A stretch of DNA of 64,000 nucleotides, from contig NZ_JAMBNZ010000005.1 in assembly GCF_023715365.1 (NCBI RefSeq), positions 62,001 to 126,000 on the forward strand, given 5' to 3'. The position numbers and the translations under genes are program-made. Shown here piece by piece: positions 1 to 64,000 of this stretch. Each line of letters starts with the position of its first letter. Within the stretch, counting starts at the first letter, position 1. This stretch comes from Georgenia satyanarayanai. Its GTDB lineage: Bacteria; Actinomycetota; Actinomycetes; Actinomycetales; Actinomycetaceae. A model generated the notes under the pieces. The model was not told the origin of the DNA, searched no databases, and saw only the letters and a program-made list of their open reading frames with translations.

Positions 1-370
1 CGTTGCGGAAGGCCGGGTCGATCTGGATGCCCACGCGCGCGGCTGCTTCGGCCCACTGGCCCTTGAGGTGCTCGGTGGGGGCGACGACCGTGATCGCTGT
101 GACCTCCCCGCGCGAGAGCAGCTCGGTGGCCACCCGGAGGGCGAAGGTCGTCTTGCCGGCGCCGGGGGTGGCGACGGCGAGGAAGTCACGCGGGTCGTCG
201 GCGAGGTACCGCTCCAGCGCCTCGGCCTGCCACGCGCGCAGACGCGACGCCGTCCCCCAGGCCGCCCGCGCCGGGTAGGCGGGGGGCAGGTGCTCGGCGG
301 CAGCGGTCGAGACGGCCGCAGGGGTGCCCTGCGTCGTCGTGACCGGCCTGCGCGAGGGTGCGGCGCTCAC
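1..370 (-). CDS. DEAD/DEAH-box superfamily II helicase, N-terminal part (runs off left edge)
   Basis: Reading leftward from a GTG at 368-370 gives 123 residues with no stop before the window edge, so only the N-terminus is present. A W47-Q48 pair precedes a Walker A loop ATPGAGKT at residues 67-74, with VVAPTEHLKGQW at about 96-107 as the following helicase motif. This is the layout of superfamily II ATP-dependent helicases that use ATP to remodel nucleic acid. The GTG overlaps the TGA of the DUF3039 gene (GTGA), so the two are translationally coupled; in actinobacteria a DUF3039 gene next to a helicase of this type is a recurring pair. The start has no separate Shine-Dalgarno sequence beyond the upstream coding region, as expected for coupling. 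The exact helicase subfamily and substrate cannot be told from this fragment. Confidence 0.85.
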   Translation of the reverse strand, partial: MSAAPSRRPVTTTQGTPAAVSTAAAEHLPPAYPARAAWGTASRLRAWQAEALERYLADDPRDFLAVATPGAGKTTFALRVATELLSRGEVTAITVVAPTEHLKGQWAEAAARVGIQIDPAFRN

Positions 371-705
371 TCTCCGCTTCCGCCGCGGCCGCCACGGCCG
401 AAGCCGCTGAAGCGTCCGCCACCGGAGCCGGACCCGCCACCCTGGATGCCCTCGTAGATCTCCTTGCACGTGGGGCACACCGGGTACTTCTTGGGGTCGC
501 GCCCCGGGGTCCACACCTTGCCGCACAACGCCACGACCGGCTGGCCCGACAGCGCGGAGGACATGATCTTGTCCTTCTTCACGTAGTGGGCGTAGCGGTC
601 GTTGTCACCGGCCTCGTGCTCGCGGAGCTCCTCGCGCTCGAGGACGCTCGTTCCCGACGACGTCGACGGCTCGCTCGGGCTGCTGGGGGGCTCGGTGGAA
701 CTCAT
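367..705 (-). CDS. DUF3039 domain protein
   Basis: This 112-residue protein has a Ser/Pro/Glu-rich N-terminus, a conserved middle with a CGKVW motif followed by a CPTC pair about 15 residues later, and a Gly/Arg/Phe-rich tail. The spaced cysteines could bind a metal, which is inference. DUF3039 is an actinobacterial family of unknown function. The chosen ATG at 703-705 begins MSSTEPP; the frame stays open far upstream only because it is antisense to nagB. It overlaps the downstream helicase gene by four bases, suggesting that the two products act together. The Gly-rich tail resembles RNA- or nucleic-acid-contacting tails, but that is speculative. Confidence 0.8.
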   Translation of the reverse strand: MSSTEPPSSPSEPSTSSGTSVLEREELREHEAGDNDRYAHYVKKDKIMSSALSGQPVVALCGKVWTPGRDPKKYPVCPTCKEIYEGIQGGGSGSGGGRFSGFGRGGRGGSGE

Positions 706-779
706 GCCGACCAGTCTAGGTCGTCCTCCGGCCGGGGTCCCGGTGGCCGGCTGTGCCGTGGCGGTCACACCTGGGTCGC

Positions 780-1565
780 TCAGATCCCCTGCCACTGCCG
801 CTTGGCGGCGTAGGCCTCGCGGTAGTCGTCCGCGCGCTCGAGCAGGCCGGCGGCGGGCTCGTCGAGCAGGACGGTGGCGTGGGGGTGGTGCTGCATGATC
901 GTCGCCGGCCACGACGCGCTGACGGCACCCTCGACGAGCTGCTGGACGGCCGGAGCCTTGCCCTCCCCCGTGGCGATGAGCACGAGGTGGCGGGCCCCCA
1001 TGATCGTGCCCAGGCCCTGGGTGAAGCACAGGCGGGGCACGGCCTCGACGTCGCCGTCGAAGAAGCGCGCGTTGTCGCTGCGGGTCTGCCGGGCGAGCGG
1101 CTGCACCCGGGTGCGGGAGGCCAGCGAGGAGCCGGGCTCGTTGAAGGCGATGTGCCCGTTGGTGCCGATCCCGAGGATCTGCAGGTCCACGCCGCCGGCC
1201 TCGGCGATCGTCCGCTCGTAGGCCTCGGCCGCCGCCTGGAGGTCCTCGGCCAGGCCGTCGGGGCCCGTGACGGCGTCGGGGGCGAAGTCGACCCGGCCGA
1301 CGAGCTCGCGCTCGATGACGTTGCGGTAGCGCTGCGGGTGGTCGGCGGGCAGGCCGATGTACTCGTCGAGGGTGAAGCCGCGGGCCCGGGCGAAGCTGAT
1401 CTGCCCGGCCTCCTGCCGGCGGACGAGCTCGTCGTACGTGGGCAGCGGGGTGGAACCCGTGGCCAGGCCGAGGACGGCGTCGGGCTTGCGGCTGAGCAGC
1501 TGCTCGATGGCGTCCGCGGCGAGCCGAGCGCTCTCCTCCGCACCGGACGTGATGACGACCTCCAC
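780..1565 (-). CDS. nagB: Glucosamine-6-phosphate deaminase NagB
   Basis: NagB converts glucosamine-6-phosphate to fructose-6-phosphate and ammonia, the last step that feeds sialic acid or N-acetylglucosamine carbon into glycolysis. The 261-residue product matches the usual family length of about 260. Visible signatures are GLATGSTPLP at residues 33-42, LDEY at 66-69 with the general base Asp67, and GIGTNGHIAFNEPG at 132-145 with His138. I start at the GTG at 1563-1565 because it is preceded by AGAGGAAGAGG; an in-frame start at 1631 would add 22 unrelated residues. It is separated from nanE/nanK/nanA by HU, a flavin reductase and a Uma2 gene, but belongs to the same pathway. No nagA is seen in the window. 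Confidence 0.95.
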   Translation of the reverse strand: MEVVITSGAEESARLAADAIEQLLSRKPDAVLGLATGSTPLPTYDELVRRQEAGQISFARARGFTLDEYIGLPADHPQRYRNVIERELVGRVDFAPDAVTGPDGLAEDLQAAAEAYERTIAEAGGVDLQILGIGTNGHIAFNEPGSSLASRTRVQPLARQTRSDNARFFDGDVEAVPRLCFTQGLGTIMGARHLVLIATGEGKAPAVQQLVEGAVSASWPATIMQHHPHATVLLDEPAAGLLERADDYREAYAAKRQWQGI

Positions 1566-1781
1566 CGGACACCTCTTCCTCTGCGAGCGACGTGGTGCGG
1601 GCGCACCGCGTTCCACCCTATGTGACCCCACTGCTCACGGCAGGAACTCCCGGCCCGTGGACGGGAGCGCAGGTGCTCGCTCGCGGGGCGGGCTCCCCGG
1701 TTCTCCTCGTCGAGGGCGGCGCGGAGGTGGGAGGTCGAAGGACAAGCGGGGAGGTCGGCGCGCCTGGGCCGTCCGGACACA

Positions 1782-1821
1782 GCAAGGCGGGCAGGACGAT
1801 GACTCGTCCTGCCCGCCTTGC
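1782..1821 (-). terminator. Rho-independent-type terminator of the HU gene
   Basis: A perfect inverted repeat with 18-bp arms (1782-1799 and 1804-1821) and a 4-base loop TGAC lies 18 bases past the HU stop codon. Such long perfect GC-rich stems without a strong U-tract are typical actinobacterial terminators. It separates HU from nagB. Confidence 0.85.
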
Positions 1822-1839
1822 GGTGATGCCGCTAGGACG

Positions 1840-2124
1840 TCACTTGTTGGAGACGGCCTTCTTGAGGGCGCTCCCGGCGGAGATCTTGACGCCGTAGCCG
1901 GCGGGGATCTGGATCTCGGCGCCGGTCTGGGGGTTGCGGCCGGTGCGCGCGGCGCGCTCGACACGCTCGACGGCGAGGAGGCCGGTGATCTTGACGGCCT
2001 CGCCCTTGCTGACGGACTCGACGAGCACGTCCTGCAGCGCCGACAGAGCGGCGTCGGCCTGGGACTTGGTGAGCGAGGAGCGCTCGGCCACGGCGGCGAC
2101 GAGCTCGGTGCGGTTGACGGACAT
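1840..2124 (-). CDS. hup: HU family DNA-binding protein
   Basis: This 94-residue protein is a standard-length bacterial HU, a dimeric nucleoid protein that binds and bends DNA without strong sequence preference. It begins MSVNRTELVAAVAE, carries the conserved KITGLLAVE-type segment and the beta-arm signature R-N-P-Q-T-G at about residues 63-68, and ends KKAVSNK. It lacks the long Lys/Ala-rich C-terminal tail seen in mycobacterial HupB, so it is the short form. The ATG is preceded by GAGAGAGGGA. It appears monocistronic: an 18-bp hairpin follows directly. A TAATGT element about 75 bases upstream of the ATG could be a -10 box, with low certainty. Confidence 0.95.
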   Translation of the reverse strand: MSVNRTELVAAVAERSSLTKSQADAALSALQDVLVESVSKGEAVKITGLLAVERVERAARTGRNPQTGAEIQIPAGYGVKISAGSALKKAVSNK

Positions 2125-2274
2125 GAAATCCCTCTCTCAGTCGGCGTGCACACCCTGATGGGTGCGACGGGGCAGACATTACGGCGTCAGAGCGCCCGTT
2201 GTCGCCCTCACGCGCCGAGATTTCGGCGTGTCTCTGCGGATCTGTCCGCTTCGTGGGGCGCGTGGGGAGGATGT

Positions 2275-2290
2275 GACCCGCGCGCGGGTC
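2275..2290 (-). terminator. Possible hairpin terminator after the flavin reductase gene
   Basis: A 16-bp perfect palindrome, GACCCGCGCGCGGGTC, begins two bases after the TGA of the leftward flavin reductase gene. Folded, it gives 6-bp arms with a CGCG loop. It is short and has no U-tract, so termination is only a suggestion; it could equally be a protein site in the HU upstream region. Confidence 0.35.
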
Positions 2291-2292
2291 CC

Positions 2293-2997
2293 TCAGACGA
2301 AGCCCGGGGGACGCTCCAGCGCGCTCGTCGCGCTCCACCCGGCGTCCGTCCCGGAATCTCGCGGCTGCCAGCGCGTCTGGCCGCCGTCGCGGTCCGTCTG
2401 CTCACCCTGCTGGTCCCCGAGCTCCTCGTCGGGCGCCCGGAGCAGGTGCATCGCGGCGTCCATCCGCACGAGGGCGTCCATCATGAGCTCCATCCCCTCG
2501 ACCATCCCGGCGGAGGCCTCCAGCGTGCCCTCGCGGACGGCGGCCTCGGTGACGAAGGGCACGACGACCATCTCGCGCACCGGGTACATCTGCAGGGCGC
2601 CGAGCACCGTGCGCAGCGCCTCCGCCCCGCGCAGCCCGCCGGACATCCCCGAGCCGTAGCTGACGATCCCGACCGGCTTGAAGGCCCACTCCTGGACGAG
2701 GTAGTCCAGGGCGTTCTTGAGCAGCGCGGAGTAGCCGCGGTTGTACTCGGGGCTGACGACGACGAAGGCGTCGGCGGCGTCGATGCGCCGGGCCCACTGC
2801 CGCGTGTGCTCGTGGCGGTGGCAGCCGTAGCGGGGCAGGTCCGGCTCGTCGAAGAGCGGCAGGCCGACGTCGCGCAGATCGATGCGGTCGATGACGAAGG
2901 CGCGGTTGGTACCGAGCCGGTCGAGGACCCAGTCGGTGATGTGGTTGCCGAGCCGGTTCGGGCTCGTCGCGGCGTTGAGGACAGCGAGGCGGATCAT
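2293..2997 (-). CDS. NADPH-dependent FMN reductase family protein
   Basis: The 234-residue product has a flavodoxin-like fold signature: an N-terminal strand IRLAVLNAATSPNR with the phosphate-binding loop S-P-N-R, and VVSPEYNRGYSALLKNALDYL in the middle, which is the typical SPEYN motif of NAD(P)H-dependent FMN reductases. The C-terminus is extended by about 40 Asp/Gln/Gly-rich residues beyond the usual 190-residue domain. The ATG at 2995-2997 is preceded by AGGAG, and I prefer it over an in-frame start ten codons upstream. It is monocistronic and divergent from sequence to its right. It likely passes electrons from NADPH to FMN or quinones; its physiological partner is not indicated by its neighbours. 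Confidence 0.85.
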   Translation of the reverse strand: MIRLAVLNAATSPNRLGNHITDWVLDRLGTNRAFVIDRIDLRDVGLPLFDEPDLPRYGCHRHEHTRQWARRIDAADAFVVVSPEYNRGYSALLKNALDYLVQEWAFKPVGIVSYGSGMSGGLRGAEALRTVLGALQMYPVREMVVVPFVTEAAVREGTLEASAGMVEGMELMMDALVRMDAAMHLLRAPDEELGDQQGEQTDRDGGQTRWQPRDSGTDAGWSATSALERPPGFV

Positions 2998-3114
2998 CGG
3001 TGCTCCTGGTCCGGGGACAGCGGCCACGGTATCCGCTCCGCGGGGCGGGTGGCCGGGACCTCCGGCACTGGACCAGTGTCACGCCGCCCGTCCCGCTCCT
3101 GCAGGGTGAGGGCC

Positions 3115-3231
3115 ATGAACACCGTGCGCGGCACCGCGGCAGAGCTCGACGACCACCCCGTGCACACCACCGGGGCCCGGCTCGGCGACGCGGCCTGCAC
3201 TCCTTCGGTCGCGCGAGGTACGCGCGGGTGA
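3115..3231 (+). CDS. Possible 38-residue small ORF (doubtful)
   Basis: An ATG preceded by GGGTGAGGG opens a 38-codon frame that ends in TGA one base before the stop of the convergent Uma2 gene. The product resembles nothing I recognise. The next frame reads through with a different plausible peptide, so this could be a decayed gene remnant rather than a functional small protein. Confidence 0.2.
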   Translation: MNTVRGTAAELDDHPVHTTGARLGDAACTPSVARGTRG

Positions 3232-3232
3232 C

Positions 3233-3790
3233 CTATGCCGGCGGTGCGACGAGCGCGCTCGGTACGATGTCGACGGCGAAGGGCCTCCGGAGGTGGGCCG
3301 TGCCCGTACCGGCCACCTCGGCGGCCGTGACGTACTTGCCGTCCACGAGGTCGAGCGCGAGGACGGCCGGCTCCCGCGGGTCGACGAGCCAGTACGACTC
3401 GACGCCGGCCTCCTCGTACTTCGAGCGCTTGAGGATGTGGTCCTTGCGTCGGGTGGACGGCGAGAGCACCTCGACGGCGAGCGCGAGCGGCTTCGTGACG
3501 TTCTTCGTACCGGGATCGTCGCGGACGACGAGCAGGTCGGGCTGCAGGGAGGTGCGGCGGTCCGGGCGCCAGTCGAAGGGCGCGAGCAGCACCTCGAAGA
3601 CGGGCCGGCAGGCGGCCCGCAGCAGGAGGTGCAGGTTGCCGACGGCGCGCTGGTGCGCCCGCACCGGGGCCGGGGTCACGAGGAGGAGCCCGTCGAGCAG
3701 CTCGTACTGCAGGCCGTCCTCGGGGATCCGGTCGAGGTCATCGACCGTCCACTCCTCGCCCGTGCGCGGCATGACCGTCATGGCGCCCAT
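3233..3790 (-). CDS. Uma2 family (DUF820) putative endonuclease
   Basis: This 185-residue protein matches the Uma2/DUF820 family, a PD-(D/E)XK-fold group abundant in actinobacteria and cyanobacteria and assumed, not proven, to be a nuclease. Visible elements are YELLDGLLLVTPAP near residues 29-42, LQPDLLVVRD with the active-site Asp, LALAVEVLSPSTRRKD with the Glu, and the distal K...Y...GVESYWLVDP block. The ATG at 3788-3790 follows GGGAGG. It lies between the flavin reductase and the nan genes as a single gene with no partner toxin, antitoxin or methylase. Uma2 genes often occur as scattered copies, so its presence inside the sialic acid island may be accidental. Confidence 0.85.
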   Translation of the reverse strand: MGAMTVMPRTGEEWTVDDLDRIPEDGLQYELLDGLLLVTPAPVRAHQRAVGNLHLLLRAACRPVFEVLLAPFDWRPDRRTSLQPDLLVVRDDPGTKNVTKPLALAVEVLSPSTRRKDHILKRSKYEEAGVESYWLVDPREPAVLALDLVDGKYVTAAEVAGTGTAHLRRPFAVDIVPSALVAPPA

Positions 3791-3819
3791 GGTCCTCCCT
3801 CACCGCCGCACTGTCAGCA

Positions 3820-3844
3820 CCTGCCATCACCCGATCGTGGCAGG
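3820..3844 (-). terminator. Weak hairpin downstream of nanE
   Basis: CCTGCCA (3820-3826) can pair with TGGCAGG (3838-3844) across an 11-base loop, 40 bases past the nanE stop. It sits where the nan operon should end, but the stem is only 7 bp. Confidence 0.3.
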
Positions 3845-3884
3845 AGTGGCCGCGGCGCGAGCGGGCGATCCACAGGGGGCAGCG

Positions 3885-4565
3885 CTAGCCGCCCGTCACA
3901 GCCTCGTGGAACCAGCTGGTGATGGTCGTCGGGTGGGTGATCGCCGTGCCGACCACGACGGCGAAGGCCCCCCGGTCGATGGCGTCCCTCGCCTGGGCCG
4001 GGGTGTGGACGCGCCCCTCGACGACGACCGGTCGCCGGCAGCGGGAGACCATCTGGTCGATGAGCTCGACGTCGGGCCCAGGGGTCTTCTCCCGCTCGCC
4101 CGAGTAGCCGGCCAGCGTGGTCCCGACGACGTCGGCGCCGGCGTCCTCCGCGGCGAGGGCGTCGTCGAGGCTGCCGCAGTCGGCCATGACGAGGACGCCG
4201 GGGTGCTGCTCGCGCAGACCGGCGATCGTCTCGGCGAGGCTGCGCCCGTCCGGGCGCGGGCGGCGGGTGCCGTCGAGCGCGACGATGTCCGCCCCGGCCT
4301 CGGCCACCGCGAGCGCGTGCTCGAGGGTGGGGGTGATGAAGACGTCGTCCTCCCCGTCCTTCCACAGGCCGGTGAGGGGGACGTCGGTGGACCCGGCGAT
4401 GAGCCGGATGTCCTCCAGCCCCTGGGCCCGCAGCCCGGCCGCTCCCCCGGCCACGACGGCCTGGGCCATGCGCTGCATGATCTGCGGCTCGCGCAGCGGC
4501 TCGCCGGGGTAGGCCTGGCAGGAGACGATGAGGCGCCCGCGCAGGCGCTCGAGGACCGGTGACAT
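3885..4565 (-). CDS. nanE: N-acetylmannosamine-6-phosphate 2-epimerase NanE
   Basis: NanE interconverts N-acetylmannosamine-6-phosphate and N-acetylglucosamine-6-phosphate, the step after NanK in sialic acid breakdown. The 226-residue length is typical of this TIM-barrel family. Signatures include LIVSCQA at residues 12-18, LTGLWK at 64-69 with the catalytic Lys69, ALDGT, ADCG in the middle and VVEGR near residue 190. The ATG at 4563-4565 is preceded by GAAGGA. It is the last gene of the leftward operon, 17 bases after nanK. Identity as NanE rather than another barrel enzyme is supported both by motifs and by its position next to nanK and nanA. Confidence 0.95.
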   Translation of the reverse strand: MSPVLERLRGRLIVSCQAYPGEPLREPQIMQRMAQAVVAGGAAGLRAQGLEDIRLIAGSTDVPLTGLWKDGEDDVFITPTLEHALAVAEAGADIVALDGTRRPRPDGRSLAETIAGLREQHPGVLVMADCGSLDDALAAEDAGADVVGTTLAGYSGEREKTPGPDVELIDQMVSRCRRPVVVEGRVHTPAQARDAIDRGAFAVVVGTAITHPTTITSWFHEAVTGG

Positions 4566-4582
4566 ACGGGTTCCTTCGGGGT

Positions 4583-5563
4583 TCAGTCGCGCGCGTCGAG
4601 GGCGGTGCGGGCAGCACCGAGGACGGCGGCCACCGGGCCGAGCGCGGAGGGACGGACGGGGATGTCGGCGAGCGGCTCGATGAGCTCCGCGCGCAGGGCG
4701 GCGTCCATGGGCCCCCACCACAGCGGCCCGGCCTGGCTCATGCCGCCACCGACGACGACGACGGCCGGATCGAGCACGGTGACGGCGCCGGCCACGGAGC
4801 GGCCCACGGCGACGGCGGACTCCCGCACGGCGCGCTCGGCGACCTCGTCCCCGGCGGCGGCGCGGGCGCACACCTCACGGGTGTCGGCGACGGCCGCGTC
4901 ACCGCCCAGGCGCAGGTAGTGGCGGTGGAGGGCCGGGCCGGAGCCGAGGGCCTCGAGGTGGCCGGGGCGTCCGCACCCGCAGCGCAGCCCAGTGGCGTCG
5001 GGGCTGGGCTGGTGGCCCAGCTCACCCGCCACGTGGTGCGCACCGCGCAGCGGACGGCCACCGAGGACGACGCTCGCGCCCACCCCGGTGCCGACGGCGA
5101 CCATGAGGACGCTGTCCGCGCCGGCCGCGGCGCCGAGCCAGACCTCGCCGCCGGCGTGCGCGTCGACGTCGTTCTCGACCGTGACGGTGCCCTCGCCGAC
5201 GACGTCACCCAGGCGGGCACGCAGCCCGCCACGCACGTCGGTCCCGGTCCACCCGCGGATGGCGTCGGTGGCCGAGAGGATCGTGCCGGTCGTCGTGTCG
5301 ACGACGCCGGCGGTGCCGACCCCGAGCCCGCTCACGGCGACGGGCCCGGAGAGCTCCGTCGTCGTGCCGTCGGGCGCGGTGAGGGTGCCGCCGTGGGCGA
5401 CGACGTCACGCACGAGGCCGGCAACGGCGTCGAGCACCGCCTCCGGCCCGGCGGTGGCGGGGGTCGGGACGGAGCGGACCGGGCCGACTGCCCCGTCCGC
5501 GCGCACCAGGGCGGCCGCGGTCTTCGTTCCTCCGAGGTCGACCCCGACGACGACGTCGCTCAC
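4583..5563 (-). CDS. nanK: N-acetylmannosamine kinase NanK (ROK family)
   Basis: NanK phosphorylates the N-acetylmannosamine released by NanA. The 326-residue ROK-family sugar kinase shows the ATP-binding loop DLGGTKT at residues 9-15, the catalytic Asp132 in VENDVDAH, GELGH at 180-184 and a zinc-site block CGCGRPGHLE at 195-204. In the usual ROK pattern CxCGxxGCxE the third Cys is replaced here by His202, which can still ligate zinc. I start at the GTG at 5561-5563, preceded by AGAGAGG. It lies between nanA and nanE; a strong hairpin sits in the 118-base gap after nanA. Its specificity is inferred from this context, since ROK kinases vary in substrate. Confidence 0.9.
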   Translation of the reverse strand: MSDVVVGVDLGGTKTAAALVRADGAVGPVRSVPTPATAGPEAVLDAVAGLVRDVVAHGGTLTAPDGTTTELSGPVAVSGLGVGTAGVVDTTTGTILSATDAIRGWTGTDVRGGLRARLGDVVGEGTVTVENDVDAHAGGEVWLGAAAGADSVLMVAVGTGVGASVVLGGRPLRGAHHVAGELGHQPSPDATGLRCGCGRPGHLEALGSGPALHRHYLRLGGDAAVADTREVCARAAAGDEVAERAVRESAVAVGRSVAGAVTVLDPAVVVVGGGMSQAGPLWWGPMDAALRAELIEPLADIPVRPSALGPVAAVLGAARTALDARD

Positions 5564-5634
5564 GTGTGGTCCTCTCTGGATGGCGCCGAGGAGTCCGGCT
5601 GTCGGCGCCACGGGTGGTGCTGGCGCGGAGCTGC

Positions 5635-5670
5635 CCTGCCGACGGCCGGGTCTCTCCGGCCGTCGGCAGG
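5635..5670 (-). terminator. Perfect 15-bp hairpin between nanA and nanK
   Basis: Arms CCTGCCGACGGCCGG (5635-5649) and its exact complement (5656-5670) enclose a 6-base loop GTCTCT, 11 bases after the nanA stop. In the middle of an operon such a stem may act as a partial terminator or a 3' end stabiliser, lowering nanK-nanE expression relative to nanA and the transporter. Confidence 0.65.
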
Positions 5671-5681
5671 AAGGGTAGACG

Positions 5682-6608
5682 TCAGACGCGGGCCGCCATG
5701 GTCGCGTCCACGATCGCCGCGATTCGGGCAACCGTCGCCTCGTCGAGCGGCTCGACCGGGAAGGCCATCGTCGCGCTGGGGATGAGGCCCAGGTGGTGCA
5801 TGGCCGTCTTGAAGGCGCCGACGCCGGACGCGTCGCCCGAGCGGCCCTGCGCCTGGAACACGATCTCGAAGAGGGCGGCGAGGCGGTCCTGCTCCTCGCG
5901 GGCACGGGTCCAGTCGCCGGCCTGCGCGGCCTGCCACAGGCGGGCGTATCCGCCCGGGTCGACGTTGCCGAGGCCGGGGACCACGCCGTCGGCGCCGAGC
6001 AGGAGCATCCCGTCGACGACGACCTCGTGGCCGGTGAGCACCGCGAGCGGGCTGCCCGCGGCGGCGTTGGCGGCCACGAGACGGCGGAAGCCGACGTCGT
6101 CGCCCGAGGAGTCCTTGACGCCGGCGAGGACGCCGTCGCTGCCGAGGCGCATGAGGAGATCCGTGGGCAGCTTGGTGCGCACGCGCACCGGGATGTCGTA
6201 GGCGAACAGCGGCAGCCCGGTGGCCGCGGCGACGGCCCGGAAGTGGCGCTCGATCTCCGCCACGTCGTTCATCGCGTAGAGCGGGGCGGTGGCGACGACC
6301 GCGTCGGCGCCGGCCTCGGCGGCCCGGCGGGCGGCCTGGGCGACGCGCCCGCTCGTCGTGTCGATGGCGCCGACGAGCACGGGCACCCGGCCGGCGACGG
6401 CGGCGACGACCGTGCGGACGACGACGTCGCGCTGCGTGTCGTCGAGGTAGGCGACCTCACCGGTCGAGCCGAGGGCGAAGACACCGTGGACGCCCCCGGT
6501 GACGAGGTGCTCGACGACCGCGGTGAGCGTCGTCGTGTCCACCTCGCCCTCGGTGGTGAAGGGCGTGATGACGGGCGGGATGATGCCGTGGAAGGGGGTG
6601 GTGGTCAC
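5682..6608 (-). CDS. nanA: N-acetylneuraminate lyase NanA (DapA/NanA aldolase family)
   Basis: NanA splits N-acetylneuraminate to N-acetylmannosamine and pyruvate through a Schiff base. The 308-residue protein has the class I aldolase family pattern: GSTGE at residues 47-51 for the pyruvate carboxylate, Tyr137 in FAYDIP, and the Schiff-base Lys165 in AGVKDSSGD. By motif alone it could be another DHDPS-family aldolase. The flanking importer, nanK and nanE make the sialic acid lyase role highly likely. The FAYDIP block carries Asp where many members have Asn (YNIP), a modest divergence. The start lies 76 bases downstream of the ATPase gene and the same transcript is probable. Confidence 0.9.
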   Translation of the reverse strand: MTTTPFHGIIPPVITPFTTEGEVDTTTLTAVVEHLVTGGVHGVFALGSTGEVAYLDDTQRDVVVRTVVAAVAGRVPVLVGAIDTTSGRVAQAARRAAEAGADAVVATAPLYAMNDVAEIERHFRAVAAATGLPLFAYDIPVRVRTKLPTDLLMRLGSDGVLAGVKDSSGDDVGFRRLVAANAAAGSPLAVLTGHEVVVDGMLLLGADGVVPGLGNVDPGGYARLWQAAQAGDWTRAREEQDRLAALFEIVFQAQGRSGDASGVGAFKTAMHHLGLIPSATMAFPVEPLDEATVARIAAIVDATMAARV

Positions 6609-6684
6609 GAAGAAGCTCCATTCGGGGGCGGCACGGGCCGCGGGTGGTTCGGTGCTGAGGTCGGGCGGGGCAGAGAGGCGCTGC

Positions 6685-7488
6685 TCACCCCGCTAGGAGG
6701 GACGGCGCGGCGCCGAGCAGCGTCCGCGTGTACGCGTCCTGCGGGCTGGCGAAGACCTCCTCGGCGGGGCCGAGCTCGACGAGCCGGCCGCGGTTCATCA
6801 CGGCGATCTCGTCCGAGACGTAGCGCACCGTCTGGATGTCGTGGGAGATGAAGACCATCGCCAGCCCGAGCTCGGACTTGATGTCGGCGAGCAGGTTGAG
6901 GATCTGGGCGCGCACGGAGACGTCGAGGGCCGAGGTCGGCTCGTCGGCGACGATGACGTCGGGGTCCAGGACGAGGGCGCGGGCGATCGCCACGCGCTGG
7001 CGCTGCCCGCCGGACAGCTGGGTGGGCAGCATGCCCAGGGCGGAGGTCGGCAGGCCGACGAGCTGGATGAGCTCGCGGACCTTCGCCGCGCGCTCCTTGC
7101 CGCTGCCGATGCCGTGGACGTCGAGCGGGTCGCGCAGCGCGTCGCGGATGACCATGCGCGGGTTGAGCGCCGTCGCGGGGTCCTGGAACACCGCCGACAC
7201 GACCCGGCCGATCTCCTTGCGCTGGCGGGCGTTGCGCTTGCCCGTCAGCCGGCCCTTGAACCACACCTCACCGGAGGTGGGCTGCTCGAGACCGAGGAGG
7301 ATGCGCGCCGTCGTCGTCTTGCCGCTGCCCGACTCCCCCACGATGCCGAGGGTGCGGCCGGGCATGACGCTCAGGCTCACGCCGTCGACGGCGTTGACCT
7401 TGACCGGCGTGAACAGCGTGCCGCTCCGGGAGGCGTACACGACGCGGACGTCGCGCAGCTCGATGACCGGCGTCGTGGTCTGGCTCAT
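6685..7488 (-). CDS. ABC transporter ATP-binding protein of the sialic acid importer (DppF-like)
   Basis: This 267-residue ATPase of the oligopeptide/dipeptide (family 5) ABC group powers uptake together with the fused permease-ATPase upstream. Walker A GESGSGKT is at residues 51-58, the Q-loop reads VFQDP, the signature is LSGGQRQR, Walker B ends VADEPTSALD, and the switch His lies in ISHD. It overlaps the upstream gene by four bases and precedes nanA. Its position corresponds to SatD of Haemophilus ducreyi or the SiaI component of Corynebacterium glutamicum, where family 5 ABC systems carry sialic acid. The substrate is inferred from the operon. Confidence 0.9.
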   Translation of the reverse strand: MSQTTTPVIELRDVRVVYASRSGTLFTPVKVNAVDGVSLSVMPGRTLGIVGESGSGKTTTARILLGLEQPTSGEVWFKGRLTGKRNARQRKEIGRVVSAVFQDPATALNPRMVIRDALRDPLDVHGIGSGKERAAKVRELIQLVGLPTSALGMLPTQLSGGQRQRVAIARALVLDPDVIVADEPTSALDVSVRAQILNLLADIKSELGLAMVFISHDIQTVRYVSDEIAVMNRGRLVELGPAEEVFASPQDAYTRTLLGAAPSLLAG

Positions 7489-9464
7489 CGCAGGGCTCCC
7501 GTCGCGAGGACCGGCGCGTCGTCGACGTGCGCGGCGTAGTAGTGCTCGGTGCCCTCGATTTTGCGGAGCACGGGCCTGGTGTCCAGGCCGACGTCGGGCC
7601 GTGAGGAGCGCGGGGCGAACCGGTCGCCGGCGGGGAAGTCCCGCGGGGAGGGCACTGTTCCGGGCACCTGGTGGAGTCGGTCGGCACCGGACTCGATGGA
7701 CAGCACCGCGCCGAGGAGACCGCGGGTGTACTCGTGGACGGGCTGGGTGAGGAGGTCCCGGGTGGGGGCCTGCTCGACGACCTGGCCGGCGTACATGACG
7801 GTGATGCGGTGGGCGAGCTCGGCGACGAGCGCGAGGTCGTGGCTGATGAAGACCATCGCGAAGCCGAGCTTCTCGCGCAGCTCGTTGAGCAGGTCGATGA
7901 CCTGCGCCTGCACCGTGACGTCCAGGGCCGTCGTGGGCTCGTCCGCGATGATGAGGCTGGGGTCGCGGGTGAGCGCCATGGCGATGAGCACTCGCTGGCG
8001 CTGGCCGCCGGAGAGCTCGTGCGGGTAGCTGCCCAGGGTGCGCTCGGGCTCCAGGCCGACGAGCTCGAGGAGCTCCTCCGCCGTGCGGGTGCCGCCGCGC
8101 TTGGTCAGCTGCCGCATCTGGGTGCGGATGAGCATCGAGGGGTTGAGCGAGCTCAGCGCGTCCTGGTAGACCATCGCGATGTGGTGGCCGCGCAGCGCGC
8201 CCCGCTCCTTGGCCGGCATCGTGAGCAGGTCCTTGCCCTTGTAGAGGATCTCGCCGCTCACCTCGGCGCCGCGGTCGATGAGGCCCATGATCGTCAGGCC
8301 GGTGATCGACTTGCCGCAGCCGGACTCACCGACCAGGGCCATCGTCTCCCCGGGGCGGACCATAAAGGAGACGTTGTCGACGATGTTGACCTCGCCGTGG
8401 CGCTCCGGGAAGCGGATGCACAGGTTGCGGACCTCGAGGAGCGGCGGCTCGTCGCGGTCGTAGACGAGGCGGTCGTCGCGGGTGAGCTCGACCTCGCGGA
8501 GCTGGGCGAGCTGCTCCTCCAGGGAGGTGCCGGGCGCCGGGGCGTGGATCGCGGCGGCGGCGCGGGCCGGGGCGGCGACCTCGTCCCGCGTGGTGAGGCC
8601 CTTGCCGGTGGGCTTGGGTGCGACCATCGCGTCGGTGAGGCCCTCGGAGAAGATGTTGAGGCACAGGACGGTGAGCATGATCGCCAGGCCCGGGAAGAAG
8701 GTCGCCCACCAGTAGCCGCTCATGACGAGGTCACGGCCGGCGGCGATGATGTTGCCCCACGAGGGGTCGGGGTCGGGCACGCCGGCCTGGATGAAGGACA
8801 GCGAGGCCTCGAAGATGATCGCGTCGGCGACGAGGACGGTGGCGAAGACCATGACCGGCGCGATGGTGTTCCGGGCGACGTGCTTGGCGACGATCCACGG
8901 CGTCGAGGCGCCCATGACCTTCGTCGCGGCGACGTAGTCCTCCCCGTAGGCGGCCAGCACGTTGGCGCGGACCACGCGGGTGAGCTGGGGGGTGTAGAGA
9001 AAGGCGATCGTCAGGACGAGCACCGGCAGCGAGCGGCCGAGGACGCTGACGAAGACGGCGGCGAGGGCGATGCCGGGGAAGGACATGATGATGTCCATGA
9101 CCCGCATGACGATCTCGGAGACCTTCCTGCCCGCCGTCGCCGCGACGGAGCCGAGGATCGCCGCGGCCGTGAGGGCCACGAGGGTGGCGCCGAGGCCGAT
9201 GACGAGGGAGTAGCGGGCGCCGTAGACGACGCGGGAGAAGATGTCGCGGCCCTGGCGGTCGGTGCCGAACCAGTTCTCACCGCTGGGCGGCTGCACCGGC
9301 GAGCCGCTGGCGAGCGGGCCGTGGGTGGTCACGAGCGGTGCGAACACTGCCATGAGCGCGACGAGCAGGACGACGCCGAGGGAGATCTTGGCGCCCAGGG
9401 GCAGGGAGCCGAGCCGCAGGCCGGGCGTGGAGAGGCGTTCGGTGAGCTTGCGTCGCACGGTCAC
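7485..9464 (-). CDS. Fused ABC permease-ATPase of the sialic acid importer (DppC-DppD fusion)
   Basis: This 659-residue protein joins a membrane subunit to a nucleotide-binding subunit. Residues 1-290 form a DppC/OppC-like permease: one N-terminal membrane segment (about 28-46), the ENWFGTDRQGRD motif at 63-73, further membrane segments, and the EAA coupling loop around 175-199. After a 50-residue Ala/Glu-rich linker, residues 341-610 form an ATPase with Walker A GESGCGKS at 379-386, LSGGQRQR and ADEPTTALD. Such fusions are known in family 5 transporters, including sialic acid systems. It overlaps its neighbours by four bases on both sides. The natural fusion fixes a 1:1 ratio of permease to ATPase. 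Confidence 0.93.
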   Translation of the reverse strand: MTVRRKLTERLSTPGLRLGSLPLGAKISLGVVLLVALMAVFAPLVTTHGPLASGSPVQPPSGENWFGTDRQGRDIFSRVVYGARYSLVIGLGATLVALTAAAILGSVAATAGRKVSEIVMRVMDIIMSFPGIALAAVFVSVLGRSLPVLVLTIAFLYTPQLTRVVRANVLAAYGEDYVAATKVMGASTPWIVAKHVARNTIAPVMVFATVLVADAIIFEASLSFIQAGVPDPDPSWGNIIAAGRDLVMSGYWWATFFPGLAIMLTVLCLNIFSEGLTDAMVAPKPTGKGLTTRDEVAAPARAAAAIHAPAPGTSLEEQLAQLREVELTRDDRLVYDRDEPPLLEVRNLCIRFPERHGEVNIVDNVSFMVRPGETMALVGESGCGKSITGLTIMGLIDRGAEVSGEILYKGKDLLTMPAKERGALRGHHIAMVYQDALSSLNPSMLIRTQMRQLTKRGGTRTAEELLELVGLEPERTLGSYPHELSGGQRQRVLIAMALTRDPSLIIADEPTTALDVTVQAQVIDLLNELREKLGFAMVFISHDLALVAELAHRITVMYAGQVVEQAPTRDLLTQPVHEYTRGLLGAVLSIESGADRLHQVPGTVPSPRDFPAGDRFAPRSSRPDVGLDTRPVLRKIEGTEHYYAAHVDDAPVLATGALR

Positions 9465-10417
9465 ACCGTCCTGATCCGCGGGTTGACGAGCACGTAGAGC
9501 ATGTCGACCACGATGTTGATGATGACGAAGGCGAGGGCCACGGTGAGGGTCACGCCCTGGACGAGGTTGGGCTCGTTGTTCGTGACGCCGTTGAGGATGA
9601 GCGTGCCCATGCCGGGCAGCGCGAAGATCACCTCGATGACGACGGCGCCTCCGATGAGGTAGCCGATGCGCAGACCGAGCACGGTGATCGGCGTGATGAG
9701 CGCGTTGCGCAGGACGTTGCGTCCGACGACCTCGTAGCGCGGGACCCCGCCGCCGATGGCGGTACGCACGTAGTCCCGGTCGAGCTCCTCGACGACGGCG
9801 GTCCGCACGACGCGGATGAGCGAGCCGGCCACGGGCACACCGAGCGCAAAGGCCGGCAGCGCCATCCGCGCGAAGAAGCCACCGGGGTCCTCACTGAGGG
9901 CGGGCATGGGCCCGGAGGCTGGCAACCACCCCAGACCGAGCGTGACTCCCTGGATGAGGAGGACCGCGAGCCAGAAGGAGGGGGTCGCCAGGCAGGCGAC
10001 GGAGAGCAGCCGGATGGCCTGGTCGGGCCAGCGGTCGCGGTACAGCGCTGCGACGACCCCGAAGACGAAGGCCGCGACGACGGCGATGACGAGTCCGAGG
10101 AAGGTGAGCTGGAGGGTCAGCGGGAAGGCGCGGGTCACCTCGTCGACGACCGGTATCTGTCGGGCGCTGTACGTGCCGAGGTCCCCCTGGAAGAGGCCGA
10201 GAAGAAAGGCCCAGTACCGCACGAGCAGGGGGTCGTTGAGCCCGTGGGACTCGCGGTAGGCGGCACGTGCCTCCAGCGAGGCGCCCTCGCCCAGCGCGTT
10301 GATCGCAGGATCGACCGGTGAGAAGGACATCACCAGGAAGACGAGGAGGGTGATGCCCAGAATCATCACAGGCAGCTGGAGAAGACGCCGCCCCGTCAGA
10401 CGCAGCAGTGCGGTCAC
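9461..10417 (-). CDS. ABC transporter permease of the sialic acid importer (DppB-like)
   Basis: The 318-residue DppB/OppB-type inner-membrane subunit starts at a GTG (10415-10417) preceded by AAGGAG. It has an N-terminal membrane segment with the family motif FLVMSFSPVDP, a soluble loop, about five more membrane spans and a C-terminal DMLYVLVNPRIR, the usual end of this family. An EAA-type cytoplasmic loop lies around DRDYVRTAIGGGVPRYEVVGRNVLRN. It pairs with the permease half of the following fusion gene to form the channel. A 76-base gap with a strong hairpin separates it from the binding-protein gene upstream, fitting lower expression of membrane parts than of binding protein. Confidence 0.92.
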   Translation of the reverse strand: MTALLRLTGRRLLQLPVMILGITLLVFLVMSFSPVDPAINALGEGASLEARAAYRESHGLNDPLLVRYWAFLLGLFQGDLGTYSARQIPVVDEVTRAFPLTLQLTFLGLVIAVVAAFVFGVVAALYRDRWPDQAIRLLSVACLATPSFWLAVLLIQGVTLGLGWLPASGPMPALSEDPGGFFARMALPAFALGVPVAGSLIRVVRTAVVEELDRDYVRTAIGGGVPRYEVVGRNVLRNALITPITVLGLRIGYLIGGAVVIEVIFALPGMGTLILNGVTNNEPNLVQGVTLTVALAFVIINIVVDMLYVLVNPRIRTV

Positions 10418-10449
10418 ACTCGGGACTCCTTACCGGGAGTGGGTGGTGG

Positions 10450-10487
10450 GGGTGTGGCGGCCCGGTGGGTGCCGGGCCGCCACACCC
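10450..10487 (-). terminator. Perfect 16-bp hairpin between binding-protein and permease genes
   Basis: GGGTGTGGCGGCCCGG (10450-10465) pairs exactly with 10472-10487 around a 6-base loop. It lies 6 bases after the binding-protein stop. In binding-protein transporters such stems commonly stabilise or terminate the 5' part of the message so that binding protein is made in excess. Confidence 0.7.
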
Positions 10488-10493
10488 GGGATG

Positions 10494-12119
10494 TCACTGT
10501 GCAGCGACGCCGACGTCGAGGAACGACAGTCCGGTGAGGGGCACCGGGGCGAAGCCGACGAGCTCGTCGCTGGACCACGCGGTGGGCAGCTGACGGTGGA
10601 ACAGCGGGTACAGCGGGACCTGCTCCGACATGAGGTCGATGGCCTGGTTCCACAGCTCCTGCTGCTCCTCGCCGCCCGTCCGGACGGCAGCGTCCATCAG
10701 CTCGGTGAGCTGGGCGTACTCCTCGGTGTCGGCCCACGCGGTGCGCGTCTGGGTCCACACGTTGTCCCCGTACCACCAGCGCATGAGGATGTCGGGGTCG
10801 TTGCCGAAGACGGAGGGGTCACCGGGGGCGACCATGACCTCGTAGTCGCCGCTGTCGACCTTCGTGTACTGGCCACCGGACTGACCGATGTCGAGCGTGG
10901 TGCTGATCCCGACGGCGTCGAGGTCCTCCTTGATGAGCGGCGCGACGTCGGCGACCCAACCCGTGTCGGTGGTGAGGAGGGTGATGTCGAGGGAGTCCAC
11001 GCCGGCCTCGGCGAGCAGCTCCTTGGCGAGGTCCGGGTCGTAGTCGTAGACGGACGCGGCCTCGTTGTAGTTCGGGTGGGTCTCCGGCAGGAAGCTCGTG
11101 GCCGCTGAGGCGTTGCCGAGCAGGCCCGTCTCGATGATCGACTCCGTGTCGATGGCGTAGTGGAACGCCTGACGTACGCGCGGGTCGTCGAAGGGCTCCG
11201 CGTCGGTGTTGAACATGAGGAAGAGCAGACCGAAGGACTGCACCGACTCGAGCTCGACACCGGGCGTGTTCTGCAGTGTGGGGACGTCGATGTAGGGCAC
11301 GTCCTCGATGGCGTGGACGGTCCCCGAGCTCATCGCGGTGACGCGCGCGGCAGAGTCGGACAGCAGCTGCCAGTTCATGCCCGCGGCCTGCGCGGGCCGC
11401 GGCCCGGTGTAGTCGTCGAAGCGCTCGAACACGATCGCGTCGTCAGGGGTCGCCGAGACGAGGCGGTAGGGGCCGGTGCCGACGGGCAGGGAGTTGAAGG
11501 ACTCGTAGTCGGACTCGACCAGCGCCTCGGGCACGACCTTGACGACCGAGAGCCGCTCCGGGACGAGGGAGAACTCATAGCCCAGGTTGAACTGGACGGT
11601 GGTCTCGTCGACGGCCTCGACGGACTCGATGAAGTCGATGAAGTCGCGGTAGAAGGAGTTGTTCTCCGGGTCCATCACGCGCTCGAAGCTGTAGACGACG
11701 TCGTCTGCCGTCACGGGGGTGCCGTCGTGGAAGACGGCACCGTCACGGAGCGTCACCTGCCACGTCGTCGCGTCCACCTGCGTGGGAAGGTCTGCGCCGA
11801 GGGCGGCATAGACCTCGCGGGTGGCGGGGTCGAGCTCGGTGACCCCCTCGAGGGTGTGCCAGTTGGCCGCGACGGTGACGGCTCCAGACGTCGTCATCGG
11901 GTCGAACCCCCCGCTGAGGGAGTAGGAGATCCCGGCCTCGATGATCGCGTCGGGGTCGACCTCGCCGGACGCGGCGGGCGTACCGTCCGCATCGGCCGAG
12001 GGGTCCTCGCCCTCCGCGTCCCCACCACCGCACGCGGTGAGGGCGAGCGCGCCGGCGAGGACGGCAGCGGCAACGCCGGTGGTCCTGCGCTGCGGGCGGG
12101 TGAAGGATGATGTCCGCAT
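10494..12119 (-). CDS. Sialic-acid importer substrate-binding lipoprotein (family 5 SBP)
   Basis: The 541-residue family 5 extracellular solute-binding protein has a lipoprotein signal peptide: basic MRTSSFTRPQRR, a hydrophobic stretch and the lipobox LTAC with Cys30 as the lipid anchor, followed by a Gly/Asp/Glu spacer. The mature part shows SBP_bac_5 features such as FHDGTPVTADDVVYSFERV and the C-terminal VPLYPLFHRQLPTAW. It is the first gene of the leftward operon with the permeases and nanA-nanK-nanE, and is divergent from the GntR regulator. Oligopeptide-type SBPs are known as sialic acid binders in SatABCD-type systems; the ligand here is inferred from context. Confidence 0.92.
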   Translation of the reverse strand: MRTSSFTRPQRRTTGVAAAVLAGALALTACGGGDAEGEDPSADADGTPAASGEVDPDAIIEAGISYSLSGGFDPMTTSGAVTVAANWHTLEGVTELDPATREVYAALGADLPTQVDATTWQVTLRDGAVFHDGTPVTADDVVYSFERVMDPENNSFYRDFIDFIESVEAVDETTVQFNLGYEFSLVPERLSVVKVVPEALVESDYESFNSLPVGTGPYRLVSATPDDAIVFERFDDYTGPRPAQAAGMNWQLLSDSAARVTAMSSGTVHAIEDVPYIDVPTLQNTPGVELESVQSFGLLFLMFNTDAEPFDDPRVRQAFHYAIDTESIIETGLLGNASAATSFLPETHPNYNEAASVYDYDPDLAKELLAEAGVDSLDITLLTTDTGWVADVAPLIKEDLDAVGISTTLDIGQSGGQYTKVDSGDYEVMVAPGDPSVFGNDPDILMRWWYGDNVWTQTRTAWADTEEYAQLTELMDAAVRTGGEEQQELWNQAIDLMSEQVPLYPLFHRQLPTAWSSDELVGFAPVPLTGLSFLDVGVAAQ

Positions 12120-12138
12120 GTGTGCTCTCTCCTATGAG

Positions 12139-12156
12139 ACAGATGACGTCTGATGT
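12139..12156. promoter_or_regulatory. Candidate GntR-regulator operator in the divergent sia/nan-gntR gap
   Basis: The 18-bp element ACAGATGACGTCTGATGT has an imperfect dyad (ACA-N3-GACGTC-N3-TGT) and lies between the importer operon start (12119) and the regulator start (12206). Fourteen of 18 positions recur at 15391-15408 in front of the sialidase. For the leftward operon, a TTGACC (12197-12202) and TAGGGT (12173-12178) pair spaced by 18 bases would put this site just downstream of transcription start. Confidence 0.6.
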
Positions 12157-12205
12157 CCGACGTAGTACCGTGACCCTAGACGGACTCCTGGCGAAAGGTC
12201 AACCA

Positions 12206-12973
12206 ATGGCGATCCCCTCCCGGGCACAGGCGGCCGGGACCGGCCGACGACGGCCGTCCACGGCCGACAAGATCAAGGACTACATCCTCATGAACGGGCT
12301 TCAGCCCGGCGACAGCCTTCCCACGGAGGCCGAGCTGTGCGAGCTGCTCGAGGTGTCCCGGTCCAACCTCCGGGAGGCGGTCCGCACCCTGACGACGCTC
12401 AACATCGTCTCCGTGCGCCACGGCCACGGGACCTTCGTGGGCGACATGAGCCTTGACGCCCTCGTCGAGTCGCTCGTCTTTCGCGGTGTCCTCATCCCCG
12501 GCGACGACCTCCAGGCCCTGCGGGACATCGTCGAGGTGCGCCAGGCGCTGGACACCGCGATGGCGCACAAGGTCGCCGCCACGCTCCGGGGCACGCACAA
12601 CCCCGATCTCCACGACCTCGTCGAGCAGATGGTCGAGATCGCCTCCCGCGGCGAGGTCTTCCCCGCGCAGGACCGCGCCTTCCACACCTCGCTGCTCGCA
12701 CGCATCGACAACACCCTCGTCGGCCAGCTCGTCGGGGCCTTCTGGGACGTCCACACCGCGGTCATGCCACGCCTGGGCATCAGCCTGCCTGCGGACCTCG
12801 TCCAGACGGCCAGAGCCCACGGCGAGATGCTCGAGGCCGCGGAGGACGGGGACGCCGACGCCCTCATCGCCTCGGTCGGCAGTCACTACGAGCCGATCAT
12901 GCGCGCCCTCGACGGCGCCCGGCGCGATCCCGACGTGGAATCCGTCGCCCCCGCAGCGGGGATGCGCCGGTGA
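12206..12973 (+). CDS. GntR family (FadR/FCD subgroup) transcriptional regulator, NanR-like
   Basis: This 255-residue regulator has an N-terminal winged helix (about residues 12-75; recognition part EVSRSNLREAVRTL, wing VRHGHGTFVGD) and a C-terminal all-helical FCD ligand domain (about 100-235) with the His-containing metal/ligand positions typical of FadR-type proteins. I start at the ATG at 12206, preceded by AAAGG; 33 codons upstream are open but reach into the opposite promoter. It is divergent from the sialic acid importer and the first gene of a run with two oxidoreductases (4-base overlaps). In C. glutamicum a GntR-type regulator controls equivalent genes with a sialic-pathway sugar as inducer; a similar role is inferred here. 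Confidence 0.9.
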   Translation: MAIPSRAQAAGTGRRRPSTADKIKDYILMNGLQPGDSLPTEAELCELLEVSRSNLREAVRTLTTLNIVSVRHGHGTFVGDMSLDALVESLVFRGVLIPGDDLQALRDIVEVRQALDTAMAHKVAATLRGTHNPDLHDLVEQMVEIASRGEVFPAQDRAFHTSLLARIDNTLVGQLVGAFWDVHTAVMPRLGISLPADLVQTARAHGEMLEAAEDGDADALIASVGSHYEPIMRALDGARRDPDVESVAPAAGMRR

Positions 12974-14004
12974 CGCCGCTCGGGGTCACCGTCGTCGGGA
13001 CGGGGGCCTTCGCCCGCGAGCACCTCCTCGCGCTGCAGCGGGTGCCGCGGCTGCGTGTCGCGTGGGTCGCCGGTACGGACCTCGACCGCGCCGAGGAGCT
13101 CGCCCGCATCGTCGGAGCACGAGCCACGACCGACATCCACGCCGCTGTCACGGATGCCGCCGTCCACGCCGTCGACGTCGTCAACGCGACGCCCGGTCAC
13201 GCCGCGTGGACGATCGCCGCCGGCCACGCGGGCAAGCACGTGCACGTCGACAAGCCGGCGGCGCTGTCCCTCGGCCAGCTCGACGCGATGGTCGCTGCAA
13301 CCGCCGGGACGAGCCTCATGGTCGGGCAGACGGTGCGCTTCCAACCAGCAGTGCGGCGCCTCGCCCAGGCCGTCCAGGAGGGACGCGTCGGGGACCCTCG
13401 ACTGCTCCACATCACCTGGTACACGGGCCACGCATGGCCCGGCGGCTGGCGCAGCTGGCAGCTGGACCCGGCCCTGTCCGGCGGCCACCCGGTGCACAAC
13501 GGCACGCACATCCTCGACGCCGCCACCTGGCTCCTGGGCTCCGCCCCCACGGAGGTCTTCGCCCGCGGGATGCGGACCTTCTCCCCCGACATGGAGTCCC
13601 CCGACTCCTTCCAGGTGCAGCTCCGCACGGCCGACGGCGGGCTCGCGACCCTCGAGCTCTGCTACGCCCTGCGCCAGCGCGGTGACATGCTGCGCCGCGT
13701 CGTCCTCGTCGGCACCGGCGGCACCCTGAGCCACACGACGGAGAACGAGCCCGGCCTCACGTCCGACGCCGCCCGCCCGGCCCCCCTCTCGCTCGACGGC
13801 GCCCTGCGCGACCAGCTCGAGCACTGGGCCGACGTCGTCACCGGAGCGGCCGAGCCCCTCGTGCGCACTGAGGAGGTGCGGGCCGCGCTGGCCGCTGCGC
13901 TCGCCGCCCAGCGCTCGCTCGTCACCGGCCGGCGGGTCCACGTCACCGAGATCGAGGGCGACCCGGACGTCGGGGCCCACGCCAGTGTCGAGGAGGTCCT
14001 GTGA
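12970..14004 (+). CDS. Gfo/Idh/MocA family NAD(P)-dependent oxidoreductase (first of two)
   Basis: The 344-residue protein has the two-domain Gfo/Idh/MocA fold: Rossmann loop VVGTGAFARE at residues 8-17, DKP at 94-96 (the Lys is the usual catalytic-site residue of the EKP motif), then an alpha/beta substrate domain with GGHPVHNGTHILDAATWLLG where the family has its active-site Asp/His. It starts at GTG 12970, overlapping the regulator stop by four bases. Set between the regulator and the sialidase, it likely acts on a sialic acid-derived compound. Gfo/Idh/MocA enzymes of the NanOx/YjhC type convert 2,7-anhydro- or dehydrated Neu5Ac to Neu5Ac, which is an attractive but unproven role. Confidence 0.9.
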   Translation: MTPLGVTVVGTGAFAREHLLALQRVPRLRVAWVAGTDLDRAEELARIVGARATTDIHAAVTDAAVHAVDVVNATPGHAAWTIAAGHAGKHVHVDKPAALSLGQLDAMVAATAGTSLMVGQTVRFQPAVRRLAQAVQEGRVGDPRLLHITWYTGHAWPGGWRSWQLDPALSGGHPVHNGTHILDAATWLLGSAPTEVFARGMRTFSPDMESPDSFQVQLRTADGGLATLELCYALRQRGDMLRRVVLVGTGGTLSHTTENEPGLTSDAARPAPLSLDGALRDQLEHWADVVTGAAEPLVRTEEVRAALAAALAAQRSLVTGRRVHVTEIEGDPDVGAHASVEEVL

Positions 14005-15071
14005 TGGTGCTGCGGATCGGTGTCCTCTCCGCGGTGCGGCACGCCGCGGACTACTTGCGCATCCTCGGCCAGGACGAGCGGGTCGAGCTCGTCGCCGTGG
14101 CCGAGGAGCCCTCGGCGCCCGACTGGGTGCGCGGCGACTCCCGCGCCGCGGCCGAGCGCGCCGGCGTCCGATACACCGAGGACGTCGAGGAGGTCCTCGA
14201 CCCCGAGCGGGTCGACCTCGTCCTCGTGTGCGGCGCGCCCACCCGCCACGCCCGCCTCGCGCTCGCGGCGCTGCTCGCCGGCGTCGACGTCCTCGTCGAC
14301 AAGCCCGTGGCCACCACCCTCGACGACGCGGACGCCCTCGTCGCCGCGGCCGAGCGCACCGGACGCGTGTGCGCCGTCGTCAACCGGACCCACGCCCCCG
14401 CCCTGCGCCGCACGCGTGCCTGGGTGGACGCCGGGCACATCGGCCTGCCGCGGCACGTCGACATGGAGTTCTTCGCCTCGGGCGACCACTTCGCCACCTC
14501 GGTGGAGCGTCCCGAGCTCGTCGTGGACCCTGCCCTGTCCGGCGGCGGGGAGGTGCTCAACTTCCTCGGCTACTGCGTCGATGCCATCGGGTACCTCACG
14601 GGCCTGCCGGTCCTGGAGGTGCATGCCTTCACCGGCACCCTGTTCTCCGAGCTCCACGCCGCCCACGACGTCGAGGACAGTGCCGTCGTGAGCCTGCTGC
14701 TCGAGCGCGGGGTCACCGCCACGGTGACGCTCGGGCGCGTCCCCTTCGCCCCCGGAACCACCCCGACGACGAGCTCGCTACGACTGCTCGGCTCCCACGG
14801 CCACGCGGTCGCCGACGACGACAAGCCCGCCATCGGCGTGTTCGGGCCCGACGGCGCGGACGCGCTCGTCGCCGACGCCGGGCAGGTGGCCCTCGAGCGC
14901 TACCTGCGCCACGTCGTCGACTCGTTGCTGGCCGGCACGGCGCCGGACTACACCGTGCTCGAGGCCCGTGACGCCGTCGCCATCATCGACGCCGCCTACC
15001 GCTCGGCCCGGACCGGGGACGTCGTCGCCCTCACGCGGACCCCGCTGCCGGCGCCCTCAGGCCTGGCGTGA
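14004..15071 (+). CDS. Gfo/Idh/MocA family NAD(P)-dependent oxidoreductase (second of two)
   Basis: This 355-residue paralogue-like enzyme follows the first oxidoreductase with a stop-start overlap. The Rossmann start is atypical: IGVLSAVRHAADYL lacks the usual GxGxxG and reads G-V-L-S-A-V. DKP is present at residues 99-101, and GGGEVLNFLGYCVDAIGYLTG forms the substrate-site helix. The start could be GTG 14001 or ATG 14004; GAGGAGG lies 9 bases before the ATG, which I choose. Two different Gfo/Idh/MocA proteins in tandem suggest either a heteromer or two steps on a modified sugar. The altered dinucleotide loop leaves open whether it still binds NAD in the standard way. Confidence 0.88.
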   Translation: MVLRIGVLSAVRHAADYLRILGQDERVELVAVAEEPSAPDWVRGDSRAAAERAGVRYTEDVEEVLDPERVDLVLVCGAPTRHARLALAALLAGVDVLVDKPVATTLDDADALVAAAERTGRVCAVVNRTHAPALRRTRAWVDAGHIGLPRHVDMEFFASGDHFATSVERPELVVDPALSGGGEVLNFLGYCVDAIGYLTGLPVLEVHAFTGTLFSELHAAHDVEDSAVVSLLLERGVTATVTLGRVPFAPGTTPTTSSLRLLGSHGHAVADDDKPAIGVFGPDGADALVADAGQVALERYLRHVVDSLLAGTAPDYTVLEARDAVAIIDAAYRSARTGDVVALTRTPLPAPSGLA

Positions 15072-15281
15072 CTCCCGCCGGGAGCCGCCGTACCGCTTGT
15101 GGACGGCCTGCTTGGAGACCCCGAGCAGGACGGCGATCTCGGCCCAGGTCAGTCCTCGGGCACGGGCGCGCCTGACGAGCAGGGCCTCTCGGCGGTCGGT
15201 CTGCCTGCGTAACTCGCAGAGCGCGTGAAGGGCGGCGACGACGTCACCGTCGTCGTCGACGGACTGGGCGAGCGCACTCAT
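15057..15281 (-). CDS. Small helix-turn-helix DNA-binding protein
   Basis: This 74-residue protein is almost only a helix-turn-helix: an N-terminal acidic stretch, a basic segment LRRQTDRREALLVRRARARG, and the HTH GLTWAEIAVLLGVSKQAVHKRYG near residues 43-65. The ATG at 15281 follows GAGGAGG; an ATG at 15305 would add eight residues without a good ribosome site. It converges on, and overlaps by 15 bases, the second oxidoreductase. Upstream lie two matching GTCAAC/GTTGAC palindromes that coincide with its predicted -35 and -10 boxes, so it probably represses itself. No ligand-binding domain exists, so any signal must come from a partner or from concentration. Confidence 0.75.
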   Translation of the reverse strand: MSALAQSVDDDGDVVAALHALCELRRQTDRREALLVRRARARGLTWAEIAVLLGVSKQAVHKRYGGSRRESRQA

Positions 15282-15308
15282 CGGGACCTCCTCGGTGCCG
15301 GCCATGGC

Positions 15309-15352
15309 GTCAACCTACGTTGACGTCTGCGGCTCTGTCAACCGTAGTTGAC
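15309..15352 (-). promoter_or_regulatory. HTH gene promoter with two twin palindromic operators
   Basis: GTCAAC-CTAC-GTTGAC (15309-15324) and GTCAAC-CGTA-GTTGAC (15337-15352) are two perfect 6-bp-arm palindromes 28 bp apart. On the minus strand they contain a -35 TTGACA (15336-15341) and a -10 TAGGTT (15312-15317) separated by 18 bases. Binding of a dimer to either would block RNA polymerase, fitting autoregulation by the adjacent HTH protein. Confidence 0.6.
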
Positions 15353-15390
15353 GGAGCGTCGGCCGCTTGACAGCGGATATCAGTCGTATA

Positions 15391-15408
15391 ACGTCTGACG
15401 TCTGGTGT
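15391..15408 (+). promoter_or_regulatory. Candidate GntR-regulator operator in the sialidase promoter
   Basis: ACGTCTGACGTCTGGTGT matches the element at 12139-12156 at 14 of 18 positions, including the core TGACGTCTGRTGT. It starts within TATAAC (15387-15392), which could be the -10 of the sialidase gene; a TTGACA lies at 15367-15372, though the 14-base spacing is short. The position predicts repression of the sialidase by the same regulator. Confidence 0.55.
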
Positions 15409-15505
15409 CTACCCGCACCTTGGTACTGGTCATGGCGCCCCGGTGAGTCCAACCCGCACGACCCACCGGGCGCCCTCTCGGGCGAAGTCGCCCGGAAAGG
15501 TTCAC

Positions 15506-18500
15506 ATGTCACTGATGACGAGACGACGCGTGGCGGCCGGCCTGGCCGCCGTGCTCACGACCGGCCTGCTGGGCGTGACTCCGGTCCACGCCGCCGAGAA
15601 CGCCCGCGACTACGACGCCGCCTGGGGAGGGGAGCCCTTCTACGAGGAGCAGCAGCTGGCGACAAACGGCGAGGGCTTCGCCAACTACCGCATCGCCGCG
15701 CTCGCCGTGGCGAACAACGGGGACGTCCTCGCGTCCTACGACGGGCGACCGACGGCCGCGGACTCCCCCGGCCCCAACTCCATCCTCCAGCGGCGCAGCA
15801 CCGACGACGGCGAGACCTGGGGGGAGCAGACCGTCATCGCCCAGGGCAAGGAGGAGGCACCGATCCACGGCTACTCCGACCCCAGCTACGTCGTGGACCG
15901 GGAGACCGGCTCGATCTTCAACTTCCACGTGTACTCGCTGGACCGCGGCTTCGGCAACAGCCAGCCCGGGACGGACCCGGAGGACCGCAACGTCATCCAC
16001 GCCAACGTCGCCCGCTCCGACGACAACGGCGAGACGTGGACGCACCGGACGATCACCGCTGACATCACCACGGACGTGGAGACCTGGCGCAGCCGCTTCG
16101 CGGCGTCCGGTCAGGGCATCCAGCTGAAGTACGGTCCCCACGCGGGCCGCCTCATCCAGCAGTACACGATCGTCAACACCGCGCTGAACACCTACCAGGC
16201 GGTGAGCGTGTACTCCGACGACCACGGCGAGACCTGGCAGGCGGGTGAGCCGGTCGGCACCGGGATGGACGAGAACAAGACCGTCGAGCTGTCCGACGGC
16301 CGGGTCATGCTCAACTCCCGTGACTCCCAGCGCTCCGGGTTCCGCAAGGTCGCGATCTCCGAGGACGGCGGACACTCCTACGGCGAGGTCACCCTCGACC
16401 GGGAGCTTCCCGACCCGGCCAACAACGCCTCGATCGTCCGGGCCTTCCCGAACGCCGAGCAGGGCTCGGCCGAGGCCAAGGTTCTCCTCTTCTCCAACGC
16501 CGCCAGCTCCAGCACGCGGAGCAACGGCACCATCCGGATGTCGTGCGACGACGGCCGCACCTGGCCCGTCGCGCGCACCTTCCAGCCCGGCGGCATGGCG
16601 TACTCGACGCTCGTCACCCAGCCGGACGGCAGCATCGGCCTCCTCTACGAGCCCGACGCCGGCTACGGCGGCATCCGCTACGCGAAGCTCAACCTCGCCT
16701 GGCTCGGCGGAGTCTGCGCCGCCGTCGCGGCCGACGACGTCGCGACCGGCCCCGGCACGACGGCGGACGTTCCCGTGACGGTGACCAACCAGACGTCCGA
16801 GGACCTCACCGGTGCGGCGCTGTCCCTCGACCTGCCCGAGGGCTGGGACGAGGCCGGTGCCGAGGTGCCGACCGTGGCCGCCGGCGCCTCCGCCACGGTG
16901 ACCGTCCGGGTCACGGTGCCCGACGACGCCTTCGCGGGCCAGTACCCCGTCGACATCACGCTGACGACGGACCAGGGCACGTCCTCCGGGTCCCTCACCG
17001 TCACGGTCGACGCCGCTGAGGGCGAGGTCCTCACCGTCGTGCCGAGCGTGACCGACGCGAGCGCGAGCGGGGAGTACCTGCCCGGGGAGCGGCTGTCCTT
17101 CGCCTACCGGGTCACCAACATCTCCGACGAGATCGTGTCGGTCGTCCCGCAGTCGGCGAACCTGGAGGGCTTCAACCCTCCCGGGGCGCCGAACTGCCGC
17201 TTCCAGAACCTCGCGCCGGGCACGAGCTACACCTGCACCACCGGGTACCGCACCCTGACCCAGGACGACCTCGACGCCGGCTCCTTCACGCCGCAGACCT
17301 CGTGGACCGCCCTGCGGGGCAGCTACTCCGGCCCGGAGATCGCCACGCTCGAGCGCAACGCCCCCACCGTCCCGGTGAGCGCGCCGGAGAACCTCCTCCC
17401 GCAGGACCAGCTGACGGTCGCCGACGTCTCCAGCGAGGAGACGACGCAGGCACAGACCCCGGCGACGAACGCGATCGACGGTGACCCGGGGACGATCTGG
17501 CACACCGAGTGGGACGACGCCATGGGTCCCCACCACATCACCCTCGACCTCGGCGGTGACTACACGGTCCAGACCCTGCGCTACCTCGCCCGACAGACCG
17601 GCGGCACCAACGGGATGCTGCGGGACTACGCCGTGCGCGTCTCCGCCGATGGGCAGAGTTGGGGCGAGCCGGTTGCCGAGGGCATGCTCGCGCAGTCCAC
17701 CGCGCCGCAGACCATCGAGCTCGAGCCGGCCGAGGGCCGCTACGTGCGCCTGGACTTCCTCACGTCCTACAGCGACTGGAGCAACCACTTCGCCTCGGCG
17801 GCCGAGCTCAACGTCCAGGCAGCGCCCGTGGAGGAGCCGGAGGAGCCGGTCGTAACGCAGCGGTACGGGTTCTTCCTCAACGACGGCTGGGACGGTAAGC
17901 CCGAGCACGTGTTCCAGTACGGCCGGTACACCGATGAGGTGCTCATCGGTGACTGGGACGGTGATGGCCGGGACACGATCACCGTGCGCCGGGGGAACCG
18001 CTTCTTCGTCAGCAACGCCCCGCGGGGCGGGGTGGCGGACAGCGTGTTCAGCTACGGGCGTGCGGGTGACGTCGTCCTGGTCGGTGACTGGAACGGGGAC
18101 GGCACCGACACCCTGGCGGTGCGTCGCGGGGCCCAGTACCACGTGAAGAACTCCCTGGCGGGTGGGAAGGCGGACCACGTCATCACCTACGGCCGCGCCG
18201 GTGACGTGGTCATGGTCGGTGACTGGGACGGCAACGGGAGCGACACCTTCGCGGTGCGGCGCGGGGCGACCTACTACGTGAAGAACTCCATGCGTGGTGG
18301 GCCCGCGGACCGGACGTTCACCTACGGCCGGGCGACGGACGTGACGCTGGCCGGTGACTGGGACGGCAACGGCACCGACACCTTCGCGGTCCGGCGTGGG
18401 AATGAGTACTTCGTGAAGAACTCCCTCGCCGGTGGTCCCGCGGACTTCTCCGTGGCGTTCGGCCGCGCCGGTGACGAGGTGCTCGTGGGTGACTGGAACG

Positions 18501-18541
18501 GCGACGGCCGCGACACCCTCGGCGTGCGCCGCACCCCGTAG
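15506..18541 (+). CDS. Secreted multidomain sialidase (GH33) with CBM32 and C-terminal tandem repeats
   Basis: This 1,011-residue exo-sialidase releases sialic acid from glycans outside the cell. The signal peptide is residues 1-29 (ending TPVHA). The six-bladed catalytic domain (about 30-400) has a YRI motif near residue 60 in place of Y/FRIP, Asp boxes near 98, 171, 237, 285 and 346 (three read S-x-D-x-G-E-T-W), and the LYEPDAGYGGIRYAK segment with the catalytic Tyr/Arg near 380-392. Then follow a NEW3-like Ig domain (400-505), a second Ig-like domain (510-625), an F5/8-type C (CBM32) sugar-binding domain (635-775), and five 45-residue repeats (786-1011). No LPXTG anchor is present. The start has GGAAAGG five bases before the ATG. 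Confidence 0.95.
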   Translation: MSLMTRRRVAAGLAAVLTTGLLGVTPVHAAENARDYDAAWGGEPFYEEQQLATNGEGFANYRIAALAVANNGDVLASYDGRPTAADSPGPNSILQRRSTDDGETWGEQTVIAQGKEEAPIHGYSDPSYVVDRETGSIFNFHVYSLDRGFGNSQPGTDPEDRNVIHANVARSDDNGETWTHRTITADITTDVETWRSRFAASGQGIQLKYGPHAGRLIQQYTIVNTALNTYQAVSVYSDDHGETWQAGEPVGTGMDENKTVELSDGRVMLNSRDSQRSGFRKVAISEDGGHSYGEVTLDRELPDPANNASIVRAFPNAEQGSAEAKVLLFSNAASSSTRSNGTIRMSCDDGRTWPVARTFQPGGMAYSTLVTQPDGSIGLLYEPDAGYGGIRYAKLNLAWLGGVCAAVAADDVATGPGTTADVPVTVTNQTSEDLTGAALSLDLPEGWDEAGAEVPTVAAGASATVTVRVTVPDDAFAGQYPVDITLTTDQGTSSGSLTVTVDAAEGEVLTVVPSVTDASASGEYLPGERLSFAYRVTNISDEIVSVVPQSANLEGFNPPGAPNCRFQNLAPGTSYTCTTGYRTLTQDDLDAGSFTPQTSWTALRGSYSGPEIATLERNAPTVPVSAPENLLPQDQLTVADVSSEETTQAQTPATNAIDGDPGTIWHTEWDDAMGPHHITLDLGGDYTVQTLRYLARQTGGTNGMLRDYAVRVSADGQSWGEPVAEGMLAQSTAPQTIELEPAEGRYVRLDFLTSYSDWSNHFASAAELNVQAAPVEEPEEPVVTQRYGFFLNDGWDGKPEHVFQYGRYTDEVLIGDWDGDGRDTITVRRGNRFFVSNAPRGGVADSVFSYGRAGDVVLVGDWNGDGTDTLAVRRGAQYHVKNSLAGGKADHVITYGRAGDVVMVGDWDGNGSDTFAVRRGATYYVKNSMRGGPADRTFTYGRATDVTLAGDWDGNGTDTFAVRRGNEYFVKNSLAGGPADFSVAFGRAGDEVLVGDWNGDGRDTLGVRRTP
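17861..18538 (+). repeat. Five tandem 45-codon (135-bp) repeats in the sialidase C-terminus
   Basis: The GDW(D/N)G(D/N)G core recurs at 17948, 18083, 18218, 18353 and 18488, exactly 135 bases apart. Each unit reads roughly xxFVKNSxxGGxADxxFxYGRAGDxVLVGDWxGDGxDTxAVRRG. The D-x-D-G-x-x-D/N core is calcium-loop-like as in FG-GAP/VCBS or beta-propeller repeats. Such C-terminal modules occur on secreted actinobacterial hydrolases and probably attach the enzyme to the cell surface or glycan; that role is inferred. Confidence 0.9.
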
Positions 18542-18562
18542 GCGACGCAGCCCTCGCAGACG

Positions 18563-18594
18563 CGCAGGACCCCGGCGACCGCCGGGGTCCTGCG
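18563..18594. terminator. Bidirectional terminator between sialidase and flavin monooxygenase genes
   Basis: Perfect 14-bp arms CGCAGGACCCCGGC (18563-18576) and 18581-18594 with loop GACC lie between two convergent genes, 21 bases past the sialidase stop and 6 bases from the opposing stop. It can end transcription from both sides. Confidence 0.85.
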
Positions 18595-18600
18595 TGCGTC

Positions 18601-19617
18601 TCAGACGGTCGCCAGGGCCGCCGGGATCCAGCCGAGCGCCGGCGCCACCTCCCGCGCGAGGAGCTCCACCGAGCGGAGCACCTCCCGGTGGGGCGGGTCG
18701 ACGGAGTGGACCTGGAAGGACAGGTGGGTCGCCCGCGCGACGGCTGGGTCGGCGAGCAGCCCCGCCGTGACGGTGGCGGGCGTCCCGACGTGCGAGTCGG
18801 TCGCCGCGACGAGCTCGGCGGTGGACAGGCCCACGGCCGGCCGGCCCGTCATCCGCTCGACGAGGGGCGCGACCCTCCGCAGGCCGGTCTCGGCGAGCTC
18901 GGCGGCCCGCCGCTCGTCATTGGTGACGACGACGGTGCGGGCCACGCTGATGCGGGGCTCGACCCCGGCCGGGAGGTGCTCGAGGTAGGCGTCGACGAGC
19001 CGGTCCTGGAGGGAGCCCAGCGCCAGGCCTGGCTCCTCCGCCGGACGCGGCTGGGTGCGCGAGAGCATGAGCCCGTGGCCGCGCCGCCCCGCCTCCACCG
19101 CCCACGGCTCGGAGAAGGTCCCGATCCACACGCGCTCGGCGAGCGTTCCCGCCGGCGGGTACAGCGCCCGCCCCTCCGCGACCGGCTCCCCTCGCAGGGC
19201 GGCCTCGAGCCGGTCGAGCTTGGCCGCGAACACCGCGTGCCGGTCGGCGACGTCCAGGCCGAGAGCCGCGAAGGCGCCCGGTGAGCCGCCGGAGGCGAGG
19301 CCCAGCTCCACCCGTCCCCTGCTCAGGTGGTCGAGGACGGCGGCGTCCTCCGCCACGCGCACCGGGTCCTCGAGGGCGAGGGTGACGACACCGGTGGTGA
19401 GCCGCACCCGGGAGGTGAGCGCGGCCGCGTGGGCGAGGAGGACGAGGGGCGAGGGCAGCCCGCCCTCGCGGCCGTCCAGGTGGTGCTGCGCGACGGCGAC
19501 GGCGTCGAAGCCGGCGGCCTCGGCCGCGCGGACCTGCTCCAGCGCCAGCCGGTAGCGCTCGGCCGGCGGGGCGTCGTCGAGCACCCGGGTGAAGAAGCCG
19601 AGCTGCGGGCGGCTCAT
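18601..19617 (-). CDS. LLM class flavin-dependent monooxygenase (KPN_01858-like)
   Basis: The 338-residue luciferase-like monooxygenase has the TIM-barrel start LGFFTRVLDD, FDAVAVAQHHLDGREGGLPSPLVLLAHAAA and LTTGVVTLALEDPVRVAEDAAVLDHLSRGRVELGLASGG, typical of FMNH2-dependent bacterial monooxygenases. It is the last gene of a seven-gene operon with an ABC importer, a CMD protein and an alkylhydroperoxidase-like protein, joined by a 4-base overlap to the latter. This set matches a gene neighbourhood for which TIGR protein families (KPN_01858 monooxygenase, KPN_01854 binding protein, Avi_7169 and Avi_7170) were defined. As far as I know no substrate is established. A peptide- or amine-like imported compound that is oxidised is a reasonable inference. 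Confidence 0.88.
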   Translation of the reverse strand: MSRPQLGFFTRVLDDAPPAERYRLALEQVRAAEAAGFDAVAVAQHHLDGREGGLPSPLVLLAHAAALTSRVRLTTGVVTLALEDPVRVAEDAAVLDHLSRGRVELGLASGGSPGAFAALGLDVADRHAVFAAKLDRLEAALRGEPVAEGRALYPPAGTLAERVWIGTFSEPWAVEAGRRGHGLMLSRTQPRPAEEPGLALGSLQDRLVDAYLEHLPAGVEPRISVARTVVVTNDERRAAELAETGLRRVAPLVERMTGRPAVGLSTAELVAATDSHVGTPATVTAGLLADPAVARATHLSFQVHSVDPPHREVLRSVELLAREVAPALGWIPAALATV

Positions 19618-20219
19618 GACCGGCTCCGGGTGGGGACCTCAGGCTCCCCGAGGGAGAGCATGAGCCGGTTCGCCCAGCCGAAGAAGGCGGCGCCGCCGAT
19701 GACGTCGAGGATCTCGTCGTCGCCCAGACCCGCGGCGCGCAGCCGCTCGACGTGCGCGGGGCCGAAGCGGACCGGCGTCGCCGTCAGTGCCTCGGCGGCG
19801 GCGACGATCGCCTCCCACCGCTCCCCGAGCTCGGCGCTCGTCCCCTCGTCGAGCAGCCGGTCGACGTCCTCGGGCCGTCCGGAGAGCCGAGCCGCGGCGC
19901 GGGCGTGGACGGAGGCGCAGAACACGCAACCGTTGACGCGGGACGCCGCCGCCGCCGCGAGCTCACGCTCGGCCCGCGGCAGGCCGCCGTCCTCGGTGTA
20001 GAAGATGTCGTTGTCCAGCCGCGTGCGTGCGCCCAGGAGCTCGGGGTCCCGGGCGAGGAGCCGGAAGTAGGCGAAGTCCGCCCGCGCCGGCTCGATGAGC
20101 CCCGCGTAGTGACGCTCGGCGAGCTCCTCCTTGGCGAGCGGCTCGAGCCACGGCACCCAGCCCAGGGGCTCGCGCGTAAAGGCCTCAGGACGGTGGAGCT
20201 CGGGGTGGTCGTGGATCAT
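19614..20219 (-). CDS. Alkylhydroperoxidase (AhpD-like) domain protein, Avi_7169 type
   Basis: This 201-residue protein has the AhpD/CMD helical fold signature: E84-R-E-L followed by VNGCVFCASVHARA with Cys98, Cys101 and His105, the redox pair and proton relay of AhpD-type peroxidases. The C-terminal FFGWANRLMLSLGEP block is typical of peroxidase-related subfamilies. It overlaps both neighbours by four bases and lies between a CMD-domain partner and the flavin monooxygenase. It may reduce peroxides made by leaky flavin turnover or act directly in the pathway; the first is my preferred reading. The family is defined by conserved context rather than by known chemistry. Confidence 0.87.
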   Translation of the reverse strand: MIHDHPELHRPEAFTREPLGWVPWLEPLAKEELAERHYAGLIEPARADFAYFRLLARDPELLGARTRLDNDIFYTEDGGLPRAERELAAAAASRVNGCVFCASVHARAAARLSGRPEDVDRLLDEGTSAELGERWEAIVAAAEALTATPVRFGPAHVERLRAAGLGDDEILDVIGGAAFFGWANRLMLSLGEPEVPTRSRS

Positions 20220-20851
20220 CGCGAGGCTCCCGGGGTGGCGTGGAGGACGGACAGGCCGGCGGTTGCGCGCAGCTGGTAGGTGAGGAACGCGACGAGCTGG
20301 GACAGGGTGACGGTCCCGCTCGCGGTCCAGCCGGCGGCGGCGAGGCGCTCGAGCGCGGCCGGGCGGGCGTCACGCGGGTGCAGGACGAGCAGCCGGGCGT
20401 GCTCGACGGCGGCCGACAACGGCTCGCCCAGCACCTCGCGCGCGACAACGCGGTAGCCGGGCACGGGGACGGACTCCACGGCCAGCCCGGGCTCCCGGTA
20501 CGTCCCGGCCGGGCCGGTGACGGCGGCCGTCCCGGCCTCGGCCACGAGCGTGGCCGCGAGCGCGTCCGACCCTCCGGCGCCCAGCAGCGCCCGGCGGTAG
20601 TGGGACACCGCCCGCTCGTCGCGGTGCAGGCCCGCCACGAAGAGGGCGACGGCGAGCCGGTCGAGGACGGACACCCCGCCGTCGTCGTCGGGCGCGAAGA
20701 GCAGCCGGTAGGCGAGCTGGGCGTTCTCCCGCGCGGCGGGCCGCAGGTCGCGCAGCGCGTCCACGGCGCCGCCGGCGGGGATCGCGGCGAGCTCGCGCAG
20801 GACGTCGGCGCTCACCTCCGGGGCGCGGGTGTGGTCGAGGACGTGGGTCAT
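20216..20851 (-). CDS. CMD domain protein, Avi_7170 type
   Basis: The 211-residue product begins MTHVLDHTR and has a carboxymuconolactone-decarboxylase-like helical domain (about residues 45-115: ENAQLAYRLLFAP, LDRLAVALFVAGLHRDE) but lacks the CxxC pair of AhpD. It ends with TLSQLVAFLTYQLRATAGLSVL, the conserved second helical block. The ATG at 20849-20851 overlaps the ATPase stop (ATGA). It precedes a CxxC-containing relative by a 4-base overlap, so the two may form a heteromer in which only one partner is redox-active. This is inferred from sequence. No characterised member is known to me. Confidence 0.83.
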   Translation of the reverse strand: MTHVLDHTRAPEVSADVLRELAAIPAGGAVDALRDLRPAARENAQLAYRLLFAPDDDGGVSVLDRLAVALFVAGLHRDERAVSHYRRALLGAGGSDALAATLVAEAGTAAVTGPAGTYREPGLAVESVPVPGYRVVAREVLGEPLSAAVEHARLLVLHPRDARPAALERLAAAGWTASGTVTLSQLVAFLTYQLRATAGLSVLHATPGASR

Positions 20852-22461
20852 GACTCTCTCCTGGTGGCGTGGGCCGCGGGGACGGCGTCGAGCAGCTCGC
20901 GGGTGTACTCGCTGCGCGGGGCGTGGAAGATCTCGGCGGTCGTGCCGCTCTCGACCACACGGCCGCGCTGCATGACGGTGACGGTGTCGGAGACCTGGCG
21001 GACGACGCCGAGGTCGTGGGAGATGAACAGGTAGGTGAGGCCGCGCTCGCGCTGCAGCTCGGAGAGCAGGTCGAGGATCTGCGCCTGCACGCTGACGTCG
21101 AGGGCGGAGACGGGCTCGTCGAGGACGACGACGCCCGGGTCCAGCACGAGCGCCCGGGCGATCGCCACGCGCTGGCACTGCCCGCCGCTGAGCTCGCGTG
21201 GCCGCCGCCCGTGCAGCTCCGGCCCCAGGGCGACCCGCTCGAGGAGCGCCGCGGCCGTTGCCGCCCGCTCACGCCGGTTGCCGAGCCGGAAGTTGCGCAG
21301 CGGCTCGGCCACGATGTCGAGGACGGTCATCCGGGGGTCGAGGGAGCCGAAGGGGCTCTGGTAGACGAGCTGGACCTGGCGGCGCCACTGGCGGCGCGCC
21401 TCCCCGCGCAGCGAGGCGACGTCCGTGCCGTGGACGAGCGCCGTGCCCGCCGACGCCGTCTCCAGGCCGAGCAGGATGCGCGCCGTCGTCGACTTGCCCG
21501 AGCCGGACTCCCCGACGACGGCGTGCGTCGTCCCGGCCGGCACGGTGAGGCTGAGGTCGTCCACGGCCCGCACGTGCTGCCCGCCGCGGCCGGTGAAGTC
21601 CTTGCGGACGGAGCGCAGCTCGACCGCGGGGACGGCACCGGGCGGCGGCACCGGCGGGGCGGGCCGCAGCGGCGCCGGGTTGAGCGCCGGGGCGTCACGC
21701 ACGAGGCGCCGGGTGTAGTCGCTGCGGGGAGCGCCCACCACCTCGCTCGCCGTCCCGGAGTCGACGACCCGCCCGCCCTGCATGACGACGATCCGGTCGG
21801 CGCGCTCGGCGGCCGCGGCGAGGTCGTGGGTGACGAGGAGGACGCCGGTCCCGTCCTGCGCGCGCAGCTCGTCGAGCAGGTCGAGGATGCGCCGCTGGAC
21901 GGTGACGTCCAGGGCGCTGGTCGGCTCGTCCGCGATGAGGAGCTGGGGCCGGAGCGCGAGGGCCGCCGCGATGAGCACCCGCTGGCGCATGCCCCCGGAG
22001 AGCTCGTGCGGGTAGGCGGCGGCCACGCGCGGCCCGGGCAGGCCCACGCGCTCGAGCAGCTCGGCCACCCGGGCCCGCACCGCGGCCTCGTCCCGCTCCC
22101 CGTGCACCCGCAGGGTCTCGGCGACCTGCCAGCCCACGGTCCGCAGCGGGTCGAGGGAGCTGCCCGGGTCCTGCGGCACGAGCCCGATGCGCCGGCCCCG
22201 CACGTCCTGCAGCCGCCGGTCCGACCAGCCGCGGATGTCGGTGCCGTGCAGGAGGATCTGTCCCGAGGTGACCGTTGCGCCCGGGGCGAGCAGCCCGAGG
22301 ACGGCGTGCGCCGTCGTCGTCTTGCCCGAGCCGGTCTCCCCCACCACCGCCACGACCTCCCCCGGCGCGACGGTGAGGCTCACGCCGTCGACGGCGGTGT
22401 GCTGCCCGCCCCGGCGGGTGCGGTAGGTGACCGACAGGTCGCGGACGTCGAGGAGGCTCAT
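20848..22461 (-). CDS. Double ABC ATPase (DppD-DppF fusion)
   Basis: This 537-residue protein carries two full family 5 ATPases in one chain. Domain 1 (residues 3-255) has Walker A GETGSGKT at 41-48, LSGGMRQR and ADEPTSALD; domain 2 (280-525) has Walker A GESGSGKS at 317-324, LSGGQCQR and LDEPVSALD. A Pro/Ala-rich linker joins them. The signature of domain 1 carries Met (LSGGM) and of domain 2 Cys (GGQC), small departures from LSGGQ. It powers the two permeases encoded just upstream and overlaps neighbours by four bases on both sides. Fused paired ATPases are common in actinobacterial oligopeptide-type systems. Confidence 0.93.
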   Translation of the reverse strand: MSLLDVRDLSVTYRTRRGGQHTAVDGVSLTVAPGEVVAVVGETGSGKTTTAHAVLGLLAPGATVTSGQILLHGTDIRGWSDRRLQDVRGRRIGLVPQDPGSSLDPLRTVGWQVAETLRVHGERDEAAVRARVAELLERVGLPGPRVAAAYPHELSGGMRQRVLIAAALALRPQLLIADEPTSALDVTVQRRILDLLDELRAQDGTGVLLVTHDLAAAAERADRIVVMQGGRVVDSGTASEVVGAPRSDYTRRLVRDAPALNPAPLRPAPPVPPPGAVPAVELRSVRKDFTGRGGQHVRAVDDLSLTVPAGTTHAVVGESGSGKSTTARILLGLETASAGTALVHGTDVASLRGEARRQWRRQVQLVYQSPFGSLDPRMTVLDIVAEPLRNFRLGNRRERAATAAALLERVALGPELHGRRPRELSGGQCQRVAIARALVLDPGVVVLDEPVSALDVSVQAQILDLLSELQRERGLTYLFISHDLGVVRQVSDTVTVMQRGRVVESGTTAEIFHAPRSEYTRELLDAVPAAHATRRES

Positions 22462-23336
22462 CGCTCGCTCCCCAGGGAGCGGCTGACCCGGTTCGCCGAG
22501 AGGACGACGGCGACGATGACGAGCCCGGGCAGGGTGGTGACCCACCAGGCCGCGGCGAGGAGGTCGCGGCCCTGGGCGATGATCATGCCCCACTCCGGGT
22601 CCGGCGGGGTGACGCCGTAGCCGAGGAAGCCGAGGGTGGACAGCGCGAGGATCGCGGTGCCCAGCTGCATCGCCGCGAGCGCGACGACGGGTCGCAGGGA
22701 GTTGCGCAGCACGTGGCGCCACAGCACCGACAGGATGCGCCCGCCGCTGCCGTAGGCCGCCTCGACGTACTCGGTGGCACGCACCTGGACGACCTCGGCC
22801 CGCACGAGCCGGGCGAAGCCGGCCACCGCGCCGACACCGACGGCGAGCGCCGCGTTGACGGTGCCCGGGCCGAGGAGGACGACGACGGTGAGCGCGAGCA
22901 GCAGGCCGGGGATCGCGAGGAGGACGTCGACGACCCGCATGAGGACCTCCTCGACGATCCCGCCGACGGTGCCGGCGACGACCCCGAGCACGGTGCCGGC
23001 GGTCAGCCCGACGGCCACGGCGACGAGGGCGCCGGAGAGCGACTCCGACGCGCCGTGGACGACGCGGGAGAACAGGTCGCGCCCGTTGGCGTCCGTGCCG
23101 AAGAGGTGCTCCCCGCCGGGGGCCTGGAGTCCCGCGCCGACGCTCGTGTACGCGTCGAAGGGGGCCAGGATCCCGGGCAGCACGGCCCACAGGAGAACGG
23201 TGGCGATGACGGCCCAGGCGAGCACGAGGCCGACCGGGACCGCGCGGCGCCTGTGGCGCGCGACGGTTTCGGACTGCGGGGCGAGCGTGACGGGGACCGT
23301 GGGCGCCGCGGGGCTCCGGGTGGTCGTCGCGGTCAT
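22458..23336 (-). CDS. ABC transporter permease (DppC-like)
   Basis: A 292-residue DppC/OppC-type permease with a basic cytoplasmic N-terminus, a first membrane span (about residues 35-55), the HLFGTDANGRDLFSRVVHGA motif diagnostic of this family, and four to five further spans. The EAA loop is around residues 185-210 (TEYVEAAYGSGGRILSVLWRH region). The C-terminus GLVIVAVVLSANRVSRSLG is also typical. Start ATG 23334-23336 overlaps the preceding permease gene (ATGA), as does its stop with the ATPase gene. It forms the channel with the DppB-like subunit. Substrate is unknown but belongs to the monooxygenase operon. Confidence 0.92.
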   Translation of the reverse strand: MTATTTRSPAAPTVPVTLAPQSETVARHRRRAVPVGLVLAWAVIATVLLWAVLPGILAPFDAYTSVGAGLQAPGGEHLFGTDANGRDLFSRVVHGASESLSGALVAVAVGLTAGTVLGVVAGTVGGIVEEVLMRVVDVLLAIPGLLLALTVVVLLGPGTVNAALAVGVGAVAGFARLVRAEVVQVRATEYVEAAYGSGGRILSVLWRHVLRNSLRPVVALAAMQLGTAILALSTLGFLGYGVTPPDPEWGMIIAQGRDLLAAAWWVTTLPGLVIVAVVLSANRVSRSLGSER

Positions 23337-24346
23337 GTCCGGGCTCCTTCCAGCAGGTTGACGACGGCGGGCGCGGCGACGACGGCGGACGGGGGCGCCG
23401 TCGTCGTCCTCGCCCTCCGCAGGCGCGGGTCGAGGACCGGGTAGAGGAGGTCGACGGCGAGGTTGACGGTGACGAAGGCGAGCGCCGCGACAAGGACGAT
23501 CGCCTGGATCACCGGCAGGTCCTGCGCGGCGACCGCGAGGTTGGTGAGGCGGCCCAGCCCGTCGCGGCCGAAGACGGACTCGGTGACGACCGAGCCGGCG
23601 ATGAGCTCGGCGACGAGGAGCCCGCTGATCGTCAGCACCGGCAGCAGGGAGTTGCGGGCGGTGTGCCGGCTCAGCGTCCACCAGCGCGAGGCGCCCTTCG
23701 CCTCGACGACGTGGACGAAGGGCCGGGTGGCGACGTCGTCGAGGGTGCGCAGGACGATCTGGGCGAGCGGTGCGCTCACCGGGACGGCGAGGGTGAGGAC
23801 GGGCAGCACGAGCTCCTGCCAGCCCTCGGCCCCGATGACCGGCACCCAGCCGAGCCGGAAGGAGAAGACCTGGAGCAGGACGATGCCGAGCCAGAACGCC
23901 GGGACGGACACGAGCAGCGACGGGACCGCGGTGATCGTGTTGTGCAGCCACGGGCTGCGGGCGAAGGTCGCCGCGAGGGCGAGGGCGAGGACGACGGCGA
24001 TTGCGGCCGCCACGACGAAGGCCAGGGACGCGAGCTGGAGCGTGGCCGGCACGGCGGCCGAGATGCGGTCCAGGACGGGGGTGGCCGTCTCGACGGAGTA
24101 GCCCAGGTCCCCCTGCAGCGTCCCCGCCAGGGCGTGGACGTACTGGAGGAGGAGCGGGTCGTCGACGCGGTAGTACTCGCGGATCGCCGCGACCTGGTCG
24201 GCGGACAGGCCCAGCTCAGGGTTCTCGAACTTGATGAGGATCCCGTCCCCGGGCAGCGCGCCGAGGAGGAGGAAGGACAGCGTGTAGGCGGCCCACAGGA
24301 CGAGGAGGGCCTGGCCCACCCGTCCGGCGACGTAGCGGGCGGTCAC
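23333..24346 (-). CDS. ABC transporter permease (DppB-like)
   Basis: A 337-residue DppB/OppB-type permease starting at a GTG that overlaps the binding-protein stop (GTGA). It has the N-terminal span ALLVLWAAYTLSFLLLGALPGD, the family loop with LLLQYVHALAGTLQGDLGYS, several further spans, an EAA-type loop (VHVVEAKGASRWWTLSRHTARN) and the family ending VDLLYPVLDPRLR, followed by an extra Ala/Thr-rich tail of about 25 residues. The tail is unusual but still upstream of the next overlap. It pairs with the DppC-like subunit encoded next. Confidence 0.92.
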   Translation of the reverse strand: MTARYVAGRVGQALLVLWAAYTLSFLLLGALPGDGILIKFENPELGLSADQVAAIREYYRVDDPLLLQYVHALAGTLQGDLGYSVETATPVLDRISAAVPATLQLASLAFVVAAAIAVVLALALAATFARSPWLHNTITAVPSLLVSVPAFWLGIVLLQVFSFRLGWVPVIGAEGWQELVLPVLTLAVPVSAPLAQIVLRTLDDVATRPFVHVVEAKGASRWWTLSRHTARNSLLPVLTISGLLVAELIAGSVVTESVFGRDGLGRLTNLAVAAQDLPVIQAIVLVAALAFVTVNLAVDLLYPVLDPRLRRARTTTAPPSAVVAAPAVVNLLEGART

Positions 24347-25974
24347 TGCTCCTCCAGCCACGTGTCGTACAGGCGCAGGCGCCCGACCGGCTCCCACCCC
24401 AGGCCGTGGACGTGCGGCCCGGCGGCGTAGGTCTGCGGCATGTCGTACAGCGGGATCGTCAGGGCGTTGTCGAGAAGGTACTCCTGGACCTCGGCCGCCT
24501 TCGCGTAGCGCTCCTCCGTGCCGGGCAGCGAGGTGATCTCCTCGAGGAGGCCGTCGAGCGTCTCGTCGGTGGAGAGGAGGTAGTCGCGCTGGCTGCTGTG
24601 GAAGGCGCTGTAGAGGACGTCGGGGTCCACGCGCCCGACGTGGCTGATGAGGACGCCGACGTCGACCGGGTCCTGCTGGCGCTGGACGGCGGTGGCGGGA
24701 TCGGGGAGCTCGATGTGGAGCTTGGCGCCGACCGCCTCCCACTGCTGGGCGACGAGCTCGGCCGTCTCCTGGCCGAGGGGGAAGACCGCTCCGACGATCG
24801 TCGTCAGCTCCAGGCGCTGCCCGTCCTTGACGCGGATGCCGTCGGGCCCACGCTTCCAGCCGGCCTCGTCGAGCAGGCGGTTGGCCTCGTCCGGGTCCGC
24901 CGTGAGCTTGTCGGACAGGTCGGTGTAGCCGGTGGCTCCGGAGCTGAGCGGTGAGGTGGCCACCGGGTAGTTGTCGGTGAAGAGCGTGTCGACGATCGCG
25001 CCGGTGTCCGTCGCCTTGAGCAGCGCCTGGCGGACGGGCAGCTCGGTGAGGACGGGGTTGTCGGGCCGCAGCGCGATCTGGGGGCTGACGCCGTTGGTCT
25101 GCGGGGCGTACAGCTGGTAGCCGGCTGCCTCGACCGTCGGCTCGTCGTAGGCCTGGACCGAGCGCACCGCATCCGCCTGGCCGGAGGTGAGGGCGCCGAT
25201 GCGCACGGAGTCCTCGGGGGTGACGACGATGTGGATCTCGTCGAGGTACGCGCGGCCCTGGTGCTCCTGGTGCGGTGGCGCCCAGTCGTAGTCCTCCCGC
25301 GCGGTGAGCGTGTACTCCTGCTCGGGCACCACCTCGGTGACGGTGAAAGGGCCGGTCGCGACGACGTTCTCGAGCTGGCACTGCTCCTCGTAGGGCAGCT
25401 CGTAGGTGGCGGGCCCGACGATCGCGGCGCCGACGACGGAGGTCGCCTGGAGGAAGCCGGGCACGGGGGCGTCGAAGGTGAAGGCGACCGTGTGCTCGTC
25501 GCGCACCTCGGAGCCGGCGTAGTTCGAGACGAACTCCTGGCTCGCGAGCCCGAGCTCCTCGTCACCGAGCCCGAGGTGGTCGAAGTTCGCCGCGACGTGC
25601 TCGGCGGTCAGCGGGGTGCCGTCGGAGAAGGTGACGTCCTCACGCAGGTGGAAGACGTACTCGGTGGCGTCCTCCGAGACTTCCCAGGACTCGGCGAGCC
25701 ACGGGTGGATCTCGCGGGTCTCGGGATCCTGGAAGGTGAGCTTGTCGGCGATCTGGTTGAGGACGGTGGCGACCGGGTAGTAGCCGGAGCCGCCCGCGTA
25801 GAAGCACGTGGGGAACTGGTACTCGAGGAAGGTGAGGGTGCCGCCCTCGCGGGGTGCGCCGTCGTCGGCGGCTGCCTCGCTCGTCGCACCGGGGCTGCCG
25901 CTACAGGCGGCGAGGACCAGGGTCGCGGCGGCAGCGGTGGCTGCGGCGAGCGTGCGTCGATGGGAGATGCTCAT
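24343..25974 (-). CDS. Family 5 substrate-binding lipoprotein, KPN_01854-like
   Basis: The 543-residue binding protein heads the seven-gene operon. It has a lipoprotein signal MSISHRRTLAAAT... with lipobox LAAC (Cys24). The mature domain starts GGTLTFLEYQFPTCFYAGGSGYYPV, which differs from peptide binders and fits the KPN_01854-type family found with LLM monooxygenases. DVTFSDGTPLTAEHVAANFDHL and the C-terminal LTIPLYDMPQTYAAG are SBP_bac_5 features. GAGAGGA precedes the ATG at 25972-25974. A 7-bp-arm palindrome at 26002-26019 is the only upstream regulatory element I see; no regulator gene is in the operon. The ligand is unknown. Confidence 0.9.
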   Translation of the reverse strand: MSISHRRTLAAATAAAATLVLAACSGSPGATSEAAADDGAPREGGTLTFLEYQFPTCFYAGGSGYYPVATVLNQIADKLTFQDPETREIHPWLAESWEVSEDATEYVFHLREDVTFSDGTPLTAEHVAANFDHLGLGDEELGLASQEFVSNYAGSEVRDEHTVAFTFDAPVPGFLQATSVVGAAIVGPATYELPYEEQCQLENVVATGPFTVTEVVPEQEYTLTAREDYDWAPPHQEHQGRAYLDEIHIVVTPEDSVRIGALTSGQADAVRSVQAYDEPTVEAAGYQLYAPQTNGVSPQIALRPDNPVLTELPVRQALLKATDTGAIVDTLFTDNYPVATSPLSSGATGYTDLSDKLTADPDEANRLLDEAGWKRGPDGIRVKDGQRLELTTIVGAVFPLGQETAELVAQQWEAVGAKLHIELPDPATAVQRQQDPVDVGVLISHVGRVDPDVLYSAFHSSQRDYLLSTDETLDGLLEEITSLPGTEERYAKAAEVQEYLLDNALTIPLYDMPQTYAAGPHVHGLGWEPVGRLRLYDTWLEEQ

Positions 25975-26001
25975 CGGGGCGGTCCTCTCGGGCGACGGTC
26001 G

Positions 26002-26019
26002 AGCGTTCGGTTGAACGCT
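26002..26019. promoter_or_regulatory. Palindromic operator candidate upstream of the monooxygenase operon
   Basis: AGCGTTC-GGTT-GAACGCT is an 18-bp site with perfect 7-bp arms, 27 bases before the binding-protein ATG. It is placed where a repressor would control the seven-gene operon. The regulator is not encoded next to it. Confidence 0.5.
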
Positions 26020-26129
26020 TGACCATCAGCGTGGAGGCCGGCCGCCGCCGTGTGAGCCGGAGGTCGGGCGAAATCTCAGCGCGTGAGAAGCGCGGGGCTC
26101 ATGGCCGCGCGCGATGAGACGGCGCCGGC

Positions 26130-27017
26130 TCAGCGACCACCGAGGAGGAGGACGGCGTAGGGGCCGCCCGCGCCCATCGCGTAGCCCACGCCCACGTGGG
26201 TGTACTTGCTGTTCAGCATGTTGGCCCGGTGGACGCTGGAGTTCTTCCACCAGTCGACCATCCAGCTGGTGATCGCGCTGGAGGACATCGAGGCGCCGCC
26301 GGTGTTCCGGACGATGTTCTCGCCGGCCGCGGACCAGCCGCCGCCGATCTGGGACCGGTAGCTCGGGTTGTGCTGGAGGGTCTGGTTGGCGGCCATCCAC
26401 TCGGCCCAGCCCTGGGCGACCTGGTCGAGCGTGGCGTCGTTACCGAGCGCGTGCAGGCCCTGCTGGGCACGGAAGTCGTTGACCATGGCGCCGATCGCGC
26501 CGCGCTCACCGCCCTGGCCGACGGAGACGGCCGCCGCGGGGGCGTCGCCCTCGGCCTCCTCGCTGGTCTCCGCGGCGGGTGCCTGCGCGCGGGACGCGGA
26601 CCGGCTCGCGGCGGCGGCGGCCTCCTCGCGGGCGGCGGCGGCCTGGCGCGCGGCCTCCTGCTCGGCCACCAGCGCCGCGACGGCGTCGGGGATGTCCTGG
26701 ATGTCGCCCTTGCTCAGCTCGACGTCGACGTCCATCGGCTCGAGCACGAGGTCCGCGGACCCGGGGACCGTGATGCCGGGGGTGACGCCGTGTCCGGTCT
26801 CGAGCCCGAGGGCGGCGAGGTCGGCGCGGGCAGACGAGGCGCCGTCGTCGACGACGGCCGCCGCGCTGACGCCCGCGACGAGGACGACGGCGAGCGCACC
26901 GGCCAGACCCGCGCGGTAGCGGCGCTGGAGCGGCGCGGCGACCTGCTCGTACGGTTGCAGCCGCTGCGCGAGACGCTCGACTCGGGACACGGTGCGGTGG
27001 GACGACGGCTCGGCCAC
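26130..27017 (-). CDS. CAP/SCP-domain membrane-anchored protein
   Basis: The 295-residue protein has a cytoplasmic N-terminus, one membrane span (about residues 37-57), a 100-residue Ala/Glu-rich, partly coiled segment, and a C-terminal CAP domain (about 172-295) with NDFRAQQGLHAL, HNPSYRSQIGGGWSAAGENIV, the SVHRANMLNSKYTHVGVGYA core and final YAVLLLGGR. Conserved His and Glu of the CAP pocket are present. Bacterial CAP proteins are extracellular or wall-facing with ligand-binding or unproven hydrolytic roles. The start is a GTG at 27015-27017 after GAGAAGGG. It appears monocistronic. The long charged stalk suggests it reaches through the peptidoglycan. Confidence 0.88.
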   Translation of the reverse strand: MAEPSSHRTVSRVERLAQRLQPYEQVAAPLQRRYRAGLAGALAVVLVAGVSAAAVVDDGASSARADLAALGLETGHGVTPGITVPGSADLVLEPMDVDVELSKGDIQDIPDAVAALVAEQEAARQAAAAREEAAAAASRSASRAQAPAAETSEEAEGDAPAAAVSVGQGGERGAIGAMVNDFRAQQGLHALGNDATLDQVAQGWAEWMAANQTLQHNPSYRSQIGGGWSAAGENIVRNTGGASMSSSAITSWMVDWWKNSSVHRANMLNSKYTHVGVGYAMGAGGPYAVLLLGGR

Positions 27018-27211
27018 GACTGGCCCTTCTCACCCCCAGGCTCGTCGGCGCCCGACCGACGGCACACCCGCCACTGGGTCGTCGTCCTCGGGCGGCGGCG
27101 GGAGGGGGAGCCGGCCGAGGGCCCCGCGCGGAGGGTTCGCGGGACACGGGCGACACTAACGCGGGGCGCGGCCGAATGTCACGCTTTGGTCACGACGCCG
27201 TGGCGAACGCC

Positions 27212-27889
27212 TCAGTGGTCGCGGGCAGCGCGGAGAAGACCGGCGCGCTCGGCGTGGACGGCGACCTGCACACGGTTTCGCACCCCGAGCTTGGTCTGGA
27301 TGGTGGCAAGGTGCGCCTTGACCGTGGCGGCAGAGACGAAGAGCTGCGCGGCGACCTCGGCGTTGCTCAGCCCGTGGCCGACAGCGACGGCGACGTCCCG
27401 CTCCCGCTCGGTGAGCGCCGCCATCACGGCCTGCGCCTCCTGGCGGGCCTGGCCGTCGCCACCGCGCGTGTAGTGGTCCAGCACCTGCCTGGTGCTGCGC
27501 GGGGAGAGCACGGCGTCACCGGCGACGACGGCCTTGACAGCCCCGATGATCTCCGAGGGCGAGGAGGACTTGAGGAGGAAGCCCTCGGCGCCCGCCTCGA
27601 GGCTGCGGAGCACGGCGTCGTCGACGTCCCAGGTGGTGAGGGAGATGACGTGGGGCGCCCGCGACAGCGCCCGCACCGCGCGTGTTGCCGCGATCCCGTC
27701 GAGGCGGGGCATGCGCAGGTCCATGAGGACGACGTCGGGCGCGTGCCGCTGGACGGCCTCGACGACCTCGTCGCCGTCACCGGCCTCGCCGACGACCTCG
27801 AGGACAGGGTCGCTGCTCAGGAGGAGCCGAAGCCCCGTGCGCACGAGCGGGTCGTCGTCGACCAGCAGGATGCGGTGGGCCTCGGGCAT
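27212..27889 (-). CDS. LuxR/NarL-type response regulator
   Basis: The 225-residue response regulator has a receiver domain (residues 5-125) with the acidic pocket VDDD at 10-13, phospho-acceptor Asp57 in LMDLRMP, and Lys in FLLKSS. A C-terminal LuxR-type helix-turn-helix (about 160-220) reads LTERERDVAVAVGHGLSNAEVAAQLFVSAATVKAHL. It lies 23 bases downstream of its sensor kinase and is translated from the ATG at 27887-27889; fifteen further codons are open upstream but lack a ribosome site. It likely controls neighbouring genes such as the divergent DUF4352 protein, which is inference only. Confidence 0.93.
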   Translation of the reverse strand: MPEAHRILLVDDDPLVRTGLRLLLSSDPVLEVVGEAGDGDEVVEAVQRHAPDVVLMDLRMPRLDGIAATRAVRALSRAPHVISLTTWDVDDAVLRSLEAGAEGFLLKSSSPSEIIGAVKAVVAGDAVLSPRSTRQVLDHYTRGGDGQARQEAQAVMAALTERERDVAVAVGHGLSNAEVAAQLFVSAATVKAHLATIQTKLGVRNRVQVAVHAERAGLLRAARDH

Positions 27890-27912
27890 GCCGTCATCGT
27901 AGGCGGCGCAGG

Positions 27913-29148
27913 TCAGACGGCTGCCTCGCGCCACGGCAGGCGGACGGTGACGCGGAAGGTGCGGCCGTCGTCGTCCAGGCCGTAGGCGAGGTCCCCGCCG
28001 AGCAGCTCGACGCGTTCGGCGATGCCGCGCAGGCCCTGCCCGCCCCCGACGTGCCCGCTCGGCTCATAGGGGTTGCGGGCGTCGATGTGCATGCCGGCGC
28101 TCGGGCTGCCGGTGACGTCGAGGCGCACCGGCCGGCCCTCCGCGTGTCGGCGGGCGTTGGTGAGCAGCTCCTGGACGATGCGGTAGACCGCACGGGCGAG
28201 GGCGGGGTCCGCCCGCTCCGCGCCGTCGATGTACACCGAGGAGCTCACGGGGAGCCCGGCGTCGACGCTCTCGCCGATCATCGTAGGGAGGTCGACGAGC
28301 GAGAGGTCCGGCTCCGCGGGCTCGGCGCTCAGCGGCTCGTTGAGCATGGCGAGCAGGGAGCGCAGGTCCGCCATCGACTTCGCTGCACCCTCGCGGACGA
28401 GGCGGGCGCTCTCTCGGAGCTGGCCGTCGGGCGGCGCGTGGGCCTCCAGGGCACCGGCATGGAGGTTGAGCAGGGAGAGTCGGTGGCCGAGGACGTCGTG
28501 CACCTCCCGGCCGATGCGCTCGCGCTCGCGCTGACGGGCCAGCTGGTCGTCCAGGCGGTCGGTCCGCTGTTCGGCGGCGCTCACCTGGCCGGCGGACACC
28601 TCGGCCTGCCGGTTCGCGCGGACGGCGAGCCCCGCCCCCACCGCTCCGGCCATGCCGAGCGCGAGGAAGAGGGGCGCGACCCACCACCCGAGCGCGACAA
28701 CGGTGCCGGGCTCGGCTCCCGCGGGCGCGAGGAGCGTCTTGATGAGGGAGGAGCCCGACGTGCGTCCGGCCGCGTCCCGGACAACGGTCACGGCCGTGGC
28801 CACCGCGACGGCCACCGTCGTCCACCACACGTCGCGCCCGCGCCGGCGGGAGATGAGCGACCCGAGGGCGACGAGCGCCGTCCAGCTCCCCACCGGCAGC
28901 ACCACCGCGGTGGCGGCGGCGGTCAGTGTCACGGCGTAGGGCGCACGTCGTCGCCACAAGAGGACCAGCGGGAGACCGAGGGAGACGAAGAACCCGAGCA
29001 GCACGAGAAGGACCGCGCCGTCCTCCGCGCGCTGGCCGGTCTCGGAAAAGACGAAGCTCGTCAGCGACATGAGCGCGCACAGCGTGCCCCACAGGACGGT
29101 GCGCCACCACGGCGCAGGCCGCGCCGGGACCTGCGCTCGTCGCTCCAT
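27913..29148 (-). CDS. NarL-system sensor histidine kinase
   Basis: This 411-residue kinase has about six N-terminal membrane segments (residues 15-180), a short coiled region, the HisKA_3 dimerisation box with phospho-His217 in GREVHDVLGHRLSLLNLHAG, and a HATPase domain with QELLTNARRHAEG and GGGQGLRGIAERVELLGG. This layout is the membrane-sensing, LuxR-partnered class common in actinobacteria. I start at the ATG 29146-29148 (MERRAQVPARP); the frame is open far upstream by antisense overlap with the DUF4352 gene, and a GTG two codons earlier is an alternative. The signal is unknown; no extracellular sensor domain is visible. Confidence 0.92.
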   Translation of the reverse strand: MERRAQVPARPAPWWRTVLWGTLCALMSLTSFVFSETGQRAEDGAVLLVLLGFFVSLGLPLVLLWRRRAPYAVTLTAAATAVVLPVGSWTALVALGSLISRRRGRDVWWTTVAVAVATAVTVVRDAAGRTSGSSLIKTLLAPAGAEPGTVVALGWWVAPLFLALGMAGAVGAGLAVRANRQAEVSAGQVSAAEQRTDRLDDQLARQRERERIGREVHDVLGHRLSLLNLHAGALEAHAPPDGQLRESARLVREGAAKSMADLRSLLAMLNEPLSAEPAEPDLSLVDLPTMIGESVDAGLPVSSSVYIDGAERADPALARAVYRIVQELLTNARRHAEGRPVRLDVTGSPSAGMHIDARNPYEPSGHVGGGQGLRGIAERVELLGGDLAYGLDDDGRTFRVTVRLPWREAAV

Positions 29149-29316
29149 GGGCACACCGTATTCACCGCCGGACCGTGCCGGCACCGCCGACCGGCCAGTG
29201 TCACCCCGCGCGGGCCTGGCCGATCGGCTGGGGAACGGTAGGCAGTCGGCCGATGTGGCGACGCTGCCCGGTCGAGTTCGCTGGTGGTCACACGCCCCAC
29301 CACCCAGGAGGACACG

Positions 29317-29982
29317 ATGAACCACACCGACGGCCAGACTTTCCCGCACGGCCCCGGCGCCTACGCCACCCCCGGCACGCCACAGGTGCCCGAGCCGCCG
29401 AAGCAGAAGAGCTGGTTCGCCCGGCACAAGATCCTCACCGCGATCCTCGTGCTCGTCGTCCTCGCCGTGGCAGGGACCGCGCTCGGTGGCGGGGAGGAGG
29501 CGCCGTCGTCGGGAACCGCATCGGAGGCGCCCGCGGAGGAGGCTGCCGAGCCGACGGCCGACAACGCCGCACCCGCCGAGGACGCCGCGGGCGTCGGTGA
29601 CGCCGTGCGTGACGGAAAGTTCGAGTTCACCGTCACCGAGGTCGAGACGGGCGTCAGCGAGGTGGGCGACGAGTTCCTCAGCGAGCAGGCGCAGGGCCAG
29701 TTCGTGCTCGTCCACATGACGGTGAGCAACATCGGCGACGAGGCGCAGATGCTCGACGGCAGCAACCAGACGCTCGTCGACGACCAGGGCCGCGAGCACT
29801 CGGCCAACGGGTCGGCGGCCATCTACCTCGACGGCTCCCAGACGTTCCTCAACGACATCAACCCCGGCAACTCGGTCGAGGGCATCGTCGTCTTCGACAT
29901 CCCTGCCGACGCCCAGCCCGCCGCCATCGAGCTGCACGACTCGATGTTCTCCGGCGGCGTCACGGTCAGGCTCACGGACTGA
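29317..29982 (+). CDS. DUF4352 domain membrane-anchored protein
   Basis: A 221-residue protein with a Pro-rich cytoplasmic N-terminus, a basic KQKSWFARHK anchor, one membrane span (about 38-57), an Ala/Glu/Ser low-complexity linker (60-95) and a DUF4352 immunoglobulin-like outer domain (about 97-221) with FEFTVTEVETGVSEVG, QFVLVHMTVSNIGDEAQML and VVFDIPADAQP. DUF4352 domains resemble telokin-like Ig folds and function outside the cell, often with transport or envelope stress systems; the exact role is not known. AGGAGGA precedes the ATG. It is divergent from the histidine kinase and could be a target or accessory of that system. Confidence 0.88.
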   Translation: MNHTDGQTFPHGPGAYATPGTPQVPEPPKQKSWFARHKILTAILVLVVLAVAGTALGGGEEAPSSGTASEAPAEEAAEPTADNAAPAEDAAGVGDAVRDGKFEFTVTEVETGVSEVGDEFLSEQAQGQFVLVHMTVSNIGDEAQMLDGSNQTLVDDQGREHSANGSAAIYLDGSQTFLNDINPGNSVEGIVVFDIPADAQPAAIELHDSMFSGGVTVRLTD

Positions 29983-29992
29983 CCCCAAGATC

Positions 29993-30028
29993 CACGGTCC
30001 GGAGCCTCCTGCCAGGGCTCCGGGCCGT
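29993..30028. terminator. Bidirectional hairpin terminator
   Basis: CACGGTCCGGAGCC (29993-30006) pairs with 30015-30028 with one G-U wobble, 8-base loop, between the convergent DUF4352 gene and the hypothetical gene at 30032. Confidence 0.75.
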
Positions 30029-30031
30029 GCA

Positions 30032-30445
30032 CTACGCCGAGACCGCGCGCTCCACGAGCTCGAGGAGCGCGGCGGCGTAGGCATCCTCGACGTCGGCGGC
30101 GCGGTGGGTGGCGGCTGCGCCGTCCGTGCCGGCGGTCGTCACGACGTACTCGCCGTCCACCCGCTCGAGCCCGCGGAACGTACCACCGAGGTACTCGCGC
30201 AGCTGGTCCTCCCGGGGCAGCCACAGGGCGTCGTCCTGGTCGACGTTGTCCAGCGCCCACTCGGTGGTCCCGTTGAAGTTGAGCACGGTGCCGGTGTCGT
30301 AGGTCCGGGCCTCGATGACCATGTGGGAGAGGATGAAGACGTCCTCGGAAAGCTCCTCCGCCTTGATGCGGAACCGGTCGCCAGGTGCGGGGTCCCAGCG
30401 CAGTCCGGCGGCTTCGAGCTCACGGGCGAGACGGTCGCTGATCAT
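30032..30445 (-). CDS. Conserved actinobacterial hypothetical protein (often misnamed CpaE-like)
   Basis: The 137-residue protein starts MISDRLARELEAAGLRWDPAPGDRF and has VLNFNGTTEWALDNVDQDDALWLPREDQLREYLG in the centre. Homologous actinobacterial proteins are frequently labelled pilus assembly protein CpaE, but it has none of the receiver or ATPase features of CpaE. I regard that name as unreliable. The composition is soluble and acidic, without membrane segments or signal peptide. Its ATG overlaps the stop of the DUF72 gene (ATGA), so the two are co-translated, which is the only functional clue. Confidence 0.75.
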   Translation of the reverse strand: MISDRLARELEAAGLRWDPAPGDRFRIKAEELSEDVFILSHMVIEARTYDTGTVLNFNGTTEWALDNVDQDDALWLPREDQLREYLGGTFRGLERVDGEYVVTTAGTDGAAATHRAADVEDAYAAALLELVERAVSA

Positions 30446-31299
30446 CCACCCAGTGTGCCGACCGTGGCGGCGGGGCGCTCAGCGATGTCCGCGAGCATGT
30501 CGGTGAGCGCGAGCGCGTCGAAGGGCGCCCGCACCTTCGCGTCGTTGTCGAAGTAGACGACGACGTCGTGCCCCACCTCGTACCAGGCCCTCACCTTCGC
30601 GGCCCACGACCGGAGCGCCGGCTCGTCGTAGCCGCTCACGTACAGCTCGGTCGCGCCGTGGAGGCGCACATAGACGAGGCTCGCCGTGACGTCCTCGAAC
30701 ACGGGCCAGGTCTCTCCACCGTCGGAGACGACGAGGCCGACGTCGTGCTCCGCGAGCAGCCGCAGGAAGGCCGGGTCCACGAAGCTCGCGTGCCGCACCT
30801 CCAGGGCGTGTCGCAGGGGCCGGTCCGTGTCCGTCGTCGTCCAGGCGCGGCCGTCCAGGCGCTCGTCGTGCCGCTCGCCGAGCAGAGCGGCCTGGGTGGT
30901 GCTCCTCGGGAGCGCCTCGAGGAATCCCGCGACCCTGTCGACGTCGAGCTGCTGACGTGCCGGCAGCTGCCAGAGGAACGGGCCGAGCCGGTCCTCGAGC
31001 GCGAGCACGCCCGAGGCGAAGAAGTTGGCCAGCGGCACCTCGACGTCACGCAGCGCCTTGAAGTGCGTGATGAACCGGCCGCCCTTGACCGCGAAGCTGA
31101 AGCCGGGCGGCGTGCTCTCGCGCCAGCGCGCGTAGGACTCCGGCCGCTGGAGGGAGTAGAAGGAGCCGTTGAGCTCGACCGTGGGGAAGGTCTGGCCGAT
31201 GTACTCGAGCTCCCGGCGCTGAGCGAGCCCGGGAGGGTAGAAGTCTCCGCGCCAGGGGGCGTACCTCCACCCGGACACGCCGATCCGCACCTCGGCCAT
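30442..31299 (-). CDS. DUF72 (YecE-like) domain protein
   Basis: A 285-residue TIM-barrel-like DUF72 protein. Recognisable blocks are RIGVSGWRYAPWRGDFYPPGL at the N-terminus, TFPTVELNGSFYSLQRPESY, FSFAVKGGRFITHFKAL, HALEVRHASFVDPAFLRLL and VYVRLHGATELYVSGYDEPALRSWA. The conserved Glu, Asn and Arg residues suggest an enzyme, but the reaction is unknown. Start ATG 31297-31299; no strong ribosome site except GGGAGCG-like purines upstream. It overlaps the following hypothetical gene by four bases. The DUF222-HNH gene is divergent from it beyond a LexA-like box. Confidence 0.87.
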   Translation of the reverse strand: MAEVRIGVSGWRYAPWRGDFYPPGLAQRRELEYIGQTFPTVELNGSFYSLQRPESYARWRESTPPGFSFAVKGGRFITHFKALRDVEVPLANFFASGVLALEDRLGPFLWQLPARQQLDVDRVAGFLEALPRSTTQAALLGERHDERLDGRAWTTTDTDRPLRHALEVRHASFVDPAFLRLLAEHDVGLVVSDGGETWPVFEDVTASLVYVRLHGATELYVSGYDEPALRSWAAKVRAWYEVGHDVVVYFDNDAKVRAPFDALALTDMLADIAERPAATVGTLGG

Positions 31300-31375
31300 G
31301 GGAGCGAGTGTAGGAATGTGCCCGCCGGCCCGCCTGTCGGTGGCGCGGAGACCGCGGTCCACACCCCTTGTCGCC

Positions 31376-31389
31376 CGAACGTATGTTCG
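31376..31389. promoter_or_regulatory. LexA (SOS) box candidate
   Basis: CGAAC-GTAT-GTTCG followed by A matches the actinobacterial/Gram-positive SOS box CGAAC-N4-GTTCG exactly in its arms. It lies 30 bases before the DUF222-HNH start and 77 bases before the divergent DUF72 gene. In mycobacteria, 13E12/DUF222 repeat genes are among known LexA-bound targets. Confidence 0.75.
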
Positions 31390-31419
31390 ATACCATAGTG
31401 GCAGAAGGGGGTGACGGCG

Positions 31420-33567
31420 ATGGCCAGTCGGACGTCCGGGATATCCGCCGCTGACGATGGCAACCGCGCGCTCCTCGTCGCGAGGACCACCTTCGCGGAG
31501 GTCCTCTCCCCTGACTTTGCCGGTCTGGCGTTCCGGCCCGTCAGCCGGCCGGAGCAGACCGCCGCCCCCACACCCTCCGGCCCGACGCCCGGTCCCGGTG
31601 AGGCGCCGTCCCTGCCGCCGGCAGCGGCGGACGAGGAGCCACCGGGGTGGCCCGGCAGCCTTCTCGCGGAGCTCCTCCCTCAACCCGGTGCCCTCGGGGA
31701 CTATCTCGAGCCGCTGGCCCCGAGCGAGCGGCTGGCCACGCTGCTCGCGGCGATCGATCCCGAGGACGTGGACGACTTCTCCCTCGTCGAGGTCGTCGCC
31801 GCCCACAAGCGCATGGAAGCGTGGTCCGCGGCCCAGGCCGCCCGCGCCGCCGCCGTGCTCGCCGAGCGCGACTCGGTCAACCCCACCTGGCCCGGTGACA
31901 TCCCCGGCCGCACCCGCGGAGAGTGCCTCGTGGGCCAGGAGCTATCCATGCGGCTACGGATCACCAAGCAGGCCGCCGTCAAGATGGCCACCTGCGGCCG
32001 CGCCTTCGGTGGCATGTTCGAACCCACCGGCGAGCTCCTCGACCAAGGCCTCATCGACTGGCCCCGCGCCCAAGCCATCGTCACCAGGCTGATCGACCTG
32101 CCCGCCGAGGTCGCCCTCGCCGCCCAGTGGGAAGTCCTGCCCAAAGCACCCGGCCGCACCCTTCGCCAGCTCAACGACGACCTCGACAAAGCCGTCATCG
32201 CCGTCGACCCCGACTCCGCCGACGACCGCCACAAGACTGCCCGCCAAAAGCGCTGCGTCTACCACCCCCGCCCCCTGCCCGACGGCATGGCCATGCTCTC
32301 CGCCCGCCTCCCCGCCGCCGACGCCATCGCCATGGACCTGGCCCTGGACGCCTCCGCCCGCGCCGCCAAGAACACCGGCGACACCCGCACCCTGGACCAG
32401 CTCAGAGCCGACAGCCTCGCCCTCATGGCCCACACCGCCCTGGCCCTGGGCTTCATCGGACCCGGCGCCCACCTCCACTGCCCCTGCGGCTGCCAAGACA
32501 CCGCCGCAGACGGCAGCACCCCTGCAACACCGGCCGCAAAGTCTCAGCCGGACATTGCGCCACCACCGGACCCTGCCGGCCCGCCGGATACCGCCGACAC
32601 TCTGCCGCCGAGTACCGAACCGCCAGACGCCACCGACGACTCTCCACCGGTCCAGTCCCCGCCCGAAGCGGCGCCGCCGCTCGCCGATGAGCCCACCGCA
32701 CCATCTCCGACCTCACCACCACCCCATATCGCGGACGGGCCACCCCTGCCCGGTCACCGGCTGCCCGGGTGCGCCCTGCCCACCATCCGCGTCGGGATGA
32801 TCGGCGGCGGACGAGCCGACATCAACGTCCTCGTCCCCATCACCGTCCTGCAGCCCGAACCGCGCGACCCGGGCACCACCGCCCTGGACCGCGAGCCCGA
32901 GCCCGTCGCCGAGCTCGACGGCTACGGACCCATCCCACCCGTCATCGCCCGCGCCCTGGCCGCCGGTGGCACCTGGCGCCGCCTGCTCACCGACCCCGTC
33001 ACCGGGCAGGTCCTCGATGTCGGACGCACCCGCTACCAGCCCCCCGCCGCGATCGCCGACCACGTCCGCTACCGCGACCGCACCTGCATCCGCCCCGGCT
33101 GCACCCACCCCGCCCGCACCGCCGACCTCGACCACATCCACGAATGGAAAGACGGCGGCGCCACCTCCGCCGACAACCTCGGACCCCAGTGCACCAGCGA
33201 CCACCGCGCCAAGACCATCGGCGCCTACACCGTCGCCCACGCCACCGACCGCACCTACGCCTGGACCACCCCCACCGGCCACGGCTACCTCCGCCGCCCC
33301 GACGGCACCACCATCACCCTCCCCCGCCACACCGCCCACACCCTGCGCGAGCTCGTCAAGGACTCCGAACGCCACCACCGCCCCGTCGCCCCCCAGCTCG
33401 TCGACGCGATGCTCGCCGCCATCTCCCTCGGGGAGGACCCTCTCAGCCACTGGGTGGCACCCCACGCGGACCCTTCGTCGGGACAGGATCGGGAGGGCCG
33501 GGAGCGGACGTGGGCCCTGGAGGATGGCCCGGAGCAGGCGTGGGCCCCGGAGGAGCCGCCGTTCTAG
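31420..33567 (+). CDS. DUF222/13E12-family HNH endonuclease
   Basis: This 715-residue protein has an N-terminal DUF222 (13E12 repeat) domain (about residues 90-350), a low-complexity Pro/Ala/Thr segment (about 360-450), and a C-terminal HNH nuclease module with TCIRPGCTHPARTADLDHIHEW near 553-575 and the distal N and H (DNLGPQC...DH). Such genes behave as multi-copy, possibly selfish elements in actinobacteria, and cut DNA through the HNH centre. The ATG at 31420 is placed correctly after AAGGGGG; a GTG at 31411 is too close to it. A LexA-like box precedes the gene, so expression on DNA damage is likely. The C-terminus is rich in Gly/Glu/Arg. Confidence 0.92.
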   Translation: MASRTSGISAADDGNRALLVARTTFAEVLSPDFAGLAFRPVSRPEQTAAPTPSGPTPGPGEAPSLPPAAADEEPPGWPGSLLAELLPQPGALGDYLEPLAPSERLATLLAAIDPEDVDDFSLVEVVAAHKRMEAWSAAQAARAAAVLAERDSVNPTWPGDIPGRTRGECLVGQELSMRLRITKQAAVKMATCGRAFGGMFEPTGELLDQGLIDWPRAQAIVTRLIDLPAEVALAAQWEVLPKAPGRTLRQLNDDLDKAVIAVDPDSADDRHKTARQKRCVYHPRPLPDGMAMLSARLPAADAIAMDLALDASARAAKNTGDTRTLDQLRADSLALMAHTALALGFIGPGAHLHCPCGCQDTAADGSTPATPAAKSQPDIAPPPDPAGPPDTADTLPPSTEPPDATDDSPPVQSPPEAAPPLADEPTAPSPTSPPPHIADGPPLPGHRLPGCALPTIRVGMIGGGRADINVLVPITVLQPEPRDPGTTALDREPEPVAELDGYGPIPPVIARALAAGGTWRRLLTDPVTGQVLDVGRTRYQPPAAIADHVRYRDRTCIRPGCTHPARTADLDHIHEWKDGGATSADNLGPQCTSDHRAKTIGAYTVAHATDRTYAWTTPTGHGYLRRPDGTTITLPRHTAHTLRELVKDSERHHRPVAPQLVDAMLAAISLGEDPLSHWVAPHADPSSGQDREGRERTWALEDGPEQAWAPEEPPF

Positions 33568-33665
33568 GAGCGGCCACCGCCGGCGATGAGTTCCGTGGCG
33601 ATGACTGGTCGGTAGGAGGCAGTGGGCCGCTCTGGCCACCACCACCGACCCGAGGAGCACACGAG

Positions 33666-34541
33666 ATGACCACGACGACCGCCGAGACCCGCACGTTGGA
33701 CGTGCCCGGCGCGACCCTCACCTACGACGTCCGCGGTCCCCTTCCGACCGCCGACGGCGCTCCCCCGCTCGTGCTCATCGGTCAGCCCATGGACGCTGTC
33801 GGCTTCACCACGCTCGCCTCGTTCTTCACCGACCGGACCGTCATCACGTACGACCCCCGCGGCCTGGGGCGCAGCACCCGCAGCGACGGCAGCCTGGTGC
33901 AGACTCCCGAGCAGCAGGCCGACGACGTCCACCGGCTCATCACCGAGCTGGGCGCCGGGCCGGTCGAGCTCCTCGGCAGCAGCGGCGGTGCCGTGACCGC
34001 GCTGTGCCTTGCGGCGACCCACCCCGGCGACGTGCGCACCGTCGTCGCGCACGAGCCGCCGGCCCTGCCCCTCCTCCCGGACGCCGACCGCGCCTTCGGG
34101 GCCTGGGGACGCGTGCAGTCCACGTACAACGCGCGCGGCTGGGGCTGGGGCATGGCCGCCTTCATCGCCATGACCTCCTGGCAGGGCGAGTTCCCGGAGG
34201 GCTTCGGCACCGAGACCCCCGACCCCGCGATGTTCGGCATGCCGACAGAGGACGACGGCTCGCGGGACGACCCGCTGCTGTCCGACGTCGCGTCGGCGAT
34301 CGTCCGCTACCAGCCCGACATCGCCGCGCTCAAGGCCTCCTCGGCACGGGTCGTGCCGGCGGCCGGGATCGAGAGCAAGGGGGCGATGACGTGGCGCACG
34401 AGCGAGTCGTTGGCCGCGCAGCTCGGCGTCGAGCTCGCTGTCTTCCCCAGCGGGCACAGCGGCTTCATGGGCGGGGAGTACGGCCAGACCGGCGAGCCGG
34501 AGGCCTTTGCCGCCACGCTGCGCGAGGTGCTCGCTGGTTGA
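33666..34541 (+). CDS. Alpha/beta hydrolase
   Basis: The 291-residue hydrolase shows the oxyanion strand PPLVLIGQPMD, the YDPRGLGRSTRSDG loop, the nucleophile elbow GSSGG with Ser106, and a late catalytic His in FPSGHSGFMGG near residue 265. An acid residue from the D/E-rich 190-215 region completes the triad. GAGGAG lies upstream of the ATG at 33666. It is 98 bases after the HNH gene and 64 before the methyltransferase gene, so probably its own unit. The class is clear; the substrate is not. Confidence 0.88.
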   Translation: MTTTTAETRTLDVPGATLTYDVRGPLPTADGAPPLVLIGQPMDAVGFTTLASFFTDRTVITYDPRGLGRSTRSDGSLVQTPEQQADDVHRLITELGAGPVELLGSSGGAVTALCLAATHPGDVRTVVAHEPPALPLLPDADRAFGAWGRVQSTYNARGWGWGMAAFIAMTSWQGEFPEGFGTETPDPAMFGMPTEDDGSRDDPLLSDVASAIVRYQPDIAALKASSARVVPAAGIESKGAMTWRTSESLAAQLGVELAVFPSGHSGFMGGEYGQTGEPEAFAATLREVLAG

Positions 34542-34605
34542 GCAGCTCGATCCGGCACCAGAAAAACACGAGGACCGGGCGCACGGACGGTGGGATGCTT
34601 CGGGG

Positions 34606-35391
34606 ATGCTGACCGCTGTCGCACAGCGCCTCGCATCGGCCGGATGTGTCAGGCCGATGGCTGAGGCCGTGGTCCTCGTCGACAGCGCCACGACGGAGGG
34701 CGAGCTCGACACCATGGTCACGCGCCGCGAGCGCGGCGAGCCTCTCGAGCACATCGTCGGCTGGGCGGAGTTCCGCGGACGTCGCTACGTCGTCGGACCG
34801 GCCGTCTTCGTGCCGCGGGCGCGGAGCGAGCTCCTCGTGGAGGAGGCAGCGTCCCTGGTCCGGTGCACGGCGGGAGAGGGACGGGACGTCGTCGTCGTCG
34901 ACCTCTGCTGCGGAGTCGGTGCCGTCGGTGGGAGCCTCGCGGCCGAGCTGCCGCAGGTGCGCCTGTACGCCACCGACATCGATCCGCGGGCAGTCGAATA
35001 CGCCGCCCGCAACCTCGGTCCCCTGGGCGGCACCGTCTACCAGGGGGACCTGTTCGCTCCACTCCCGCGCCGGCTGCGGCGCCGGGTCGACGTGCTCGCC
35101 GCCAGCCCTCCGTACGTCCCGACCGGGCAGTTCGCACTGCTGGCGGCGCAGGCGCGTGACTTCGAGCCGTCACAGGCGCTCGACGGCGGAATCGACGGTC
35201 TCGACCTGGTCGACCGGATCGGGCGAGGAGCGGAACAGTGGCTGGCGCGGAGCGGGTGCCTCGCCCTCGAGGTGGCGGCGAGCCAGCTCGACCGGGTGGA
35301 GCGGATCCTCTCCGACCTCGGGTACGCGGTGCGCACGGTGGTCTCCGAGCAGGACGGCTCAGCCGTCGCTCTCGCACGACGCGTGGTGTGA
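34606..35391 (+). CDS. PrmC/HemK-related putative protein glutamine-N5 methyltransferase
   Basis: This 261-residue SAM-dependent methyltransferase resembles the PrmC-like family of unknown substrate. The N-terminal helical region leads into FVPRARSELLVEEA (the PrmC-type substrate loop), the SAM motif DLCCGVGAVG at residues 99-108, ATDIDPRAVEYAARN, and AASPPYVPTGQ. In true PrmC the catalytic block is NPPY; here it is S167-P-P-Y, losing the Asn that orients the glutamine amide. Either the substrate differs or activity is altered. A real release-factor methylase would be expected next to prfA elsewhere in the genome. The chosen ATG is the second Met of the open frame, giving the family start. 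Confidence 0.85.
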   Translation: MLTAVAQRLASAGCVRPMAEAVVLVDSATTEGELDTMVTRRERGEPLEHIVGWAEFRGRRYVVGPAVFVPRARSELLVEEAASLVRCTAGEGRDVVVVDLCCGVGAVGGSLAAELPQVRLYATDIDPRAVEYAARNLGPLGGTVYQGDLFAPLPRRLRRRVDVLAASPPYVPTGQFALLAAQARDFEPSQALDGGIDGLDLVDRIGRGAEQWLARSGCLALEVAASQLDRVERILSDLGYAVRTVVSEQDGSAVALARRVV

Positions 35392-35480
35392 CGGCGACGG
35401 CGGCCCGTCAGCCCGCGAACCGCCCGGGTCCGGACATGCCGAAGGCCGCCTCCGTGGGAGGCGGCCCTCGGGCACAGGGA

Positions 35481-35848
35481 TGGTGGAGATGGCGGGAATC
35501 GAACCCGCGTCCGACGGCGCAGAACCAGAGCTTCTCCGGGTGCAGTCTGCTGCGATTTTCTCGGCCCCAGCTGTCACGCAGACAAGCAGCTGACAGGCCC
35601 AGTCACCTGGAAGTCCCCGTAGCCCCGGTGACGAGGGCTACGAGCAGTGGCTCTCTAGCTGACGCCAGGAACCGGGTCGAGAGCTAACCCGGGCTGACGG
35701 ACTTACGCGGCTCGCTCAGGCGGCGAGGGCGAAGTCGGTGCGCTTGGAATCGGCACCTATTGGTTTGCAGAGGGCGTTATCGAGATAACTCTGCATCCTC
35801 GACCCGCTTCCTCTGGCACGACGTCCGTCGTCGAAACCGATCATCCCC
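35481..35848 (-). ncRNA. ssrA: tmRNA (transfer-messenger RNA)
   Basis: The 368-nt RNA rescues stalled ribosomes together with SmpB. The 5' end (35848 leftward) reads GGGGAUGAUCGGUUUCGAC and the 3' end is a tRNA-like arm GGUUCGAUUCCCGCC... with genomically encoded CCA (35483-35481). The acceptor ends pair over seven positions with one G-U. The tag reading frame at 35754-35716 encodes ADSKRTDFALAA followed by UGA, an actinobacterial-type proteolysis tag ending ALAA. smpB lies 2.4 kb upstream on the same strand, separated by a DUF2207 gene and a DoxX-like gene. It must not be read as a tRNA gene. Confidence 0.97.
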
Positions 35849-35947
35849 TGTGGAGTTGTCAATCACCGGCCGGAGCCGGCTGACCCATCATACGTCCCAA
35901 CCGGACCCGAGTCAGATCTATTCCGGCCGGGCGACATCGGGCGGCGG

Positions 35948-36367
35948 CTACTTCTTGCGCGAGGTGAGCGCGTCGATGACGAGCCCGAGCCCGATACCGA
36001 GCAGCCATACGTCCTTGGCGATCCCCGTGCCGTCGCCCGTGGGACGGATGCCGTCCTCCTGCGTCATGCCCGGGGTCTTGAGGTACATGCGGACCAGGCC
36101 CGCGGAGAACGCCGTGAGGCCCAGCCCGGCCAGGCCGCTGGGGACGATGGGCAGCAGCAGCGCCGCGCCGAGTGCGGTCTCCGCGGTGCTGATGAGCTTG
36201 CCGAAGTCCTGCGGGGACATGTCCTTGAGCTGGGGCACCGCGTTCGCGCCCATCGCCTGCAGCCCGGCAGCCGACTCCTCGTCAAGGCCGCGCTTGCTCA
36301 GGCCGGAGTTGAGGATGAAGGCCCCCGCGGCCAAGCGCGGCGGGACGTGGCGGAGCTTGATCGACAT
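35948..36367 (-). CDS. DoxX-like small membrane protein
   Basis: A 139-residue hydrophobic protein: MSIKLRHVPPRLAAGAFILNSGLSKRG at the N-terminus, FGKLISTAETALGAALLLPIVP and SGLAGLGLTAFSAGLVRMYL as membrane helices, and a final KDVWLLGIGLGLVIDAL span, with basic C-terminal KK. The helix pattern and the starting motif resemble DoxX-type four-helix membrane proteins. It is located just upstream of ssrA on the same strand and 68 bases downstream of the DUF2207 gene. The molecular role is unknown. Confidence 0.7.
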   Translation of the reverse strand: MSIKLRHVPPRLAAGAFILNSGLSKRGLDEESAAGLQAMGANAVPQLKDMSPQDFGKLISTAETALGAALLLPIVPSGLAGLGLTAFSAGLVRMYLKTPGMTQEDGIRPTGDGTGIAKDVWLLGIGLGLVIDALTSRKK

Positions 36368-36435
36368 GGCAGTTCCCTTGCTCGGCAGCGGTGCGTGTCA
36401 GGCCTCGAGTATCCGCCACCGGCCTGCGAACCGCC

Positions 36436-38301
36436 CTACCAGCTGCCGCCGCCCATCCCTCCGGCTCCGCCGCCCACCGAGCCGGAGAATCCGGAGCTGC
36501 CGCTCGACCCGGCCGAGGTCACCGCGGAGGCCGCCGCCTCGGCGAAGGCTCCGACGGAACCGGCGAACATCGCCGGCTGGGTCCACCAGCCGATGCCCGG
36601 CGTCACCGGCACGTACCAGTCCGGGCTCCCGACCTGCCGCCCCTGGGCCGCGACGTCCGCGAGAATCTGCGCCCACCGCTCGGTGAGCCCGAAGACGATC
36701 GCGTACGGCAGGTACCGCGAGAAGAGGTCCTGCCCCTCCTCGAAGCGGATCTGCTCGGCCTCGGCGGTCGCGAGGTACTCCCGGAACCCGAGCGTCTGCG
36801 CGAGCACCGCGGTCCCGGCAGCCGTCCGTGCCGGCACCGCGGAGGATGCGACGGCGACGACGATGCCGACGAGCAGCAGCGGGATCCCGAGCACCGCGGG
36901 CCATCGCAGCAGGACGAGCACCACGGTCACGAGGATCCCCAGCCCCACGAGCCCCACACCGCCCAGCAGCCAGTGGTTGCGCACCGCGAGCGGCGAGCCA
37001 CGGAACCAGCCGTGCTCGGTCACGGTGCGGTACAGCGCCTCCTGCGTCTTCGCGACTGCGGTGGCGTACGTCGCGCCCACCTCCGAGAGCGCCACCGGCT
37101 CACCGTCCGGCATGAGCGCGTCGAGGAGCTCGCGCTCGTAGCGCTCCAGCCCGTCGGACCAGCTGCGCAGCGGGACGAGCCGCCAGTCGCTCACGTCGTC
37201 GCCGACCTTTTCCGGAGCGACCTCCTCGATGCGGAGGTAGCCGCGCACGGCGAGGTCGACGAGCGTGGCGGACACGTCGCGGGAGTCGGCCACCTCGTCG
37301 TGGAGGGTGCCGACCTCACCGGGCCGGACGTCGTCGGGCGGGGTGAAGCGCACGGCGACGGCCTGACGACGGCGCGCCGGCCCCACCGTGCCGGCCTGCC
37401 CGTCCGCCGGGGCGAGCCCGGGGGTGAGGTCGAGGTAGGCCTCGTCGCGTCCACGCCGCGAGGCGACGACGACGGCGGCACCCGCTCCGAGCACCGTGGC
37501 CAGTCCCGCCGCGCCACCGGTGAGCGGACCCAGCTGAAAGGTGTTGGACCAGGTCCGGCGCGGCTCGTGGACGGGCTCGGCGCCGACGAGCGTGCCGGCG
37601 GGCCAGCCGACCGCCACGCTCAGCCCCTCGCCCTCGTCCAGGCGCTCGTGGAAGAAGTCGACGCGCTCCCCGCGGCTCTCACCCGCGCCGTCGCAGGCGT
37701 CGTCGGACCCCGTGCGGCCGACGTAGCAGGCACTGGCCTCCGGCGGCACCGGGCCGGTGACGGCGACGGTGACGTCCTCGATCGGGACGTCGAAGCCGCC
37801 CGGCGCCACGACGTTCCAGTACAGCTCGTCCCGCACGGTCGCGTCCGGGCCGGTGGCCTCCGGCGTGGACAGGCCGTCGACCGTGTACGTCACGCGGTAG
37901 TCGTGGGCGCCGGTGACCTCGACGTCCTCGTCGCCGATGAAGAGCTGGATCGCGCCGCCGTCGTGCTCGACGCGCAGGTCCGCCGGGGCGCCGGTGGCCG
38001 ACTCCGCGGTGACGTCGCTGACCGTGAGCCGGCGGTAGTGGTCCGGGTCGCCCTCGATCTCCTGCAGCTCGGCGAGGACGAGGAAGGGGCCGTGCGCCTC
38101 CTCGTCGCCGAAGTCGTAGGTGAGGTCGACCTCGACGCGCACCGTGCCGCCGTCGGCCTCGACGACGGCCCCGACGTCGAGGCGGGAGATGTGGCCCACG
38201 GAGTCGTCCGCGCGGGCGGGCGACGCGACGAGCAGCGTGAGCGCGGCGACGCAGAGCAGCGCGAGGACGAGCAGGGACGCCGCGCGCCGCACCACGCTCA
38301 T
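36436..38301 (-). CDS. DUF2207 domain membrane protein
   Basis: The 621-residue protein has a signal peptide (1-31), a secreted beta-rich domain (about 32-235) that reads [29 protein letters not shown], a single membrane span (about 250-270), a cytoplasmic region with [44 protein letters not shown] (the DUF2207 winged-helix-like block), two further spans (about 440-490) and a Gly/Ser-rich tail [12 protein letters not shown]. The ending is characteristic of DUF2207 proteins. The ATG at 38299-38301 overlaps the smpB stop, so it is coupled to smpB. Its function is unknown; stress- or wall-related roles are only guesses. Confidence 0.9.
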
Positions 38302-38819
38302 CGGTTGGCGCGCAGGCTCATCGCCCGCTGGGCCTCGCGGTTGTCCTGCTGCTCGCGCAGCGCGTGGCGCTTGTCGTACTCCTTCTTGCCTCGGGCGAGG
38401 GCGACGAGCACCTTCGCGCGGCCACGGATGAAGTAGAGCTCCAGCGGGACGACGGTGTGGCCCTTGTCCTTGCTCTTGCCGACGAGCCGGTCGAGCTCGG
38501 CGCGGTGGAGGAGGAGCTTGCGCTTGCGCCGCACGGTGTGGTTCGTCCACGTGCCCTGGCTGTACTCGGGGATGTGTACGCCCTGCAGCCAGGCCTCGCC
38601 GCGGTCGAACTCCACCCAGCCGTCCACGAGCGAGGCGCGACCCATGCGCAGCGACTTCACCTCCGTGCCGGTGAGCACGAGGCCCGCCTCGAAGGTCTCG
38701 TCGATGTGGTAGTCGTGGCGGGCCTTCTTGTTCCGGGCCACCACGGTGCGCTTGTCCGCCTCGGCCTTGGCCTTCTCAGCCGCGGTGGGCTTGCGTGGCT
38801 TGGTCGGGGTCGGGGACAC
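38298..38819 (-). CDS. smpB: SsrA-binding protein SmpB
   Basis: SmpB binds tmRNA and brings it to stalled ribosomes. The 173-residue product has an extended Lys/Ala/Pro-rich N-terminus, the core [29 protein letters not shown], the RNA-contact block [31 protein letters not shown] and the flexible basic tail with RANR. The start is GTG 38817-38819 preceded by AAGGAG. It overlaps the DUF2207 gene and sits upstream of ssrA, as is common. The usual ftsE/ftsX neighbours are not seen upstream; instead a divergent TorD-like gene lies there. Confidence 0.97.
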
Positions 38820-39032
38820 CGGCGGACTCCTTCTTCTTCAGTGGACGCACGCGGCCGAGCCGCGGCGTTCCAGCGTAGTGCAGCATCCCCGCGCCGTCGT
38901 CGTCCTATCGCGAGGTTCCGCACGTGGAGAACGCTCGAGCGGCCACCGGTGGGCTGACGTCGGCCAGGGCCGTTCGACCCACCCCGGCTCGGAGCGGGCA
39001 CGGGAGGATTGTCGCCGGAGGGGAGATCGGTG

Positions 39033-39578
39033 ATGAGTCAGCAGGTGCTCGGCAGTCCCCGCGCGGTCGAGACGGCCGTGTCGGCCGTCGCCCGCGCCCT
39101 CGGTTCCCCGCCGTCCCTCGGCGCGCTGCACGTCGTCTCCTGGCCGGTGCACGACGCGGAGTCCCTACGCGGCGCCGCCCTCCTCGCGGAGTCACGGCTG
39201 TCCGCCGAGTCCCCCGAGCGAGTGCGTGCCGACCACCGCCGTCTCTTCGTCGGGGACGCGCACCGCCCGGCGGTCGCGCCGACGGCCCCGCCCCCCGCCG
39301 TCGCGCCGTCGCTGGCCGCGCTCCTGGCCCACGTACCCGGCGCCGCACAGCCCGGGACCGGTGGCCTCGTCGCCGCCCTCGACGCCTACGCCGCGCTGCT
39401 CGCCGACCCGCGCGCGGACACCGCCACCCGCCGCGCGCTCGTCCACGAGCACCTGCTCACCTGGGGCACCCGCTGCCTGAGCCGGGTCCAGCTCGGTGCC
39501 CAGACCTTCTGCTACCAGGGGGTCGCGACGGTTGGCCTGGGCCTGCTGAGGCACGCCGCGGACAGTCGGGAGCTCTAG
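39033..39578 (+). CDS. TorD/DmsD-family molybdoenzyme maturation chaperone
   Basis: A 181-residue all-helical protein with the TorD-family marks R-A-D-H-R-R-L-F-V-G (the E/D-Y/H-xRLFxG motif) about residue 70 and VHEHLLTWGTRCLSRVQLGAQTFCYQGV near the C-terminus, where the family has its (P/D)xDH-like region. Such chaperones bind twin-arginine leaders of molybdenum enzymes and insert the cofactor. No molybdoenzyme, TAT gene or cofactor gene is in the window, so it is an orphan here. GGAGGGGAGA precedes the ATG at 39033. Its TAG overlaps the opposing stop in a shared CTAG. Confidence 0.75.
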   Translation: MSQQVLGSPRAVETAVSAVARALGSPPSLGALHVVSWPVHDAESLRGAALLAESRLSAESPERVRADHRRLFVGDAHRPAVAPTAPPPAVAPSLAALLAHVPGAAQPGTGGLVAALDAYAALLADPRADTATRRALVHEHLLTWGTRCLSRVQLGAQTFCYQGVATVGLGLLRHAADSREL

Positions 39579-40735
39579 AGGCGGACTCTGCGGTCTGTGG
39601 CCGCAGACTCGTAGGCGGCATAGATCGCTTGCATCGACGTGTAGGCCAGCTCGAAGTCCGATTGCGGTGTGCCTCCGTGGACGACGCAGTCGATGAAGTC
39701 CTGCATCTCCCCGATGTAGCCGCGTGCCATCAGCTCATCCAGGAGCACGTACTGCCAGCCACCCTTGTTGTCGATCTTCTCCGTCACGTACACGTCGTCG
39801 AGGGAAGCTGCGTCGGCGTGGTAGAGCCGCAGGGAGTCGCTCTGACTGATCTGGCACAGGTGGACGCTGTCGGTGGTGAACACCTGAAGCGAGTTCCGCA
39901 CCCCGCCCACAATCGTGTCGGTGGCGGTCACCACGCCTCGGGTGCCGTCGTCGAACGTGAGGATCACGTTGGCCATGTCCTCGACGTCGACGGGACGGGC
40001 GTGCAGGAAGCGACGTTGTTCGTCGGAGAGCGTGGGGGTGATCGCAGTGGTGTCTGCGAGCACCGAGTCCACGGCGACGGTTCGTCCAGCCACCCTGGCC
40101 TCGACCTGCTTCAGGTACAGCATGGCCGACAGCGGGTGGCAACCCTGGCGGATGAGTGCGCCGCCGCCGGAGTCCTTCCAGTGTCGCGAGTACTCAGCGT
40201 GCGAGCCGTTGTGCGACTCTTCACCGATCATCATGGTGATTCGCGAACCCGACTTCTCCAGAACCTCGCGGCTCTTCTGCACCGACGGCGCGTAGACGTA
40301 GTTCTCGGCGTACCCGAAGACGAGACTGGTGCCCGCCAGGACCTCACGCAGCCTGTCCATCTCTGCCATGACCGCTTCGTACATCTGCCGACGGTCCACC
40401 GACTCGGCCCCGTCGTCGGGCACGTCGAAGAAGCCGGTCAGGGGCTTCTCGCAGATGACGTGCTTGCCGGCCTCGATGACCTTCGTGACCATCTCGACGT
40501 GCAGCGACGGCGGCGTGCAGATGTCGATGACGTGCACGTCGTCGTCCGTGAGCAACTGCTCGAGGTCGTCGTAGACCTTCGTGATCCCGTGCCGTTGCGC
40601 AAACGCGTCGCGCCGAGTCGGGGGCGCGGCGACGGCAACGATCTGCGCGTCGTGGCCGGCTACCCGCTTGAACGACTCGGCGTGCAGATCCGCGACGAAT
40701 CCCGCGCCGACCACACCAATTCCGACCTTCTGCAT
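39575..40735 (-). CDS. Gfo/Idh/MocA family oxidoreductase of the TTT operon
   Basis: The 386-residue oxidoreductase has a standard Rossmann loop GVVGAGFVADLH at residues 8-18, EKP at 96-98, and an active-site region RQGCHPLSAMLYLKQVEA with the conserved His. It closes the leftward operon lacI-tctC-tctB-tctA-oxidoreductase, starting two bases after the tctA stop. It likely oxidises an imported sugar acid or polyol-type compound with NAD(P). The family sits with TctABC systems for carboxylated sugars in other bacteria, but the substrate is not readable here. Codon use is less GC-rich than surrounding genes, as for the rest of the operon. Confidence 0.9.
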   Translation of the reverse strand: MQKVGIGVVGAGFVADLHAESFKRVAGHDAQIVAVAAPPTRRDAFAQRHGITKVYDDLEQLLTDDDVHVIDICTPPSLHVEMVTKVIEAGKHVICEKPLTGFFDVPDDGAESVDRRQMYEAVMAEMDRLREVLAGTSLVFGYAENYVYAPSVQKSREVLEKSGSRITMMIGEESHNGSHAEYSRHWKDSGGGALIRQGCHPLSAMLYLKQVEARVAGRTVAVDSVLADTTAITPTLSDEQRRFLHARPVDVEDMANVILTFDDGTRGVVTATDTIVGGVRNSLQVFTTDSVHLCQISQSDSLRLYHADAASLDDVYVTEKIDNKGGWQYVLLDELMARGYIGEMQDFIDCVVHGGTPQSDFELAYTSMQAIYAAYESAATDRRVRL

Positions 40736-40737
40736 GA

Positions 40738-42237
40738 CTACTTTCCCTTTCCAGAGGACACGAGCTTCTTGATCTTTCCGAACGCGCCCAGCTGGGCCAC
40801 GAAGATGATGACGATCAGGCCGAGGAACATCAGGCTGATGGGCCGCTGGAACATGGGTAGCCAGCTGCCCTCGCTGAGGATCAGGGCGCGCCGGAGGTTG
40901 GAGTCGGCCATAGGCCCAAGGATGACGCCAAGGAGGAAGGGCGCGGCCGGGAACCCGAACTCGTACAGGAACAGTCCGACGAGGCCGAAGACCAGCATCA
41001 TCCGGACATCGAACAGCGAGTAGTTGATGAGGTAGGAGCCGACGACCGCCAGCACGTAGATGACCGGCATGAGGATCTCCTTGCGCAGACCGAGGACGCG
41101 CACCGACAGCTTCATCACGAGCAGCGCCAAAAACCACATCGCGACCGCGGAAACGGCCAGGTAGACGGCAACTTCGAAGACGAACTCCGGGGACTCACGG
41201 GTCAGCAGCGGGCCGGGACGGTAGCCGTGCATGAGGAAGGCTGCGAGCAGGACCGCGGCCGGGGCTGAGCCGGGGACCGCGAGCGACAGGATCGGGATGA
41301 GCGCGCCGCCAATTGCCGCGTTGTTGCCGGACTCCGCCGAGATGACCCCCAGCTTGTTGCCCTTGCCGAAGGACTCGGAGTCCTTGCTCAGGCCCTTGGT
41401 GGCCGCGTAGGACAGCCAGCCGCCGACGTCTTCGCCGACTCCCGGGATGATCCCGACGCCGGTTCCGATTGCGGAGGAGCGCAGCACCGTCGACGAGCTG
41501 CGGAACACCGCACCGACCGCGTCACCGACCTTCACCTTCACCACCTTGAGCGGGACATGATCCGACTTACGGAACGCCTTGACGATCTCCGGGAAGCCGA
41601 ACAGGCCGATCATGATGGGAATCAGCTGGATACCGCCCATGAGGTTGACGTTGCCGAAGACGAACCGCGGCTCCGCACCAATGGGGTCGAGGCCGATCTG
41701 AGCGACGAAAAGCCCCAGGAAGCCGGCGATCCAGCCCTTCAACGCATGGTCCCGCGCGGTGAGCGTGCCACAGATGGCGATACCGAAGGCCGCGAGCAGG
41801 AAGAACTCCCAGGCACCGAAGTTCAGTGCCGCGCGGGTCAGTAGGGGGGTCAGCGTCAGCAGGAAGATGACGCTGATGACCGTGCCCAGCGCGGACGCGG
41901 TGATCGCCATCAGGATCGCGCTCCCGGCCTTGCCTTGACGGGCCATGGGGAAGCCGTCGACTGCCGTTGCAGCTGAGGCTGGAGTCCCCGGGATGTTGAG
42001 CAGGATCGCGGTCTGGGCGCCCCCGGAGATGGAGCCGACGTAGATCGCCAGCAGCGAGATCAGAGCGGTATCGGTGGGCAGGCCGAAGGTGAGACCGGCG
42101 AGCAGGGCGATCGCCATCGTCGCGGACAGACCCGGCAGGATGCCCATCACGAGGCCGACGAACGTCGCCAGGATCAGCACCGCAAAGTTCAGCGGCTCGG
42201 TGACAGTGGCGAGAGCGTCGAGGAGGTAGTCAGACAT
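40738..42237 (-). CDS. tctA: Tripartite tricarboxylate transporter large membrane subunit TctA
   Basis: A 499-residue protein with about 12 membrane spans. The two inverted-repeat G-rich motifs of TctA are present: GLVMGILPGLSATMAIALL near residue 28 and GTGVGIIPGVGEDVGGWLSY near 260. These build the ion-coupled carboxylate path. It pairs with TctB and with the periplasmic-type binding lipoprotein TctC encoded upstream. It follows tctB by 9 bases and precedes the oxidoreductase by 2. TTT systems carry citrate, tartrate or other carboxylates, including aromatic acids. Confidence 0.96.
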   Translation of the reverse strand: MSDYLLDALATVTEPLNFAVLILATFVGLVMGILPGLSATMAIALLAGLTFGLPTDTALISLLAIYVGSISGGAQTAILLNIPGTPASAATAVDGFPMARQGKAGSAILMAITASALGTVISVIFLLTLTPLLTRAALNFGAWEFFLLAAFGIAICGTLTARDHALKGWIAGFLGLFVAQIGLDPIGAEPRFVFGNVNLMGGIQLIPIMIGLFGFPEIVKAFRKSDHVPLKVVKVKVGDAVGAVFRSSSTVLRSSAIGTGVGIIPGVGEDVGGWLSYAATKGLSKDSESFGKGNKLGVISAESGNNAAIGGALIPILSLAVPGSAPAAVLLAAFLMHGYRPGPLLTRESPEFVFEVAVYLAVSAVAMWFLALLVMKLSVRVLGLRKEILMPVIYVLAVVGSYLINYSLFDVRMMLVFGLVGLFLYEFGFPAAPFLLGVILGPMADSNLRRALILSEGSWLPMFQRPISLMFLGLIVIIFVAQLGAFGKIKKLVSSGKGK

Positions 42238-42246
42238 GGCTCGACC

Positions 42247-42726
42247 TCACGGGAGGGGAATGTTGAAGATGACGGAGAACAGGACGACGATCCCGCCGAC
42301 GGTCGCGCCGGCGATGACGAGCACCGAGTACCAGCGCGCTGCCCTGAGGAACGCGAGCACGGCGACCGTGAAGATCAGCGACGCGACCCAGAACTGGAGC
42401 AGCTGGATGAGCACAAAGGTGTAGATGGCCATCAGCAGCAGGCCGATCACCATGGTGCGCGTGTCGGGGTGCCTGGCCACGCCGACGAGCCAGGCCTGCG
42501 CCTCGGACACGCGGGCCCGCAGGCCGTCACGGCCCACTGACTGGCGGAGCAGCAGGAGGCTGGAGGCGAGCAGGACGCCGCCGAGCATTCCCGGGACGAG
42601 CGCCGGTGAGGCATGGAGCGGCTCGCCCGATGCCACGTAGATACTCACGCTGCCCGCGAGAATCGCGATCGACAGGATGCTGAGCACTGTTGAGCTGATG
42701 AAGTTCAGCTTGGGTTCGTTGCCCAT
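42247..42726 (-). CDS. tctB: Tripartite tricarboxylate transporter small membrane subunit TctB
   Basis: The 159-residue product has four predicted membrane helices (about residues 12-32, 43-60, 92-110 and 115-150), with the TctB-type pattern of short loops and a central cytoplasmic segment of about 25 charged residues. It lies between tctC and tctA on the same strand, which fixes its identity because TctB proteins are weakly conserved. A hairpin at 42762-42789 separates it from tctC, suggesting that the binding protein is expressed more than the membrane subunits. Confidence 0.88.
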   Translation of the reverse strand: MGNEPKLNFISSTVLSILSIAILAGSVSIYVASGEPLHASPALVPGMLGGVLLASSLLLLRQSVGRDGLRARVSEAQAWLVGVARHPDTRTMVIGLLLMAIYTFVLIQLLQFWVASLIFTVAVLAFLRAARWYSVLVIAGATVGGIVVLFSVIFNIPLP

Positions 42727-42761
42727 GATTGGTGACTCCCGTTCAGGCGGGGCCGGCAGCG

Positions 42762-42789
42762 GGGTGGTGGGCGACGATGCTCACCACCC
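42762..42789 (-). terminator. Hairpin between tctC and tctB
   Basis: GGGTGGTGGGC (42762-42772) pairs with 42779-42789 with one G-U, 6-base loop, in the 70-base gap after the tctC stop. It probably attenuates readthrough into the membrane subunit genes or protects the tctC message. Confidence 0.55.
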
Positions 42790-42796
42790 TCGCTGG

Positions 42797-43822
42797 TCAC
42801 GGCCGGGGGATGTCGAAGTCCTCGGGGTCGTTCTCCGCGACGCCGGCGTCGAAGAGGGTCCAGGCGACGATCGACTGCAGCTCGGCGACGCGGTCACCGG
42901 CATCGGCGCGGCCGATCGCCACTGCTTGCATGCCGTTCTCTGCCGAGAAGTCGAGGAAGGCCTGGTTCTGCATCGCGGCCTCGAAGCCCTCGTCGATCGC
43001 GGCGAGAATGCCCTCGTCGAGGCCCTTCGGCACTGCCAGGCCGGTGGTCTGACCCATCGGCAGTATGTCGGCGATCTCCGGGAGCGCGTCGGCAAGCGTC
43101 GGGATCGTGATGCCGCCGTCGAGGGTGACTGCCTCGTCCGAGAGCGCCGCGAGCCCACGCAGGTCACCGGAGATCAGCATGTCGTGCATCTCCACGAGCA
43201 GCTGGGGCGCGAAGTCCACCTCTCCCCCGAGGGTGGCGAGGATGGCGGGGTTTCCGCCCTCGTAGGGCACATGGCGGTACTCGACGTCGGCCGCGGTGGC
43301 GATCAGCTCGGCCGCGATGTGGCCCGCACTACCGGGTCCCGCGGTGCCGACCGAGACCTGCCCGGGGTTCTCCTCCATCGCCTGCAGGAGATCGTCGATG
43401 GTCTCGTACGGCGACTCTGCCGGCACCGCGATGATGTTCGGGGTGAACGTCGCGAGCCAGAAGTCCCAGTCAGCCGGCATGGTCTCGAGCGTGCCCATGA
43501 CCGGCATGGAGGTGAAGCTCAGCATGCCGTCGGCGAGGACCGTGTATCCGTCGGCCTTGGCGTTCAGCACCGACTGCGTGCCGACGGAACCACCGGCGCC
43601 AGGGGTGTTCGTCACGACGATCTCCTTGCCCCAGTGGTTGCCCATGGCCTCGCCCACGGTGCGGGCCGTCAGGTCCGTGGAGCCACCGGCGTTGAACGGG
43701 ACGGTGACGTTGACATCCCGCTCGGGGTACGTGTCCGCGTCTCCGCCGTCATCGGCACAGGCGGAAAGCAGCAGCGTGACAGCGGCGACAGTAGCGATCG
43801 CCGTCCTCTTCGTGTTCTTCAT
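42797..43822 (-). CDS. tctC: Tripartite tricarboxylate transporter binding lipoprotein TctC
   Basis: This 341-residue TctC/Bug-family protein captures the substrate outside the membrane. The signal peptide ends in lipobox LSAC with Cys22. The mature protein starts YPERDVNVTVPFNAGGSTDLTARTVGEAM, where the Bug-family ligand loop PFxxGGxxD is evident, then VVTNTPGAGGSVGTQSVL and VSVGTAGPGSAGHIAAELI. AGGAG precedes the ATG. It follows the LacI gene by 10 bases. The ligand loop argues for a carboxylate ligand, but not which one. Confidence 0.95.
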   Translation of the reverse strand: MKNTKRTAIATVAAVTLLLSACADDGGDADTYPERDVNVTVPFNAGGSTDLTARTVGEAMGNHWGKEIVVTNTPGAGGSVGTQSVLNAKADGYTVLADGMLSFTSMPVMGTLETMPADWDFWLATFTPNIIAVPAESPYETIDDLLQAMEENPGQVSVGTAGPGSAGHIAAELIATAADVEYRHVPYEGGNPAILATLGGEVDFAPQLLVEMHDMLISGDLRGLAALSDEAVTLDGGITIPTLADALPEIADILPMGQTTGLAVPKGLDEGILAAIDEGFEAAMQNQAFLDFSAENGMQAVAIGRADAGDRVAELQSIVAWTLFDAGVAENDPEDFDIPRP

Positions 43823-43832
43823 AGCGGTTCTC

Positions 43833-44933
43833 CTAGTGGGAGTTGCGGATGTCCATGACGGAGCTGCCGGCGTGGAGCAGGCAGTCGACTGTTGTTCGGG
43901 CAGGTGCGGCCTGCGGACCGGACAGTTCCTGCAGGAGGCGTTCAGCGGCCGTACGGCCCATCTCCTCCGGGCGCAGGTCGACGAGCGTGAAGTCGTTGGC
44001 ACCGACAAGCGCCCAGTCGGGGGCGCCGATCATGACGACCGAGAGGTCCTCGCCGACCTTGATCCGCTGGTCGCGGAGGTAGTCGACGCTGCCGCGTGCC
44101 GGCACGTTGAAGCCGAGGCACCAGGCGGTGACGTCGGGGTGCTCACGATGCACGCGCTCGGCGAGGCGGTACCCACCGTCCGCGGGGAAGTCCCCGTTGA
44201 CGGACACCTCTCGCTGCCGCTTTCCCGTCGCGGCGGCAAGACCGTCCCAGAACCCCTCGCGCCGGCGGTCCAAAATCTCGAATCCTGAGTCCCACCCGAG
44301 GTAGGCCACCCGGGTGTGGCCCGCCTGGCCGAGGTGCTCGCCCAGCACGTAGCCGGCGCGATAGTTGTCGGGGAACACCTCGGTGAAACTCCCGCTGGCG
44401 CCCTGCAGCGGGCGGTCGACAAGAACCATCGGGACCCTGAGCTTGCGGATGGGGTCCGTGCTGCGTGCCCCGGCCGTCGTCGGGATCAGGATGTAGCCGT
44501 CGACGCGCTGCTGGACCATCTTGACGACAAGGTCCCGCTCACGATCGGGATCGTCGAAGGTGTTGCTGATCGACAGCGACAGTCCCTGCTTCTCGACGAC
44601 CGACTCGATGGCCACCATGAGGTTGGTGAAGTACTGGTTGCTGAACTGCGGAACCAGCACCGCGATGATGCCCTGGCGCTTGCCGTGCAGACTGCTCGCC
44701 GGGCTGCTCTTGATGTAGCCCGTGGTGGCAACGGCAGCCATCACCCGGTTGCGCATGTCCGTGCTGATGTATCGCCCCTCCTTCCCGCTGAGCACGTAGG
44801 AGGCGGTGGCCGCCGTGGTGCCCGCCTCCCGGGCCACGTCCTTCAGCGTCGGGTAACGCCCTGTCACCCCACGCGCGGGTGGCGTGACAGCCGCGCCCGC
44901 ACGGCCGTCACCGGCTCGATCTACCTGGTCCAC
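43833..44933 (-). CDS. LacI family transcriptional regulator of the TTT operon
   Basis: The 366-residue repressor has an extended N-terminal tail of about 26 residues before the LacI helix-turn-helix (YPTLKDVAREAGTTAATASYVLSGKEGRYIS) and the hinge MAAVATTGYIKSSPAS, then the periplasmic-binding-type sugar domain (about 85-360: IIAVLVPQFSNQYFTNLM, LVDRPLQGASGSFTEVFPDN, SVVMIGAPDWALVGANDFT). The start is GTG 44931-44933 after GGAGGG. It is the first gene of the operon with tctCBA and the oxidoreductase, and a 24-bp palindrome lies 16 bases upstream, so autoregulation and control of the whole operon are likely. An inducer related to the transported compound is expected. Confidence 0.93.
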   Translation of the reverse strand: MDQVDRAGDGRAGAAVTPPARGVTGRYPTLKDVAREAGTTAATASYVLSGKEGRYISTDMRNRVMAAVATTGYIKSSPASSLHGKRQGIIAVLVPQFSNQYFTNLMVAIESVVEKQGLSLSISNTFDDPDRERDLVVKMVQQRVDGYILIPTTAGARSTDPIRKLRVPMVLVDRPLQGASGSFTEVFPDNYRAGYVLGEHLGQAGHTRVAYLGWDSGFEILDRRREGFWDGLAAATGKRQREVSVNGDFPADGGYRLAERVHREHPDVTAWCLGFNVPARGSVDYLRDQRIKVGEDLSVVMIGAPDWALVGANDFTLVDLRPEEMGRTAAERLLQELSGPQAAPARTTVDCLLHAGSSVMDIRNSH

Positions 44934-44948
44934 ACTGACCCTCCGATT

Positions 44949-44972
44949 CGATAGGCAAAGGATTGCCTATCG
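44949..44972. promoter_or_regulatory. LacI-type operator (24-bp perfect palindrome)
   Basis: Arms CGATAGGCAA (44949-44958) and TTGCCTATCG (44963-44972) are perfectly complementary with a 4-base spacer AGGA. It lies 15 bases upstream of the LacI GTG. Such a long perfect dyad next to a LacI gene is a strong autoregulatory operator candidate. Confidence 0.75.
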
Positions 44973-45136
44973 GGTACAGCGATTATTCCCACCCTTGCGG
45001 CGCGGTGTCAACGGCCGACGCACCCGCCATGCAGCAGCAGATGACCTGCGACGGTCGACGAGGCTCAGCGGTACGCTGGAAGCGCCGCGGTCGGGCGAGT
45101 TGCTCGCTCGTCAGGTGCGCCGCGTCGGACGGGCCG

Positions 45137-46132
45137 TCACACCGAACCGGGCCCACGCTCCTCGGGCAGCTCGAGGACGAGCTTGCCGAAGACCTCACCC
45201 GCGGCGAGCCGGGCGAAGGCGTCGGCCGCCTCCGTGAGGGGCACGACGGCGTCGACGTGTGGGCGCGCGCCGCTCGCGACGAGCAGCCCGACGAGCCGGC
45301 GCAGCTCCTCGATCGTGCCCATCGTCGAGCCGACGACGCGCAGGCTGCGGAAGAAGACCCGGTTGAGGTCGGCGGGCGGCGCCGCGCCCGTCGTCGCACC
45401 GGCGACGGCGATCGTCCCGCCGGGGCGCAGCGCGCGCAGCGAGTGCGCCCACGTCGCCTCGCCCACCGTCTCGACGACGGCGTCCACCTGGGCGGGCAGG
45501 CGCTCCCCGGCGGGGAAGACGGCGTGCGCACCCAGGCCGCGGGCCCGCTCGTTGCGCTCCTCGTCGCGGCCGCACACCCACACCTCCAGGCCCGCGGCGC
45601 GGCCAAGGACGACGGCGGCGGTCGACACCCCACCGCCGGCTCCCTGGACGAGCACCCGCTGCCCGGGGCGCAGGTCTGCGGCGGTGAACAGCAGGCGATA
45701 GGCGGTGAGGTAGGCCGTCGGCAGGCTCGCGGCCTCGGCCCAGCCGAGCTCCGGCGGCTTGGGCACGAGGTTGCCCGGCGGCACCCACACCGTCTCGGCG
45801 AGCGTGCCGGGGTACTTCTCCGACAGGAGCGTGCGCGCGGGGTCCAGGGTCTCGTCACCGCGCCACAGCGGGTCGCCGACGACGGCGTGGACGATCACCT
45901 CGCGGCCGTCGGCGTCGGTGCCGGCGGCGTCGCAGCCCAGCACCATCGGCAGCCGGTCGGCCGGCAGCCCGACCCCGCGCAGGGACCACAGGTCGTGGTG
46001 GTTGAGGGCCGCGGCGCGCACCCGGACGGGCACCCAGTCGGGGTGCGGGGCTCCGGGGTCGGCGATCTCCCCGACGGCGAGCCCGCTCAGCGGGTCATCG
46101 GCGTCCTGGCCGGCGGCGTAGGCGGCGAGCAT
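45137..46132 (-). CDS. Zinc-binding-type alcohol dehydrogenase/quinone oxidoreductase (MDR family)
   Basis: A 331-residue medium-chain dehydrogenase. The N-terminal GroES-like domain has ALNHHDLWSLRGVG and LGCDAAGTDADG; the coenzyme domain has the dinucleotide loop VQGAGGGVSTAAVVLG and CGRDEERNERARGLGAHAVF; the C-terminus ends EVFGKLVLELPEE. The LPTAYLTAYRLLF segment is characteristic of the quinone-reductase-like branch. NADPH use is likely from the Arg after the beta-2 strand (CGRDEER). It is monocistronic, facing away from the bL37 gene. The substrate is unknown. Confidence 0.88.
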   Translation of the reverse strand: MLAAYAAGQDADDPLSGLAVGEIADPGAPHPDWVPVRVRAAALNHHDLWSLRGVGLPADRLPMVLGCDAAGTDADGREVIVHAVVGDPLWRGDETLDPARTLLSEKYPGTLAETVWVPPGNLVPKPPELGWAEAASLPTAYLTAYRLLFTAADLRPGQRVLVQGAGGGVSTAAVVLGRAAGLEVWVCGRDEERNERARGLGAHAVFPAGERLPAQVDAVVETVGEATWAHSLRALRPGGTIAVAGATTGAAPPADLNRVFFRSLRVVGSTMGTIEELRRLVGLLVASGARPHVDAVVPLTEAADAFARLAAGEVFGKLVLELPEERGPGSV

Positions 46133-46247
46133 GGCCCTACCCTGCCACGCCGTCGTCGTCCACCGCGTCGCACGCGGGGCCCGCGGATGTGGGACGATGG
46201 ACCGCTGTCCCCACCCGGAACGGGTGGCCGATCGTCAGGGAGTCAAC

Positions 46248-46322
46248 ATGAGCAAGCGCGGACGCAAGCGCAAGGCACGCGCCAAGAGCGGTGCGAACCA
46301 CGGCAAGCGCCCCAACAGCTGA
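46248..46322 (+). CDS. 50S ribosomal protein bL37 (24 residues)
   Basis: A 24-codon gene encoding MSKRGRKRKARAKSGANHGK followed by RPNS. This extremely basic sequence matches bL37, a tiny actinobacterial large-subunit protein first recognised in mycobacterial ribosome structures, which sits near 23S rRNA domain contacts. AGGGAG lies 6 bases before the ATG and a hairpin follows the TGA. It is below most gene-calling length limits. The GANHGKRPN ending is the strongest identifier. Confidence 0.9.
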   Translation: MSKRGRKRKARAKSGANHGKRPNS

Positions 46323-46333
46323 CACTGCCACGG

Positions 46334-46364
46334 GAAAGGGTCGGCCCCGGTGGCCGGCCCTTTC
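46334..46364. terminator. Bidirectional hairpin terminator between bL37 and rsrA
   Basis: GAAAGGGTCGGCC (46334-46346) pairs with 46352-46364 with one G-U around loop CCGGT, followed on the bL37 strand by TTTC at the stem base. It lies between the convergent bL37 and rsrA genes. Confidence 0.8.
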
Positions 46365-46390
46365 GCATGCCCGGGTGCCGGTGAGGCCCC

Positions 46391-46672
46391 TCAAGCGGTG
46401 GAGCCACCCGAGCGGAGCACGCTGATCTGCGTGATGACGCGCAGCCGCAGGGTCGACGGCGCGACCTCCTGGCACGAGCGGCGCAGCAGCAGCCGCACGC
46501 GGGTCTCGGCGTCGGTGGCCTCGCGGCACGTGGGGCACTCGTCGAGGTGGCGACGCAGCCGCTCGCGGTCGTGGTCGTCCATCTCGGAGTCGACGAACTC
46601 GAAGAGGTGCTCGAGGAGCTCCTCGCAGCGGCAGGCGGAGATGTCCTGGAGCGGGTCGGTGTGCTCGCTCAT
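46391..46672 (-). CDS. rsrA: Anti-sigma-R factor RsrA (zinc-binding, mycothiol system)
   Basis: This 93-residue ZAS-family anti-sigma factor holds SigR inactive until thiol-oxidative stress forms disulfides and releases zinc. The zinc motif HLDECPTC is at residues 42-49 with His42, Cys46, Cys49, and additional redox-relevant Cys14 and Cys16 near the N-terminus; Cys67 lies toward the C-terminal end. The ATG overlaps the sigR stop (ATGA), ensuring equal synthesis. The length and cysteine layout match Streptomyces RsrA and mycobacterial RshA. Confidence 0.95.
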
Positions 46673-47283
46673 GATGTCGCCTCGGTCTTCATGCCCAGCT
46701 CCCGAGCGTGGTCGGCGAGCCGTTCGCGCAGCTGGCGACGCCCGCGGTGCAGCCGCGACATGACGGTCCCGATGGGGGTCGACATGATCTCGGCGATCTC
46801 CTTGTAGGCGAAGCCCTCGACGTCGGCGAGGTAGACGGCGATGCGGAAGTCCTCCGGCAGCTCCATGAGGGCGTCCCTGATCTCGGAGTCCGGGAGCCGG
46901 TCCATCGCCTCCATCTCCGCCGAGCGCAGGCCCTGGGAGGTGTGCGACGCAGCGCGGGCGATCTGCCAGTCCTCGACGCTGTCCGCGTCCGACTGCAGGG
47001 GCTGGCGCTGCTTCTTCCGGTAGGTGTTGATGAAGGTGTTCGTGAGGATCCGGTACAGCCAGGCCTTGAGGTTCGTGCCCGGCCGGTACTGGTGGAAGGC
47101 GGCAAAGGCCTTGGTGAAGGCCTCCTGGACGAGGTCCTCCGCGTCCGCCGGGTTGCGCGTCATCCGCATCGCCGCGCCGTAGAGCTGGTCGAGGTAGGGC
47201 AGCGCCTCCGCCTCGAAGCGCGCCGCACGTTCCGCGTCACTCTCGGTGTCGGGTGCGCGGTCCAGGTCTCGGTCCTCGGTCAT
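46669..47283 (-). CDS. sigR: ECF sigma factor SigR (SigH), thiol-oxidative stress
   Basis: The 204-residue group 4 sigma factor has region 2 ([42 protein letters not shown], with the -10-melting helix) and region 4 ([45 protein letters not shown]). It directs transcription of thioredoxin, mycothiol and protease genes. The short form starts at ATG 47281-47283, which has little ribosome site. The frame continues upstream to an ATG at 47368-47370 that adds 29 residues and sits at the predicted start of the SigR-dependent transcript, so a long isoform is likely. rsrA follows by overlap. Confidence 0.95.
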
Positions 47284-47378
47284 CACCCACGAGCCTAGTC
47301 CGCCGGGCCCGGAGGCGCGGTCCAGGAGAGGGTCCTGTGGCCGGTCGAGGGTGCTCGGTGGGCAGGTCATGCCGGTGC

Positions 47379-47404
47379 AACCGGGGAGAGCGGCCACGCA
47401 TTCC
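47379..47404 (-). promoter_or_regulatory. SigR-dependent promoter of sigR (autoregulation)
   Basis: On the minus strand a -35 GGAAT (47404-47400) and a -10 GTT (47381-47379) are separated by exactly 18 bases, the consensus of SigR/SigH promoters. Transcription would begin near 47372, about 90 bases before the short sigR start and almost at an upstream in-frame ATG. Confidence 0.8.
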
Positions 47405-47469
47405 ACGGACGGCGACGACGGTGAGCCGCACCACTCGCCGCGGCGCGCGGATTGCGGTAGCAATGGTCC

Positions 47470-47985
47470 ATGAGCATCTCCCGCCGCCTCGCCCGCCCGC
47501 TGCTCGCGTCGTCCTTCGTCGCCACCGGTGTCGACGCGCTGATGCACCCCGACTCCCACGTCGAGCGCTTCCGCAAGGTCGAACCCGCGCTGGAGAGGGT
47601 CGGCATCCCGCCCTCCATCGCCTCCGACACCCGCCTGCTCGTGCGGGTGACCGGTGGCGTCTCGGCGCTCGCCGGCCTCATGCTGGCCACCAACCGCCGG
47701 CCCCGCACCGCCGCGCTCACCCTCGCCGCAGTCACCGTGCCCGTCACCCTCGTCAACAACCCGGTGTGGACGGCCAGCAACCGCGAGCGCCGCAAGGACA
47801 TGCGCCGCGGCCTGCTCACCGGCGCCAGCCTCGTGGGGGGTCTTCTCATCGCCGGCCTCGACCGTGACGGCAAGCCCTCCCTCGCCTGGCGCGCCACGAA
47901 CACCCGCGGCCACAAGGTCAAGATGCGGGAGGTCCGCGCCGCGGCCAAGGAGACGAAGGCCGACCTCAAGGCCAAGCTGAGCTGA
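47470..47985 (+). CDS. DoxX family membrane protein
   Basis: A 171-residue DoxX-type membrane protein starting [34 protein letters not shown], with further helices [40 protein letters not shown] and [20 protein letters not shown] and a Lys-rich cytoplasmic tail. DoxX homologues in mycobacteria form a membrane oxidoreductase complex linked to thiol stress (SseA/SodA/DoxX), so its divergent position from sigR-rsrA is of interest. It precedes aroA by 67 bases. The start ATG follows weak purines (GTAGCAATGGTCC). Confidence 0.82.
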
Positions 47986-48052
47986 CGCCGCGCCAGGCCC
48001 CGGTCCAGGCGCGATTCCCGGGCCGCCGGACGTGCCCGCTACCCTCGAAGGC

Positions 48053-49390
48053 ATGTCAACCCAGACCACGTCCGAGCTCGCCTGGCCGGCCCCGGTGGCC
48101 GCCGGCCCGCTCGACGCCGTCGTCCCGGTCCCCGGCTCGAAGTCGCTGACCAACCGCTACCTCCTCCTCGCGGCGCTCGCCGCGGAGCCCACCCAGCTGC
48201 GCCGCCCGCTGCACTCGCGCGACTCCGCGCTCATGGTGGACGCGCTGCGCGCGCTGGGGGTGCGGGTGGAGCACGTCGACACCGACGGGCGTCCCGACGC
48301 CGACGGCACCGACCTCCTCATCGACCCGGGGCCGCTGCGCGGCCCGGCGGAGGTGGACTGCGGGCTCGCGGGCACCGTCATGCGCTTCGTGCCGCCCCTC
48401 GCCGCCCTCGCCGACGGCACCGTGACCTTCGACGGCGACCCGCGCGCCCGCCAGCGCCCGATGGGCTCGCTCATCGAGGCGCTGCGCGACCTCGGTGCGC
48501 AGGTGGACGACGACGGCCGCGGCGCCCTGCCCTTCACCGTGCACGGCACCGGCGGCCTGCCGGGCGGTGTCGTCAAGGTCGACGCGAGTGCCTCCAGCCA
48601 GTTCGTCTCCGGGCTCCTCCTCATCGCCCCCCACCTCGAGCAGGGCCTGGACCTGCGCCGGAGCGGGCCGATGCCGAGCCAGCCGCACGCGGCGATGACC
48701 GTCGAGGTGCTGCGCGAGCGCGGCGTCGTCGTCGACGTCTCGCTCGGTGACGACGGCGAGCCGGCCCGCTGGCTCGTCCACCCCGGTCCCGTGGCCGGGG
48801 GCCTGGTCCCGGTGGAGCCGGACCTCTCCAACGCCGGGCCCTTCCTCGCCGCCGCGCTCGTCGCGGGCGGCCGGGTGCGCGTGCCGGGCTGGCCCACCCA
48901 CACCTCCCAGGCCGGTGACCGGCTGCGCGAGCTGCTCGTGCGGATGGGCGCGTCGGTCGAGCTCGGCCCCGGCGGCCTCACCGTGGCCGGCACCGGTGCC
49001 ATCGACCCGCTCGACGTCGACCTGCACGACGCCGGTGAGCTCACCCCGACCATCGCCGCGCTGTGCACGCTCGCCGACGGCCCCAGCCGCCTGCGCGGCG
49101 TCGCCCACCTGCGCGGCCACGAGACCGACCGCCTCGCGGCCCTCGTCACCGAGATCACCAGGCTCGGCGGGAACGCCCGCGAGACGGAGGACGGCCTGGA
49201 GATCGAGCCGGGCCGGCTCCACGGCGCGCGCCTCGAGACATACCACGACCACCGGATGGCCACCTTCGCCGCGATCGTCGGGCTGCGCGTCGCGGGCACG
49301 GAGGTCGTGGACGTCGCGACGACCGCCAAGACCCTGCCCGACTTCACCCGGATGTGGACCGACATGGTCGCGACGGGCGGTCGCGGCTGA
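48053..49390 (+). CDS. aroA: 3-phosphoshikimate 1-carboxyvinyltransferase (EPSP synthase) AroA
   Basis: AroA transfers the enolpyruvyl group of PEP to shikimate-3-phosphate in aromatic amino acid synthesis. The 445-residue protein has the N-terminal [18 protein letters not shown] block (Lys30, Ser31), the [11 protein letters not shown] active-site block near residue 103, the [10 protein letters not shown] block near 184 and [11 protein letters not shown] toward residue 360, then YHDHRMA. The start ATG at 48053 is preceded by GAAGG. The DCGLAGT sequence has Ala after Leu where class I enzymes have NAGTA/T-type runs, within known variation. It is followed by rsgA by 11 bases. Confidence 0.96.
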
Positions 49391-49401
49391 GTGGAGGGGC
49401 G

Positions 49402-50448
49402 ATGAGCAGAGGGCGGGACACCGGCACGGACGACGAGCGCGTCCGGGTCCGGCCGTCCAAGCGCGGCTCCCGGCCGCGGACCAAGCAGCGTCCGCAGCAC
49501 GAGGACGCCGTCGCCGCCCGGGTCCTCGCCGTCGACCGCGGCCGCTACGCGCTCCTCACCGAGGAGGGCGTGCGGCTCGTGGCGATGAAGGCCCGCGAGC
49601 TCGGCCGCGGCGCCCGCAACGCCGTCGTCGTCGGGGACCGCGTGGGCGTCGTCGGGGACACGAGCGGCACCCCCGACACCCTGGCCCGCATCGTCCGCGT
49701 CGAGGAGCGGGAGACCGCGCTGCGGCGCTCCGCGGAGGACAGCGAGGCCGCGGGCGTTGAGCGCATCATCGTCGCCAACGCCGACCGGATGCTCATCGTC
49801 ACGGCGCTCGCCGACCCGCCCCCGCGGCCGCGGATGGTCGACCGCTGCCTCGTCGCGGCCTACGACGCCGGCATGCAGCCGGTCCTCGTCCTCACCAAGG
49901 CCGACCTCGCCGACCCGGAGCCCTTCCTCGCCCAGTACGCAGCGCTGGAGGTGCCCGCCGTGGCGACCGCCGTCGTCGACGGCGAGGTCCAGGGCCTGGA
50001 GGCGGTGCGGCAGATCGTCACCGGCCACGACTCCGTGCTCGTGGGCCACTCCGGCGTCGGCAAGTCCACGCTCATCAACGCGCTCGTGCCGGGGGCGCGC
50101 CGGGCGACCGGGATCGTCAACGAGGTGACGGGGCGCGGGCGGCACACGTCGAGCAGTGCCGTCGCCCTCGAGCTGCCCGGCGGCGGCTGGGCGATCGACA
50201 CGCCGGGCGTGCGCTCCTTCGGGCTCGCTCACGTGGGCCCGGACGACCTCCTCCGCGGCTTCCCCGACCTCGCCGCCGTGACCGCGGAGTGCCCGCGCGG
50301 CTGCGACCACGAGGCCGGCGCCCTCGAGTGCGAGCTCGACGCGTGGGTGGCGCGCGGGGACGCGGGCCCCGCCGGGGAGGCCCGGCTCGACTCCTTCCGC
50401 CGTCTCCTGTCGGCCCGCTCGGCCAGCGCCGTCGACCACGCGCCGTAG
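49402..50448 (+). CDS. rsgA: Ribosome small-subunit GTPase RsgA
   Basis: RsgA is a circularly permuted GTPase that checks 30S subunit maturation. The 348-residue product has an N-terminal OB-fold (about 45-115), the G4 motif TKAD near 170 before the P-loop GHSGVGKST near 214-222, the G3 motif DTPG near 263, and a C-terminal zinc site CPRGCDHEAGALEC where three cysteines and one histidine are visible. The Arg/Lys-rich N-terminal 40 residues contact rRNA. AGGGG precedes the ATG. It follows aroA directly and is separated from recC by 59 bases. Confidence 0.96.
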   Translation: MSRGRDTGTDDERVRVRPSKRGSRPRTKQRPQHEDAVAARVLAVDRGRYALLTEEGVRLVAMKARELGRGARNAVVVGDRVGVVGDTSGTPDTLARIVRVEERETALRRSAEDSEAAGVERIIVANADRMLIVTALADPPPRPRMVDRCLVAAYDAGMQPVLVLTKADLADPEPFLAQYAALEVPAVATAVVDGEVQGLEAVRQIVTGHDSVLVGHSGVGKSTLINALVPGARRATGIVNEVTGRGRHTSSSAVALELPGGGWAIDTPGVRSFGLAHVGPDDLLRGFPDLAAVTAECPRGCDHEAGALECELDAWVARGDAGPAGEARLDSFRRLLSARSASAVDHAP

Positions 50449-50507
50449 CCGGCGATGTCGGTGGGCCCACCTAGGCTGGGCAGCGAACCGACGGAGGGAG
50501 GCTGGAC

Positions 50508-53500
50508 GTGCTGCACCTGCACCGCTCCGAGCGCGCCGATGCGCTCGTCCCGCCACTCGCGGCGCTGCTCGCCGACGCCCCCGAGGACCCGTTCGCGCCG
50601 GACGTCGTCGCCGTGCCCACCCGCGGCGTCGAGCGCTGGCTCGCGCAGCGGCTGTCCCACCACCTCGGCGCGGGCCCCGACGGCGAGCCCGGCATCTGCG
50701 CGAACGTCGGCTTCGGTTCCCCCGCCCGTCTCGTCACCGGCGTCCTCGCCGGCCTGCCCGGCGCCCCGGAGGAGGACCCGTGGGCGCCCGAGCGCCTCAC
50801 CTGGCCCCTCCTCGAGGTCGTCGACGCCCACGCCGCGGAGCCGTGGCTGGCGCCGCTGGGCCGGTACCTCGGGGCCGACGAGCCCGACGACCACCGCCAC
50901 GGGCGCCGCCTCGGCGCGGCCCGCCATCTCGCGCGCCGCTACGCCTCCTACGCCGCGCAGCGCCCGGACATGGTGCGCGCCTGGGCGCACGGACGCGACG
51001 ACGACGGCGCGGGCGGCACCGTGCCCGCCGACCTCGCCTGGCAGGTCGAGCTGTGGCGCCGGCTGCGCGCTCATGTCGATGAGCCCGGGCCGGCCGAGCG
51101 CCTCGAGGACGCGCTGCGCGCCGTCGTCGCGGATCCCGGGTCCGTCGACCTTCCCGAGCGGCTCAGCGTCTTCGGTCCCACCCGCCTGCCCGAGGACCAG
51201 CTGCGCGTCCTACGTGCGCTTGCCCGGCACCGCGAGGTCCACCTGTGGCTGCCGCACCCCTCCCCCGCGCTGTGGGCCAGGGTCGCCGCCGCGGGCGAGC
51301 CGGCCTCCCGCCGGCGCCGCGAGCAGCGCGTCCACGCCGAGCACCCGCTGCTCGCCTCCACCGCACGCGACGCCACCGAGCTGGAGACCCGCCTGCTGGG
51401 CGACGGCGTCACCGACGTCCACCACCCCGCGCCGCGACCCGGGGGCACGCTGCTCGCCGCCCTCCAGGATCGCCTCGCCGCCGACGCCCCCGACGCCGTG
51501 CCCCACCGGCTGTCCCCGGAGGACTCCAGCGTCCAGGTGCACGCCTGCCACGGCTTGGCCCGCCAGGTGGAGGTGCTCCGGGAGGTGCTCGCCGGGCTCT
51601 TCGCCGCCGACCCCAGCCTCGAGCCGCGTGACGTCATCGTCATGTGCCCCGACGTCGAGGCGGTCGCGCCGCTCGTCACCGCGAGCTTCGGTCTCGCCCC
51701 CGACCGCGTCCCCGACGTCCACCCCGGGCACACGATGCGGGTGCGGCTCGCCGACCGCGCACCCGGCCGCACCAACCCCGTCCTCGGCCTCCTCGCCACG
51801 CTCCTCGGCCTCGCCGACGGCCGCGTCACCGCCTCGGAGGTGCTCGACCTCGCGGCCACCGAGCCGGTGCGCCGCCGGTTCCACCTCACCGACGACGACC
51901 TCGACCGCGTCCGCGAGTGGTCCGCCACCGCCGGCGTGCGGTGGGGCGAGGACGCCCGGCGCCGCGCGCGCTTCGAGCTGCCCGGGCTGCTCCAGGGCAC
52001 GTGGCACGTCGCCCTGGACCGGCTCCTCCTCGGGTCCGCCATGGCCGAGGAGGACCACCGCTACGTCGGGCACGCCCTGCCCCTGGACGACGTCGACAGC
52101 ACCGACATCGACCTCGCCGGACGGCTCGCCGAGCTCGTCGACCGGCTCACCGCGCTCCTCGCCGAGCTCGACGGCACGCGGCCGCTGACGCACTGGCTCG
52201 ACACCCTCGACCGCGCCGTCACCCTCCTCGCCGACACCGCGCCCGCCGACTCCTGGCAGGTGGTCTCCGCGCGGCGCGCGCTCGCCGAGGAGCGCGCCCG
52301 CGCCACCGACGCCTCCCTGCGGCTGCCGGACGTCCGCGCCCTGCTCGCCGACCGTCTCGCCGGGCGGCCCACCCGGGCCGGCTTCCGCACCGGCGCCCTC
52401 ACCGTGTGCTCCCTCGAGCCGATGCGGGCCGTGCCGCACCGGGTCGTGTGCCTCCTCGGCGTCGACGACGGCGCCTTCCCCCGCGGCACCCGCCAGGACG
52501 GCGACGACCTCCTCCTGCGCGAACCCTGCGTCGGTGAGCGCGACCGCCGCAGCGAGGACCGCCAGCTCTTCCTCGATGCTGTCACCGCCGCCGAGGACCA
52601 CCTCGTCCTCCTGTACTCCGGCGCCCACGAGCGCACCGGTGCCGCGCGGCCGCCCGCGGTGCCGGTCGGGGAGCTCCTCGACGCCCTGGAGACCACCGCG
52701 ACGGCCCCCACCGGCACCGTGCGCGAGCACGTCCTGCGCCACCACCCGCTCCAGGTGGTCGACGAGCGCAACTTCACCCCCGGTGCCCTCGGCCGGCCCG
52801 GTGTCCCCTTCAGCTTCGACGCCGTCGCCCACCGCGCCGCCCTCGCCGGGCGCGGCGAGCGCGTCGAGCGGGCCCCCTTCCTCACCGAGCCGCTGCCCGC
52901 GCTGCCCGCCCCCGCCAGCCTCGAGCTCGCCGACCTCGTCGCCATGCTCGAGCACCCGGTCAAGTACTTCCTGCGCCACCGCCTGGGCCTGTCGGTGGCC
53001 GGGGAGAACTTCGAGGTCGCCGACCGCCTGCCCCTCACCCTCGCGCCCCTCGACGGCTGGGCGATCGGCGAGCGCTTCCTCCAGGCGCGGCTCGCGGGCG
53101 TGCCGGACCAGCAGGTGATGAACGCCGAGTGGCGCCGCGGGGTCACCCCGCCCAAGGAGCTCGGCCGCACCGCCCTGCTCGACGTCGGCAGCCGGGTCGT
53201 GCCGATCGCGAGCGCCGCGGCCGCGGAACGGGCGCAGCCGGCGGAGGCGGTCGACGTCCTCGTCCCGCTGCCCTCCGGCACCACGCTCACCGGGACGGTC
53301 CCCGGCGTGCACGGCGGCACCGTCCTGCGCGCCACGTACTCCCGCCTGGCGCCCAAGCACCGCCTGCGCGCCTGGGTGCAGCTGCTCGCCCTCGTCGCCG
53401 CCCACCCGGAGCTGCCGTGGCGCACGGCCACGGTGGCGCGACCCGACCACCGCCGGCCGGGTGCCTACGTGGCCCGGCTCACCCCGCCCACGCCGGAGGA

Positions 53501-53849
53501 GGCGGTCGAGCTGCTCGACCAGCTCGTCCACCTCCACGCCCTGGCCCTGTGCGAGCCGCTGCCCGTCCCGGTCCCGGTCGCCTGCACCTACGCCACCTCC
53601 CGCGCCGGCGGGGACTCCGCGGACATGGCCCTCGTCAACGCCCGGCGCGCCTGGGACGGGGACGAGTTCCTCCGCGCGGACGAGCACCACGTCATCTGCT
53701 GGGGCACCGGCGCGAGCCTCGACGACATCCTCGGCACGCCGACCGAGTCCGAGCGGTCCTGGTACCCCCAGGACCCGAGCCGGCTCGGCGTCCTCGCCCG
53801 CCGGGTGTGGGAGCCGCTCCTCACCCACGAGCAGGTGGACAAGCCGTGA
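50508..53849 (+). CDS. recC: Exodeoxyribonuclease V subunit gamma RecC
   Basis: The 1,113-residue RecC is the Chi-recognition subunit of RecBCD, with inactivated helicase and nuclease-like domains. The N-terminus MLHLHRSERADALVPPLAALLADAPEDPFAPDVVAVPTRGVERWLAQRL is typical of RecC. Remnant helicase-like parts appear as VQVHACHGLARQVEVLREVL and ALTVCSLEPMRAVPHRVVCLLGVDDGAFPR, without a Walker A Lys. The GTG start is preceded by GGAGGGAGG. It overlaps recB (GTGA) and opens the recC-recB-recD operon, the standard order. Confidence 0.95.
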   Translation: MLHLHRSERADALVPPLAALLADAPEDPFAPDVVAVPTRGVERWLAQRLSHHLGAGPDGEPGICANVGFGSPARLVTGVLAGLPGAPEEDPWAPERLTWPLLEVVDAHAAEPWLAPLGRYLGADEPDDHRHGRRLGAARHLARRYASYAAQRPDMVRAWAHGRDDDGAGGTVPADLAWQVELWRRLRAHVDEPGPAERLEDALRAVVADPGSVDLPERLSVFGPTRLPEDQLRVLRALARHREVHLWLPHPSPALWARVAAAGEPASRRRREQRVHAEHPLLASTARDATELETRLLGDGVTDVHHPAPRPGGTLLAALQDRLAADAPDAVPHRLSPEDSSVQVHACHGLARQVEVLREVLAGLFAADPSLEPRDVIVMCPDVEAVAPLVTASFGLAPDRVPDVHPGHTMRVRLADRAPGRTNPVLGLLATLLGLADGRVTASEVLDLAATEPVRRRFHLTDDDLDRVREWSATAGVRWGEDARRRARFELPGLLQGTWHVALDRLLLGSAMAEEDHRYVGHALPLDDVDSTDIDLAGRLAELVDRLTALLAELDGTRPLTHWLDTLDRAVTLLADTAPADSWQVVSARRALAEERARATDASLRLPDVRALLADRLAGRPTRAGFRTGALTVCSLEPMRAVPHRVVCLLGVDDGAFPRGTRQDGDDLLLREPCVGERDRRSEDRQLFLDAVTAAEDHLVLLYSGAHERTGAARPPAVPVGELLDALETTATAPTGTVREHVLRHHPLQVVDERNFTPGALGRPGVPFSFDAVAHRAALAGRGERVERAPFLTEPLPALPAPASLELADLVAMLEHPVKYFLRHRLGLSVAGENFEVADRLPLTLAPLDGWAIGERFLQARLAGVPDQQVMNAEWRRGVTPPKELGRTALLDVGSRVVPIASAAAAERAQPAEAVDVLVPLPSGTTLTGTVPGVHGGTVLRATYSRLAPKHRLRAWVQLLALVAAHPELPWRTATVARPDHRRPGAYVARLTPPTPEEAVELLDQLVHLHALALCEPLPVPVPVACTYATSRAGGDSADMALVNARRAWDGDEFLRADEHHVICWGTGASLDDILGTPTESERSWYPQDPSRLGVLARRVWEPLLTHEQVDKP

Positions 53850-56800
53850 CCACCACCGAGCTGGGGACCGAGCTGCCCGTCTTCGACGTGTGCGGCCCGC
53901 TGCCGGGCGGCACCACCGTGCTCGAGGCCAGCGCCGGCACCGGCAAGACCTTCACCATCGCCGCCCTGGCCACCCGCTACGTCGCCGAGCAGGGCATCGA
54001 GCTCGCCGACCTCCTCCTCGTCACCTTCGGCCGGGCGGCCACCTCCGAGCTGCGCGACCGTGTCCGGGGCCGGCTCCTCGCCACCGAGCGCGCCCTGCGC
54101 GACCCCGCCACCGCTCGCACGAGCCGCGACGAGGTCGTGGCCCACCTCGCCGCCGTCGACGACGGTGAGGTCGCCACCCGCCGGCTGCGGCTCACCCGCG
54201 CCCTGTCCCAGCTCGACGCCGCGACCATCACGACGACGCACGGCTTCTGCCAGCAGATGCTCACCTCCCTCGGGGTGGCCGCGGACCTCGATCCCGACCA
54301 CACCTTCGTCCCGGACGTCGCCGACCTGCGCGAGGAGGTCCTCGACGACGTCTACCTGCGCCTGTACGCCGGGTCCCGCGAGCCCGCGCTCACCCCGGAC
54401 GAGGCCCGCACGGTCGGCAAGGAGGCGGTGAGCGACCACCAGGCCGCCCTGCGCCCCACCGACGCCCCGGCAGACTCCCTGCCCGGGCACCGCCTGACCC
54501 TCGCCCGGGCCGTGCGCGAGGAGGTCCACCACCGCAAGCGCAGCCGGCGCCTGCTCGACTACGACGACCTCCTCACCCTGCTGCGCGACGCCCTCACCCA
54601 CCCCGTCCACGGACCGGCCGCCGCCGCGCGGGTCCGCGAGCGTTACGCCGTCGTCCTCGTCGACGAGTTCCAGGACACCGACCCGGTCCAGTGGGAGATC
54701 CTGCGCACCGCCTTCCACGGGCACCGCACCCTCGTCCTCATCGGCGACCCGAAGCAGGCGATCTACGCCTTCCGCGGCGGCGACGTCGTCACCTACCTCC
54801 AGGCCCGCGAGGTCGCGACGAGCACCGCCACCCTGGGGCGCAACTGGCGCAGCGACGCCCCGCTCCTCACCGGCCTCGAGGCGCTCCTCGGCGGTGCGGC
54901 GCTCGGGGACGAGGCGATCGTCGTGCGGCCCGTCGCCGCGGCCCACACCGGCGAGCGGCGCCTGCGGGGTGGGCCGCCCGTGCGGCTGCGGCAGGTCACC
55001 CGCGAGCCCTTCCGGCTCGCCGGCACGAAGAACCCGCGGGTGGGTGACGTGCGCCGGCTCGTGGCCGACGACGTCGCCGCGGACGTCGTCGCCCGGCTCG
55101 GTGCCACCCAGCTTCACGACGGCGAGGGCTGGCGGCCGCTGCACCCCGGCGACGTCGCCGTTCTCGCCCGCCGCAACGCCGATGCCGACGCCGTGCGGGA
55201 CGCGCTCGCGGCCGCCGGCGTGCCCGCCGTCGTCTCCGGACTCTTCAGCGTCTTCGCCACCGACGCCGCCCGTCACTGGCTCACGCTCCTCACCGCGCTC
55301 GAGCAGCCCGGGCACGGCGGACGGGCCGCGGCGCTGGCCCTCACCCCGTTCCTCGGCTGGGACGCCACCCGTCTCGGCACGGCGCAGGACGCCGCCCGCG
55401 AGGAGCTGTCCGACACCGTGCGCAGCTGGGCCCGTCTCCTCACCGAGCGCGGGGTCGCGGCACTCGTCGAGGCGGTCACCACCGCGGGCGTCGCCGAGCG
55501 GCTCATGGCCACGGCCAGCGGCGAGCGCGTGCTCACCGACGTCCGGCACGTCGGGGAGGCGCTGCACCTGGCCGCGGTCGAGGAGGACCTCGGGGTCGCC
55601 GCGCTGACGGACTGGCTGCGCACGCGGATCGCCGAGGCGGACCGCGACTACGCCGAGGAGCGCAGCCGCCGGCTGGAGACCGACGCCGACGCCGTCCAGG
55701 TCGTCACCGTCCACTCCTCCAAGGGCCTGGAGTTCCCGGTCGTCTACGTCCCCTTCGGCTGGGACCGCTACGAGTCGCGCACCCCGCCGGTGCTCCGCTA
55801 CCACGACGACGCCGGCACCCGGCTGCTCCACGTCGGCGGCCAGGAGGATCCCGGCTACGACGACGCCCGCGACCGCCACCTCGCCGAGGAGCGCGGGGAG
55901 GACCTGCGCCTCCTCTACGTCGCCCTCACGCGGGCCGCGGCGCAGGTCGTCGTCCACTGGGCGCCGTCGTCCAACTCCCCCGCCGGGCCGCTCACCCGTC
56001 TCCTCCTCGGCGGGCACGCCCCCGGGCAGGAGCCGCCGGCCCGGGTGCCCGTCCGCGCCGACGACGCCGTCACCGACGCGCTGGCCGCCGTCGTCGCCCG
56101 CTCGGGCGGCACGGTGGCCCTCGAGCGCGTCACCGCGCGCTCCCGGCCCGTGACCTGGCAGCCCCCGCCGCCCGAGCGCCCGGAGCTCTCCGTCGCGCGC
56201 CTGGGCCGCAGCCTCGACCACACGTGGCGGCGCACGTCCTACACGGGCCTCACGGCCGCGGCGCACCACGAGCCGGTGGGCAGCGAGCCGGAGGGGACGG
56301 GTGTGGAGGACGAGGTCGACGTCCTCGTCACGGGCCCAGGCAGCCCCGACCCCACGCGCGCGCTGCCGTCCCCCATGGCCGAGCTGCCCGGAGGGACGGG
56401 CTTCGGCACGGTGGTCCACGAGGTCCTGGAACAGGTCGACACGACGGCACCGGACCTCGCGACCGAGCTGCGCGACCGCTGCCGGGAGGGCGGCACCGCG
56501 CGCGTGCCGGGGCTCGACCCCGAGGCACTCGCCGTCGCCCTCGAGGAGGTGCTCGCCACCCCGCTCGGACCCCTCGCCGGGGACGCGACGCTCGCCGGCT
56601 TCGCACCCGCGGACCGGCTCGCCGAGCTCGAGTTCGAGCTGCCGCTCGCCGGTGGCGACTCCCCGGCGGCGAGCGCCGCCACGCTCGTCGACCTCGCGCT
56701 CCTCCTGCGGCGCCACCTGCCGGCCGACGACGTCTTCGCGCCCTACGCCGACCAGCTCGCCGCCCTCGGGCCCGAGCGCCTGCACGGCTACCTCACCGGC

Positions 56801-57187
56801 AGCATCGACGCGGTGCTGCGGCACGGGACGGGTGACGCGACGCGCTACCTCGTCGTCGACTACAAGACCAACCGGCTGGCGCCGCCCGACGAGCCGCTCA
56901 CCCTGTGGCACTACCGGCCCGAGGCCGTCGCCGAGGCGATGATGCGCTCGCACTACCCGCTGCAGCTGCTGCTCTACCTCGCTGCGCTGCACCGCTACCT
57001 GCGCTGGCGCCAGCGCGGCTACGACCCCGAGCGGCACCTGGGCGGCGGGCTGTACCTCTTCGTCCGCGGCATGGCCGGGCCGGGCACGCCCGCCGCCGGC
57101 GGCACCCCCTACGGGGTCATGGCGTGGCGGCCCCCGGCCTCGCTCGTCGTCGCGCTCTCCGCGCTCCTCGAGGGGAGGGCCTCATGA
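53846..57187 (+). CDS. recB: Exodeoxyribonuclease V subunit beta RecB
   Basis: The 1,113-residue RecB is the 3'-5' helicase-nuclease subunit. Walker A ASAGTGKT is at residues 28-35 with Lys34; THGFCQQML, VLVDEFQDTDPVQWEIL (Walker B) and GDPKQAIYAFRGGD follow, then VHSSKGLEFPVVYVPFG of motif V/VI and LYVALTRAAAQVVV. The C-terminal PD-(D/E)XK nuclease has EFELPL, SIDAVLRHG and VVDYKTNRL with the catalytic Asp and Lys. Start is GTG 53846 overlapping recC; the stop overlaps recD (ATGA). Both the motor and the nuclease appear intact. Confidence 0.97.
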   Translation: MTTTELGTELPVFDVCGPLPGGTTVLEASAGTGKTFTIAALATRYVAEQGIELADLLLVTFGRAATSELRDRVRGRLLATERALRDPATARTSRDEVVAHLAAVDDGEVATRRLRLTRALSQLDAATITTTHGFCQQMLTSLGVAADLDPDHTFVPDVADLREEVLDDVYLRLYAGSREPALTPDEARTVGKEAVSDHQAALRPTDAPADSLPGHRLTLARAVREEVHHRKRSRRLLDYDDLLTLLRDALTHPVHGPAAAARVRERYAVVLVDEFQDTDPVQWEILRTAFHGHRTLVLIGDPKQAIYAFRGGDVVTYLQAREVATSTATLGRNWRSDAPLLTGLEALLGGAALGDEAIVVRPVAAAHTGERRLRGGPPVRLRQVTREPFRLAGTKNPRVGDVRRLVADDVAADVVARLGATQLHDGEGWRPLHPGDVAVLARRNADADAVRDALAAAGVPAVVSGLFSVFATDAARHWLTLLTALEQPGHGGRAAALALTPFLGWDATRLGTAQDAAREELSDTVRSWARLLTERGVAALVEAVTTAGVAERLMATASGERVLTDVRHVGEALHLAAVEEDLGVAALTDWLRTRIAEADRDYAEERSRRLETDADAVQVVTVHSSKGLEFPVVYVPFGWDRYESRTPPVLRYHDDAGTRLLHVGGQEDPGYDDARDRHLAEERGEDLRLLYVALTRAAAQVVVHWAPSSNSPAGPLTRLLLGGHAPGQEPPARVPVRADDAVTDALAAVVARSGGTVALERVTARSRPVTWQPPPPERPELSVARLGRSLDHTWRRTSYTGLTAAAHHEPVGSEPEGTGVEDEVDVLVTGPGSPDPTRALPSPMAELPGGTGFGTVVHEVLEQVDTTAPDLATELRDRCREGGTARVPGLDPEALAVALEEVLATPLGPLAGDATLAGFAPADRLAELEFELPLAGGDSPAASAATLVDLALLLRRHLPADDVFAPYADQLAALGPERLHGYLTGSIDAVLRHGTGDATRYLVVDYKTNRLAPPDEPLTLWHYRPEAVAEAMMRSHYPLQLLLYLAALHRYLRWRQRGYDPERHLGGGLYLFVRGMAGPGTPAAGGTPYGVMAWRPPASLVVALSALLEGRAS

Positions 57188-58986
57188 CGCTCCTCGACGA
57201 CGGCGACGCCCGGCTCGCGGTCCACGCCCCGCCGCTGCTCGCCCACTTCAACACCGCCGGGGTCCTCGCGGCGGCCGACGTCCAGGTCGCGCGGCGGCTG
57301 GGCTCGCTCGTCGGCGAGCGCGACGAGAGCGTGCTCCTCGCCGTCGCGCTGGCCACGCGGGCGGTGCGGTCCGGCTCGGTGTGCCTCCACCTCGAGGACG
57401 CCGCGTCCTTCGCCGCCGACGCCGAGTCACCGCCCGATGAGCTCCCGTGGCCCGCGCCCGCCGCGTGGCAGGCCGCGATCGAGGCGAGCCCGCTCGTCGC
57501 CGTCGGTGTCGAGGGTCCCGCAGACCGGCCGGTGCGCTGGGTGGGCGGGCGCCTCTACCTCGACCGCTACTGGCGCCACGAGATGGTCGTGCGCCGCCAG
57601 GCCGACGCGCGCCTCGCCGCGCCCCCGGCCGCCGTCGACGACTCGCGGCTCACCGCTGCCCTCGACCGTCTCCTCCCCGCCGCGGGCGACGAGCTGCAGC
57701 GGCAGGCCGCCGCGGCCGCTGTCACGGGCCGGCTCACGGTGCTGACCGGCGGCCCGGGCACCGGCAAGACGACGACGGTCGCCCGCCTCATCGCCGTCCT
57801 CCAGGACGTCGCCGGGCCGCTGCGCATCGCGCTGGCCGCCCCCACCGGGAAGGCCGCGGCCCGGCTGCAGGAGGCCGTCCACGAGGTCGTCGACGAGCTG
57901 GGGCAGGAGGACCGCGAGCGGGTCGGCACGCTCAGCGCCTCGACCCTCCACCGGCTGCTCGGCTGGCTGCCGGGCAGCTCCACCCGCTTCCGCCACGGAC
58001 CGGGCCGCCACCTCCCCCACGACGTCGTCGTCGTCGACGAGACCTCCATGGTGTCCCTGCCGCTCATGGCGAGGCTGCTCGAGGCGCTGCGGCCCGACGC
58101 GCGTCTCGTCCTCGTGGGCGATCCGGACCAGCTCGCCTCGGTCGAGGCCGGGGCGGTGCTCGGCGACCTCGTGGCCCGCACCCCGGAGGCGTCCGGGGCG
58201 GGCGGTGTCGTCCGCCTCCTCACCGTCCACCGGCAGGAGGAGGGCAGCGCGATCCTCCCGCTCGCCGCGGCGATCCGGGCCGGGGACGCGGAGGAGACGC
58301 TGCGGCTGCTGCGCGCAGGCCACCCGTCAGTGGAGCTCGTCGAGCTCGCCGAGGACGGCGTGCCGGGCGACGCGGCGCTGACCTCCCTGCGGGCCGACGC
58401 TGCCGCTGCCGGCCGCGAGCTCGTCCACGCCGCCCGCGCGGGTGACGCCGCCGGCGCCCTGCGCGCGCTGGGGTCCCACCGGCTGCTCGTCGCCCACCGG
58501 CGCGGGCCGGCGGGCGTGGCGCACTGGTCGGCGCTCGTCGAGCAGTGGGTGGCGGAGGCGGCCGGCCCGCACCCGGAGCCGCTCGACCCCCGCAGCCCCT
58601 GGTACCCGGGCCGGCCGGTCCTCGTCACCGCGAACGACCGCGAGACGGGGCTGTACAACGGGGACACCGGCGTCGTCGTCGCCGACGGCGAGGGGCTGGT
58701 CGCGGTCCTCGGGGACCCCGGCGCCCCGCTGCGGGTGCGGACCCACCGGCTGCCCGCCGTCGAGACCGTCCACGCGATGACCGTCCACCGCGGCCAGGGC
58801 AGCCAGTTCGCGCGGGTCTCGCTCGTGCTCCCGCCGGCCGCGTCCCCGCTGCTCACCCGGGAGCTGCTCTACACGGCCGTCACCCGCGCCCGCGAGCACG
58901 TCCGCGTCCTCGGCAGCGCGGCGGCGGTCCGCCGCGCCGTCCAGACGCCCGTCCGCCGCGCCTCCGGCCTCCGCACCCCCCTGTAG
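57184..58986 (+). CDS. recD: Exodeoxyribonuclease V subunit alpha RecD
   Basis: The 600-residue RecD is the fast 5'-3' helicase of RecBCD. Walker A GGPGTGKTTT is at 189-198 (Lys195), followed by APTGKAAARLQ, HRLLGWLPGSS, VVVDETSMVSLPLMARLL (Walker B), LVGDPDQLASVEAGAVL and VHRQEEG. The C-terminus carries AMTVHRGQGSQFARVSLVLP and LLYTAVTRAREHVRVLG of motifs V and VI. The N-terminal 160 residues match the RecB-interaction domain. The ATG overlaps the recB stop. With recC and recB it completes the holoenzyme. Confidence 0.97.
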   Translation: MTLLDDGDARLAVHAPPLLAHFNTAGVLAAADVQVARRLGSLVGERDESVLLAVALATRAVRSGSVCLHLEDAASFAADAESPPDELPWPAPAAWQAAIEASPLVAVGVEGPADRPVRWVGGRLYLDRYWRHEMVVRRQADARLAAPPAAVDDSRLTAALDRLLPAAGDELQRQAAAAAVTGRLTVLTGGPGTGKTTTVARLIAVLQDVAGPLRIALAAPTGKAAARLQEAVHEVVDELGQEDRERVGTLSASTLHRLLGWLPGSSTRFRHGPGRHLPHDVVVVDETSMVSLPLMARLLEALRPDARLVLVGDPDQLASVEAGAVLGDLVARTPEASGAGGVVRLLTVHRQEEGSAILPLAAAIRAGDAEETLRLLRAGHPSVELVELAEDGVPGDAALTSLRADAAAAGRELVHAARAGDAAGALRALGSHRLLVAHRRGPAGVAHWSALVEQWVAEAAGPHPEPLDPRSPWYPGRPVLVTANDRETGLYNGDTGVVVADGEGLVAVLGDPGAPLRVRTHRLPAVETVHAMTVHRGQGSQFARVSLVLPPAASPLLTRELLYTAVTRAREHVRVLGSAAAVRRAVQTPVRRASGLRTPL

Positions 58987-59094
58987 CCCCGGTCCCCCAG
59001 CCCCTCCATCGCCGACAGCCGGATCTCGCCCCCGAGGGCGCGGGCCGTCGGCGCGCGTCCCCGGGCGGCGCGGTGTCGCCGCTAGCGTGACGCC

Positions 59095-59898
59095 ATGCCC
59101 ATCACGCGTCTCCGGTACGACGACGACCTGCGCCTGGCCCACGTGATCGCCGACCAGGTCGACGCCCAGACGATGGCCCGCTTCCAGGCCCTCGACCTCG
59201 TCGTCGAGACCAAGCCGGACCTCAGCCCCGTCTCCGACGCCGACAAGTCCGCCGAGGAGATCGTGCGCGCGCAGCTCGGCCGTACCCGGCCGCGCGACTC
59301 CGTCCTCGGGGAGGAGTTCGGCACCACCGGCCGGTCCTCGCGCCAGTGGATCATCGACCCCATCGACGGGACGAAGAACTTCGTCCGCGGCGTGCCGGTG
59401 TGGGCCACGCTCATCGGGCTGGTCGAGGACGACGAGGTCGTCCTCGGCGTCGTCTCCGCCCCCGCGCTGGGCCGCCGCTGGTGGGCCACCCTCGGGTCGG
59501 GGGCCTGGACCGGCCGCTCGCTGTCCTCCGCGCGCCGGCTGCACGTGTCCAGCGTGTCCCGCATCGAGGATGCCTCGCTCAGCTACTCCTCCCTGGACGG
59601 CTGGGCCGAGTCCGCCCGGCTGCGCGCCTTCCTCAACCTCGCCCAGCGCTGCTGGCGCACCCGCGCCTACGGCGACTTCTGGTCCTACATGCTCGTCGCC
59701 GAGGGCGCGGTCGACCTCGCCGCGGAACCGGAGCTCGAGACCTACGACATGGCGGCCCTCGTCCCGATCGTCACCGAGGCCGGCGGGAAGTTCACCAGTC
59801 TCTACGGCGCGCCCGGGCCCTTCGGTGGCAACGCCGTGGCCACCAACGGCCTCCTCCACGACGAGGTCCTCCAGATGCTCACCGCCCAGGAGGACTGA
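59095..59898 (+). CDS. hisN: Histidinol-phosphate phosphatase HisN (inositol monophosphatase family)
   Basis: This 267-residue metal-dependent phosphatase has the IMPase pattern: LGEEFGTTG with the metal-binding Glu near residue 66, the [14 protein letters not shown] block near 90-103 with two Asp ligands, and [15 protein letters not shown] near 221 with the third Asp. HisN removes phosphate in histidine synthesis in actinobacteria; an inositol phosphatase role cannot be excluded by motif alone. FVRG in place of F(L/V)HG fits HisN-type members. It follows recD by 108 bases and has a hairpin over its stop codon. Confidence 0.88.
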
Positions 59899-59922
59899 GC
59901 GCCGGGGATCTTCCCCGGCGCT
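59898..59922 (+). terminator. Hairpin overlapping the hisN stop
   Basis: AGCGCCGGGGA (59898-59908) pairs perfectly with 59912-59922 around a 3-base loop. It begins at the last base of the TGA. No U-tract follows, but the stem is 11 bp of mostly GC pairs. Confidence 0.6.
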
Positions 59923-59968
59923 GCCCCCCGGCACTACGCTCGGCCGCAGTCGACGAGCGGAGCACGCC

Positions 59969-60682
59969 ATGGCACACCCGGTCATCCTCGTCCCCGGCTT
60001 CTGGCTGGGCGCCTGGGCCTGGGAGGGCGTCCTCGCCGAGCTGACCCGGGCGGGGTGCGAGGCGCAGGCGCTCACGCTGCCCGGCCTCGAGGCGGCGGAC
60101 ACCGAGCGCTCGGGCATCACCTTCGAGGACCACGTCGACGCCATCTGCGCCGCCGTCGAGGCCACCGGACGCCCCACCGTGCTCGCCGTCCACAGCGGTG
60201 CGGGCTTCTCCGGCTACGCCGCGAGCGACCGTCTCACCGACCGCCTCGCCGCCATGGTCTACGTCGACACCGCACCGGGCGTGGGCGCCATGGACCCCGG
60301 CTTCGACGGCGCCGAGATGCCCCTCGACTGGGAGTCGCTCGCGGCCGAGGAGAACCTCGACGGCCTCAGCGAGGAGCAGCTGCAGACGTTCCGCGCCCGC
60401 GCCGTCCCCCAGCCGGGCGGTGTGCTGCGCGGGGCGGCCGACCTCGTCAACGACGCCCGCCGCGACATCCCGAGCACCTTCGTCTGCACGAGCTTCACCG
60501 CTGAGGCCTACCGGGACTACGCCGCCGAGGGCACGATGCCCTGGCTCGCGGGCATCCCCGAGCTCACCGACACGACGTGGATCGACCTGCCCACCAGCCA
60601 CTGGCCGATGTGGTCTCGTCCCCGCGAGCTCGCGGCCGTCATCGCCGAGGTGGCCGGGGCGGAGGCGAGCGCGCTCACGTAG
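59969..60682 (+). CDS. Alpha/beta hydrolase
   Basis: A 237-residue small alpha/beta hydrolase: N-terminal HPVILVPGFWLGAWAWEGVL oxyanion region, LTLPGLEAADTERSGIT, nucleophile block AVHSGAGFSG with Ser76, and a C-terminal TSHWPMWSRP with the catalytic His. The residue two before Ser is Val rather than the usual Gly of G-x-S-x-G, a small departure. The middle lid is short. Start is ATG 59969 after GAGCGGAGC. Substrate unknown. It lies between hisN and the DUF1992 gene without overlap. Confidence 0.83.
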   Translation: MAHPVILVPGFWLGAWAWEGVLAELTRAGCEAQALTLPGLEAADTERSGITFEDHVDAICAAVEATGRPTVLAVHSGAGFSGYAASDRLTDRLAAMVYVDTAPGVGAMDPGFDGAEMPLDWESLAAEENLDGLSEEQLQTFRARAVPQPGGVLRGAADLVNDARRDIPSTFVCTSFTAEAYRDYAAEGTMPWLAGIPELTDTTWIDLPTSHWPMWSRPRELAAVIAEVAGAEASALT

Positions 60683-60714
60683 TCGCCCCGGGGGTGGCGC
60701 GGAACAATGGGGCG

Positions 60715-61257
60715 ATGACCGAGCGCCGGCCGCACGACGTCCCCGTCGAGACCTGGGTGGACCGCCTCGTCCGCGACGCCGCGGCACGCGGGGCCTTCGA
60801 CAACCTGCCGGGCGCGGGCAAGCCGCTGCCCGGCATCGATGAGCCGCTCCACGAGGACTGGTGGATCCGCCAGAAGCTGCGCGGCGAGAACCTGCCCCTC
60901 GACGGTCTCCTGCCCCCGGCGCTGCTCCTGCGCAAGGAGCTCGCCGCCCTGCCCGAGACCGTGCGCCCCCTGCGTGAGGAGACCGCCGTCCGGGAGTCCG
61001 TGCGCGCGCTCAACCGGCGGGTCGCGGACTACATCCGCGCCCCGAGCGGGCCGGTGCTGCCGGTCGCCCCCGCGGACGCGGACACCGTCGTCGCGCAGTG
61101 GCGCTCCAGCCGGGCAGGGGAAGCGCCGGGGGACGCGCCCGACCGCGACGGGCCGGTGCCGCCCGCGCGTCCCGGCCGGCGGTGGTGGCGGCTACGCCGG
61201 ACGCGCCAGCACCCCGCCGACGTACCCCGCGACGGCGCCGGTCCAGACGAGGAGTAG
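60715..61257 (+). CDS. DUF1992 domain protein (DnaJ-C28-like)
   Basis: The 180-residue product has the DUF1992 core: WVDRLVRDAAARGAFDNLPGAGKPLPGIDE and DWWIRQKLRGENLP, LRKELAALPETVRPLREETAVRESVRALNRRVADYIR. This region is shared with the conserved part of human DNAJC28 but lacks a J domain. The C-terminus is a Pro/Arg-rich tail RRWWRLRRTRQHPADVP. Its 3' end overlaps the 3' end of the opposite-strand membrane-protein gene by 66 bases. Function is unknown. Confidence 0.85.
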   Translation: MTERRPHDVPVETWVDRLVRDAAARGAFDNLPGAGKPLPGIDEPLHEDWWIRQKLRGENLPLDGLLPPALLLRKELAALPETVRPLREETAVRESVRALNRRVADYIRAPSGPVLPVAPADADTVVAQWRSSRAGEAPGDAPDRDGPVPPARPGRRWWRLRRTRQHPADVPRDGAGPDEE

Positions 61258-63177
61258 GCCCGGGGCGAGGGTGAGGACGGCCCTCCGCACGGTGATCGCC
61301 GCGACGACGTAGGCGACCGACAGGAGGATGACGAGGAGGGCGGTCTTCCGCGTGAGGCTGCCCTTGCCGGTCACGCCGAAGGCCATGGCGACGGCGAGCA
61401 CGGCGAGCAGCACGCGGGCCGCCGCCGCGACGAGGTGAGTCGCCTCGTCCGGGGAGATGTCCGCGACGTTGCCGAGCGCCGCGAGAGGGGCGGTCCAGAC
61501 GATCGTGAGCCCGTCGGCGGCAGTGAGGAGGTTCCACGGCAGGAGGGTGCCGAGCAGGACGAACGCGGCGCCGCCGAGCACGAGGAGCGTGCGCAGCAGG
61601 GGGCGCCGGTCGGAGCTGTGCTGGGTGAAGGTGGCCTGGGCGAGGAGCCGGCCCTCGCCGTCGTCGGCACTGACCTCGAGCTCCCGGGTGACCGACTCCC
61701 CACCCTGCGGGAGCGGGGCGTCGACCGTCATCCGGGCCTGTCCGACGCCTCCGGGCGGTGCGCTCACCACGGGCGGCGTGAAGGTCACCCGGGCCGTGCC
61801 GTGGGAGTCGACCGCACCGAGGCGGACCGCGAGCGGCCCCTGCCCCGCGGTGTTGTCGACGGCGAGGGCGAAGGTCCCGTGGCGGGTGTCGGTCCGGGTG
61901 AGGTGACGCGGCGTCACGTGCAGCTCCGCCGTCGTGATCGGCGACGGCGTCATCGTCACCTCGAGCGACCCCGGCGCCTCGTGCTCGGTGGCGCCGTCAG
62001 CCGCGACGACCGAGAAGGGCCGCACGACGGTCCGTCCGCGCGGGACCACCTCGGTGAGCTGGACGTGTCCGCGGGCCACGGCGACCTGGCCCGGCGGGAC
62101 GAGGAGCCGCTGCGGCGCAATGCTGACGACCAGGGTGCGGGCGGGGTCCCGGCCCGCGAGGGTGAGCTCCACCGGCTCCTGGCCGCCGCGGTTGTCGACA
62201 TGGACCTCGAAGTCCGCGGCGACCGCGTTCGTCACCCGCAGCTCGCGGGGCGAGAGGCTGACCCCGACGGGTACCACCTCCGGCTCGGGCGAGGTGTGCT
62301 GGACGAGGGTGAAGGTCGCGGTGGACTCCCCGCCGTCGTTGGCGGCCGTGACCGTGAGCTGCCGCGTCGCGTCCTGCCCGGGGGCGGGAGCCGGGGCCAT
62401 GAAGTGGCCGCGCACCTCGACGAGCTGGCCGGCCGGCACCTGGACCACGCGCGGCACGAAACCGAAGCGCACGACGCCCTCGGGGTCGGCGCCGGACAGC
62501 TCGAAGCGCTGCGGGAAGTTGGCCCGCCGGTTGTCGATCCGCACGGCGAAGCGGGCGCGGGCCTCGTCGGTGAGCCGCAGGAGGCGCGGCTGGACGTCCA
62601 GCGTGGCCGGCGGCCCGTACGGGGCGACGGTGAGCGTCACCGGCACGGTCGCGCGCCGGTCCGGGGCGGACTCCGAGCAGACGTGGAGGCTGAGGGTCAG
62701 CCGCTGGGCGGGGACGAGCGCACCGTCGCGGATCCGCAGGACGACCTCGAGGGTGCCCTCGTCACCGGGCATGAGGCGCAGCGGCGCGGGGCCCACTTCG
62801 AGCCACTCGGGCGGCTCCTCCGCCTCGACGACGACGCCGTCGACCACCGAGGACCTGTTGGAGACCCGCGCGGTCACGGTCGCCGGCTGCTCGGGGACCA
62901 GCGTGACGTCCGTGGTGGCGGCGTGGACCTCGGGTGCGCGGGCGTCCGCCGGCGCGGTGCGGACGGCGGTCGCGGTCTCCGCCTGGGACGCCGGGGCCAC
63001 GGCCTCGGCCGTCTCGACCGCATTGACGGTGTCCGGGACCGTCGCGACGGCGGGGTGCCCGCCGATGGTCGTCGCGCCGGTGTCCCACCCGAGGTAGGTG
63101 TCGCAGGCGCGGCAGAACTGAGTTCCCTGCGGGTTTGCGGCCCCGCAGCTCTCGCACACGTCCTCGGACATCGACAT
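61192..63177 (-). CDS. Zinc-ribbon, tandem Ig-repeat membrane protein
   Basis: A 661-residue protein with an N-terminal zinc ribbon (Cys8, Cys11, Cys22, Cys25; CESC...CRAC), a linker with TTDVTLVPEQPA, four tandem repeats of about 100 residues (roughly 90-500) each containing a pattern like L-R-L-T-x-x-A-x-A-x-F-x-V-x-V-D-N-R and ending QVAVARGHVQ..., and four to five C-terminal membrane segments (about 515-660). The repeats look like Ig/HYDIN-type beta domains. Topology is puzzling because a zinc ribbon is normally cytoplasmic while Ig repeats are usually outside. GAGGGG precedes the ATG. I know no characterised relative. Confidence 0.82.
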   Translation of the reverse strand: MSMSEDVCESCGAANPQGTQFCRACDTYLGWDTGATTIGGHPAVATVPDTVNAVETAEAVAPASQAETATAVRTAPADARAPEVHAATTDVTLVPEQPATVTARVSNRSSVVDGVVVEAEEPPEWLEVGPAPLRLMPGDEGTLEVVLRIRDGALVPAQRLTLSLHVCSESAPDRRATVPVTLTVAPYGPPATLDVQPRLLRLTDEARARFAVRIDNRRANFPQRFELSGADPEGVVRFGFVPRVVQVPAGQLVEVRGHFMAPAPAPGQDATRQLTVTAANDGGESTATFTLVQHTSPEPEVVPVGVSLSPRELRVTNAVAADFEVHVDNRGGQEPVELTLAGRDPARTLVVSIAPQRLLVPPGQVAVARGHVQLTEVVPRGRTVVRPFSVVAADGATEHEAPGSLEVTMTPSPITTAELHVTPRHLTRTDTRHGTFALAVDNTAGQGPLAVRLGAVDSHGTARVTFTPPVVSAPPGGVGQARMTVDAPLPQGGESVTRELEVSADDGEGRLLAQATFTQHSSDRRPLLRTLLVLGGAAFVLLGTLLPWNLLTAADGLTIVWTAPLAALGNVADISPDEATHLVAAAARVLLAVLAVAMAFGVTGKGSLTRKTALLVILLSVAYVVAAITVRRAVLTLAPGLLLVWTGAVAGYVGGVLARPA

Positions 63178-63230
63178 CCCCGTGACCCCTCACCGGACCG
63201 CCTCGATCGTACCGCCGGCCGTGGCCGATC

Positions 63231-63254
63231 CTCCCTGCCCGAAGGGGCAGGGAG
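63231..63254. other. 10-bp perfect hairpin in the divergent gap before sbcD
   Basis: CTCCCTGCCC (63231-63240) pairs with 63245-63254 around GAAG. It lies between two divergently starting genes, so it is not a normal 3' terminator. It may be a leader hairpin of sbcD or the membrane-protein gene. Confidence 0.5.
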
Positions 63255-63331
63255 ACCTGCCCGGGCGGCCCGGGAGGCGCCGTCCCGCGGGGCTCCACGG
63301 CGATGTCGGTGGCCGCGGTTACCGTCGGACC

Positions 63332-64000
63332 ATGCGCATCCTGCACACCTCGGACTGGCACCTGGGGCGCACCCTGCACGGGGTGGACCTCGTCGAGCAC
63401 CAGTCCGCCTTCCTCGACCACCTCGTCGAGGTGGTGCGCCAGGAGCGCGTCGACGCCGTCCTCGTCGCCGGTGACGTGTACGACCGCGCGATCCCGCCGG
63501 TCGCCGTCGTCGACCTCCTCACCGACGCCCTGCTGCGGCTCACCGAGCTCACCCGCGTCGTCCTCACCCCGGGCAACCACGACTCCGCCACCCGGCTCGG
63601 CTTCGCCGCCCCGCTCTTCCGCGAGCGCCTCGCTGTGCGCGCACGGGTGGAGGGCCTCGCCCGCCCGCTCGAGCTGCCGTCCGCCGACGGTGAGTCCTCG
63701 GCGCTCGTCTACGCCCTGCCCTACCTCGACCCGGACACCACCCGTCACCGTCTCGCCGAGGAGGACGACGACGGCGCCCCGGTCGTCCCCGCGCGCTCGC
63801 ACGAGGCGGTGGCCGCGGCCGCCATGCGCCGGGTGCGCGCCGACCTCGCCTCCCGGCGTGCCACGGGCCCGCGTGTGCCCGCCGTCGTCATGGCCCACGC
63901 CTTCGTCGTCGGCGGGCGGGCCTCGGAGTCCGAGCGGGACATCCGCGTCGGCGGTGTCGACGCCGTCCCGCTCGACGTCCTCACGGGCGGGGAGCACGCA
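63332..64000 (+). CDS. sbcD: Exonuclease SbcCD subunit D (runs off right edge)
   Basis: The first 223 residues of SbcD, the nuclease subunit of the SbcCD complex that cuts hairpins and double-strand ends. The metallophosphoesterase motifs are clear: HTSDWHLGRTL at residues 5-15, VAGDVYDRA at about 45-53 and TPGNHDSATRL near 78-88, with the conserved Asp, His and Asn residues. The third block would lie past the edge, after VVMAHAFVVGG at about 188-198. The sequence ends mid-protein, before the capping domain. The rest and the expected sbcC partner lie beyond the window. Confidence 0.95.
   Translation, partial: MRILHTSDWHLGRTLHGVDLVEHQSAFLDHLVEVVRQERVDAVLVAGDVYDRAIPPVAVVDLLTDALLRLTELTRVVLTPGNHDSATRLGFAAPLFRERLAVRARVEGLARPLELPSADGESSALVYALPYLDPDTTRHRLAEEDDDGAPVVPARSHEAVAAAAMRRVRADLASRRATGPRVPAVVMAHAFVVGGRASESERDIRVGGVDAVPLDVLTGGEHA

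Follow-up and report, generated by a model that had tools for sequence, protein, structure and literature searches.

The seven-gene cluster of Georgenia satyanarayanai described here seems, on balance, to be a sulfur-scavenging operon, which would import an anionic organosulfur compound and cleave its C-S bond in a flavin-dependent reaction, both the substrate and the chemistry being those to which the gene content and the neighbourhood point. Its protein families are already catalogued, without an accepted function. What is new is the linkage of the operon to Glyoxalase_3 genes, to NtaA/DmoA monooxygenases and to sulfur genes, together with a genome in which the operon has the same gene order and lies among sulfur genes.

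The cluster lies on the minus strand at positions 18601-25974 of the window, by which the whole analysed stretch of 64,000 nucleotides is meant (Table 1). Its seven genes contain no internal stops. All six junctions are four-base overlaps, five of them ATGA and one GTGA, just as the original prediction had described them.

Table 1. Genes of the cluster and elements at its two ends (window coordinates)
Feature	Position	Strand	Description
Substrate-binding lipoprotein (SBP)	24343..25974	-	543 aa; TIGR04028, SBP_bac_5 (PF00496); lipobox-like LAAC ending at residue 24
ABC permease 1, Opp/Dpp/Nik type	23333..24346	-	337 aa; GTG start
ABC permease 2	22458..23336	-	292 aa
ABC ATPase, two fused nucleotide-binding domains	20848..22461	-	537 aa; PF00005 twice
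CMD-domain protein (P0005)	20216..20851	-	211 aa; TIGR04029; AhpD-like fold, without conserved cysteine
AhpD-like protein (P0006)	19614..20219	-	201 aa; TIGR04030; E86, C98, C101, H105 conserved
Luciferase-like flavin monooxygenase, LLM (P0007)	18601..19617	-	338 aa; TIGR04027; R11, R126, S186, R187, H45/H46 (nearly) invariant
Hairpin, 13-14-bp stem, between convergent genes	18563..18594		Fold -42.3 kcal/mol, z -6.15
Near-perfect 12-4-12 inverted repeat, 28 bp, upstream of the SBP gene	25997..26024		11 of 12 arm positions pair

The downstream hairpin is a probable bidirectional terminator without a U tail; a simple scan that needs a T run found no terminator, and a sigma-70 scan found no promoter. 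The inverted repeat is a probable operator. The same 28-bp sequence occurs in all four Georgenia-group loci compared, the window included, and its inner 7-4-7 core (26002-26019) has no other exact copy in the genome. A genome search with this core gave no further site at fewer than 2 mismatches, and a second conserved upstream block had no other genomic copy at fewer than 3, so that no co-regulated genes were found. The Rfam search of the entire window detected a tmRNA only and hence no upstream riboswitch at the gathering threshold. The four-base overlaps, the recurrent gene set, the hairpin and the conserved near-palindrome together make co-transcription of the seven genes likely.

Four of the products exceed the cut-offs of NCBIfam families, all of them hypothetical equivalogs: the SBP with 597 bits (TIGR04028, cut-off 468.5), the CMD protein with 159.8 (TIGR04029, 100.75), the AhpD-like protein with 274.9 (TIGR04030, 233.15) and the LLM with 431.4 (TIGR04027, 412.9). 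The KPN_01854/KPN_01858/Avi_7169/Avi_7170 families had thus been named rightly, and the conserved neighbourhood that was attributed to them is real, as these genes are found together much more often than chance would allow. The additional claim that no substrate had ever been assigned is nearly correct: there is a single Klebsiella homologue with a published claim, for poly(acrylic acid). In the accessible part of the literature, searches by the names of the four families and by "CMD domain protein" or "alkylhydroperoxidase domain protein" led to no paper, and no tie between these families and sulfur was seen there.

With four families above cut-off, two permeases and a fused ATPase, the window matches the content of the catalogued neighbourhood. 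The Allorhizobium ampelinum S4 locus is similar in content, and so is that of Klebsiella, where CMD and AhpD form one protein, as judged by size and annotation; the same fusion is found in Pantoea and Erwinia. The genes at the end of the window's operon run CMD-AhpD-LLM, unlike the common LLM-CMD-AhpD. The order SBP-P1-P2-ATP-LLM-CMD-AhpD was found at 63 of 87 loci and that of the window at three, all Georgenia/Oceanitalea, these counts being phmmer placements with hand-set thresholds and including short contigs (L062, L068, L085, L096, L100). At ten of the 87 loci LLM-CMD-AhpD alone was detected, one of them (L055) with a partial ATPase match. Three Mycetocola loci have the importer and the LLM without CMD-AhpD; in the one that was scanned (L132), the genes past the LLM are housekeeping genes or have no family assignment.

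Judged by sequence, the SBP, the two permeases and the fused ATPase constitute one importer. After TIGR04028, the best scores of the SBP are to nickel families, below cut-off, and staphylopine families match too; for the permeases, too, nickel families give the top scores without reaching their cut-offs, and staphylopine ones match as well. The two-domain ATPase exceeds the NikD/NikE cut-offs, probably because the two domain scores sum. The AlphaFold model of the SBP (pLDDT 81.4) has the family-5 SBP fold, and its structural neighbours include the EDTA binder EppA (6wm6/6wm7) and the opine binder AgaA (6hlx). This comparison left the ligand undecided, with peptide, nickel, glutathione, opine and EDTA binders, and one group named after haem proteins, scoring alike.

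The best matches of the LLM lie on the luciferase side of its superfamily, and the SsuD and SfnG models are absent among the 25 LLM matches listed. In the AhpD-like protein, E86, C98, C101 and H105 are kept at 99-100% of 79 sequences; this Glu, Cys-x-x-Cys, His set is taken here to be the AhpD catalytic set. The CMD partner is predicted by its model to have an AhpD-like fold, and in a set of 76 sequences none of its positions with 90% conservation is a cysteine. The proposed combination of uptake, flavin oxidation and an AhpD-type module is supported. The term "peroxidase-like" calls for caution, since this residue set is kept in the TIGR04030 protein and lacking in its CMD partner.

The placement in sulfur metabolism comes from the genes around the operon. 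Three families were counted in 50 genomes after they had been spotted at the loci, so that the tests are post hoc: Glyoxalase_3 (PF13468), with 70 matches, lies within the locus of about 21 kb in 18 of 50 cases against 0.22 expected; OsmC, with 252 matches, is linked at 13 of 50 loci against 0.86; and the NtaA/DmoA family (TIGR03860), with 134 matches, at 8 of 50 against 0.45. Five of these last eight loci are from Agromyces, and each of these five genomes has a single TIGR03860 match, inside the locus. Sulfur markers occur at 14 of 40 loci and at none of the 40 stretches taken as controls in those genomes (p 1.5e-5), a partly circular comparison, as several marker seeds were picked from the tested loci themselves. 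With outside seeds only (TauA/SsuA, TauC/SsuC, SsuD, SfnB), the counts are 5 of 40 and 0 of 40 (p 0.027). The control stretches, which come from 40 of the 50 genomes, were hand-picked at round coordinates that avoid the listed matches; the marker thresholds were hand-set as well, and one TauA match (61.7 bits) is just above its threshold of 60. Sulfur markers are absent at 26 of the 40 loci, and none of the 40 has a CysB-type regulator above threshold.

Individual loci illustrate this linkage. In a genome whose operon shares the window's gene order (G443), a cystathionine gamma-synthase above cut-off, genes like cystathionine beta-synthase and O-acetylhomoserine sulfhydrylase, and two NtaA/DmoA monooxygenases all lie within about 25 kb of the TIGR04027 gene. 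In a Rhizobium locus (L059) an SsuD-like gene accompanies an O-acetylhomoserine sulfhydrylase that exceeds its cut-off, and a Mycetocola locus (L064) carries a gene like this sulfhydrylase at 478.7 bits, below the cut-off of 495.1. In Agromyces L103, a SufS-family-like PLP enzyme begins 5 bp past AhpD. By annotation, the Allorhizobium type locus lies amid tauA, a taurine-type importer and acyl-CoA dehydrogenases, and Variovorax L136 has a CysB-family regulator and a sulfurtransferase. No sulfur genes were seen in the annotated surroundings in Klebsiella, Erwinia and Roseateles. According to the available part of one report, tau, ssu and two alkyl hydroperoxidases of Klebsiella AqSCr rise together with chromate (PMC8195247); since these hydroperoxidases may be other proteins than that of the operon, the observation is given no weight here.

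The host genome has an O-acetylhomoserine sulfhydrylase above cut-off and no match to PF01507 or TIGR02055 (PAPS reductase) or to PF01077 (sulfite reductase domain). As sulfite reductase was not found, the sulfur should leave the pathway as thiol or sulfide, not as sulfite. PAPS reductase was likewise not found in four relatives without an over-cut-off TIGR04027 match (G084, G002, G022, G052), so that its absence is not tied to the operon. Two congeners that have the operon (G008, G065) contain a PF01077 domain, which may belong to a sulfite or a nitrite reductase.

It is possible to outline how such a system would work. The importer would bring in an organosulfur compound that is anionic and carboxylated; a thioether is the most likely kind, for instance an S-substituted cysteine or a short S-modified peptide. 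Supplied with FMNH2 by a reductase encoded elsewhere, the monooxygenase would hold the anion of the substrate by its invariant arginines and oxygenate it adjacent to the sulfur, and the C-S bond would then break, yielding an aldehyde and a thiol. The AhpD/CMD complex might use its Cys-x-x-Cys motif to deal with any disulfide, sulfenate or peroxide that forms as a by-product; in other lineages Glyoxalase_3 and OsmC may aid against aldehyde and peroxide. The freed thiol or sulfide would enter cysteine or homocysteine synthesis.

The main rival to sulfur scavenging is amine catabolism, in which an aminopolycarboxylate, an opine or an N-alkylated amino acid would be imported and its C-N bond cleaved as in EDTA/NTA degradation. 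NtaA/DmoA enzymes include C-N cleavers as well as C-S cleavers, so that the NtaA/DmoA neighbours are compatible with it, as are the EDTA- and opine-binding structural neighbours of the SBP and the conserved LLM arginines, which would suit a polycarboxylate. The operon genes of Paracoccus PD1222 adjoin sarcosine oxidase and folate one-carbon genes, a context that also suits a C-N substrate. The LLM itself, however, is not a member of TIGR03860 (25.3 bits, cut-off 279.7), and an amine would leave the sulfur neighbours (O-acetylhomoserine sulfhydrylase, CBS/CGS, tau/ssu types and one CysB type) unexplained. Amine catabolism is unlikely; of the substrate classes first suggested (organosulfur, amine, peptide-like), organosulfur is favoured by the neighbourhood. 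The same sulfur neighbours, with the same-order sulfur island of G443, speak against a role in the catabolism of some other carbon source or xenobiotic (by luciferase-type chemistry on an ester, ketone or aldehyde) or in the detoxification of an antibiotic, where the AhpD pair would guard against leaked peroxide. The luciferase-side homology of the LLM, neighbouring Glyoxalase_3, aldo-keto reductase and SDR genes, and the patchy distribution (TIGR04027 above cut-off in 7 of 101 genomes of the family and 2 of 396 of the phylum, the host's own included in both) would fit such a role, which is nevertheless rather improbable.

Uptake of a metallophore or metal chelate with oxidative release is less credible still. 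It would agree with the NikA/CntA-like transport parts and with iron genes near single loci (an iron ABC permease in Paracoccus, fhuE in Pantoea), but no metal-related family is among the recurrent neighbour clusters annotated, which are a subset of the clusters. In the available part of a study of K. pneumoniae, KPN_01858 is up in iron limitation, and so is TauC in the same experiment, which also fits sulfur starvation (PMC7194016). The least probable role, and a very improbable one, is oxidation of poly(acrylic acid) or oligo-acrylate. The Klebsiella homologue PCX02514 (PDB 8K74) was reported in 2024 as a poly(acrylic acid) oxidiser, with loss of polymer mass and five inactive mutants; as far as the accessible text of that report goes, the reaction has a kcat of 0.00214 per second, with 14-28 uM enzyme and 5 h, requires NADPH, is unsupported by NADH, FAD, FMN or FMNH2, and the operon, its importer and the AhpD/CMD partners are not mentioned (PMC11354265). 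The LLM of the window is a full-length homologue of PCX02514. Four of the residues proposed for PCX02514 are kept in the window and in the family (R10, S186 and R187 in 88 of 88 members, R125 in 87), but H253 is V in the window and F in 64 of the 88. The published activity is biochemically weak, and poly(acrylic acid) oxidation as the natural role of PCX02514 is doubted.

Compared with known systems, the sulfur-scavenging operon proposed here resembles SsuEADCB and TauABCD, which serve organic sulfur under starvation, in that it joins an ABC importer to an oxygenase, and genes of these types lie near it in some genomes. It differs from them in its SBP_bac_5 binding protein (PF00496), which is not of the sulfonate type, in an LLM from another branch, in the additional AhpD/CMD pair and in having no FMN reductase among its seven genes. 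In EDTA/NTA systems (EppA, EmoA/NtaA), too, an importer with a family-5 SBP is paired with an LLM monooxygenase, one that, unlike that of the window, belongs to the NtaA/DmoA family. The yxe/ytm systems of Bacillus salvage S-alkylcysteines with an importer and LLM enzymes for S-substituted cysteines; the operon has a similar pairing, with a different importer class and LLM family and without an N-acetyltransferase or deacetylase among its seven genes. At the Pantoea locus, an N-acetyltransferase and amidohydrolases, as annotated, and an LLM of NtaA/DmoA type lie nearby.

It is quite possible, as a more tentative proposal, that the operon represents a widespread, unrecognised sulfur-scavenging route, built from a family-5 importer, a C-S-cleaving monooxygenase of the luciferase branch and the AhpD/CMD pair, with Glyoxalase_3 and OsmC as accessories elsewhere, which would deliver sulfur at the thiol or sulfide level and work without sulfate or sulfite reduction. 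Four NCBIfam families without an accepted function are borne by soil, plant-associated and enteric bacteria, and placing them in organosulfur metabolism makes them testable by ordinary growth assays. The placement also casts doubt on poly(acrylic acid), the sole published substrate found. If true, it would account for why organisms that seemingly lack sulfate and sulfite reduction use a flavin monooxygenase together with an AhpD pair.

The seven minus-strand frames of the operon translate without internal stops, and at all six junctions consecutive genes overlap by exactly four bases, as the original prediction had claimed. The binding protein (SBP), the CMD and AhpD-like proteins and the luciferase-like flavin monooxygenase (LLM) exceed the curated cut-offs of TIGR04028, TIGR04029, TIGR04030 and TIGR04027, respectively, which bears out the proposed membership in the KPN_01854/KPN_01858/Avi_7169/Avi_7170 families. 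All four models are labelled hypothetical equivalogs, i.e. families without an assigned function. The closest named relatives of the LLM are from Oceanitalea stevensii (95%) and Georgenia satyanarayanai (90%). The permeases (P1, P2) are of the Opp/Dpp/Nik class and exceed no family cut-off among the matches listed. The two-domain fused ATPase (ATP) scores above cut-off with NikD, NikE and two subfamily models, a result that probably reflects the summing of the scores from both domains. No Pfam model matches the CMD protein, and its family alignment has no conserved cysteine; its AlphaFold model (mean pLDDT 86.7) predicts an AhpD-type fold. A single protein matches both CMD and AhpD in Pantoea and Erwinia, and Klebsiella has a protein with the size and annotation of such a fusion. 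CMD and AhpD therefore probably act as one complex.

Features of the operon and its surroundings
Feature	Position	Strand	Basis or remark
1032-aa protein; BNR repeats, NPCBM-associated and F5/8 type C domains	15443-18541	+	domain matches
Seven-gene operon	18601-25974	-	translation
Intergenic block between operon and CAP-domain gene	26069-26089		identical in four related loci compared
CAP-domain protein, directly 5' of operon	26130-27017	-	domain match
tmRNA gene	35481-35848	-	sole Rfam match in window at gathering threshold
Lanthionine-synthetase-C-like gene, Nonomuraea locus L091	2998-4590 of L091	+	just 5' of operon

A 28-bp near-palindrome 5' of the operon has the same sequence in the window and in three related loci (L053, L054, L058) with which it was compared; its core and the intergenic block each have a single exact copy in the 3.72-Mb genome. 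A strong hairpin lies 3' of the operon, before the convergent gene for the 1032-aa protein. This protein has a sialidase-like architecture, with GDWNGDG-like motifs, read from its sequence, repeated near the C-terminal end after the named domains. In two further loci (L101, L109), frames of equal length lie 5' of SBP. The L091 gene is a possible hint at ligands containing thioether.

Gene order was determined from phmmer placements in 87 loci (80 from a homologue search and 7 annotated regions). The order SBP-P1-P2-ATP-LLM-CMD-AhpD is found in 63, and that of the window in three. LLM-CMD-AhpD alone was detected in ten, importer and LLM only in three, LLM only in three (one a 3-kb contig), and partial or mixed content in five. 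Two loci, Variovorax L094 and Prosthecomicrobium L117, have LLM-CMD-AhpD but no detected family-5 importer, and next to LLM-CMD-AhpD they carry genes clustering with Glyoxalase_3, OsmC and a permease of the branched-chain type; thus LLM, CMD and AhpD seem to form the catabolic core and the importer seems exchangeable. In Agromyces L079 and L105, an NtaA/DmoA monooxygenase, a TIGR04027-type LLM and a SufS-family-like enzyme form a compact cluster, in which importer and CMD-AhpD were not detected. The Klebsiella pneumoniae record of L139 (CP125156.1, 5.37 Mb) is labelled plasmid, yet its size and its metabolic genes, fdnG and benBCD among them, suggest a chromosome. The distribution is patchy: with the window's own genome included in each count, 7 genomes exceed the TIGR04027 cut-off among 101 from the family, and 2 among 396 from the phylum, where at most a few candidates per genome were scored. 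One of five genomes of the genus in the family set (G084) is without the operon. The operon is real and conserved, of a catalogued-but-unassigned kind, with a Georgenia-group gene order.

The chance expectation of a family falling in a locus was derived from genome-wide counts (50 genomes, 50 loci); as the families were picked because they had already been seen in the loci, the Poisson values are not plain probabilities for Glyoxalase_3 (PF13468; 70 matches, 18 loci against 0.22 expected), NtaA/DmoA (TIGR03860; 134 matches, 8 loci against 0.45, five of them Agromyces) or OsmC (252 matches, 13 loci against 0.86, linked copies being found by phmmer seeds and genome counts by the Pfam model). For PF13468 the coordinates of the genome-wide matches agree with the linkage. 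Of 40 loci compared with 40 control stretches from the same genomes, 14 carry sulfur markers, against none of the controls; with seeds from outside the tested loci only, the counts are 5/40 and 0/40 (p 0.027). Genome G443, which came from the phylum search independently of the linkage test, has the window's gene order. Cystathionine gamma-synthase and two NtaA/DmoA monooxygenases, all over cut-off, are encoded no more than about 25 kb from its TIGR04027 gene. The same stretch has genes resembling cystathionine beta-synthase and O-acetylhomoserine sulfhydrylase that score below cut-off, another family-5 binding protein, aldo-keto reductase-like genes and one gene carrying the N-terminal domain of acyl-CoA dehydrogenases.

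Among the substrate classes originally proposed, organosulfur is the best supported by these markers and by G443, and the import of such a compound followed by C-S cleavage is a moderately probable function. The imported compound would have its C-S bond cleaved, with a presumed role for the AhpD/CMD pair. Against a sulfur link, 26 of the 40 loci carry no sulfur marker, and the Paracoccus genes adjoin sarcosine oxidase; an amine-type substrate with a C-N bond is the main rival. In K. pneumoniae under iron limitation, KPN_01858 and TauC were both more abundant, according to PMC7194016. This weak evidence is compatible with shared sulfur-starvation control, and also with a link to metal, itself a weak rival.

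The prediction that no substrate had been assigned holds for the family models but not for the Klebsiella homologue PCX02514 (8K74), for which PMC11354265 reports poly(acrylic acid) cleavage with NADPH, unsupported by NADH, FAD, FMN or FMNH2 (kcat 0.00214 per second; 14-28 uM enzyme, 5 h), and loss of activity in all five mutants assayed. Across 88 sequences of the LLM family, four of the five residues proposed for PCX02514 are fully or almost fully conserved, whereas H253 is not. Given the slow turnover and the lack of FMNH2 use, we judge poly(acrylic acid) unlikely as the natural substrate of a luciferase-type enzyme. The conserved LLM arginines would be compatible with an anionic substrate, sulfur-bearing or not.

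The window's genome, which is 99.99% complete and in 196 contigs, lacks matches to PF01507 (PAPS reductase; matched in 14/14 control genomes), TIGR02055 (11/14) or PF01077 (sulfite/nitrite reductase domain; 11/14); O-acetylhomoserine sulfhydrylase is present, over cut-off. Judging from its gene content, the host is probably unable to assimilate sulfate or sulfite. PF01507 is absent from nine of 12 relatives tested, operon-bearing or not (10 of 13 with this genome), and PF01077 is present in two operon-bearing congeners. As PF01507 is missing also in relatives without the operon, its absence indicates that the host requires reduced or organic sulfur and does not imply the operon as supplier. 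Should the operon supply sulfur in this host, a thiol or sulfide is the expected product.
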